Shown here: positions 1-37,673 of the stretch, one piece after another
Layout of the letters: every line of letters begins with the position of its first letter
Position numbering within the stretch: position 1 is the first letter of the stretch
From: Fimbriimonadaceae bacterium
GTDB taxonomy: Bacteria; Armatimonadota; Fimbriimonadia; Fimbriimonadales; Fimbriimonadaceae
DNA: 37,673 bases
Reading direction: 5' to 3'
NCBI GenBank assembly: GCA_022843485.1
Contig: JALHNM010000015.1
Location: forward strand, 1-37,673
Made by a program: the position numbers and the translations under genes
Notes under the pieces: generated by a model
The model's input: only the letters and a program-made list of their open reading frames with translations
Databases searched by the model: none
Told to the model about the DNA's origin: nothing

Positions 1-150
1 GTCAGCGCCACCACCAACCCGACCAACTACATCAGCGGCGGCATCGTCCGCGTGCGCACCCAGGTGTTCACGACCGGCCCCGTCAGCCTCAACAACTGGG
101 TCGCGGACTTCGACCAGATCAACGTCCGCACCCTCAAGGCCACCGAGTAG
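1..150 (+). CDS. C-terminal end of a secreted/surface protein (partial)
   Basis: An open frame runs in from the left edge and stops with TAG at 148-150, giving the last 49 residues of a protein. The piece contains RVRTQVFTTGP, then a Trp and FDQINVRTL near the end. This resembles the C-terminal ends of the LamG-like secreted protein at 29794-31056 and of the partial gene at the right edge (R-x-R, then G-P, then W and D). I infer that it is the tail module of a large extracellular protein. A strong hairpin follows the stop within 25 nt. The rest of the gene and its function cannot be seen. Confidence 0.7.
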   Translation, partial: VSATTNPTNYISGGIVRVRTQVFTTGPVSLNNWVADFDQINVRTLKATE

Positions 151-174
151 TCCCCTCGGCGGCACCAAACCACG

Positions 175-204
175 ACGGCCCGGGGTCTTACGACCCTGGG
201 CCGT
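175..204 (+). terminator. Hairpin terminator after the left-edge gene
   Basis: A 13-bp stem (175-187 with 192-204, one G-T pair) closes a 4-nt TTAC loop 24 nt after the stop codon at 150. No clear T-tract follows. Position and strength suit a terminator. The remaining 205-331 contains no gene that I can see. Confidence 0.6.
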
Positions 205-331
205 TCGTACGTGCGGGGCCGTCCTGGGAACTTTCGCGCACCTAACCGCGTCGAATCCGCGACGCTGGCACGTTGGGCGTGCAAAATGTGTTGCTCTTGA
301 CTGGCGGCCTGGACCTCGTCCGGGCCGCCGG

Positions 332-337
332 TATAAT
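332..337 (+). promoter_or_regulatory. -10 element (TATAAT) for the ABC transporter operon
   Basis: A perfect TATAAT lies 26 nt upstream of the TTG start at 364, so the mRNA would begin near 344 and include the GGGAGG ribosome site at 352-357. No convincing -35 hexamer occurs at 17 bp spacing. TTGACT at 297-302 is 29 bp away, too far to pair with it. Confidence 0.5.
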
Positions 338-363
338 TCTTGAGCCCTGATGGGAGGCACTGA

Positions 364-1383
364 TTGAGCCTAGCGATAGAGACACGCGACCTGGTCAAGA
401 CCTACAAGACACGCTCCGGACAGACACACGTCGTCGACCGACTGAACCTCCGAGTCGAGCCGGGCGAGATCTTCGGCTTCCTTGGGCCGAACGGCGCCGG
501 TAAGACGACCACGATCAAGATCCTCCTCGGGATCATCTACCAGACGTCCGGCCAAGCGTTCGTCCTCGGGAAAGAGGCGGGGGACATCCAGGTACACCGC
601 CAAATCAGCTACCTCCCCGAGAAGCCGTACTACTACGAGCACATGACCGGGCTCGAGATCATGCAGTTCTACGCCAGTCTGTTCGGCATCAAGGACACCG
701 AACACTGCAAGCGACTTCTGAACCGCGTGAACCTCGGGAACGACATGAACCGACCGATTAGCCAGTACTCGAAAGGTATGCAGCAGCGCGTCGGCCTCGC
801 CCAGAGCCTTCTGAACGACCCCCAACTCCTCTTCCTCGACGAGCCGACCGGCGGCCTCGACCCCATCGCGCACATCGAGATCCGAGACCTTATCCTCCAG
901 TTCCGCGACGAGGGCAAGACGGTCTTCATCAGTAGTCACGAGTTGAGCGACGTGGAAAGGATCTGCGACCGGGTCGCCATCATCAACAAGGGCGAGGTCG
1001 TCGCGCAGGGGGCGCTCGAGACGCTCCTCGTCGGAGGCCGGATCGAGGTCACTGCGAACGGGTGCCCTGCCGAACTCGCCGACCGGATGCGAGACGGACA
1101 CAACGTGGTCTCGCTCAACCAAGGGCGGCTCATCGTCGATATGCCGGACGATAAGAACCCGAACGACGTCGTCACCGCCGTGCAGTCCGCAGGCGGTGAG
1201 ATCGTAAGCGTCATCCCGCGCCGTAAGCGACTCGAAGACCTCTTCCTCGAAGCAGTCAGCGGCGACGACAAGGCGAAAGGTCGACAGACCATCTCGATGC
1301 TCGGGAGCGGTGGGAACGATGCGGTCGCTAACGGCCAAGCTGCCCCCGCGAAGACCCAAGACACGAAAGGCGATAACCCGTGA
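364..1383 (+). CDS. ABC transporter ATP-binding protein (ABC-2 export type)
   Basis: This is the cytoplasmic ATPase subunit of an exporter, 339 residues. The Walker A is GPNGAGKTT near residue 40, the signature is SKGMQQR near 140, the Walker B is LLFLDEPTGGLD near 157, and the H-loop is SSHE. A C-terminal extension of about 110 residues follows the nucleotide-binding domain, as is usual for ATPases paired with ABC-2 permeases (CcmA/NodI-like). The start is TTG with GGGAGG 6 nt upstream. The next gene starts inside its stop codon (GTGA overlap) and encodes a six-helix permease, so the two form one transporter. The substrate cannot be told from sequence. The last 40 residues are polar and probably disordered. 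Confidence 0.93.
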   Translation: MSLAIETRDLVKTYKTRSGQTHVVDRLNLRVEPGEIFGFLGPNGAGKTTTIKILLGIIYQTSGQAFVLGKEAGDIQVHRQISYLPEKPYYYEHMTGLEIMQFYASLFGIKDTEHCKRLLNRVNLGNDMNRPISQYSKGMQQRVGLAQSLLNDPQLLFLDEPTGGLDPIAHIEIRDLILQFRDEGKTVFISSHELSDVERICDRVAIINKGEVVAQGALETLLVGGRIEVTANGCPAELADRMRDGHNVVSLNQGRLIVDMPDDKNPNDVVTAVQSAGGEIVSVIPRRKRLEDLFLEAVSGDDKAKGRQTISMLGSGGNDAVANGQAAPAKTQDTKGDNP

Positions 1384-2177
1384 GCGCAATCCTCTCCATC
1401 GCGAAAACGACGCTCGGCGAGGCGATCCGCCGCCGAGTCCTGCTCGTCATCCTCCTCATCGGAGTCCTCTTCCTCGTCATTGCGCCGGGCCTCGAGGCCC
1501 TTTCGCCCCGCCAAGAAGCGACCGTCCTCCGTGCACTGACCTTAGGCGTCATCCAGCTGACGAGCGCGGTCATCGCGATCGTCCTTACCGTCTACCTGAT
1601 CCCGAACGAGATCGAACGACGAACGATCTACACGATCCTCTCGAAACCGGTCCTTCGGTGGCAGTTCTTGGTCGGTAAGTACCTCGGTGCTGTGTTCGCC
1701 CTTGGGCTCATGATGGCACTGATGACCGCGACCATGTTGCTCGTCTTCGCCGTTATGAAAGGGCAAACGAGCGTGGATCAACTGGGCGGCCTCGCGCGGG
1801 TCCCCGTCATGTTCTTCGTCCAGATGTCGTTGCTCGCGGCCGTCGCCGTATTCTTCTCGACGTTCGTGACGCCCGTCGTCAACTTCTTCTTGTCCGGAGG
1901 GGTCTACCTCGTCGGGTCAGTCTTCAACTCCTTGTTCGAAGCGTTCGCCGACCCGTCACGAGGAGACATCAACCCGGTCGCCCGAGCCTTGGCCACGGTC
2001 GTGCAAGTCATCGTACCGAACTTCCAGAACTTCAACGTACAGAACTCCGCGATCAACCCAGGACAGGTGATCCAAGGCGAGCTGAGCTACACGATCGGCC
2101 TTATCGGCTACGCCCTCTTCTACATCGCAATCCTGCTCATCGCCGGTATCCTCATCTTCGACCGGAGGGAGGTGTGA
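1380..2177 (+). CDS. ABC-2 family transporter permease
   Basis: A 265-residue integral membrane protein. Hydrophobic segments lie at about residues 17-37, 58-76, 100-124, 143-167, 170-187 and 237-260, giving six membrane spans, typical of single ABC-2 permeases. The phrase ERRTIYTILSKPVLRWQFL after the second span is the cytoplasmic loop commonly seen in this family. The GTG start overlaps the stop of the ATPase, so the two are translationally coupled. Two copies would pair with two ATPases. The substrate is unknown. Confidence 0.9.
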   Translation: MSAILSIAKTTLGEAIRRRVLLVILLIGVLFLVIAPGLEALSPRQEATVLRALTLGVIQLTSAVIAIVLTVYLIPNEIERRTIYTILSKPVLRWQFLVGKYLGAVFALGLMMALMTATMLLVFAVMKGQTSVDQLGGLARVPVMFFVQMSLLAAVAVFFSTFVTPVVNFFLSGGVYLVGSVFNSLFEAFADPSRGDINPVARALATVVQVIVPNFQNFNVQNSAINPGQVIQGELSYTIGLIGYALFYIAILLIAGILIFDRREV

Positions 2178-2181
2178 AGGA

Positions 2182-3552
2182 ATGAGGGTTAAACCCGCCC
2201 CACTGCTCGCGGCGGCAGCCGCACTGTTCCTTGGCCAGGCCACGGTACAGACCACGCAGGTCTACCCGCTCTGGAAGAAGAACTACGCCCCGATCCAAGG
2301 CGACTACACCGGCCTGTCGCCAGAGCACTTCCTGTTCGCCCTCGCTGGCTTCCGCGAACTCATCGCTGGGATCCTTTGGGTTCGGGCTGACGCGTTCTTC
2401 GACGAGGGCAACTTCGACGCCATCCTCCCGATCATCTGGCTCGTCACGCGTCTGGACCCGCACCAGATCGACGTCTACGCGACCGGGATGTGGCACATCG
2501 CCTATAACTTTACGGACGAAGGTTCCCGCTCTGACCGACGGTACATCCCCAGTGCCACCGCCCTCGGCGTCGAAGGCACTAAGAACAACGAGCACACCTA
2601 CGAGCTCTTCTTCGAGACCGGCTGGCTCTACTACCACAAAATCGAGGACGCCTACCCCGAGTCCGTCAAGTGGTTCACCGAGGCCACGAAGCGGGCCGAC
2701 ATGCTCCCCGCCCGTCGAAACATCCTCAATAACGCGCTCCAACGCAACAACGAGGTCGAGAAGGCGAGCGACTACCTGTTCAGCCTCCTCGACGAGGCCG
2801 AGAAGAAGCTTAAGGAGAGCGGCGAATTCCAAAACCGGCAGAACCGCGACACCATCGAGCAGAACTACGATAACCTGCTCGTGCGCATGGCCCAACGCGG
2901 GTACCTGGCCAAGAAGGGTGGCTACTACGACACCTGGCAGTACGACACCAAACCGCCGTTCGACGTCGGCTTCAGCGCCCAGGTCACGGTCCTCGAACCC
3001 CGCAAGATCCAGGTCGTGGGCACGTGGAACGTACTTCCCGTAGGCACGAGAGTCCGCATCGTCCTCCGAGACGCCGACTATCCCCGGGCCATCCCCGCCG
3101 CGATGGAGTGGTACCAAGGCGACCGCATCAATCTCGACCCTCCCAAAGACCTCACGTTCATGCAAGACCAGCTGTTCGTGCGGAACCAAAGGTTCAACCG
3201 CACGATCGACATGAGCCGGGACCTCACGATGTACCCCTTCGTGAGCGACCGGTTCGTGGTGGAGTTCTACTACAACCCCCGCCAGGCCCCGGCCTACATC
3301 CAAGACAAGTTCGGATGGAACGGCGAGGGGATGACCGACGCGAACTTCCTGAACACTGAAGTCCGGCCCGGACAGCGAGTGGTCTACACGAAGATGGAGT
3401 TCAGCCGGGACGAGATCCTGCGCCGAGGCGAGTGGGCCGACAAAGCCCCCGTGCGGCAAACCTCGAACTACCGTGGCCTCGCCCCGTCCCAGCTCGACCG
3501 CGAGATCATCCGGGTCCCCGGGATCCTCGCCCAGCCTCCCGCCGGCCAATGA
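2182..3552 (+). CDS. Secreted or membrane-anchored TPR-like protein of unknown function
   Basis: 456 residues, starting with ATG 4 nt after the permease stop and preceded by GAAGGA. Residues 5-20 are hydrophobic and could be a signal peptide or membrane anchor. Residues about 45-230 are helical and TPR-like (pairs of aromatic-rich helices such as FFETGWLYYHKIEDAYPESV, then a unit containing AEKKLKES). Residues about 250-440 look beta-rich, with repeated Val-rich strands. I do not recognise a named family. Tight spacing behind the ABC genes suggests it works with that exporter, perhaps as an envelope partner. That role is inference. Confidence 0.75.
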   Translation: MRVKPAPLLAAAAALFLGQATVQTTQVYPLWKKNYAPIQGDYTGLSPEHFLFALAGFRELIAGILWVRADAFFDEGNFDAILPIIWLVTRLDPHQIDVYATGMWHIAYNFTDEGSRSDRRYIPSATALGVEGTKNNEHTYELFFETGWLYYHKIEDAYPESVKWFTEATKRADMLPARRNILNNALQRNNEVEKASDYLFSLLDEAEKKLKESGEFQNRQNRDTIEQNYDNLLVRMAQRGYLAKKGGYYDTWQYDTKPPFDVGFSAQVTVLEPRKIQVVGTWNVLPVGTRVRIVLRDADYPRAIPAAMEWYQGDRINLDPPKDLTFMQDQLFVRNQRFNRTIDMSRDLTMYPFVSDRFVVEFYYNPRQAPAYIQDKFGWNGEGMTDANFLNTEVRPGQRVVYTKMEFSRDEILRRGEWADKAPVRQTSNYRGLAPSQLDREIIRVPGILAQPPAGQ

Positions 3553-3560
3553 CCAAGCCC

Positions 3561-3586
3561 CGGGCCGCCCGACAACGGACGGCCCG
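3561..3586 (+). terminator. Hairpin between the TPR-like gene and the SRP RNA
   Basis: CGGGCCG at 3561-3567 pairs with CGGCCCG at 3580-3586. Two more C-G pairs follow after one mismatch, around a 6-nt loop. It begins 9 nt after the upstream stop codon and ends just before the SRP RNA promoter. No T-tract follows. Confidence 0.5.
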
Positions 3587-3591
3587 AAGGG

Positions 3592-3600
3592 TGCTATCAT
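3592..3600 (+). promoter_or_regulatory. Extended -10 promoter of the SRP RNA gene
   Basis: TG-C-TATCAT is an extended -10 element (TGnTATAAT, one mismatch). It ends 6 nt before the first base of the SRP RNA stem at 3607, the expected distance to a transcription start. No good -35 is visible, which fits extended -10 promoters. Confidence 0.6.
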
Positions 3601-3606
3601 CCCGGT

Positions 3607-3700
3607 GCCGGGAACTGCGCGGCAGCAGAACGGTGAACCCCGCCAGGGCCGGAAGGCAGCAACGGTAAGTCGTCTCTCTGCGCGACGCACCCTTCCCGGC
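3607..3700 (+). ncRNA. ffs: Signal recognition particle RNA, small bacterial type (4.5S)
   Basis: The RNA scaffold of the signal recognition particle, which binds Ffh and targets membrane proteins. The 5' end GCCGGGAA (3607-3614) pairs exactly with TTCCCGGC (3693-3700), closing a rod of about 94 nt. The apical region carries the conserved domain IV signature AGGGCCGGAAGGCAGCA at about 3645-3661, including the GGAA tetraloop and the Ffh-binding internal loops. It lies just upstream of dnaX-ybaB-recR, the same order as in Bacillus subtilis. No Alu domain is present. Confidence 0.95.
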
Positions 3701-3716
3701 TCCTGCCCCTGAGCCC

Positions 3717-5366
3717 ATGGCCCACGTCGCGCTCTACCGCAAGTACCGGAGCCAAACGTTCTCCGACCTCGTCGGCCAGGAGCACGTCGTCCGGACTCTC
3801 CAGAGCGCCATCGCCCGGGGCCACATCGCCCACGCCTACCTCTTCACCGGCCCTCGCGGGACCGGGAAGACCTCCACCGCCCGGCTCCTCGCGAAAGCCC
3901 TGAACTGTGAGAAGGGCCCCGCCCCCGAGCCGTGCAACGTCTGCGACGCCTGCGTCTCGATCACGAACGGCTCGGCGATGGACGTCAAGGAGATGGACGC
4001 CGCCAGCGAGTCGGGCATCGACGCGGTTCGCCAACACATCGTCGAAGCCGTCGATTACCGGCCCGCCGTGTGCCGATTCCGGGTCTTCATCATCGACGAG
4101 GTCCACGACCTCTCCCGAAACGCCTTCGATGCCCTGCTCAAGACGATCGAGGAACCGCCTGACCACGTCGTCTTCATCCTTGCCACCACCGAGTCCAGCA
4201 AGGTGCCCCCGACGATCCGGTCCCGGTGCCAACGCTACGAGTTCCACCGCGGGACGATCCAAGACCTCGCCCGGCGACTAGAGCACGTGGCCCAAGCGGA
4301 GGGGATCGATATCGAGCCGGCGGCGATCGGAGCGATCGCCCGCATGGCCGACGGCGGCTACCGCGACGCCCTGACCCTTCTCGAACAGGCTATGGTCACC
4401 GTCGAGGGCCGCGTCGGCTTGGCACACGTCTACGACCAGATCGGGCTCGTCGCCGAGGACACGATCGACGACTTGCTCCGCGCCATCGTCGCCAAGGACG
4501 TCCCCAAGGTCACCGAGACGCTCGAAGAGGTCTACCGTCGCGGTCGAGACCCCCGGGCCCTTCTCGAATCCGTCCTCACCAGGCTCGCCGACCTCACCCG
4601 AGCCGCGTATGGGGTCGATGTGCAGTCAGGCGGCGACTCCGCCGTCGAAGCGTCGCGCACGGCGATCGCCACCGAACTCGGTCTCGACCGTATCCTCATG
4701 CTCCGGGCCTCGCTGGCGGACGTCCATCGGGATATCGGCACCGTGACCATCCCGCGGCTCTGGCTCGAGGCGTCGCTAGTGAAGGTCGTGCTCGCCGGGG
4801 CCATGCCGGCTCCGGCCCAGAGCAGCGTACAGAGCACCACGGTCGCCCCTGCTCCGACCCCATCCGCAGCCCGCCCGAAGGAGGCGCCCGCCCCGAGCCC
4901 CGCTCTGGCCGCCCCCGTCGCCCGGCCTGCCGCCGCGACGCCCCCGGCTCCGGTCGACGACCCTGCCCTCGCCCCGCACGACGCAAGGTGGCGTACCGTC
5001 GTGGACGAACTTTCCAGCATCTCGCCCCTCGCACGGGAACGCCTTTCGACGAGCCGGGTCGGCCGGCTCAAAGGGACGACCGTCGTCGTGGAGTTCCCCC
5101 GCGACATCGACGTCGATCTCGTGAAGAACAGCACCAAGCTCCTCACCGCGATCCGTGACTCCTGGCAAAAGCACGGAGCCGGAGACTTCAGCCTCGACTT
5201 CGGTGCTGCCCCCAAGGGCGGCCCCGCCCCCACCACACCCACTCCGACCCCGCACGAGCGGACAGCGGTAGAATTGCCCCTCGAAGGCGAACGGCTCGTC
5301 GAAGCGGCGCGCGCCACCTTCGAGACACCCGATCTAGAGACCCCAAGCCCAAAGACAACGCCATGA
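3717..5366 (+). CDS. dnaX: DNA polymerase III subunit gamma/tau
   Basis: The clamp-loader ATPase of the replicative polymerase, 549 residues. The N-terminus ALYRKYRSQTFSDLVGQEHV is the family signature. Walker A GPRGTGKT is at 45-52, zinc ligands are C64, C73, C76 and C79 (C-x8-C-x2-C-x2-C), and Walker B is FIIDEVHDLS near 122. The AAA+ and collar domains run to about 360. An Ala/Pro-rich linker at about 365-425 leads to a tau-like C-terminal domain ending near 500. I saw no A-rich slippage site, so a frameshifted gamma form is not supported. The stop overlaps the ybaB start (ATGA). Confidence 0.97.
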   Translation: MAHVALYRKYRSQTFSDLVGQEHVVRTLQSAIARGHIAHAYLFTGPRGTGKTSTARLLAKALNCEKGPAPEPCNVCDACVSITNGSAMDVKEMDAASESGIDAVRQHIVEAVDYRPAVCRFRVFIIDEVHDLSRNAFDALLKTIEEPPDHVVFILATTESSKVPPTIRSRCQRYEFHRGTIQDLARRLEHVAQAEGIDIEPAAIGAIARMADGGYRDALTLLEQAMVTVEGRVGLAHVYDQIGLVAEDTIDDLLRAIVAKDVPKVTETLEEVYRRGRDPRALLESVLTRLADLTRAAYGVDVQSGGDSAVEASRTAIATELGLDRILMLRASLADVHRDIGTVTIPRLWLEASLVKVVLAGAMPAPAQSSVQSTTVAPAPTPSAARPKEAPAPSPALAAPVARPAAATPPAPVDDPALAPHDARWRTVVDELSSISPLARERLSTSRVGRLKGTTVVVEFPRDIDVDLVKNSTKLLTAIRDSWQKHGAGDFSLDFGAAPKGGPAPTTPTPTPHERTAVELPLEGERLVEAARATFETPDLETPSPKTTP

Positions 5367-5698
5367 AACTCCCGAAAGGCTTCGGTGTGCCCAACATGGG
5401 CGACGTGCGGCGACAGGCCCAAGAGGCCATGGCTCGTGCCCAGAACCTCGAGCAAGAGCTCGCGGCGGAACGCATCCCGGTGGACAAGGGCCCGCTTAAG
5501 GCCGTCTTCAGCGGATCGGGTGAGCTCGTCGAGATCAAGATCGACAAGGCCCTGCTCGACCCGGACGACGTCGAGGCCCTCGAAGACCTCATCGTCGGCG
5601 CAGTGAAGGACGGCTTTGCCAAGGCGACCGAACTCCGCGAGGCCAAGGTGCGCGAGATCATGCCGAACGTCCCCGGACTCGGCGGCATGGGCTTCTAA
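5363..5698 (+). CDS. ybaB: YbaB/EbfC family nucleoid-associated DNA-binding protein
   Basis: 111 residues, normal for the family. These small homodimeric DNA-binding proteins coat and bend DNA. The helical N-terminus (VRRQAQEAMARAQNLEQELA, about 11-30) and a central strand region with VFSGSGELVEIKIDKALLDP match the YbaB fold. The C-terminus is the common Gly/Met-rich end GLGGMGF. The start overlaps the dnaX stop by ATGA, and recR follows after 12 nt. The dnaX-ybaB-recR order is widely conserved and supports the call. Confidence 0.94.
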   Translation: MKLPKGFGVPNMGDVRRQAQEAMARAQNLEQELAAERIPVDKGPLKAVFSGSGELVEIKIDKALLDPDDVEALEDLIVGAVKDGFAKATELREAKVREIMPNVPGLGGMGF

Positions 5699-5710
5699 GG
5701 CGCACGCCGG

Positions 5711-6304
5711 ATGCTCTTCGCCAAACCCCTGGCCGACCTCATCGCCCAACTCGAGAAGCTGCCCGGGGTCGGCGCGAAGTCGGCCCAGCGACTGGCCTAC
5801 CACGTCCTCCGCATGCCGGGCGACGACGTCCGCCGCCTGGCCGAGGCCCTCACCCGCGCCCGCGAGTCGCTCCGCCTCTGCGCCGTGTGCCAAAGCTTCA
5901 GCGAAGGGGAGGTCTGTGAGATCTGCGCCGACCCGCGCCGCGACCCCCATACGGTCTGCGTCGTAGCCGAGCCGCGCGACGTGGCCGCGCTCGAGCGCAT
6001 CAACGAGTACAAAGGGACCTACCACGTGCTCCACGGACTCCTCTCCCCAATGGACGGCGTGGGCCCGGAGAACCTCAAGGTCCGCGAACTCGTCGAACGG
6101 CTCCGTGCGGACGTCCAGGAGGTTATCGTGGCGACAAACCCTACCGTCGAAGGCGACACGACCGCCCTCTACCTGGCCAAGCTCATCCATCCTCTCGGCG
6201 TCAAAGTCACCCGGCTCGCCCACGGGATGCCTGTGGGCGGAGAGTTGGACTATGCAGACTCCGCCACGCTCCTTAGCGCCCTCGAGTACCGACGTGAGAT
6301 CTAA
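5711..6304 (+). CDS. recR: Recombination mediator protein RecR
   Basis: Works with RecF/RecO to load RecA on gapped single-stranded DNA. It has 197 residues, the usual size. An N-terminal helix-hairpin-helix (LPGVGAKSAQRLAYHVLR, about 17-34) is followed by the zinc finger C57, C60, C69, C72 and a Toprim domain beginning at CVVAEPRDVAALE (about 83-95). The C-terminal Walker-B-like region HGMPVGGELDYAD is conserved. It is the last gene of the SRP RNA-dnaX-ybaB-recR block. Confidence 0.97.
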   Translation: MLFAKPLADLIAQLEKLPGVGAKSAQRLAYHVLRMPGDDVRRLAEALTRARESLRLCAVCQSFSEGEVCEICADPRRDPHTVCVVAEPRDVAALERINEYKGTYHVLHGLLSPMDGVGPENLKVRELVERLRADVQEVIVATNPTVEGDTTALYLAKLIHPLGVKVTRLAHGMPVGGELDYADSATLLSALEYRREI

Positions 6305-6339
6305 CCCGGCCGTCTCTCCCTCGAGGACGGTCGCTACGG

Positions 6340-6345
6340 TATGAT
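6340..6345 (+). promoter_or_regulatory. -10 element (TATGAT) for murA
   Basis: TATGAT sits 28 nt upstream of the murA ATG, in the only gap (6305-6373) between recR and murA. The GGGA ribosome site at 6363-6366 would lie inside the resulting short leader. No -35 is apparent. Confidence 0.4.
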
Positions 6346-6373
6346 TCCGTGAGCCCAAGGATGGGAACCCCCT

Positions 6374-7671
6374 ATGGAAATGCTTAGTGTCCGCGGTGGT
6401 CGGCCTCTGCGAGGAGAGGTCCAAGTGCCAGGGAGCAAGAACGCGGCCCTCGCCGTCCTCTCGTCAGTCGTGCTGGCCAGCGAGCCGATCGTGCTCCACA
6501 ACGTCCCCGAAGTGACCGACGTGGCGATCAAATCGCGGCTCCTCCGCGAGTTGGGCCTGAGCGTCGAGTTCCGGGAAGGCAGCCTTTTCGTCGATGGGAG
6601 CGGGCTGCGGTTCGCCTGCCCGCCCGAGGAGATGGTCCGCCCGATCCGCACGGGCTTCTACCTGATGGGGCCCCTGCTCGCGCGCGTGGGCCGGGTCGAT
6701 CTGCCGATGCCTGGGGGCTGCAAGATCGGAGCCCGCCCCGTCGACTTCCACCTCAAGGGCCTGGCTGCTATGGGGGCCCGGATCACGATCGAGTCGGGCC
6801 GCTACATCGCGGAGACCGACGGCCTTACCGGCGCCGAGATCTACCTGGACGCCCCGAGCGCCGGCGCGACCCAGCACCTCATGGCCACCGCCACTCTGGC
6901 CCGCGGTGGCACGACGATCCACAACGCGGCCATGGAGCCCGAAGTGGTCGCCCTCGCCCAGTTCCTGAACGCCCTCGGAGCCCGGGTCGAGGGGGCAGGG
7001 ACCAATAAGGTCTCGATCATGGGCGTCGAACAACTCGGCGGTGGCCCGTTCCGCGTGCCCGAAGACCGACTCCAAGCCGGCACCTACCTCCTCGCAGGTG
7101 CGATCACCGGCGGCCGCGTCCGCGCGACCGGCATTCTGCCCGAGCCCCAAGCCGCCCTTGTGAGCAAGCTCCGGGAGTCAGGGTTGACGGTCGAAGAAGG
7201 CGCGGACTGGATCGAGGTGGACGGCTCGACCCGTCCTCGGGCGCTCAGCATCAAGACGATGCCCTACCCCGGCTTCCCCACCGACATGCAGCAGCCGATG
7301 GCCGCCCTGCTCGCCCTCTCCGAGGGCCAGAGCCTGGTCGAGGAGACGCTCTACGAGAACCGGATCGGCCACGTCGCCGAGCTCAACCGGATGGGCGCCG
7401 ACATGAAGGTCCAAGGGCGTTCGACCATCATCAACGGCGTCGAGAGGCTCCAGGGCGCTACCGTAGAGGCGACCGACCTCCGTGCTGGGGCTGCACTCTG
7501 CCTCGCCGGACTCGCCGCCGAAGGTGAGACCACGATCAAGAACGTCCACTTCATCGACCGGGGCTACGAGAGCCTCGAAGAGCGGCTCCGCGGCCTCGGG
7601 GCCGACATCGTCCGCGAAGGCGTCCACGACGAGCGGGAGGCGGCCCCGGCGGGCCGGAGACTCGCCGAGAG

Positions 7672-7675
<4 letters not shown>
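6374..7675 (+). CDS. murA: UDP-N-acetylglucosamine 1-carboxyvinyltransferase
   Basis: Catalyses the first committed step of peptidoglycan synthesis: transfer of enolpyruvate from PEP to UDP-GlcNAc in the cytoplasm. 433 residues. The N-terminus has VPGSKNAAL with K22, and the catalytic loop PGGCKIGARPVDFH carries C116, the residue that fosfomycin alkylates. MurA and EPSP synthase share a fold, but the GGC loop identifies MurA. The last codon overlaps the TTG start of mreB (TTGA), so the wall-precursor and cell-shape genes are coupled. Confidence 0.97.
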
Positions 7676-8684
<1,009 letters not shown>

Positions 8685-8688
<4 letters not shown>

Positions 8689-9191
8689 CCGTTCGGGCCC
8701 CCGCGCTCTCGGTGGCACTGGCCCTGGCGGCTATTGCACTCGGGCAGGCGCCCGCACCGGTCACCCTCGCCGACCTCGACACCGCATGGCGCCGGGTCGA
8801 TCGAGCCGCGGCCGCCGTGCTCCAGGTCGCCCCCCTTACCGCTGGCACGGTCGAAGAGGGGACTCGACCCGCCACCCGGGCCGACCTCATCGACCGGCTC
8901 GACCGCTCGTTCCAACGCTTCAGGACCAAAGTTCGATCGACCCCGCGAGCTATCCCCATCGACGCCCGGGCCATCGAGACCCGCAACCCCGCGGCCGTCC
9001 GCGAGCGCCTCGAACGCCTCGTTGCGTGGGGCCTCGTGCCGCCCACCGGGTTCTTGGTCACCGGTCCCGCCGATACGATGACCCCTAGGCAAGTCGGCAA
9101 CGCCCTGGGCCACTTCGTCAGCCGCCTGGCCGAGCTCACCCACCGCCCCTCGTCCCGGTTCTCGCCCGATCTCATGTCCGACGGGTCATAA
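8685..9191 (+). CDS. Small secreted protein of unknown function
   Basis: 168 residues, with a GTG start overlapping the mreB stop (GTGA). The N-terminus VRAPALSVALALAAIALGQA is a clear signal peptide, probably cut near residue 21-24. The mature part is helical and Arg-rich. Two segments (PATRADLIDRLDRSFQRF and DTMTPRQVGNALGHFVSRLA) have the spacing of divergent SLH-like or helical repeats, but I cannot assign a family. Coupling to mreB suggests an envelope role, which is inference. Confidence 0.6.
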
Positions 9192-9220
9192 ACCGACCCA
9201 AAACCGCCGACCATTCCTCT

Positions 9221-10393
9221 GTGACGGCGCCGATCGACCCGAGGGCCACAACGCTCTTCGACCTGCACGACCTCGCCTCTCTCGGCATCGAGGCCTGGCT
9301 CGCCGGACGGCTCCGACAGTGCGCCGAGTGGTTCGGGGCGTCCGGGGCGTCGCTCTTCCTCTCCGTGCCCGAGGTGCCTGGGACGTTCCGCCTCGCCGCC
9401 CGGGCCGGGAGCCATGCCACCGCCCCCGACGACGCCGTCCTCCGCACCGGCGAGGGACTCGCCGGCACGGTACTCGAACTCGGCTCGCCGATGGTCGTGG
9501 ACGACCCCGAGCGTCACGCCGTGTTCGCCGACCGGGGCGTCAAGCGACGCGACGATCTGGGCTGCGCCATGCTCCTCCCGCTGGTGGACCCCCAGGGCGA
9601 GCGGCACGGAGTCATCAGCCTCTCCCGCCGCCGCGAAGAGCCCCACTTCCAGAACGACGACCTCGCCCTCGCCGCTTCCCTCGCCGCCGTGGTCGGCCTC
9701 GCCGTGGCCAACGCCCGTCTGCTCCACCGGGTCGAGGAGACCGCCCGGCTGAAACGGCTTGCGGAGCTCGGACAGATGGCCGCCTCCGTCGCCCACGAGA
9801 TCCGGAACCCCCTCACCGGGATCCGCGCCGCCGCCCAGCTTGCGACCGACGACCCGGCCGTCGCCCCCGACTGCCTCGCCATCGTCAACAAGGAGGCTGA
9901 CCGAATCGACCGCCTCTGCGAAGATTTCCTCGTCCTCGCCCGGCCCCTCCGACTCCGACGCGAACCGGCGACGCTGGCCCAGGCCGTCGAGGGCGCCGTC
10001 TTCGCCGCCCAGGCCGACTTCCGTGCCCAGGGCATCACCCTGGAGTGGGCCCCCGAGCCAAACGCGCCGACGCTCGCCATCGACATCGACCGGGTGCGCC
10101 AGGCCGCCGACAACCTCGTGCGCAACGCCCTCCAGGCCGCCGGTTCTGGTGGCACCGTCCGCGTCAGCGTCCAAGGCTCGACCATGACGATCGAGGACGA
10201 CGGGGCGGGCATGGAACCCGCGACCCTCGACCGCCTGTTCTCACCGTTCTTCACGACGAAACCGGGAGGCACTGGCCTCGGCCTCTGCAACGTCCGGCGA
10301 ATCGTCGACGCCCACGGCGGCACTGTCCGAGTCGAGTCCGCCCCCGGCCGGGGCACCCGGTTCGAAATCCAGTTCCCAAGGAACGCAGCATGA
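9221..10393 (+). CDS. GAF-domain sensor histidine kinase (NtrB-like)
   Basis: 390 residues with no membrane span, so a cytoplasmic sensor. A GAF domain occupies about 20-165. The dimerisation/phosphoacceptor domain has the H-box VAHEIRNPLTGIRAAAQLA with H192. The ATPase domain has the N-box DNLVRNALQAAG (N302), G1 IEDDGAGM, F-box SPFFTTKPGG and G2 TGLGLCNVRR. The H-box and ATPase domain resemble NtrB/AtoS kinases. It starts with GTG and no clear ribosome site. The stop overlaps the start of an NtrC-type response regulator (ATGA), so the two form one two-component system. The ligand of the GAF domain is unknown. Confidence 0.92.
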   Translation: MTAPIDPRATTLFDLHDLASLGIEAWLAGRLRQCAEWFGASGASLFLSVPEVPGTFRLAARAGSHATAPDDAVLRTGEGLAGTVLELGSPMVVDDPERHAVFADRGVKRRDDLGCAMLLPLVDPQGERHGVISLSRRREEPHFQNDDLALAASLAAVVGLAVANARLLHRVEETARLKRLAELGQMAASVAHEIRNPLTGIRAAAQLATDDPAVAPDCLAIVNKEADRIDRLCEDFLVLARPLRLRREPATLAQAVEGAVFAAQADFRAQGITLEWAPEPNAPTLAIDIDRVRQAADNLVRNALQAAGSGGTVRVSVQGSTMTIEDDGAGMEPATLDRLFSPFFTTKPGGTGLGLCNVRRIVDAHGGTVRVESAPGRGTRFEIQFPRNAA

Positions 10394-11568
10394 TCGAAAA
10401 GAAGCGAGTCCTCGTCGTCGACGACGAGGAGAACATCCGCCGCATCCTCGAGATGTCCTTTGAGCGCCACGGGTGGCACACCCTGACCGCGGCCGACACG
10501 GACGGGGCCCTCGCCACGCTGGCGACCGAAAAGGTCGACTGCGTCCTGACCGACGTCGCAATGCCCGGCCGGGACGGGTTCCAACTCCAGGCCGAGATCG
10601 CCCAGCGCTGGCCCGAGACGCCGGTCGTGATCATGACCGCGTTCGGCACGATCCCGCAGGCCGTCCAAGCGATCCGCAACGGGGCCTACGAGTACGTCAC
10701 GAAGCCGTTCGACCTCGACCGTCTCCGAAAGGTCCTCGTCGCCGCAATGGGCCAGGACGCGGGGGCAAAGCCGAAGTCCAAGCGGGCCCCCGGGAAGCCC
10801 AAGTCAGCCTTCATCGCCGAGTCCCAGGCCATGAAGGAGGTTTACGAGACCGTCCGTCAGGTCGCCGACAGCCGTGCCACCGTGCTAGTGACCGGGGAGA
10901 GCGGGACCGGCAAAGAGGTCGTCGCGAAGCTCCTTCACGAACTCTCCCCTCGGGTGACGAGGCCGTTCGTGGCCGTCTCGTGCGGGGCGCTCCCCGAGTC
11001 GCTCCTCGAGAGCGAGCTCTTCGGGTACGAGAAGGGCGCCTTCACGGGGGCCCAGGGATCGAAGCCGGGCCGCTTCGAACTCGCGGACAGCGGGACGCTC
11101 TTCCTCGATGAGATCGGCGAGGTCCCGATGCCGATCCAAGTCAAGCTGCTCAGGGTTCTTCAGGAGCGCGAGTACGAGCGGCTTGGGGCCACGAAGCCGA
11201 CGCGGGTCGACGTTCGTCTTGTGAGCGCCACCAACCGCGATCTGCATTGCGCCGTCGACGAGGGCGTGTTCCGCCTCGACCTGCTCTACCGCCTCCAGGT
11301 CGTCGAGATCCACCTCCCCCCGCTCCGCGACCGGAAGGAGGACGTGCGACCGCTGGCCGAGGCGTTCCTCGAGCGGATCAGTGCCGACAACGGAAGGGCC
11401 CTCTCGCAGGTCAGCCCCGAGGCGCTCGACCTCCTTCAGCGGTACCCGTGGCCAGGCAACGTGCGGGAGCTCGAGAACACGATGGAACGGGCGGTGGTCC
11501 TCGCCCAACGCGACGAGACGGTCCTCACCCCCGCCCACTTGCCCCGACAGTTCGCCCAAGCCGCGTGA
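10390..11568 (+). CDS. NtrC-family response regulator lacking the DNA-binding domain
   Basis: 392 residues from ATG 10390, which overlaps the kinase stop. The receiver domain (1-118) has D11, D12, the phosphoacceptor D55 (LTDVAMPG) and K105. The sigma-54-interacting AAA+ domain has Walker A GESGTGKE (169-176), GAFTGA (216-221), Walker B TLFLDEIGE and the arginine-finger region. The protein ends with PAHLPRQFAQAA soon after the PWPGNVRELENT motif, so the Fis-type helix-turn-helix usual in NtrC proteins is absent. No HTH is encoded in another frame downstream. It should contact sigma-54 RNA polymerase without a specific enhancer site, as FlgR of Helicobacter does. The frame stays open upstream to 10045, but that part lies inside the kinase gene. 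Confidence 0.93.
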   Translation: MIEKKRVLVVDDEENIRRILEMSFERHGWHTLTAADTDGALATLATEKVDCVLTDVAMPGRDGFQLQAEIAQRWPETPVVIMTAFGTIPQAVQAIRNGAYEYVTKPFDLDRLRKVLVAAMGQDAGAKPKSKRAPGKPKSAFIAESQAMKEVYETVRQVADSRATVLVTGESGTGKEVVAKLLHELSPRVTRPFVAVSCGALPESLLESELFGYEKGAFTGAQGSKPGRFELADSGTLFLDEIGEVPMPIQVKLLRVLQEREYERLGATKPTRVDVRLVSATNRDLHCAVDEGVFRLDLLYRLQVVEIHLPPLRDRKEDVRPLAEAFLERISADNGRALSQVSPEALDLLQRYPWPGNVRELENTMERAVVLAQRDETVLTPAHLPRQFAQAA

Positions 11569-11733
11569 GAGGTTTCTAAACCGATCATTCCAGACATTTT
11601 CGTCACCTCGCGAACCTCTCGGCCCTATGGCGCGTCAATCTGGATAGGCTGGCCGGGTTAGGCTGACTGTGCCGCGGGAACGCAAACCCCTCTCGAAGGG
11701 TTCTCTCCTTTGCGGCGACAACGTAGGACGAGG

Positions 11734-12324
11734 ATGGTCACGACGAATCCGCTCTCGGCGGCCCAAACCGCCCGGTTCGAGGAGCTCTCTAAGCGCTCCT
11801 ATCGGAAGGTGTTCAACCTCGCCTACCGGCTGGCAGGGAACCGGAGCGACGCCGAGGAACTCACTCAAGAGGCGTTCTTTCGAGCCTACCGGGGGTTCTC
11901 GACGTTCGAAGGAGACAAGCCGTTCGAGAACTGGATCTTCCGGATCGTGACCCGCCTGTTCCTCGACCTAAGCCGGGCGCGACGTCGCCGGGTCAGCGCC
12001 GTCTCGTACGACGCACCGCTGCGGACGAACAGCGGAGACGAGACGCTCCAGTACGACACCCCCGATCCCGGCGACGACCCAGAAGAGATCCTGATGGGCA
12101 ACACCGTGGACGAGGCGCTCGAATGGTCCCTACGAAACCTCACCGAGGATCAACGCCGCCTCATCTGGCTCGCCGACGTCGAAGGGGCGTCCTACAAGGA
12201 GATCGCCGAGACGATGGGTGCGCCCGTCGGCACGGTCCGGTCGAGGCTCCACCGGACCCACAAGCAGCTCCGCGCGCTCCTGGAAGAGTTCGCGACCCAG
12301 CGCTCCCCGATCCTGGCCGCCTGA
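11734..12324 (+). CDS. RNA polymerase sigma factor, ECF subfamily
   Basis: 196 residues. Region 2 (about 15-85) includes YRLAGNRSDAEELTQEAFFR and WIFRIVTRLFLDLSRARRRR. Region 4 (about 130-180) has the HTH region YKEIAETMGAPVGTVRSRL. There is no region 1 or 3, as expected for ECF factors of the RpoE/SigW type. ATG 11734 is chosen over the in-frame TTG at 11710 because AGGACGAGG lies directly upstream. No anti-sigma factor or zinc-binding anti-sigma gene is adjacent, so its control is unclear. The 165-nt gap upstream (11569-11733) holds no gene. Confidence 0.92.
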   Translation: MVTTNPLSAAQTARFEELSKRSYRKVFNLAYRLAGNRSDAEELTQEAFFRAYRGFSTFEGDKPFENWIFRIVTRLFLDLSRARRRRVSAVSYDAPLRTNSGDETLQYDTPDPGDDPEEILMGNTVDEALEWSLRNLTEDQRRLIWLADVEGASYKEIAETMGAPVGTVRSRLHRTHKQLRALLEEFATQRSPILAA

Positions 12325-12365
12325 CCCCGCCGCGCCGGCCCGCCTGGGGGTACCGTTAGACTGAG

Positions 12366-13007
12366 ATGACGCTGGCCGCCGTTCTCGTGGGCCTGACCTT
12401 ATCGTGGCCCCAAGAGACGCTCGTGCTCCGGACGGGCGACGGCGCCCTCTTGGGAGCGTGGATCGACAAACCCGCCGGGTCCGACCCAGTGCCTGCGGTG
12501 GTCGTCTGTCCGGGCGAGTCCGGTGACCGCACGAGCCCCGCGGTCGCGAGTGTCGCCGCCGCTGCGGTCGCGGGGGGCGCGATGGCCGTTACCTTCGACT
12601 GGCTCTTCGTCGTCAAGAGCTCTCGTCCCTCCGTCGGCCTCACCGTCGAACTCGACTCGCTCGCGACGGTGCTCGGCCACCTCGACATCCACCCGCGATG
12701 GGACGGCCGGACGGTTCTCGTCGGCCAGGGCCTTGGGGCGGTTGTGGCCTACCGCCAGTTCGCCGCTCGAGCCCGAGTTGTGGGCCTCGTGCTCGTCGAC
12801 CCACCGGCGACAAGCCCGGCCGAGGTGCGTCGCACGTTCCCCGGCCTCGACGGCGAGACCCGGCCCGTCCGACTGCTGTCGAGCGGGCCGCCCTCGCCAG
12901 GATGGGCCCAAGCCACGACCGCGAGCGGGGCCGTGCAGGCCGCTGAACTCGGCGACGATCCGGCCAAGGCCGGGCAAGTCGCCCTCGACCTCCTGAAGGA
13001 GCGCTGA
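12366..13007 (+). CDS. Alpha/beta-hydrolase-like protein lacking the nucleophile serine
   Basis: 213 residues. The N-terminus is hydrophobic (TLAAVLVGLTLSW) and may be a signal peptide or anchor. The central part follows the alpha/beta-hydrolase pattern: a strand AVVVCPGESGDR with the oxyanion region, then RTVLVGQGLGAVVAYRQFA, where the nucleophile elbow GxSxG would lie. Here the elbow reads G-Q-G-L-G, so the serine is replaced by glycine. A later strand VGLVLVDPPA is normal. It may be a non-catalytic relative. No Shine-Dalgarno is visible before the ATG. No partner is obvious from the neighbours. Confidence 0.65.
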   Translation: MTLAAVLVGLTLSWPQETLVLRTGDGALLGAWIDKPAGSDPVPAVVVCPGESGDRTSPAVASVAAAAVAGGAMAVTFDWLFVVKSSRPSVGLTVELDSLATVLGHLDIHPRWDGRTVLVGQGLGAVVAYRQFAARARVVGLVLVDPPATSPAEVRRTFPGLDGETRPVRLLSSGPPSPGWAQATTASGAVQAAELGDDPAKAGQVALDLLKER

Positions 13008-13052
13008 CCCACCCTGAGCCCACGCGAGACGAGCCCCGAGTCGTGGCGCAAG

Positions 13053-14066
13053 ATGGTCCTGCGGAGCATGCCTTCGCCGGCTTGGCTCGCGCTCGACGCC
13101 CCCGATGGGGACGTGGTCGTCAGCACCCGTGTCCGCCACGCCCGTAACCTCAAGGGGTTCCGGTTCCCCCACCTCCTTCCCGCCGACGAGGCCCGAGCGG
13201 TCGATCGGGCCGTCCGGGGCGCCCTCGAGCAGGGTCCCCTGCCCCTCAGGGCCATGCAACGCCTCACCGAGGCCGAGCGTGACTTCCTCGTGGGTAGCCG
13301 CCTCATCTCCGTCGAGTTCCCCCATCGCGAGCCGGGACGTACGGTGCTCTTGGACGAAGGACAAGGCGTGAGCGTGATGGTCAACGAAGAGGACCATGTC
13401 CGGCTCCAGGCCCTCACCGCCGGCTGGAGCGCCCCGCACGCCGACGCACGGGCCAACGACGTGCTCGCCACGCTCGAAGCCCATCTGCCCCTGGCCTACG
13501 CCGAACCGTTCGGGTGGCTCACGGCCTCACCGAGCAACGTGGGCGAAGGCTGTAGAAGGTCGGCTTTGTTCCATCTCATTGGCCTGAACTTCACGAAACG
13601 GCTCAACCAAGTCCTCCAGGCCCTCGCCGCGTCCAACGTGACCGCCCGCGGACTCTACGGCGAGTCCAGCCGCGCGGTAGGGGGCTTCTTCCAGGTCAGC
13701 GCCACCACCGGAAGCGCAGCCGAGTTCATGGGGGCCTGCGAGTACCTCATCGGCGAAGAGCGGCGGGCCCGACGCGAGGTGACCCGCCTCACCCTCGCCG
13801 AGCGCACCGCCCAGGCCCGCGAAGTGGCCATCGGGTCCGGCCAGACCTCCGCCGCCGACGCCCTGCGCATCCTCGCGTGGCTGCGCTGGGGGGCGAGCGC
13901 GGGCATTCCCGACGCCCCTGCGAGCCCGCGCGAAGTCGACCACTGGGTCGCGACGATGGAGATCCACGGCACGCAAGACCCCGCGACCGCCGCCCGCCAC
14001 CGCGCCGACTTCCTCCGCCACCGGGTCGAATCGATCACCCGCCGCGCCACCCCGGAAGCCTCATGA
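13053..14066 (+). CDS. McsB-like protein arginine kinase (guanidino kinase fold) with Ser at the catalytic Cys position
   Basis: 337 residues, the size of McsB, which phosphorylates arginine residues on proteins and marks them for ClpCP. Family motifs are clear: DGDVVVSTRVRHARNLKGF (about 18-36), VNEEDHVR (110-117) and the active-site loop WLTASPSNVGEG (155-166), followed by ARGLYGESSRAVGGFFQVS. In McsB the loop reads T-S-C-P-T-N-V-G; here S159 replaces the Cys. The C-terminal RDxxRA phosphoarginine-binding motif also appears altered to AARHRA. No mcsA, ctsR or clpC is nearby. It leads an overlapping operon with an unknown gene, nadC and birA. Activity is uncertain. Confidence 0.85.
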   Translation: MVLRSMPSPAWLALDAPDGDVVVSTRVRHARNLKGFRFPHLLPADEARAVDRAVRGALEQGPLPLRAMQRLTEAERDFLVGSRLISVEFPHREPGRTVLLDEGQGVSVMVNEEDHVRLQALTAGWSAPHADARANDVLATLEAHLPLAYAEPFGWLTASPSNVGEGCRRSALFHLIGLNFTKRLNQVLQALAASNVTARGLYGESSRAVGGFFQVSATTGSAAEFMGACEYLIGEERRARREVTRLTLAERTAQAREVAIGSGQTSAADALRILAWLRWGASAGIPDAPASPREVDHWVATMEIHGTQDPATAARHRADFLRHRVESITRRATPEAS

Positions 14067-14548
14067 GCCAGGACGTTAGCTACCGCCCCGCCCCCGTTCT
14101 CCACTGGTTCACCATCGGAGGCAAGACCGCCCGGGCCAAGGCGAAGAAGAGCGGCAAGGAGATCCTCCAGGGCACCGACCTCGCCTCCGGCCTCCGCAAG
14201 GCCGCCGGGGCTGCCGCCGACTTCGGCAAAGGGGCCTTGTCCGACATCGCCCACCGGTCGGCCGACGAGACGTCCTACTCCCTGTTCGACGACGCCTTCG
14301 AGGTCACCACGCTCACCTCGAGGAAGCGGTTCGCCTATAGCGAGGTCCGCGAGATCGTCGCCGAGGGCCACGACCGCTACGAGATCGTCGGCCGGAGCGG
14401 AAGGCACACGGTCGTCCCCGTCGCGCACTTAGTCTCGGGCCGAGTCCGGGTCCCGGTAGGATGGGTGCGCAACGGCATGGAAGTCCCCTACACGATGTTG
14501 ATCGACGAGTTGTCCGCCCGGGCTGGGGTGGAGATCGTCAAAGGATGA
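14063..14548 (+). CDS. Conserved-looking protein of unknown function
   Basis: 161 residues from ATG 14063, which overlaps the kinase stop (ATGA). The N-terminal part has a Lys/Arg/Ala-rich helix (GGKTARAKAKKSGKEIL, about 19-35) and a second amphipathic helix. Residues about 75-150 look beta-rich and could be a PH-like barrel (FEVTTLTSRKRFAYSEVREI, then YEIVGRSGRHTVVPVAHLV). There is no signal peptide. I do not recognise the family. The start is fixed by the overlap; the open frame upstream lies within the kinase gene. Confidence 0.75.
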   Translation: MSQDVSYRPAPVLHWFTIGGKTARAKAKKSGKEILQGTDLASGLRKAAGAAADFGKGALSDIAHRSADETSYSLFDDAFEVTTLTSRKRFAYSEVREIVAEGHDRYEIVGRSGRHTVVPVAHLVSGRVRVPVGWVRNGMEVPYTMLIDELSARAGVEIVKG

Positions 14549-15402
14549 TTCCCGGCTGGCGCCACCCTGCCCCGGAGGGCTGGATCGACCTCGTCTGGGA
14601 CGCGCTGGCCGAAGACCTCGGCACCGGGGATCTCAGCAGCGCGTGTCTGAACCCGGATTGGGCGGTCGATTGGGAGATCGAGGCCCAGGCCGAAGGGGTG
14701 CTCTGTGGCTGCGGGCTCGCCTACTACCTCCTGCAAGACGAAGAGGGCGACCCCGACGACGGCACAGTCGAGGCCTTGATGGACGACGGTGAGCCGGTCC
14801 GGGCGGGCGACATCGTCCTTCGCGGGCGCACCCCGAGCGCCCGGCTCCTCGCCCGGGAGAGAACCGCCCTCAACTTCCTCATGCTCCTGAGCGGGGTCTC
14901 CACGCTGACCGACCAGTTCGTTCGGCGCCTGGATGGGCTCGCGACGGACGTCGTGGACACCCGAAAGACCGTGCCGGGCCTCCGGGCGCTCCAAAAGTAC
15001 GCGGTACGGTGCGGGGGCGGGAAGAACCACCGGATGGGCCTCTACGACGGAGTCATGATCAAGGACAACCACATTCGCGCCGCTGGCTCGATCAGCGAAG
15101 CGATGGCCCGGGTGCGGCACGTCATCGGCCACATGACCGCCGTCGAGGTCGAGTGCGAGACGATCGACCAAGCGCGCGAGGCGGTCGATTCTGGGGCCGA
15201 TATCGTCATGTTGGACAATATGGACCCCTTCACGATGCAGAGCGCAGTTCGAGAGCTCAAGGGGCGGGTCGTCCTCGAGGCGAGCGGGGGCGTGACCCTC
15301 GACACCGTGCGGGCGATCGCCTCGACCGGGGTCGACGTCGTATCCGTCGGCGCGCTGACCCATTCGGCCCCCGCCCTCCCGTTCCACTTGGAGGTCCGAT
15401 GA
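14545..15402 (+). CDS. nadC: Nicotinate-nucleotide pyrophosphorylase (carboxylating)
   Basis: Quinolinate phosphoribosyltransferase: quinolinate plus PRPP gives nicotinate mononucleotide, CO2 and PPi in de novo NAD synthesis. 285 residues. Motifs are AEDLGTGDLSS (about 22-32), ERTALNFLMLLSGVST, DTRKTVPGLRALQKYAV, GGGKNHRMGLYDGVMIKDNH, VEVECET, MLDNMDP and EASGGV, the standard active-site series. ATG 14545 overlaps the previous stop, and its own stop overlaps birA. nadA and nadB are not in the window. Confidence 0.97.
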   Translation: MIPGWRHPAPEGWIDLVWDALAEDLGTGDLSSACLNPDWAVDWEIEAQAEGVLCGCGLAYYLLQDEEGDPDDGTVEALMDDGEPVRAGDIVLRGRTPSARLLARERTALNFLMLLSGVSTLTDQFVRRLDGLATDVVDTRKTVPGLRALQKYAVRCGGGKNHRMGLYDGVMIKDNHIRAAGSISEAMARVRHVIGHMTAVEVECETIDQAREAVDSGADIVMLDNMDPFTMQSAVRELKGRVVLEASGGVTLDTVRAIASTGVDVVSVGALTHSAPALPFHLEVR

Positions 15403-16097
15403 GGGTCGGCACCGACTGGAGGGTCCTCGACGAGACCGACTCGACGCAGTCCGAGGCGGCGGCCCTCTTGGCCCGTGGCGAACGGCCGGACGTCGTGTTC
15501 GCCCACGACCAACTCCTGGGGCGCGGACGCTTCGACCGGACCTGGCACAGTGCCCGTGGGGAGTCGCTCACCGTCTCGATCGTCTTCCACGAGTCGGCTG
15601 ACCACCCCCGGCCCTGGCTGCTCGGCATGGCAGCGGCAGCGGCCGCGGCGGGCGTCGTCCACTGTCAACTTCGATGGCCGAACGACCTCACCGTCCGAGG
15701 GCTCAAGCTCGGAGGGCTGCTTTCCGAGATGCTGCCGGACGACCAGGGTCGGCGGGTGCCCGTGGTGGGCATCGGGCTCAACCTCAACCAGGCCGAGTTC
15801 CCAGAAGAGATCCGGGACCGGGCGACCAGCCTCCTCCTGGAGCGCGGCCACCGCAGCGACCCGATGGAGACGGCCAGGGCCATTGTGGAGCGCCTGAGGG
15901 CCCTCCCTGAGCCTTCCCAGTGGGCAGACCTCGCCCCGGTCTGGTCTCTGTACGACGCCACGCCCGGCAAGCCGTTCGTGACCCCGACGGGGGAGCACGT
16001 GGTTGCCCTGGGGATCGGCCCGGAGGGCGAGCTCATCGCCTCGCTTGAGGGCGAGACGGTGCGGGTCTTGGCCGGCGACGCTCTTCAGACCACCTGA
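15399..16097 (+). CDS. birA: Biotin--[acetyl-CoA-carboxylase] ligase, no repressor domain
   Basis: 232 residues. It activates biotin with ATP and attaches it to biotin carboxyl carrier protein. The catalytic domain begins directly with VLDETDSTQSEA, so the N-terminal winged-helix repressor domain of E. coli BirA is absent and biotin-dependent repression is not expected. The biotin-binding loop is GRGRFDRTWHS (GRGRxGRxWxS in most relatives), followed by RWPNDL and KLGGLLSE with the conserved Lys. The SH3-like C-terminal domain is present. The ATG lies within the nadC stop overlap. The 3' end overlaps the convergent ribokinase gene by 13 bp. Confidence 0.93.
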   Translation: MRVGTDWRVLDETDSTQSEAAALLARGERPDVVFAHDQLLGRGRFDRTWHSARGESLTVSIVFHESADHPRPWLLGMAAAAAAAGVVHCQLRWPNDLTVRGLKLGGLLSEMLPDDQGRRVPVVGIGLNLNQAEFPEEIRDRATSLLLERGHRSDPMETARAIVERLRALPEPSQWADLAPVWSLYDATPGKPFVTPTGEHVVALGIGPEGELIASLEGETVRVLAGDALQTT

Positions 16098-17008
16098 GCC
16101 CGTGCGGAGGTAGCGAACTCGGCCTCGACTCGCGCCCGATAGGGGATCGACGGGGCGGCGCCAGGAGCCTCAGTCGAGAGCCCAGCCGCGACCGTAGCGA
16201 GGGGTACGGCCTCGGCGAGGCTTTGCCCCTCGGCCAGGAACGCGGCCAGCGCCCCCGTGAACGCATCGCCCGCCGCGGTCGTATCGACGACCCGAGCCGG
16301 GTAGGCCCGGACGGCGCCCTCCCCCTCCTCACCCCGCCATACGCAGCCCTGGGGCCCAAGAGTCACCACCACGTTCCGAACCCCTCGGTCGAGGAACCAC
16401 TGGGCGGCCCGGTGAGCCTCCTCTGGGCCCCGTACGGGCAGCCCAGAGACCATCGCTGCCTCGACTGCGTTGGGGGTGACTAGGAAGAGCCCAGCCAAGA
16501 GGGCGTCCGGGATGTCTGCGGCCGGGGCCGGGTTGAGCACCGCCGTTCGGCCCCGCAGGGCCGCTTCGACCGCCTCGAGCGGGACCTCAAGCTGACACAC
16601 GACGATCGGGTCGTCAAGGCGGGCCAAGGCCGATTCGACCTCGGACCTGCTGACCCGGGCATTCGCGCCGGAGCTGACCGCGATCCGGTTCTCGCCCGTC
16701 GAATCGACCAAGATGCAGGCCGTCGCCGTCGGCGCCTCCAGATCCTCCGCCAGGCACGACACCCCGACCCCCTCATCCTCAAGGGTACGGCGGAGGTGGC
16801 GGCCTGCTTCGTCCCGGCCCACCCGACCGACCATCTCGACGGTGGCCCCCATGCGGGCCGCAGCAATGGCCTGGTTCAGACCCTTACCGCCGGGAAATTC
16901 GGCGTACGTGGCGCCAAGCACGGTCTCACCCGGGCCTGGGCAGCGATCCACCCGAAAAACACGGTCGAGGTTGGCGCTCCCGACGACGGCCACAGGGCGA
17001 CGTGTCAT
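16085..17008 (-). CDS. rbsK: Ribokinase (PfkB family)
   Basis: 307 residues. Phosphorylates ribose, or a related sugar, at the 5-hydroxyl with ATP. The motifs are GSANLDRVFRVDRCPGPGET (10-29), PGGKGLNQAIAAARMGA (39-55) and the catalytic DTTAAGDAFTGAL with base D248. The length and the GGKGxNQA motif favour ribokinase over other PfkB sugar kinases. ATG 17008 is chosen because the protein starts correctly there; the frame stays open upstream only through the tRNA gene. It lies 39 nt downstream of tRNA-Gly with no clear terminator between. No ribose transporter is nearby. Confidence 0.88.
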   Translation of the reverse strand: MTRRPVAVVGSANLDRVFRVDRCPGPGETVLGATYAEFPGGKGLNQAIAAARMGATVEMVGRVGRDEAGRHLRRTLEDEGVGVSCLAEDLEAPTATACILVDSTGENRIAVSSGANARVSRSEVESALARLDDPIVVCQLEVPLEAVEAALRGRTAVLNPAPAADIPDALLAGLFLVTPNAVEAAMVSGLPVRGPEEAHRAAQWFLDRGVRNVVVTLGPQGCVWRGEEGEGAVRAYPARVVDTTAAGDAFTGALAAFLAEGQSLAEAVPLATVAAGLSTEAPGAAPSIPYRARVEAEFATSARAQVV

Positions 17009-17047
17009 GCAAAGGGGATCCTTCCAACCGTCCCGAGAGGGGAGGGT

Positions 17048-17123
17048 TGGAGCGGGCAACGCGATTCGAACGCGCGACCTTCTCGTTGGCAACGAGACGC
17101 TCTACCAGCTGAGCTATGCCCGC
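17048..17123 (-). tRNA. tRNA-Gly (anticodon GCC), CCA encoded
   Basis: On the minus strand the 76-nt gene begins GCGGGCA and ends TGCCCGC, then discriminator T and an encoded CCA. The D-arm has AGCTCAGCTGGTAGAGC. The anticodon stem TCTCG/CGAGA encloses loop TTGCCAA with anticodon GCC. The T-loop is TTCGAAT. It reads glycine codons GGC and GGU. A well-spaced promoter lies just upstream. Confidence 0.96.
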
Positions 17124-17135
17124 GAAGCAATGTCC

Positions 17136-17164
17136 ATTATGGCGGTTCCGGCCAGGATATTCAA
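17136..17164 (-). promoter_or_regulatory. Sigma-70-type promoter of tRNA-Gly
   Basis: On the minus strand TTGAAT (17164-17159) and CATAAT (17141-17136) are separated by exactly 17 bp. Transcription would start about 6 nt before the tRNA 5' end at 17123. This is the best-formed -35/-10 pair I found in the window. Confidence 0.7.
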
Positions 17165-17188
17165 GGGTTGGGACTCAATGACCACCGG

Positions 17189-17202
17189 TGCCATACTGAA
17201 CC
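17189..17202 (+). promoter_or_regulatory. Extended -10 directly before a GTG start
   Basis: TG-C-CATACT (17189-17197) is an extended -10 element ending only 5 nt before the GTG at 17203. There is no Shine-Dalgarno in front of the start. The mRNA would begin at or next to the start codon (leaderless). Confidence 0.45.
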
Positions 17203-17964
17203 GTGCTCCAGAGCCCCGGACTCTTGCCCGCGACCGACGGGGTCCTGCGGCATGCGGCCGAGATCGCCCTGGACTGCCGGCGCCGTCTCGTCCGCGAACT
17301 CAAGCCGGACGGATCCATGGTGACGAACGCCGACCGCGAGGTGGAGGCCTACTGCAGGCGGGCCCTGACGGAGGCCCTCCCTGGCAGCACAGTCTGGGGC
17401 GAGGAAGAGGGGTTCGAGGAGCCGGGGCCCAACGGACTTTGGCTCGTCGACCCGATCGACGGGACGACCAACTTCGCCTTCGGGCAACCCCTCTGGGGCA
17501 TCACGATCGCGCTGTGGAGAGAGGGGGCGCTGCAGGTCGGGGCCGTTTGCCTGCCCGACCTCGACCGTTGGTTCCTGGCCGAGCGCGGTCGGGGCGCGAC
17601 GTGCAACGGCCTCCCTCTGGCCCCCGTCTCGCCGAACCCGATCCGCCAGGAAGAGCTCATCGGGCTCGCCGACGACAGCCCAGGGCCGTTCCGGGGCCTA
17701 GGGGGCAAATCCCGGCATGTCGGCGCCTTCGTCGTTGAGGCAATGTTCGTAGCACTGGGCTACTACAGAGCGATGACGGCCACCCGATGCAAGCTCTATG
17801 ACGCCGCCGGGAGCCTCGTTATCTTGCGGGAGCTCGGTGCACGGGTCGTGACTGCGACGGGCGAGGGCTTCGACGACGGTCGCTACGTCCGTCCCGTGCT
17901 GTGCGAGCCGTTCGCGGTCGTCCCGCAGGGGGCCCTACCCCTGCAACGCCCGGCCGATCTCTGA
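17203..17964 (+). CDS. Inositol monophosphatase family phosphatase
   Basis: 253 residues of the Mg-dependent, Li-sensitive phosphatase superfamily. Motif A is WLVDPIDGTTNFAFG (about 86-100) and is preceded by the metal-binding EEE of GEEEGFEEPG. The C-terminal signature is YDAAGSLVILRELGA (W/Y-D-x-A-A-G). Substrates in this family include myo-inositol-1-phosphate, histidinol phosphate (HisN) and 3'-phosphoadenosine-5'-phosphate; sequence alone does not decide which. The GTG start at 17203 lies 5 nt after a -10-like element. The last 30 bp overlap the convergent selenoprotein candidate. Confidence 0.88.
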   Translation: MLQSPGLLPATDGVLRHAAEIALDCRRRLVRELKPDGSMVTNADREVEAYCRRALTEALPGSTVWGEEEGFEEPGPNGLWLVDPIDGTTNFAFGQPLWGITIALWREGALQVGAVCLPDLDRWFLAERGRGATCNGLPLAPVSPNPIRQEELIGLADDSPGPFRGLGGKSRHVGAFVVEAMFVALGYYRAMTATRCKLYDAAGSLVILRELGARVVTATGEGFDDGRYVRPVLCEPFAVVPQGALPLQRPADL

Positions 17965-18438
17965 GACGGGCGGGTTGTCCGAGGCGTCACGGCTCCGGTG
18001 GGCCCAGACGACCTCACCGTCCTCAGGCGCCAGCACGAAAACCCCCGGCATCCGCCAAGGGTCCCCGATCGGACGCCCGACCCGGTGGCCCTCCAAGGTC
18101 GCCACAACCCCGGCGGCGAAGACTCGGCCCGAGAACATCTGCTTCGTCGTCCCGCGGGCCAAGCCGAACTGCTCATACAGCCGGGCCTCCGGGTCGCAGA
18201 CGAAGCGGTGCGGGGATCGCATCCTCGTCCGGAACTCCTCGGCCTCGTCTGGGCTCGCCATCGCCACGAAGACGACGTTCCAATCGGCGTGGGGGCGCAA
18301 CTGCGCCACAAACCGGCGGCAGAACACTCACCCGAAGTGGCGCAGGAACACGAGGGCGACCCGGCCGTCGGCGTACGTCTTGGACAACTCGGAATGGCTT
18401 CCATCGCTCCAGGCGACGGTGACGCTCGGTGCCCTCAT
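17935..18438 (-). CDS. Probable selenoprotein: AhpC/TSA-type thioredoxin-fold redox protein with UxxC active site
   Basis: The reading frame from ATG 18438 to TAG (17937-17935) is 167 residues if the in-frame TGA at 18330-18328 is read as selenocysteine (U37). The start is MRAPSVTVAWSDGSHSELSK, followed by strand VALVFLRHFG, then U-V-F-C and RRFVAQL. This is the strand-CxxC-helix of AhpC/TSA_2-type proteins related to SelL and PRXL2/SelU, which use CxxC, UxxC or UxxU. Homology-like sequence continues normally on both sides of the TGA: FVAMASPDEAEEFR, then VCDPEARLYEQFGL and GVFVLAPEDGEVVWAHRS. SECIS-like hairpins follow the TGA. A gene caller would report only 17935-18327 from the GTG right after it. 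It lies 49 nt downstream of dnaG. A Cys-to-stop pseudogene is the main alternative. Confidence 0.82.
18289..18322 (-). promoter_or_regulatory. Candidate bacterial SECIS element
   Basis: Two mutually exclusive hairpins follow the TGA. The first (18322-18301) pairs CTG/CAG and CGCC/GGCG around loop GGTTTGT, with a bulged C; its loop starts 13 nt after the TGA. The second (18309-18289) pairs GTG/CAC and GCGC/GCGC around loop AGTT, with a 3-nt bulge; its loop starts 25 nt after. Bacterial SECIS hairpins usually have a G among the first loop bases and a loop about 16-37 nt from the UGA, which favours the second. Confidence 0.5.
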
Positions 18439-18487
18439 GTCCCGGGTCTACGCTCTCTGGCCGGGGAGACTCGCACGGCCCGGGGCC

Positions 18488-20251
18488 TTAGTCGACCGGG
18501 CCCCCACCCTTTCTGCTTTTGAGCCGGGCGGAGTAGGCCTGGAGGGCGTCGAGATCGACGGCGGCATGGGACGTCGCCGACTGGCGGTCTCTGTCCTCAG
18601 CCCTCTCCCTCAAGCGGGCCAGGGCGTCCCGCAGACCGACCTCGCCCACCTGCAAGAGCTCACGCTTCGGGGCCAGCGGGACCTCCACGACCATCCCCGC
18701 GAGCGCCGCCCGGGCCTCGACCGGTTCGAGCCGGTTGAGCCAAGCCGAGGGAGGCCCCTCCGGTGGACCATCGGGGAAGGCCTCGGCCACGCTCGCCGCC
18801 AGACGGGAACCCTCGTCCGTGTAGAAGAGCCGGGGCTCGCGACAGGCGGCCCAAGCCTCAGCCCGGAGGTCGTCTGCGAGGAGTGCCCGGAGCACGGCCG
18901 CCTCGGCGTTCCCCATTTTGAGGCGCCGGGCCCTGACGCTGGGCCGGGCCGTGCGCCGAGACCCTCGGGGGGCGACCTCGGGGGTCGGCAGGAGGTCGCG
19001 CACCATCGACTCGAGCGCAGTGCGGGCCGTGCCGAGGTCTTTCGTGAAGGGGTAGCGCAGGGCGAGCACGTCGATCTGGCGAGCACGCTCTATGGGGTCT
19101 CGTGCTCGGGCCAGAGCCTTAGCCGCCTCGCCCCAGAACTCTCGGCCGCCCGGGTCGTGGGCCCTCGCGGCCGCCTCCACCCGAAACTCAAGGACCGACA
19201 CCGTGCCGTCGACCGCGCGGAGCACGGCGGCGGGCCCGTCCCTGCGGAGGAGGGTGTCGGGGTCCTCGCCCTGGGCCATCTGTGCGACCCGCACGTCGAG
19301 GCCGCCCGCTTCCAGTACGGTGGCGGCTCGATCGGTGGCCTTCTGCCCCGCCGGATCGGCGTCGTACAGGACGACGACCCGGTCGCACCAGCGCTTGAGC
19401 AATCGTGCGTGGTCCTCGGTGAGCGAGGTCCCGAGGCTGGCGACGGCGGTCTCGACCCCAGCCTTGTGGCAGGCCATGACGTCAAGGTAGCCCTCTACGA
19501 GCACGGCCTGCCTCGCCTTGGCGATCGCGTCCTTGGCGCGGTGCATGCCGTAAAGCACCCGGCTCTTGGAGTAGAGCGGCGTGTCGCTACTGTTGATGTA
19601 CTTCGGCTGTCCGTCGCCGATGATCCGTCCTCCAAAGGCCACGAGCCGTCCCCGTTCGTCGCGGATCGGGAACATCAGCCGGCCGCGGAACCGGTCGAAG
19701 AACCCGCCGGTGGAGTCCTCGTCGACGAGGAAAAGCGCACGAGCTTCGGCCAGGCTGAACCCAGCCTTTTGGAGGGTTGTGGCGAGGGCGGCGTTGACGC
19801 TCGGGGCGAACCCGATCTCCCACCGCTCGAGGGTGCCAGGGTCGAGGTCCCGGCCCGAGCAATAGGCTTTCGCCTCGGCCGAGAGCTCGAACTGCCGCCG
19901 GAAGTAGGCGAGCGCGGCGTCCATCGCCCCCTCCTGCTTCTCGGCGAGGGAGGGGTCTTTCTTCGACCGGCTCTGAAGCTCGACCCCGGCCGCCTTCGCG
20001 AGGATCCGCAGGGCCTCGGGGAACTCGACCCGCTCGGTGTTCATGACCCAATCGAACACGTCGCCTTGGGCCCCACAAGACCAGCATTTGTACCAGCCGG
20101 TCTCTTGGTTGACGGTGAACGAGGGATTACGGTCGTCGTGGAAGGGACAGAGCCCCTTCCACGACTTCCCCGCTTTCTTCAGCGCGACCCGTTGTTGGAC
20201 GAGCGCGACCAGGTCGGTGCGTGACCGGACCAGGTCGACGTCGTCCGCCAT
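18488..20251 (-). CDS. dnaG: DNA primase
   Basis: Makes RNA primers at the replication fork. 587 residues. The N-terminal zinc domain is CHC2 type with C35, H38, C56 and C59 (GLCPFHDD and YKCWSCGAQGD). The RNA polymerase domain has FPIRDERGRLVAFGGRIIG, and the Toprim part has VLVEGYLDV and VVLYDADPAGQKA. The C-terminal helicase-binding part is divergent, as usual. It starts 10 nt after the end of a Gly-rich secreted protein gene. rpoD, its usual partner, is not adjacent. Instead the probable selenoprotein lies 49 nt downstream. Confidence 0.96.
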   Translation of the reverse strand: MADDVDLVRSRTDLVALVQQRVALKKAGKSWKGLCPFHDDRNPSFTVNQETGWYKCWSCGAQGDVFDWVMNTERVEFPEALRILAKAAGVELQSRSKKDPSLAEKQEGAMDAALAYFRRQFELSAEAKAYCSGRDLDPGTLERWEIGFAPSVNAALATTLQKAGFSLAEARALFLVDEDSTGGFFDRFRGRLMFPIRDERGRLVAFGGRIIGDGQPKYINSSDTPLYSKSRVLYGMHRAKDAIAKARQAVLVEGYLDVMACHKAGVETAVASLGTSLTEDHARLLKRWCDRVVVLYDADPAGQKATDRAATVLEAGGLDVRVAQMAQGEDPDTLLRRDGPAAVLRAVDGTVSVLEFRVEAAARAHDPGGREFWGEAAKALARARDPIERARQIDVLALRYPFTKDLGTARTALESMVRDLLPTPEVAPRGSRRTARPSVRARRLKMGNAEAAVLRALLADDLRAEAWAACREPRLFYTDEGSRLAASVAEAFPDGPPEGPPSAWLNRLEPVEARAALAGMVVEVPLAPKRELLQVGEVGLRDALARLRERAEDRDRQSATSHAAVDLDALQAYSARLKSRKGGGPVD

Positions 20252-20261
20252 GGCCGAGGCC

Positions 20262-21101
20262 TTAGCGGCCGGCCGCGACGACGATCCCAGTGACGACGTG
20301 CGGTTTCTTGGGGTCGAGTCGCTGGAGCCGGAAGGCGACCTTATCGCGTTGGAGGTACCGGACGACGAGCGTGTCGCCCGCGACCTCGTAGCCGTCCGGG
20401 GCGTTGTAGCGCTGGATCAGCGTGCCGAAGGTGTTGCCGAAGCCGACACCCCGACGGGTGCGAACGCGGGCGTCGTTCATCCCGACGGCCTCGATCTGCA
20501 CGACGCGGTTGAACCGGTCGAGGACGAACGCATAGCGGCTCGGCCCCCGGCGATAGACCCATCGGGTGAAGGTGACGAGGCCAGAACTGCCCGCGTCGCC
20601 GCCTCCTCCTCGTCCTCCAGCCGCGCCACCGCCGGCCGGGGTGGCCCCGCCGCCGCCGCTCCCGCCTCGCTGCTGCAGCTCCGAGCCGCCCGTGTCGCCG
20701 ACCCGCATCCGGCCCTGCTGCCGTGCCGCGTCACCAGTGTCGAAGGGGTCTCCGACGAAGCCGCCGTACTCACCCGGCAGGTTCTGCTGGTTCACGTCCG
20801 CGGGGGTCGCGCCCCGGGGACCGCCACCAGCACCGCCAGGCTCGCTGCGCCCTCCGCCGCCGGCCCCACCGCCGCCACCGGCCGGCCCGGCCCCGACGCC
20901 GCCCAGAGTGAGGGCTTGGATCTCGTCGGGCGAGCCGAAGCGGGCGATAAGTCGTTGGCCCGTATCGAACAGGTTTATGCCCACGAGACTGTTCTCAGCC
21001 GAGCCCCGGCGGGCCTGGGGCGTGCTTCGCTGTTGGGCGACGGCGGCGAGGGCGATCGCGCCCACGGCCAGGAGGAGGATGCCAGTCTTCAGAGTCTTCA
21101 T
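20262..21101 (-). CDS. Secreted protein with a long Gly-rich low-complexity segment
   Basis: 279 residues from ATG 21101; an in-frame TTG at 21104 has a better-spaced GAGGA and would add one residue. Residues 1-22 are a signal peptide (TLKTGILLLAVGAIALAAVA). A short ordered part (LVGINLFDTGQRLIARFGSP) follows, then about 90 residues dominated by Gly, Ala and Pro (about 70-165). The C-terminal part, about 110 residues, is ordered (RWVYRRGPSRYAFVLDRFNR, then GVGFGNTFGTLIQRYNAPDG), a pattern seen in small beta-sheet proteins. I do not know the family. It is upstream of dnaG in the same direction with a 10-nt gap. Confidence 0.75.
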   Translation of the reverse strand: MKTLKTGILLLAVGAIALAAVAQQRSTPQARRGSAENSLVGINLFDTGQRLIARFGSPDEIQALTLGGVGAGPAGGGGGAGGGGRSEPGGAGGGPRGATPADVNQQNLPGEYGGFVGDPFDTGDAARQQGRMRVGDTGGSELQQRGGSGGGGATPAGGGAAGGRGGGGDAGSSGLVTFTRWVYRRGPSRYAFVLDRFNRVVQIEAVGMNDARVRTRRGVGFGNTFGTLIQRYNAPDGYEVAGDTLVVRYLQRDKVAFRLQRLDPKKPHVVTGIVVAAGR

Positions 21102-21199
21102 CAAGTCTCAGTCCTCAGGGAACGGTTTCGAGCCCCGCGTACTTCAGACGTCTAGAACGCCCCGGTCGGTTACTCGACCCGGTCCAGCGGTGCGTCCTC

Positions 21200-21208
21200 T
21201 GGTATACC
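21200..21208 (+). promoter_or_regulatory. Extended -10 promoter for trxA
   Basis: TG-G-TATACC lies 44 nt before the trxA ATG in the divergent gap 21102-21252. The AAAGG ribosome site at 21241-21245 falls inside the leader. No strong -35 is seen. Confidence 0.4.
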
Positions 21209-21252
21209 CCGGATCGACGACCGCCCGTGCGGGGCTTCGCAAAGGTACACCC

Positions 21253-21576
21253 ATGGCTGCCAACCTAGCTGTCTCGACATCCAACTTCGACTCCGAAGTC
21301 CTCCAGTCCGACGTCCCCGTGCTCGTCGATTTCTGGGCCGCCTGGTGCGGCCCGTGTAAGGCCATCGCCCCTCACGTCGAGGAACTCGCCGACGAGATGG
21401 CGGGCCAGGCCAAGGTCTTCAAGGTCGACGTCGACCAAGAGGGCGACCTCGCCATGAAGTACGGCATCATGTCGATCCCAGCGCTCATCGTCTTCAAGGG
21501 CGGCCAAGAGGTCGACCGCATGGTTGGGGCAGGGAGTAAGGACCAGATCAAGAGCCTTCTTTCCCGCCACGTCTGA
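21253..21576 (+). CDS. trxA: Thioredoxin
   Basis: 107 residues, the normal length. It is a cytoplasmic protein-disulfide reductant. The active site WCGPC has C32 and C35 after strand VPVLVDFWAAW. The cis-proline is in MSIPALIVF, and the C-terminal helix is standard. ATG 21253 is chosen: AAAGG is 7 nt upstream and the fold starts correctly, although the frame is open further upstream. The minus-strand gene downstream encodes a thioredoxin-reductase-like fusion, but that protein lacks the CxxC that would reduce thioredoxin. Confidence 0.97.
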   Translation: MAANLAVSTSNFDSEVLQSDVPVLVDFWAAWCGPCKAIAPHVEELADEMAGQAKVFKVDVDQEGDLAMKYGIMSIPALIVFKGGQEVDRMVGAGSKDQIKSLLSRHV

Positions 21577-21594
21577 ATCGGGGAGCTCGCTCGG

Positions 21595-21616
21595 GGCCCC
21601 ATTGGATTGGGGTGCC
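21595..21616 (+). terminator. Hairpin between convergent trxA and the reductase-like gene
   Basis: GGCCCC (21595-21600) pairs with GGGGTGCC (21609-21616), with one bulged T, around a loop of about 8 nt. It lies 18 nt after the trxA stop and 14 nt before the end of the minus-strand gene, so it could serve either. No T-tract is seen. Confidence 0.35.
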
Positions 21617-21630
21617 GGCCTTGAGCGCGG

Positions 21631-23268
21631 TCACTGTCCAGCGAGGATTTGATGGACGAACGAGACGGCCATCGAGCCCTCGCCTACCGCGCTCGCGACC
21701 CGCTTGACGGATCCCGACCTCACATCGCCCGCAGCGAAGACCCCCGGGCACGTCGTCTCGAGCAGGTGCGGGTCGCGGGCGAGGGGCCACGACCCGGAAG
21801 CCTGCGCCTCGGCGCCGGATAGGATAAAGCCTTTTGCGTCTGTCTTGACCGTATCGGGGAGCCACTCAGTCCGGGGGGACGCCCCGATCATCACGAAAAG
21901 GCCGACCAAGTCGAGCGTCCGATTCTTCCCGGTCTCAGCGCAGAGCACAGTAGCCCGTTCCAGACTCGGTTCCCCCTCGATACAGACGACCTCCGAGTTG
22001 AGGAGCACCTCGATGTTGGGCGTTTGCTCGATCCGATTGACTAAGTACGCCGACATCGTCTTCCTCAAATCGCCGCCTCGGACGACGAGGAAGACCTGGC
22101 GCGTGCGCTCCGAGAGGTACACGGCGGCTTGCCCGGCCGAGTTACCGGCGCCGACGACGGCCACGGCCGCCCCCACGCAGAGTATCGCCTCTACGTGGGT
22201 GGCGGCATAGTACACGCCTTGGCCTTCGTACTTATCGAGATCCGGCACGTAGAGCCGACGATAGCTCGCCCCGGTGGCGACGATGACGCACCGCGTCGAG
22301 AGCTCGGTCCCGTCGTCGAACCGGAGGCGGTGGACACCCCCACCACAAGTCATCCCGACGACCGTGGCCGGGGTCACGAACTGAGCCCCGAACTTTTGGG
22401 CCTGGACCACCGCCCGACCGGCCAAGTCTGCCCCGCTCAGCCCCAGCGGGAAGCCCATGTAGTTCTCGATCTTGCTACTCTGTCCGGCTTGCCCACCGGG
22501 GCCCTGCGTGTCGAGGACGACAGTCTGGAGGCCCTCGCTCGCGCCGTAGACGGCCGTGGCCAAACCGGCCGGGCCCGCACCGATCACCGCAAGGTCGTAA
22601 GTCACTCGCTCGATCGGCCTCGCAAGTCCGGCCGCGAGGGCCAGAGCCGCGTTATCGGGTCGGCGCAGCACCGTGCCGTCGAGAAAGATGACGATCGGTG
22701 TATCGTCGATCCCTATCTCAAACCTGTCCAGAAGCGCATGAACCCCCGGATCGGCTTCAACGTCGAGCCAGGTGAACGGAACCTCGTTCTTGGCCAGGAA
22801 CTCTCGGATCCGTAGGGTGTCCTTACTGACGCGCGAGCCTACGACCCGGGCCCCGAGGAACGCCCCCTGGAGCAGCAAGACCCGCCGCTGCAGGAACGCC
22901 CTCAGGATCACGTCGCTGATCGAAGGCACCTCATTGACGATCCGGCGCAGGCGCTCGGGGCAGACCTCGAGCACCCGCGTCCCGGGACCGGCGATCGCGG
23001 TGACGACCGCGGGACGGCCCGTGATCATGTCCACGTCCCCCGTGAACTCGCCGGGCTCGTGGACCGTGACCAGTCGTGGCTCGCCGCCGGACGACTCCCA
23101 GATCCCGACCGTCCCGCTCACCACGATGTAGAAGCTAAAGCCGGTGTCGCCCGCCTTAAAGAGTGCCTCACTGGGCGCGCACTCGCGAGGTTCGGTGAAT
23201 CGTGCGAGCCCGTCGATCTGGTCCGGGGAGAACACGGGAAAGGCGATGGTGTCGCGCGGCTCCGTCAT
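21631..23268 (-). CDS. cNMP-binding / thioredoxin-like / thioredoxin-reductase-like flavoprotein fusion
   Basis: 545 residues with three parts. Residues about 10-125 form a cyclic-nucleotide-binding (Crp-type) barrel with GEFTGDVDMITGRP. Residues about 140-215 form a thioredoxin/glutaredoxin-like fold (IREFLAKNEVPFTWLDVEAD, then TPIVIFLDGT) without a CxxC. Residues 222-545 form a low-Mr thioredoxin reductase fold with FAD motif GAGPAG (230-235), GGQAGQSSKIENY, NAD(P) motif GAGNSAGQ (373-380) and FAAGDVR near the end. Where thioredoxin reductase has CATC, this protein has AATH (355-358), so it cannot use the usual disulfide. Fusions of this kind are known in other bacteria, but their substrate is not established. 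The frame begins 5 nt after a TAGAAT element. Confidence 0.88.
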   Translation of the reverse strand: MTEPRDTIAFPVFSPDQIDGLARFTEPRECAPSEALFKAGDTGFSFYIVVSGTVGIWESSGGEPRLVTVHEPGEFTGDVDMITGRPAVVTAIAGPGTRVLEVCPERLRRIVNEVPSISDVILRAFLQRRVLLLQGAFLGARVVGSRVSKDTLRIREFLAKNEVPFTWLDVEADPGVHALLDRFEIGIDDTPIVIFLDGTVLRRPDNAALALAAGLARPIERVTYDLAVIGAGPAGLATAVYGASEGLQTVVLDTQGPGGQAGQSSKIENYMGFPLGLSGADLAGRAVVQAQKFGAQFVTPATVVGMTCGGGVHRLRFDDGTELSTRCVIVATGASYRRLYVPDLDKYEGQGVYYAATHVEAILCVGAAVAVVGAGNSAGQAAVYLSERTRQVFLVVRGGDLRKTMSAYLVNRIEQTPNIEVLLNSEVVCIEGEPSLERATVLCAETGKNRTLDLVGLFVMIGASPRTEWLPDTVKTDAKGFILSGAEAQASGSWPLARDPHLLETTCPGVFAAGDVRSGSVKRVASAVGEGSMAVSFVHQILAGQ

Positions 23269-23279
23269 GGCCCATTCTA
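23269..23279 (-). promoter_or_regulatory. -10 element directly before an ATG (leaderless candidate)
   Basis: On the minus strand TAGAAT (23279-23274) is followed by GGGCC and then the ATG at 23268. TAGAAT matches TATAAT at five of six positions and lies 5 nt from the start codon. There is no Shine-Dalgarno. Confidence 0.45.
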
Positions 23280-23307
23280 GCGGGAATCCGGTGGTCTCGG
23301 CCGCTCC

Positions 23308-23601
23308 TCATGGCACCCAGAACATCGGTGCGGCGACCCGGCCCTCCTCGAACTCCACTCCTTCCGCTTCGAGGCGTCGACGCTGGTCCGCCCCGATCCG
23401 AGGGTCGAGCTTGTGGGTCGGCAGCGCACCGGTCTGGGCGACGACCCGCCACCACGGCACCCCATCCGGCGCGTGACGGAGCCGACGACCGACGAGGAAA
23501 CCGGAGAGCGGGGGCGACAAGGACCTACCGACGTCACCGTAGCTGGCGACCCGCCCCGGTGGGATCTGGCGGATCACCGCCCAGAGATCGTCGAGATCCA
23601 T
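23308..23601 (-). CDS. Alkyltransferase-like protein (ATL), MGMT DNA-binding fold
   Basis: 97 residues. It has the C-terminal DNA-binding domain of O6-alkylguanine-DNA alkyltransferase: IPPGRVASYGDVGRSL (13-28), the recognition-helix region VGRRLRHAP, then VPWWRVVAQTG. True alkyltransferases have P-C-H-R; here it is P49-W50-W51-R52, so the acceptor Cys is Trp. ATL proteins carry this change and flag alkylated bases for nucleotide excision repair rather than repairing them. PWHR is the commoner form, so the second Trp is notable. The start ATG 23601 lies 28 nt inside the end of the upstream amidohydrolase gene. Confidence 0.9.
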   Translation of the reverse strand: MDLDDLWAVIRQIPPGRVASYGDVGRSLSPPLSGFLVGRRLRHAPDGVPWWRVVAQTGALPTHKLDPRIGADQRRRLEAEGVEFEEGRVAAPMFWVP

Positions 23602-24758
23602 CGGACTGATGATGGCTCGCTGCTGGCGATGAGGGACTCGAACGTCGGGGGACCTTCGAGCCAGGGAACGTCGATCCCGATGAGCGGCACGGTAGCGCCA
23701 AGGGAGATCTCCCACGGTTCGGGGTGGTGGACCGAGCGAGCCCCACGTGTCGTGGCCATGTCCCAGACAGAGGAGGCGGTCAGCGGTTCTTGACGGTCGT
23801 TGGCTACGGTGAGGGCAGCTTGCATCTCGTGGAACATATCGATCGGCCCCGAGCTTGCGGCCGAATCGAGGCCGAGGCCCACGTCGATCCCTGCCTCGAG
23901 CATCCGCCACACAGGGGCCGGGGGGCATCCTAAGGCCTGGTTGGAGCGGGGGCAGTGGGCCACCGTTGCGCCCGTACGGGCGATCGTCTCGATATCATCT
24001 TTTTCAGATGTGCAGAGATGCACACATTGAACACCGATACGGAGAAACTCGAGTTGGTCGAGGTACTGGACCGGAGTCGGGGCCCGTGCCGGGAGGGGTA
24101 CGCCGTGTGATCGGTACAGGTCGGCGAAGGGGCCGTCTCCGGTTGCGAAAAGAGCAGTTTCGTACAGGCTCTCGGCCACATGAATGCTTAGAACCGGCTC
24201 GCTTCGGCTGAGGGCCTGGAGGACGGGCGCCGTGACCGTATACGGGGCATGGGGCGAGAGCACAGCGCGGCCGGTCACGAACTCTCGCGATTGTGTAGTC
24301 AGCTTGTCCTGAACCAACCTTAACCGATCCGATGGATCGGCGTGCTCGAGGAAGGTGATCACTTCTTGGAAGAGCGTTCCGCCGATCTCTACCGAGGCGA
24401 GCTCCGCCCCGCTCCCAACTCGATCCGAGTGCTCCCCGATCAGTGCGACGCCCGTGGACCGGTTCTCCTTGGCCGCCAGGCGGCAGTCCGCCCGGACAGA
24501 CTCCGCGTCCTGTCCACGCTTCATCTCGGTAAGGGTTCGAATCCAGGCGAAGAAGCCCGTTTCGTTGATTTTTCCTTGCAAACCTCTGTACTCAAGATGA
24601 GAGTGGGCGTTGACGAAGGCCGGGGAGAGGACCCAAGGCTCCGGGGCGAGCGACGTCTCCCGGAGAGCCACGACCGTTCCCGCCTCGAGTTCGACCTCCA
24701 GGCCTCCTTCGAGCCGGCCCTCGATGACGACTCCGGCCGGACGGAACCGGCCCGTCAT
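23574..24758 (-). CDS. Amidohydrolase family deaminase (ATZ/TRZ, SsnA/MqnF-like)
   Basis: 394 residues of the metal-dependent amidohydrolase superfamily. Metal and catalytic motifs are [10 protein letters not shown] (H52, H54), [33 protein letters not shown] and the late Asp in GLGLDSAAS. The HxH, HxxE and HCPxSN pattern fits deaminases acting on nucleosides or related N-heterocycles, such as guanine deaminase, chlorohydrolase-type enzymes and aminodeoxyfutalosine deaminase. The substrate cannot be chosen here because no menaquinone or purine genes are adjacent. ATG 24758 overlaps the stop of the pilin-like gene (ATGA); an upstream in-frame ATG at 24776 is less likely. Confidence 0.85.
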
Positions 24759-25426
24759 TCGAGGGGCGTTTCCCAAGCTTGGCGCAATCGATCGAAGGTA
24801 ACCGACTTTACGTGCAGGTCTCCGAACAGACAGTTATAGCGAAAACCCCGCCAGCGTCTGCGAAGAGTCTCGAAGTCGTCCCGGGCCGTCGGCGCCCCGC
24901 CGTCTCCGTGCCAGTGACCAGAGGCGTCGAACAGCACGTTCACGTCAGAGGGGAGCTGGAACCGCGTTGACGTGAAGAACTTGAAGGCGATCTCCGTTCG
25001 AAAGAAGTAACTTGTCCCGTACGTGGAATAGACGGACGGGGACGTCTTGAACTCGATGTCGGGCCGGTCGTCCATGACCTCGGTGCCGTTGTCGGCCGGG
25101 CACTTGAAGACTTCCTTACTCTTGAGGTAAGGCAAAAGCACGTCGTGAAGGAGGGGCATGAACGGGATGCGGGCCTGGAACTCAGGGAACTCGGCCCAGA
25201 TCTCCGGCCGCACCTTGTCGATCGGGTCGATCGCGTGGGGGAACTGATCGTCCGCTTCCTGCATGTACAGGCCGATCCCGGCGCCGATCTGTCGAAGGTT
25301 GCTAAGACAAGTCGTCTGATTCGCCGAACGCTTCGCCCGGGCGAACGCGGGGAAGATCAGGGCCGCAAGGATGGCCACGATCGCGATCACGACCAGCAGT
25401 TCGATCAACGTGAACCCGCGCCGCAT
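24755..25426 (-). CDS. Type IV pilin-like protein with prepilin cleavage motif
   Basis: 223 residues from ATG 25426, preceded by AAGGTG. The N-terminus [20 protein letters not shown] is a textbook class III signal: short basic leader, G-F cleavage site, Glu at position 5 of the mature protein and a hydrophobic helix. This is followed by [20 protein letters not shown], typical of the large pseudopilin families abundant in Planctomycetes and Armatimonadota. The globular part has two more Cys and ends with [13 protein letters not shown], close to the H-x9-DG type ending. It would be processed by a prepilin peptidase and sit in the inner membrane or a pilus. A start at 25489 would place the signal too far inside. 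Confidence 0.93.
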
Positions 25427-25554
25427 GACACACCTTACACCGGTCTGACGGGCCTGGTTCCATCGTGAAGGGAACTCGGACCGAGCCAAATGAGGTCACT
25501 TCTGAGGAGGGCGCCTCCCGCCTGGGCCCCGAAGGGGCGTGTCCGGGGCCGGTC

Positions 25555-25563
25555 TGGTACCTT
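25555..25563 (+). promoter_or_regulatory. Extended -10 for the LCP gene
   Basis: TG-G-TACCTT ends 12 nt before the ATG at 25576 in the divergent gap 25427-25575. Transcription would start about 6 nt before the start codon. In that case the GAAGG at 25564-25568 would lie outside the mRNA and could not act as a ribosome site. Confidence 0.35.
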
Positions 25564-25575
25564 GAAGGCACCGGT

Positions 25576-26571
25576 ATGGCGACGAACGGGGGCAAACCAG
25601 TCTGGCTCAAGGCGCTCTCGGGGCTGGCTTATCTGGGCCTCCTCGCCGTCACCCTGACCGCCGGCTCCCTCCTCGGATGGATGGGACGTAGCGAGGTCAT
25701 GAGCGAGGCCCTACGGATCCAAGCGACCGGCGAGCCGCCGCAGAAGGTCTTCGTGAAGGACCTGGCCGGGACCCGGGACTACCTGGACCTGCTCATCCTC
25801 GGGTGCGACGAAGACCTCGTGTACGGGGGCATCGGCGTCCTTCGGCACAAGTCCCGAAGCGATATGATGATGTACGCAAGGATGGACTTTAGTCGTAACC
25901 GGATCGACGCGATCTCGATCCCGCGCGACACGCTCGTCCAGGTGAAGGGCTACCGGACGCACAAGATCAACGCCTACCACGCGATCGGCTACAACGAGGG
26001 CGGAGCGGAGCGGGCGAAGGAACTGGCCAGCCTCGCAACGGAGAAGGTGCTCGGATTGCGAGCCGACCGGGTGGTCGTGCTCGACTTCACCGCCTTCGAA
26101 CGGATGGTCGACCTCCTTGGAGGGGTCGAGGTCTACGTCGAGAAGGACATGAAGTACACCGACGAGGCAGGTGGGCTGTACATCGACCTGAAGCAAGGGC
26201 GCCAGGTCCTCGATGGAGACCAGGCCATGGGTTACGTTAGGTTTCGCCAGTCGGACAGTGACTTTTCGCGACAACGGCGACAGAAGGAGTTCATGATGGC
26301 CCTTCGGAAGCGGGCCCTGCTTCAATGGCAGGTGAGTCCTGAGGTCATCGACCAGTCCCTGGAACTGATGGGGCGCGCCTTCACTCCGCGTGAGATCGCC
26401 AGCCTCGCCCTGTTCGGCCAAAAGGTCGGCTCCGAGAACGTGCGGATGGAAATGGTGCCTGTCGTCGAAGTGAGACGGGGAACGCTCCGCGTCGATCAGG
26501 ACAAGCTCGAACGCAAGCTCAAGGACATGCGGCTAGACGATCGGCGCGCGGAGCGGTTCGCGACCCGATGA
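25576..26571 (+). CDS. LytR-CpsA-Psr (LCP) family protein
   Basis: 331 residues. LCP proteins attach polyprenyl-linked glycopolymers to peptidoglycan outside the membrane. One N-terminal membrane segment (about 12-35, LSGLAYLGLLAVTLTAGSLL) is followed by the LCP domain. The domain contains DLLILGCDED, RSDMMMYARMDFSRNRIDAI, SIPRDTLVQVKGYRTHKIN, VVVLDFTAFERMVDLLGGVE and a run of Arg around YVRFRQSDSDFSRQRRQKEF that binds the pyrophosphate. ATG 25576 starts just before the membrane segment. The frame is open further upstream, but that part has no signal. Its stop overlaps the next gene (ATGA). Confidence 0.92.
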   Translation: MATNGGKPVWLKALSGLAYLGLLAVTLTAGSLLGWMGRSEVMSEALRIQATGEPPQKVFVKDLAGTRDYLDLLILGCDEDLVYGGIGVLRHKSRSDMMMYARMDFSRNRIDAISIPRDTLVQVKGYRTHKINAYHAIGYNEGGAERAKELASLATEKVLGLRADRVVVLDFTAFERMVDLLGGVEVYVEKDMKYTDEAGGLYIDLKQGRQVLDGDQAMGYVRFRQSDSDFSRQRRQKEFMMALRKRALLQWQVSPEVIDQSLELMGRAFTPREIASLALFGQKVGSENVRMEMVPVVEVRRGTLRVDQDKLERKLKDMRLDDRRAERFATR

Positions 26572-27404
26572 CCCTGTCGGCGAACCCCTACGATCCGGAC
26601 GAGCCGGAAGGGCCCCGTAGCTCGAGCACGTACGTCTCGCGCAAGGACGTCCGTTGGGTCGCCCTTATCGTGGTCGTCCTCGCGATCCTGCTGTTCCCCT
26701 TGTTCCTCGAAGCGAAACGGAACGCGGAGCGGACGTTTTGCTCCCAGAACATGCGGGCGATCGGCCAGGCCATGCTGGGCTACGCCACCGACAACAACGA
26801 CCGACTGCCGCCTGCCTACAACGAACAGGCGAACGGGGCGCCTGCACTCGTCGACGGTTTCCCGGTGACCTGGGCGACCCAGGTTCGAGAGTACATGACG
26901 CCCCGGCAGAACTTCGTCTGTCCGACCAGTCGGCCTGAGGAGCGCGCCCGGGTCCTCTCGTTCAAGCCTGGTGAGAAGTCGTTCGAGGTCACGTACGGGC
27001 TTTATCGGGGCGTGGCCTCGGTCTCGCTGGCCCGCGTGAGCGACCCGGCCAGCGTTGTCGCGGTAGCCGAGACGGCGAACAATGGGGCCCTCGGCAGCTT
27101 CAACCCCCAACCGTTCGTGGGGGAGGACGGGCAGCGGGTGCCCTACGACGCGTTCTTGATCGGGTGGGACGACGACAACATGCGGTTCAGCCCGGCCAGC
27201 CGTCGGGTCACCCGCTTAGCTGCCTACGGGGCCCCGGACGGCGACACCTCCCGTAGCGGGGTGCGGTGGCGACACGAGACGTTCATCCATGCGATCAGCG
27301 TGAGCGGCGGTCTCGTAAGGATCGGGCCCGGGGAGGAAAAGGTGCGCCACTTCTCCGACGAGCTTCAGGGCCCGTGGGCGGCGAACCCGTTGCTCTACCG
27401 CTAG
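26568..27404 (+). CDS. Pilin-like anchored protein lacking the prepilin cleavage site
   Basis: 278 residues, starting inside the LCP stop codon. A 26-residue hydrophilic N-terminus with YVSRKDVRW leads to one membrane helix (about 29-46, VALIVVVLAILLFPLFLEAK). RNAERTFCSQNMRAIGQAML then matches the post-helix region of pilin-like proteins (compare [15 protein letters not shown] in the gene at 24755-25426). The G-F-T-L-x-E cleavage motif is missing, so it probably stays as an ordinary single-pass membrane protein. The globular part has a second Cys (FVCPTSRPEE) and ends in HFSDELQGPWAANPLLYR. Its function is unknown; coupling to the LCP gene points to the envelope. Confidence 0.8.
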   Translation: MTLSANPYDPDEPEGPRSSSTYVSRKDVRWVALIVVVLAILLFPLFLEAKRNAERTFCSQNMRAIGQAMLGYATDNNDRLPPAYNEQANGAPALVDGFPVTWATQVREYMTPRQNFVCPTSRPEERARVLSFKPGEKSFEVTYGLYRGVASVSLARVSDPASVVAVAETANNGALGSFNPQPFVGEDGQRVPYDAFLIGWDDDNMRFSPASRRVTRLAAYGAPDGDTSRSGVRWRHETFIHAISVSGGLVRIGPGEEKVRHFSDELQGPWAANPLLYR

Positions 27405-27410
27405 CAAAAG

Positions 27411-27438
27411 GGCCCCCCGTCAAGTGCGACAAGGGGCC
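27411..27438 (-). terminator. Rho-independent terminator of the CHRD gene
   Basis: GGCCCC (27438-27433 on minus) pairs with GGGGCC (27416-27411), with an inner GTC/GAC after a 2-nt mismatch. On the minus strand the stem is followed by CTTTTGC, a short T-tract. It begins 12 nt after the CHRD stop and lies between two convergent genes. Confidence 0.65.
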
Positions 27439-27449
27439 GGTCGTTGCGC

Positions 27450-27938
27450 TTAGGCCTTGCGGCGACGGCGAGCGGCGACGGAAGCGAGGCCCGCACCGAG
27501 CGCGATCATCGTGGCCGGCTCCGGCACCGGGTTGATCTGACCGCGAATCTCGCCACCGCGGAAGTTCACGGTGTGGACGTTGACGTAGTAGAAGCCCCCG
27601 AGAAGGCGCGCTTCCTGGGCCTCGCTCAGGTTCGCGACCAACTGCTTCGGGTTCCCGACGCCGATGTCGAAAATGATCCCGCCGTTCGTTCCGCGTGCCC
27701 CGTCGTGCACGTGGGCGGCGACCTGGTTGCTCGTCAGGTCCTGGAAGGTGATCGTGATGTCGAGCACGTTCGTGACATCGTTGTAGGTGCCCATGATCAT
27801 GCCCGTGGCCGGGGTGTTGACGGGCGGAACCTCTTGCGAGCCGTCCATGATGTCGTCGATCGTCCAGACGAACGCCTGGGCGGGGGCGATAGCGAGCAGG
27901 GCAATGCCGAGTGCGGTTACCTTCGTGAAGTGATTCAT
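27450..27938 (-). CDS. CHRD domain protein with PEP-CTERM sorting signal
   Basis: 162 residues. A signal peptide (1-22, KVTALGIALLAIAPAQA) is followed by a CHRD domain (about 30-135: DGSQEVPPVNTPATG, then AAHVHDGARGTNGGIIFDI and VNVHTVNFRGGEIRGQI). The C-terminus is a PEP-CTERM signal: VPEPATMIALGAGLASVAA, then RRRRKA. Such proteins are exported, and the tail is handled by an exosortase, usually placing the protein at the surface or in the extracellular matrix. GGAG lies 8 nt before the ATG. No exosortase gene is in the window. Confidence 0.95.
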   Translation of the reverse strand: MNHFTKVTALGIALLAIAPAQAFVWTIDDIMDGSQEVPPVNTPATGMIMGTYNDVTNVLDITITFQDLTSNQVAAHVHDGARGTNGGIIFDIGVGNPKQLVANLSEAQEARLLGGFYYVNVHTVNFRGGEIRGQINPVPEPATMIALGAGLASVAARRRRKA

Positions 27939-28066
27939 GTGTCCATCTCCGTGCCGCCCTAGTGAACGGCGAGATTCGGTCCAGGGAACCCCAAGACCTG
28001 TTAGTGATACGCGTCCGGCCCCCTCAAAGGTGACGCTCCGGGCGAAGAATTCTGGAAGAACTTCGG

Positions 28067-28096
28067 GGGCCCGATGGCACTCGAGCCGTCGGGCCC
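28067..28096 (-). terminator. Hairpin terminator of pckA
   Basis: GGGCCCGA (28067-28074) pairs with TCGGGCCC (28089-28096), with an inner GGC/GCC, around a 6-nt loop. It lies 25 nt downstream of the pckA stop on the minus strand. The T content after it is weak. The gap 27939-28066 contains no gene that I can see. Confidence 0.6.
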
Positions 28097-28121
28097 AACT
28101 TAGACGCGGGCCGGAGGGATC

Positions 28122-29651
28122 TCAGGCGAACTTCGTGAAGTTCGCGTCGAACTTGGCCTTGAGATCGACGGCCTTGGCATCGTAGGCGGCCGGGTCGGCC
28201 CAGGTCGACCTCGGGTCGAGCACCTCGGTCGGCACCTCCGGACAGGCGATCGGGACTTGCAGCCCGAACACCGGCTCGGTCCGGAACTCGTTGAGCGTCC
28301 CGTTGAGCGCCGCGTGGATCATGGCTCGGGTGTGGCCGAGCTTCATCCGGTGGCCGACACCATAGGGCCCACCCGTCCACCCGGTATTGACGAGCCACAC
28401 TTGGGCACCGTGCCGCGCGATCTTCTCGCCGAGGAGCTTGGCGTAGACGCTCGGGTGGAGCGGCAGGAACGGCGCCCCGAAGCAGGTGCTGAAGGTGAGC
28501 GTCGGCTCGGTCACTCCCGCCTCCGTCCCCGCGACTTTGGCCGTGTAGCCGTTCAGGAAGTGGTACATCGCCTGCTCGGGGGTGAGCTTGCTGATGGGGG
28601 GCAGAACCCCGTAGGCGTCGCACGTCAGGAAGAAAATGTTTTTCGGGTGCCCTCCGACGCTCGGGAGCACGGCCCCGTCGATGTAGTCGACCGGGTAGGC
28701 GCACCGGGTGTTCTCGGTCAGGCTCCCGTCGTCGTAGTCCGGCCTCCGCCGGTCGTCCAGCACCACGTTCTCGAGCACCGAGCCGAACCGGATCGCGTTC
28801 CAGATCTGCGGCTCGCCCTCGTGGCTCAGCTTGATGCACTTGGCGTAGCACCCGCCCTCGACGTTGAACACGCCCTCTTCGGTCCAGCCGTGCTCGTCGT
28901 CGCCGATGAGGCGTCGCTCGGGGTCGGCGGAGAGGGTCGTCTTGCCCGTACCGCTCAGGCCGAAGAACAGGGCCGTGTCGCCCGCCGCGCCGATGTTCGC
29001 GCTGCAGTGCATGCTCATGACCCCCTTCAGCGGGAGGAGGTAGTTCATGATCGTGAACACACTCTTCTTCATCTCGCCCGCGTAGAACGTGCCCATGATG
29101 ATCACGGTCTTCTCGGTGAAGTTGAGCGCGATCATCGCGTCGCGGGGCTCGCCGTTCACCTCGCGCTCCCAGGTCTCACGGCACAGGTCGAGCACGGTCC
29201 ACTCGGGCACGAAGGCCGCGAGTTCCTCGGCGGACGGCTTGATCAAGAGCTGGCCGATGAAGTGGGCGTGGTAGGCGTTCTCGACGACGAACCGCACCGA
29301 GATCCGGTGGGCGGGGTCGGCGCCGGCGAACACGTCCACCACGTAGAGCCGCTTCGAGGGGATGGCGGCCTGGGCCTTGTCCCGGAGCTGGACCCACGTC
29401 TCCGGGGTCATCGCCGTGTTGTTGTCCCACCACACGTGGGCCTCGGACCCGGCGTCCCGAACGACGTGCTTGTCCTTCGGTGTCCTTCCCGTGTACTTGC
29501 CCGTGTAAGCCACAAGGGCCCCGTTGTCGGCCAGCTTCCCTTCCCCGTTTCGAAGGGCGTGCTCGATGAGTTCGGTGGTCGGGAGGTTGCGGTAGACCTC
29601 GCGGGCCTGGTCGACGGCGAAGGTGGCGGGAGCGACGCTCGTGGTACTCAT
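28122..29651 (-). CDS. pckA: Phosphoenolpyruvate carboxykinase (ATP)
   Basis: Converts oxaloacetate plus ATP to PEP, CO2 and ADP, the first step of gluconeogenesis. 509 residues. The motifs are [20 protein letters not shown] (about 48-67), the PEPCK region MHCSANIG followed by the P-loop [11 protein letters not shown], the metal-binding LIGDDEHGW, and [11 protein letters not shown]. The P-loop form and size identify the ATP-dependent enzyme, not the GTP one. ATG 29651 has AGGA 7 nt upstream. A frame extension upstream to 29765 has no family sequence. Confidence 0.97.
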
Positions 29652-29708
29652 CGTTGAATCCTGCGGCGACTCGGGCGCCCTGTGCAGGCTGCCCGTCGGA
29701 TTGGCTCT

Positions 29709-29714
29709 ATTGTA
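29709..29714 (-). promoter_or_regulatory. -10 element (TACAAT) for pckA
   Basis: On the minus strand TACAAT lies about 57 nt before the pckA ATG, in the gap after the LamG-like gene and its terminator. The AGGA ribosome site would be in the leader. No -35 was recognised. Confidence 0.4.
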
Positions 29715-29749
29715 CCGAGGCGGCGGCCTCCGGCCCTCCCCCTCCGAAG

Positions 29750-29781
29750 GGCCCTGTCCTCCCAAGACGGAGGCCAGGGCC
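29750..29781 (-). terminator. Long hairpin terminator after the LamG-like gene
   Basis: GGCCCTG (29750-29756) pairs with CAGGGCC (29775-29781). After one mismatch, CCTCC (29758-29762) pairs with GGAGG (29769-29773), giving 12 bp around a 6-nt loop. It starts 12 nt after the stop of the minus-strand gene. A competing GGCCCT/AGGGCC hairpin (29732-29753) lies next to it. Confidence 0.6.
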
Positions 29782-29793
29782 TGGGCGTCGGCG

Positions 29794-31056
29794 TCAGCGG
29801 TTGACGAGCCAGGAGGCTGCGTCGTGCTCTACGCACCAGATCGGCAGGGCCGTGGGTCCGATCGGACGGACACGGAAGCGCGCCCGAAGCGCCCCCGCCG
29901 TACCGACGTAGCGCGCGCGGTTGCCCGTGGCGGCGACCGTTTGCACCCCGAAGGTCGAGGTCATGTTCTGGGAGGACACGTCCGTGGGGTCGTACCGGTT
30001 CGCCTGCCAGTCGAAGAGCTCGAGGGTCTGGCGGTAGAGGCCGGCGGTCTGGAACCGGGCCACAGTTTGGAACCGGAGCGAGGAGAAGGCCCGCACCTGG
30101 GTCGAGCCAGCAACCTCGACCTGGATCGGATCGACCTGGTTGTTCGGAACCACGAACCGGCACGTGCGGTAGACGTCGCCATCGCCCGCCCGGAGCAAGC
30201 TGCCGACGTTGCCCCGGTCACGCCGACCGAGCACGACCGTCACCGAGGAGGGCGCAACGATCTGGGCGAACGGCGTCCCGACCGGGCCGAGCCCGGCGAT
30301 CTCCTGGTCGCTGAGCACGCGGTCGAAGAACGCCAGCTGGAGAAGGACACCGAGCGGGTTCTCCTCGTTGTCGTCGCCGAAGACGTTGATCGAGCGGTCC
30401 GAAGCCCCGGCGTAGGTCGCGTACGTCCCATCGACCAACCCCCCGAGGGCCGCGGTGACAGAGCGCTTGAACACGCCGTCCACGTAGTACTTGATCTCCG
30501 CGCCGAGGCCGAGGAACCCGGTCCCCGTCCGGACCGAGACCACGATCCGACGCCAGAACTTCGGGTCGAACGAGGAGCCGTAGCTCTGCTCAACGCCGAT
30601 CCGGGCGTCCCCGTTGGCGTCCCAGAGCAGGAAGCTGTCGCCGTCGTTGCCGTTCGTGTCGTTACAGTTGAACAGTGAGCTGTAGGCTCCGTCCCCGCTC
30701 GCGTCGTGGCGGACGTCGAAGAGGACCGTGTACCGGTTCACCTGGCTCCCGCCCCCGTTCGCCCGCATCCCGTGTCGGGTCTTGAAGTAGCCGCGGCTGC
30801 CCGGCCCGGTCATCTCCGCGACCCGTCGGAGCTGATCGCCGAACACGCTGAAGAGGAAACGGAACGGCGTGACCTGGCCTTCCCCGTTCCCGGTGCGGAA
30901 CTCCAGCCGGGGGTTGCCTTCCGCGTTGTTCGTGGTCGATGCGGCGATGACGTCGTTGACCGGGTCGACCTCGAAGTCGAAGGCGGACGTGGGCAGGATC
31001 TGGGCGGACGCTGCCGACGCCAGGAGAGCGAGACAGAAAGTGGAACAGGGCTTCAT
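29794..31056 (-). CDS. Secreted LamG/concanavalin-like protein
   Basis: 420 residues from ATG 31056, with GGAG 5 nt upstream. The signal peptide is [17 protein letters not shown]. The first 270 residues look like a LamG-type jelly roll: [55 protein letters not shown], then [20 protein letters not shown], the common closing phrase of LamG domains. A second, beta-rich domain with [20 protein letters not shown] follows. The end, [20 protein letters not shown] and then D and W, resembles the tails of the two edge genes. It is probably extracellular; the ligand is unknown. Confidence 0.85.
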
Positions 31057-31223
31057 CGGGGCTCCAGCCCGGCTCGGCACACAAGACCGGCGCGGGTCTC
31101 ACGAGTGAGGCACGGGGAGGTTAAGGGCAGGTCAAGGCGGAGAAACCGGTGGGCAGGGCCTGGCCGTGGGCATCAGGGATCGGGCGGAGGGGCCCCCCAC
31201 GCCGACGTCGACGGCGCGTCCGG

Positions 31224-31236
31224 TAACCTCTCGCTG
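31224..31236 (+). promoter_or_regulatory. -10-like element directly before the phhB start
   Basis: TAACCT (31224-31229) is followed by 7 nt and the ATG at 31237, with no Shine-Dalgarno between. This suits a leaderless mRNA. The rest of the divergent gap (31057-31223) is GC-rich with no gene that I can see. Confidence 0.35.
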
Positions 31237-31524
31237 ATGACGTACCACAAGCTCTCGGATGCCGAACTCGCCGCCGGGCTGACCGAGATCCCCGGCTGGG
31301 CGGTGGGAGACGGCGCTCTGGCCCGCACATTCACCTTCAACACCTATAAGGACGGGGTCGTGTTCGCCGTAGCGGTCGCCTTCGAGGCGGACAAGCTCAA
31401 CCATCACCCTGACATTGCGATCGGCTACGGCAAGGTCCGGGTCTCGACGGTGACCCACGACGCCGGCGGGCTGACGGACTACGACCTCACCCTCGCCCGT
31501 CTGGTCCAGCGGCTGGCGAACTGA
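31237..31524 (+). CDS. phhB: 4a-hydroxytetrahydrobiopterin dehydratase (PCD/DCoH)
   Basis: 95 residues, the family size. It dehydrates the carbinolamine form of tetrahydropterin so that the cofactor can be recycled. The start [19 protein letters not shown] is typical, followed by [20 protein letters not shown] and the active-site region [20 protein letters not shown], with the His pair, then [15 protein letters not shown]. In bacteria it often accompanies phenylalanine hydroxylase; here it precedes aroC by 7 nt, a link to aromatic metabolism. ATG 31237 is used because the domain starts there. Confidence 0.93.
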
Positions 31525-31531
31525 GGGACGG

Positions 31532-32662
31532 ATGGGCAACACCTTCGGTCGGCTCTTCCGGGTCACGACGTTCGGCGAGAGCCACGGGCCCGCGGTGGGC
31601 TGCGTCGTCGATGGGTGCCCGTCTCGGCTCCCCCTAACCGAAGAGACCGTCCAGACCGAGCTCGACCGCAGGCGACCCGGCCAGAGCCGGATCGTCACCC
31701 AGCGCAAGGAAGCCGACCGTGTGGAGATCCTCAGCGGGGTGCTCGACGGCCTGACCCTCGGGACACCGATCGGGCTTCTCGTCCGCAACGAGGACCAACG
31801 AAGCCGCGACTACGACGAGATGCGCGAGAAGTACCGCCCGAGCCACGCCGACTTTGCCTATGACCAGAAGTACGGCATTCGGGCCTGGTCCGGCGGGGGC
31901 CGGGCGAGCGCGAGAGAGACGATCGGGCGCGTGGCGGGCGGGGCGATCGCCCAACTCCTCCTCCGCCAGCGCTACGGTGTCGAGATCGTGGCCTGGGTCG
32001 AGACGGTCCGCGACCTAGGGTCGGCCGTCGACCCCGACACCGTCCGGCGGGAAGACGTGGAAGCGCACATCGTCCGCTGCCCCGACCTCGAAGCGGCAGA
32101 GAGGATGCTCACGCTCATCGAGCAGGTGCGCAAGGAGGGCGACTCGGTGGGCGGGGTCGTGCAATGCGTGGTCCGGGGGGTCCCGCCGGGCTGGGGCGAG
32201 CCCGTGTTCGACAAACTCGAGGCCGACCTCGCCAAAGCGCTCATGAGCCTCCCGGCCAGCAAAGGGTTCGAGATCGGGAGCGGGTTCGGGGGCACCCTCC
32301 TGCGGGGGAGCGAGCACAACGACCCCTACCGGGCCGACGCCACGGGCCGGGTGAGCACGTCGACCAACCACAGCGGGGGGGTCCAGGGCGGCATCAGTAT
32401 CGGGACCCCCGTCACGCTGCGGGTCGCGTTCAAGCCCGTCGCGACGGTCATGCACGAACAGGACACGGTGACCGTCCGCCACGAGAACACGACGTTGAAA
32501 GGCCGGGGGCGCCACGACCCGTGCGTTTTGCCGCGAGCCGTCCCGATGGTCGAGGCCATGGTCGCGCTCGTGCTGGCCGACCACTCACTGCTCCAGGAGG
32601 CCGTCCGGGGGCGGGCGGAGGGCTGGGGCGAGGGTCTCCCGTCGCGTACAATCGGCCCGTGA
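31532..32662 (+). CDS. aroC: Chorismate synthase
   Basis: Last step of the shikimate pathway: EPSP to chorismate, using reduced FMN. 376 residues. Family motifs include [20 protein letters not shown] (2-21), [47 protein letters not shown]-like [15 protein letters not shown] and [29 protein letters not shown] precedes the ATG. The stop overlaps the GTG start of pstB (GTGA). The other shikimate genes are elsewhere. Confidence 0.97.
32647..32658 (+). promoter_or_regulatory. -10 element directly before the pstB start
   Basis: TACAAT (32647-32652), inside the last codons of aroC, is followed by 6 nt and the GTG at 32659. There is no Shine-Dalgarno. The arrangement fits a leaderless promoter, though coupling to aroC through the GTGA overlap could also drive translation. 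Confidence 0.4.
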
Positions 32663-33450
32663 GCACGACACTGGGGACGGAAGGGGAAACCGCGCTTCGA
32701 GGGGCGATCCGGGCGACGGGCGTCGATTTCTACTACGGTGCCGTTCAGGCCCTCAAGGAGGTGAGCCTGAACGTGGAGCCGAGGAAGATCACGGCCCTCA
32801 TCGGGCCCAGCGGGTGCGGGAAGTCGACGTTCCTGCGCTGCCTCAACCGGATGAACGACCTGATCGAGGGCACGCGGATCACCGGGCTTGTCGAGATCGA
32901 CGGCACCGACATCTACAGCCCCGAGGTCGACCCGGTCGAGCTCCGCAAGATCGTAGGGATGGTCTTCCAGAAGCCCAACCCGTTCCCGATGTCGATCTTC
33001 GACAACATCGCCTACGGGCCCCGAATCCACGGCACGCGCAAGCGCTCCGAGCTCGAGGACATCGTCGAGCGCTCGCTGACCCGGGCGTACCTGTGGGACG
33101 AGGCGAAGGACAAGCTCAAGCAGAGCGCCCTCGGGCTCTCCGGGGGTCAGCAGCAGCGCCTGTGCATCGCCCGGACGATCGCCGTGGAGCCGGAGGTGAT
33201 CCTCATGGACGAGCCCTGTTCGGCGCTCGACCCGATCGCGACCTCGAAGATCGAGGACCTCATGCTAGAGCTCAAGGAGAACTTTACGATCGTGATCGTC
33301 ACCCACAACATGCAACAGGCCCAGCGCGCGAGCGACTTCACCGCCTTCTTCATGCAGGGCCGGATCGTGGAGACGAACACGACCGGAGAGATCTTCCTCC
33401 ACCCGCGCGAGAAGCAGACCGAGGACTACATCTCGGGCCGGTTCGGTTGA
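32659..33450 (+). CDS. pstB: Phosphate ABC transporter ATP-binding protein
   Basis: 263 residues. The ATPase of the high-affinity phosphate importer PstSCAB. PstB-specific phrases are [40 protein letters not shown] (Walker A), [20 protein letters not shown] (Q-loop), [34 protein letters not shown] (Walker B) and [10 protein letters not shown]. It ends in EDYISGRFG, the usual PstB tail. pstS, pstC, pstA and phoU are not in the window, so the gene stands apart from its partners. It lies behind aroC with a GTGA overlap. Confidence 0.95.
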
Positions 33451-33505
33451 ACTTGGGCCTTTAGGCTCACACCTCGAACCTTCGCCCCCCCGGCCCCCTC
33501 AAACG

Positions 33506-33676
33506 GTCTAGAAGCGAGCGTCGCGCTAGACAAAGTCTTGTAGACATTCTTACGACTTACGAGACGGCTGATAGTCCGCACCCTATGATCAGGGATAAAG
33601 TCCTAATCTTCGGGCTTTTCGCGGTCTAGAGCCCAAGACACCTTGTCTAGACAGTCTCGTCTCGTCATACTAGACA
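33506..33676 (+). repeat. Cluster of GTCTAGAC-type boxes (probable operators) before the XRE-TPR gene
   Basis: The 312-bp gap 33451-33762 has no gene but holds six related boxes: GTCTAGA 33506-33512, CTAGACA 33526-33532, GTAGACA 33540-33546, GTCTAGA 33624-33630, the perfect palindrome TGTCTAGACA 33644-33653 and CTAGACA 33670-33676. Two pairs repeat with a 20-bp offset (33506/33526 and 33624/33644). Each pair forms an inverted repeat GTCTAG...CTAGAC with a further inner stem. The last boxes overlap a promoter. The region is AT-richer than its surroundings. I infer binding sites for the HTH protein encoded just downstream. Confidence 0.65.
33643..33671 (+). promoter_or_regulatory. Sigma-70-type promoter overlapping the GTCTAGAC boxes
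   Basis: TTGTCT (33643-33648) and CATACT (33666-33671) are separated by 17 bp and each match the consensus at four of six positions. The -35 lies in the palindrome TGTCTAGACA and the -10 abuts the last CTAGACA box, so a bound protein would block the polymerase. A second -10-like TATGAT lies at 33584-33589 without a clear -35. Confidence 0.5.
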
Positions 33677-33762
33677 TCAATCTTGGTCGTCAGGGGCCAA
33701 GGCGACTTAGAGTCTTCCCATTGGGGAAGTCCCCGTCGTTTTCCATTCCTGAGAGGTGAACA

Positions 33763-35376
33763 ATGAGTGAGAACGGAACGCTGGCCGAAATCGGCCGCAA
33801 GTTGCGGGAGGCCGCCAAAGACGCGGGCCTATCCCTGCGTGAACTCGGCGAACAGATGGGCGTGAGCCGCCCGACGATCTACGCCTACGCGTCGGGGGCA
33901 CTCAAGATGTCGCCCTCGAGACTGCGCCAGGCGGCCGAGGTCACGGGGAAGGCCGTGTCCTACTTCGACCCCAAGGACGTGGAGGACCTCGACGAGCGGT
34001 CGTCGACCGGCCAGGCGCTTCGCCTCGTCGACGCGCTCATGGCCCCCCCCGACCCCACGGCGGCCGCCCGCACGGCGTTAGACGCGATCGAGAAGAGCCG
34101 CGAGGCCGAGACCCCCGCCATCAAGGCGGAGTTGCTCCGCCGAGCCGGTGTGGCGCTCGCCACCAAGGGCGACTTCGTCGCGGCCGTCCAGCACCTCGAA
34201 GCCGCCCGGGCCCTCTTCAGCGCAGCCGACATGGACGAGAAGTCCGCGTCGTGCTCTCAGTCGCTCGGCTATTCCTACATCCCGCTCGGGCACCTCGAAA
34301 AGGCCCGCGCCTGCTTCCTTGAGTCCCGAAAGGGCCTGCCCGACGACGAGCAGTGGAAGGGCCAAGTCTCGCTCGCCGCTCTCGCTGAGCGCCTGGGTGA
34401 CTTCGACACCGCCGAGAGCCTGCTCAGCGCTCTCCTCGACGACACGAGCCTCGACGAGAAGGCTCTGACCTATGTCCGCGCCAACTACGCGAGCATGGTC
34501 TGCACCCGCGGCTTTTGGAAGTCGGGGCAAGCACAAACGGAGACGGCCCTCGAGGCCGCCTACCGAAACGGACAGACCACTCAGGTCGCCGAACTCATGA
34601 TTCAGAACGGGATCGCTCTGACCCACCTCGGTCTCTACGACGAAGCCTCGCTGATGCTGATGCGCGCCCGAGACGTCGCGTTCAGCCTGCAGGACGAGTC
34701 CAGGCTCACCCTCGTCGACCTCGCCACGGGCATGCTGCTCGAGGCGCTGGGCGACCACGACCGCGGCCGCGCCTCTACCGTCAAGGGCATGAGCCGGGCC
34801 GTACGCGGGCAGTACCGCCGGTCCGAGTCCCTCGCCCTGCGCCTGCAGGCCGAGCACGCCCTCGACCGCGGCGACTACGCCCAGGCCCGGGACTACGCCT
34901 ACCAGGCCAAGAGCCACTCGATCGCCCACCACTACCCCGTGGCGGCCGTGATCGCCGACGCGACCCTGGCCATCGCCTTCGCCCACATGGGAGAGCTCGA
35001 TCTCGCGCTCTCCGCCCTCGACGACGCCGAAGCCGGATCCGCCAAGTCCGGCCTCGGTGAGGCGGCTGTGCTCGCCGACCAGGCACGGGCCGTGATCCAA
35101 CACCTCGAAGGGGACGCCTCCGGGGCGGTGGCCACGCTCGAAACCGCCGTCGAAAGGGCCCGAGAACTTGGGCTAGAGCCGCTCGCCACGAGGCTGCTCA
35201 ACCAACTCGCGGAGTTCGAGGCCACCTCGAACCCGACGAAGGCCGAGGCAAGGCGGGACGAGGCGAAGAAGCTACGGGCTGCGATGACGACCAAGGTCCA
35301 AACGAGCGAGAGCTGGGGCAGGGCCCTTGTCCTCGCCCCGGCCGAGTCGCGGCGAGTCGCCGCCGGGAGGAGCTGA
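33763..35376 (+). CDS. XRE-family HTH regulator with TPR domain
   Basis: 537 residues, preceded by GAGAGGTG. The N-terminal HTH (about 7-62) reads LREAAKDAGLSLRELGEQMG then VSRPTIYAYASGALKMSP, a Cro/C1-type fold. A short acidic linker leads to about 400 residues of TPR-like helical repeats: LEAARALFSAADMDEKSASC, LGHLEKARACFLESRKGLPD, FDTAESLLSALLDDTSLDEK, and similar units to about 500. HTH-TPR proteins of this build often sense a peptide or protein through the TPR part (RRNPP-like) or act as maturation and stress regulators. The box cluster upstream suggests autoregulation. A lipoprotein gene follows 1 nt later in the same operon. The ligand is unknown. Confidence 0.9.
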   Translation: MSENGTLAEIGRKLREAAKDAGLSLRELGEQMGVSRPTIYAYASGALKMSPSRLRQAAEVTGKAVSYFDPKDVEDLDERSSTGQALRLVDALMAPPDPTAAARTALDAIEKSREAETPAIKAELLRRAGVALATKGDFVAAVQHLEAARALFSAADMDEKSASCSQSLGYSYIPLGHLEKARACFLESRKGLPDDEQWKGQVSLAALAERLGDFDTAESLLSALLDDTSLDEKALTYVRANYASMVCTRGFWKSGQAQTETALEAAYRNGQTTQVAELMIQNGIALTHLGLYDEASLMLMRARDVAFSLQDESRLTLVDLATGMLLEALGDHDRGRASTVKGMSRAVRGQYRRSESLALRLQAEHALDRGDYAQARDYAYQAKSHSIAHHYPVAAVIADATLAIAFAHMGELDLALSALDDAEAGSAKSGLGEAAVLADQARAVIQHLEGDASGAVATLETAVERARELGLEPLATRLLNQLAEFEATSNPTKAEARRDEAKKLRAAMTTKVQTSESWGRALVLAPAESRRVAAGRS

Positions 35377-35377
35377 C

Positions 35378-35980
35378 ATGGCTCGGACCCTTCTCGGGGC
35401 CGTTCTCGTCGGCGCCCTGCTGGCCGGCCTCGCCGGGTGCGGCGGGTCGCAGCTCGCCACGGGAGAGGACCCGATCCGGGGTGAAGGCAACATCCCGATC
35501 GGCCGGATGCCCAACCGGGAGACGGCGACGGTCCACGTCACCGACGCCCGTGGTCGCAGGTTCCCGGGCGAGGTGCGCGACGGCATCATCTGGACGCCGC
35601 CGCTCATCAACGGCCCCGCTACCGTCGTCGTCACGCCGACCGACCGAACCCTCAGGACCGTCGTCGTCCCGTTCGTCGTCGGGCCGAACCAACGTCACGT
35701 CATGAGCGTGCGACCGCTCCCCCTCCGGGGCTCGCTCGTTGGGACCGACGTCCGGCTCAACATCGTCGACGGCGCGACCTTCGATGTCGGCGAGATCGTG
35801 GAGCTGAAGGTCACGATCAACGGCCAGGTCAACGGGGAGTTCGGGCCGACCGTCTGGCTCAACGGGGGCGTCGCCGCCCTCGACCTGCAAGGTCGGGTCG
35901 TCATGCTCGAGTCCGGCACCGGGTCGATCGTGATCGACTTTAAGGGCAACAGGCAGACTTTCCGCTTCACCGTGCGATAA
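35378..35980 (+). CDS. Putative lipoprotein of unknown function
   Basis: 200 residues from ATG 35378, with GGGAGGAG just upstream. The signal peptide ends in the lipobox L-A-G-C with C21, so the mature protein should be lipid-anchored. The rest is beta-rich and Val/Thr-rich: ETATVHVTDARGRRFPGEVR, INGPATVVVTPTDRTLRTVV, VELKVTINGQVNGEFGPTVW. This looks like one or two Ig-like or carboxypeptidase-regulatory-like sandwiches. I do not recognise a specific family. It starts 1 nt after the XRE-TPR stop, so it is probably co-transcribed and may be part of the same response. Confidence 0.8.
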   Translation: MARTLLGAVLVGALLAGLAGCGGSQLATGEDPIRGEGNIPIGRMPNRETATVHVTDARGRRFPGEVRDGIIWTPPLINGPATVVVTPTDRTLRTVVVPFVVGPNQRHVMSVRPLPLRGSLVGTDVRLNIVDGATFDVGEIVELKVTINGQVNGEFGPTVWLNGGVAALDLQGRVVMLESGTGSIVIDFKGNRQTFRFTVR

Positions 35981-36014
35981 TCTACGCACGTGGGCTCTAG
36001 CGAACAAAGTCGTT

Positions 36015-36047
36015 CGGCCACCCTCGGGATCGACCCGTGGGTGGCCG
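36015..36047 (+). terminator. Strong hairpin after the lipoprotein gene
   Basis: CGGCCACCC (36015-36023) pairs perfectly with GGGTGGCCG (36039-36047). Inside, after one mismatch, CGGG pairs with CCCG around a 5-nt loop. ATCATTTCTCC follows. It lies 35 nt after the lipoprotein stop and supports the downstream gene starting at 36107 rather than at the GTG at 35990. Confidence 0.6.
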
Positions 36048-36106
36048 ATCATTTCTCCTATAGCCCTGCCCCGCCCCAAGCGGCGAGGTCGAGAGGTCGG
36101 TTACCC

Positions 36107-37510
36107 ATGGAGCTCGGTGCCGGACTAGAGGCCCTGATCGGGGCGACCAGCGACGGGATCGTCTGTCTCGACGACCGGCGCGAAGTCGTGCTGTTCAACC
36201 AGGCCGCCGTCCGCTTGCTCGGGGTCCCGGCCGACATGGCGATGGGGCGCCCGTTCGAGGACCTCGTCGTGCCCGACGACCGGCCCTCGCTCCACGCCCT
36301 TCTCGACGAGCTCGGGCGGATGAACCTCGCGTCGCTGAGTTTCCACAACCCGTTCCAATTCCGACTCGCCCAGCCCAGCGGCATCGCCAAGCCGGTCGAA
36401 GCGACCGTGACCCAGACCATCATGGAGAACGGGCGGGTCTTCACGTTCTTCGTCCAGGACGTCAGCGAGCGGATCGAGGCCGAACACCGGGTGGCGACCC
36501 TCAACGCAGAGCTCGCGGGCCAACTCGACACGTTGCGGACGAAGTCCGAGCGCCTGACGCTCCTCAACGCGTTCTCGGACTTCCTGCAGTCGTGCCTCAG
36601 CTTCGACGAAGCCTTTCACGAAGTCGCCCGGTTCGGTCGCCGCCTCTTCCCGGCCGGCGGGACCCTCCTTCTCATCGACCCGCGGCGCGACCGGCTCGGC
36701 GTCGCCACGGATTGGGGCGAGGGGATCGACGATCGCGACGGGCGACAGGACGACTGCTGGGCGGTGCGGCGGGGGCGGGTGCACGTCTCACGACTCGGCG
36801 AGCCGGATCGGTGCCACCACCTGGGGGCCGATGCCCTCCCGCGGGTCTGCGTGCCCCTCACGGCGCGGGGCGAATGCCTGGGCGTGCTCTCGCTGGTCCG
36901 ATCGATCTCGGACCCGGTGCCCGACACGACTGAGGAGGAGTTCCTCCTCGCGGCGGCGGACGCGATCAAGCTCCGCCTCGCAAACCTCCGGCGTCAGAGC
37001 GACCTCCGCGACTACACCCAGCGGGACCCCGTGACCGGACTCCTCAAGCTCCGAGCGTTCCTCGAGAGCTTCCGGATCGAGATCGACCGGGCCACTCGGG
37101 CGCAGGACCCGCTCGGGCTCATCGTGGTCCAGGTGACGGGGCTCGAACAGATCGTCGGCGCCCACGGCCACGACGCCGGACGCACCGTCGAACGGAGCCT
37201 CTCGGGCCTCCTGGCGGACATGACGTACCGACAGGACACGCTCGGGCGCATCGACCAGGGCCTGACCGGGATCGTCGTGCCGGAAGGGACCCGAGCCCGA
37301 ACGCTCGCCCGGGCGAACGAGATCGTCGAGGCGATCGACCAGCTCCCGCTGCCCTACGGTGTCGAGACCCGGCCCAGCGTGGCGATCGGGATCAGCCTCC
37401 TCCACGACCACGGTACTACCGCCGCAGACCTTGTGGAAGCGGCCCTCGGGGCGGCGCGGTCAGCCCGCCAGCGACCGATCGGCAGGGTTGAACTCGCCGA
37501 ACGCCCGTAA
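36107..37510 (+). CDS. PAS-GAF-degenerate GGDEF signalling protein
   Basis: 467 residues from ATG 36107 (GAGAGG about 10 nt upstream). A PAS domain (about 5-110) has TSDGIVCLDDRREVVLFNQA. A short coiled segment (ERIEAEHRVATLNAELAGQL) precedes a GAF domain (about 155-290) ending AADAIKLRLANLRRQ. A diguanylate-cyclase-like domain (about 305-460) begins RDPVTGLLKLRAFLE, but the GG(D/E)EF position reads GRIDQGLTGIVVP (about 380-392), so catalysis is unlikely. A GTG at 35990 would add 39 residues, but that stretch uses codons rare in this gene (AGT, CGT, TTA, AGA) and contains the hairpin; it also has TGcGATAAT just upstream. Confidence 0.82.
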   Translation: MELGAGLEALIGATSDGIVCLDDRREVVLFNQAAVRLLGVPADMAMGRPFEDLVVPDDRPSLHALLDELGRMNLASLSFHNPFQFRLAQPSGIAKPVEATVTQTIMENGRVFTFFVQDVSERIEAEHRVATLNAELAGQLDTLRTKSERLTLLNAFSDFLQSCLSFDEAFHEVARFGRRLFPAGGTLLLIDPRRDRLGVATDWGEGIDDRDGRQDDCWAVRRGRVHVSRLGEPDRCHHLGADALPRVCVPLTARGECLGVLSLVRSISDPVPDTTEEEFLLAAADAIKLRLANLRRQSDLRDYTQRDPVTGLLKLRAFLESFRIEIDRATRAQDPLGLIVVQVTGLEQIVGAHGHDAGRTVERSLSGLLADMTYRQDTLGRIDQGLTGIVVPEGTRARTLARANEIVEAIDQLPLPYGVETRPSVAIGISLLHDHGTTAADLVEAALGAARSARQRPIGRVELAERP

Positions 37511-37534
37511 CCAGATACCCGGGCACGCAACGCC

Positions 37535-37570
37535 GAAGCGCCCGGCCCTTCGAACGGGGCCGGGCGCTTC
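37535..37570 (+). terminator. Bidirectional terminator between convergent genes
   Basis: A perfect 14-bp stem (GAAGCGCCCGGCCC at 37535-37548 with its complement at 37557-37570) has an 8-nt loop. It starts 25 nt after the PAS-GAF gene stop and lies 20 nt from the end of the minus-strand gene at 37590. It can act in both directions. Confidence 0.85.
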
Positions 37571-37589
37571 TCGTTAGGAGGGCCGAGCG

Positions 37590-37673
37590 TTAGGGCGTGA
37601 TCGTCCAGAGCGTCTGGTCGAACGAGACCAGCCACGGGAAGCTCGCCACCGGGCCAGTTTGTCGGTACCCGAG
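37590..37673 (-). CDS. C-terminal end of a secreted/surface protein (partial)
   Basis: On the minus strand an open frame enters from the right edge and ends with TAA (37592-37590), giving 27 residues: LGYRQTGPVASFPWLVSF followed by DQTLWTITP. The G-P, W, D and W positions match the tail of the LamG-like protein at 29794-31056 and, partly, the left-edge gene. I infer a secreted protein of the same kind. It converges on the PAS-GAF gene across the bidirectional terminator. Confidence 0.65.
   Translation of the reverse strand, partial: LGYRQTGPVASFPWLVSFDQTLWTITP

Follow-up and report, generated by a model that had tools for sequence, protein, structure and literature searches.

An AhpC/TSA family protein (pfam13911) with the motif UxxS is listed among the predicted prokaryotic selenoproteins, together with Prx-like selenoproteins (UxxC or UxxU) and a Redoxin selenoprotein (UxxC) (PMC9312934). 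These entries are repeated under cd02970, PF00578 and PF08534 in a second listing (PMC13188914), and the NCBIfam family NF040769 is not named among the selenoproteins of either. SelL is likewise a Prx-like selenoprotein (PMC2398784). For the phylum Armatimonadota, a narrow literature search (Armatimonadota with selenocysteine; Fimbriimonas with selenoprotein) returned no selenoprotein paper, which is not proof of absence, and the gene described here adds one predicted member.

This gene is located on the minus strand of a 37,673-nucleotide stretch of DNA from a Fimbriimonadaceae bacterium (the whole stretch analysed, hereafter the window). Judging from its sequence and that of its relatives, it very probably encodes a Prx-like, SelL-related (AhpC-TSA_2) selenoprotein of 167 residues (17935-18438), in which a UGA codon specifies selenocysteine 37.

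Reading frame, family and predicted fold

Direct reading of the minus strand shows a frame that is open from ATG 18438 to TAG 17935 except for a single TGA at 18330-18328, as the preliminary description had proposed. When this TGA is read through, the predicted product is MRAPSVTVAW...VALVFLRHFG-U37-VFC40-RRF...ALQG. A much longer start is not available, because the same frame contains a TAG four codons ahead of the ATG. The standard ORF list contains just the segment 17935-18327, a 130-aa ORF whose start is the GTG directly after the TGA; this is the truncated call that had been anticipated. Routine annotation thus truncates this gene, and the selenoprotein reading corrects the gene model. 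The TGA (18328-18330) corresponds to the first residue of a UxxC active site, whose presumed resolving residue, Cys40, is encoded by the TGC at 18319-18321. The segment from R33 to C40 is invariant across 32 aligned proteins from several phyla when Sec is scored as Cys, in part because the loci were fetched with the pattern RHFGCVFC.

Once the TGA is translated as a residue, the protein fits PF13911 best among the Pfam families (AhpC-TSA_2; 46.7 bits, gathering cut-off 27). It also passes the cut-off for Redoxin (30.4 bits for 26.6), whereas it remains below that of AhpC-TSA PF00578 (22.7 bits for 26). The NCBIfam profile NF040769, SelL-related redox protein, is matched over positions 2-170 of 173 with 142.6 bits, above the curated cut-off of 120. 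A phmmer search of PDB sequences gave no match, and the fold was therefore predicted. The AlphaFold model, in which Cys replaces Sec, has a mean pLDDT of 97.3 and places residue 37 after a strand (27-31) and just before a helix (38-47), where a peroxidatic or thioredoxin-type residue of the active site usually sits. Compared with the PDB, the model is closest to human prostamide/prostaglandin F synthase (PGFS), a CxxC protein, in its C44S/C47S form with both Cys mutated (E 7.5e-09, TM 0.79-0.80). We take PGFS to be PRXL2B, a protein of the PRXL2 group. The next matches are PrxQ/Bcp, AhpE and ResA. The model thus has the features of the PRXL2/SelU fold group, namely a peroxiredoxin-like fold with CxxC or UxxC at the first active-site helix. 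The family originally suggested, AhpC/TSA_2 with SelL and PRXL2/SelU relatives, is supported by the Pfam and NCBIfam matches and by the fold search.

The gene lies immediately downstream of the primase gene dnaG on the same strand (18488-20251), and its 3' end overlaps by 30 bases a convergent gene of the inositol monophosphatase family (17203-17964, plus strand). Further along the window, a thioredoxin with the motif WCGPC (21253-21576, plus strand, start taken from the ORF list; Pfam Thioredoxin 6.1e-32) could be a reductant, and it adjoins a minus-strand gene (21631-23268) coding for a thioredoxin-reductase-like pyridine nucleotide-disulphide oxidoreductase. The latter protein is fused to a cNMP-binding domain at its N-terminal side. 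As a reductant context for the selenoprotein, this pair (21253-23268) is suggestive only.

Selenocysteine machinery, homologues and hairpin

The genome that carries the window (2.96 Mb, 98.8% complete, draft of 20 contigs) harbors all four components whose presence had been proposed as a check. SelA is found at 5.2e-120 with an intact ORF (Pfam SelA 399.8 bits), SelB scores above the NCBIfam cut-off and has the C-terminal SelB winged helix (SelB-wing_3), SelD is above its cut-off, and a tRNA-Sec with anticodon TCA lies at C1:351703-351792 (72.3 bits). An in-frame TGA is also present in selD, at the active site of the product (MRLTHLVACAGUASKLGP; L077 1498-1551, in the own genome on C1 near 550246), so that at least two selenoproteins are predicted in this genome. 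In selB (L068, near 1490), no ATG, GTG or TTG precedes the conserved G1 motif, and after a TAG the frame opens with CTG GCA CGG CTC ATC GGC; this CTG may therefore be the start codon.

Homologues were matched in 52 of 85 genomes of the family and in 81 of 291 genomes of the phylum, and among the named contigs the best matches belong to Fimbriimonadaceae and Armatimonadetes, which points to Fimbriimonadaceae as the probable family of the window. The codon in the U37 column was read in 44 homologues of the phylum, the window gene included: 17 have TGA and 27 have TGC or TGT. The TGA thus aligns with the first Cys of CxxC, as had been claimed, and the column holds either Cys or TGA in sequences that show no sign of decay. 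Chance is a very poor account of such a frame, because homologues with 31-61% identity align on both sides of the TGA and the codon recurs in the same column in this proportion of homologues. Within the family, selA is present in all 11 genomes with a TGA copy and in 20 of the 39 with a Cys (no-stop) copy (Fisher P 0.0035, a value uncorrected for relatedness, since the sequences are related and not independent). In one genome of the phylum with a TGA homologue (G174, locus L168), selA was not detected; this genome is just 73% complete, and the missing gene most likely reflects an incomplete assembly. A scan of contigs gave 79 Cys to 1 Sec, a ratio biased to Cys because one of the patterns spelled RHFGCVFC and for that reason not used as a frequency.

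Bacterial SECIS elements have a small apical loop that contains a G (Sargasso Sea paper, PMC1088965). A SECIS-shaped search of the window gene predicts such a hairpin just downstream of the UGA (18285-18315, minus strand; -14.5 kcal/mol). Its apical loop occupies 18302-18299 and has the sequence AGTT, the G of which lies 27 nt past the UGA. When the gene is recoded synonymously, just 2.5% of the resulting sequences fold as well. Hairpins of this type are stronger in TGA than in Cys homologues (medians -10.2 vs -6.1 kcal/mol; Mann-Whitney P 0.0003, again from related, non-independent sequences). Moreover, nine TGA genes share the hairpin loop at the same offset with some compensating stem pairs, and the stem covariation is 0.214 vs a shuffled mean of 0.116. 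In two TGA homologues (L004 and L012), the hairpins are no better than those of their own synonymous recodings. Simple folding of the 51 nt from the TGA onward gave a result no better than that of shuffles, and the signal appeared only with the SECIS-shaped search and the synonymous-recoding control.

Alternative readings and apparent Sec/Cys exchange

A TGA that interrupts a frame may also be a nonsense mutation, and the gene would then be a fresh pseudogene truncated at this codon. The interruption is real, but the protein pattern is intact on either side of it, 16 other homologues in the phylum have TGA in the same column while the remainder have Cys, and the genome contains a full Sec system. 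These observations lead us to reject the pseudogene, which we regard as highly improbable. The same holds for a TGC or TGT misread as TGA through a sequencing or assembly error. The assembly is indeed a draft in 20 contigs and TGC differs from TGA by one base, but many independent genomes from relatives that use Sec carry this TGA as well, and a SECIS-type hairpin follows it here, so that this explanation was also discarded as highly improbable.

Finally, translation could restart at GTG 18327 and yield the short protein that the standard ORF caller reports. Such a product would lack the catalytic residue and the first strands of the fold, since strand 27-31 and residue 37 of the model both lie upstream, and the 5' half that it leaves out is conserved among homologues. 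We therefore reject this restart as well and consider it very unlikely. The reading of the UGA as Sec, giving U37-V-F-C40 as first put forward, is strongly supported by the Sec machinery, the conserved TGA/Cys column and the predicted hairpin.

Sec and Cys appear to have replaced each other repeatedly. Parsimony on a tree of 40 proteins gives 9 changes, at least three of which are forced by well-supported branches, and the protein nearest to that of the window (in G008) carries Cys. The second active-site Cys is replaced by Ala in two homologues of the phylum, ULFA in G039 (L007) and CLFA in G014 (L017); the presumed resolving Cys is therefore not always kept, with UxxA in the former and CxxA in the latter. 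The reading that Sec and Cys have been swapped repeatedly in this family in Armatimonadota, above all in Fimbriimonadaceae, with loss of the second Cys in these two related proteins, is in our view about as likely as not. If it holds, the family would offer a natural series in which to study the advantage conferred by Sec and the need for the resolving Cys. The repeated exchange is in itself useful material for comparing both residues.

Proposed mechanism and comparison with known selenoproteins

The frame, the Sec machinery, the conservation of the column and the predicted hairpin and fold are shown by the present analysis, and a scheme of synthesis and catalysis can be proposed. SelB with Sec-tRNA(Sec) would recognise the hairpin, which starts about 12 nt past the UGA, and Sec would be inserted at residue 37 instead of termination. 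The protein probably acts as a thiol/selenol oxidoreductase or a peroxidase, in which Sec37, placed at the N-terminal end of the first active-site helix, would attack a peroxide or a disulfide, then form a selenenylsulfide with Cys40 and finally return to the reduced state, perhaps through the thioredoxin system.

The window protein shares the active-site column of NF040769 and PF13911, whose curated cut-offs it passes, but has Sec where these families have the first Cys. It belongs to the same Pfam family as the listed AhpC/TSA selenoprotein and also has Sec at the U of UxxX; however, the listed protein is UxxS and the window protein UxxC, so that a Pfam family given solely with UxxS in PMC9312934 and PMC13188914 gains a predicted UxxC member. 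With the listed Prx-like and Redoxin selenoproteins it has in common a Sec-containing UxxC and a peroxiredoxin-like fold, and it passes the Redoxin cut-off, whereas it stays below the PF00578 cut-off and fits PF13911 best. Eukaryotic SelU/PRXL2 proteins resemble it in fold, human PGFS being its closest solved structure, but at about 19% identity. Moreover, SelU/PRXL2 and SelL genes have their SECIS in the 3'-UTR, whereas the predicted hairpin of the window gene is of the bacterial type and lies inside the reading frame. With its UGA almost certainly read as Sec, the gene is a real, if rather unremarkable, representative of a kind of selenoprotein that is already known.
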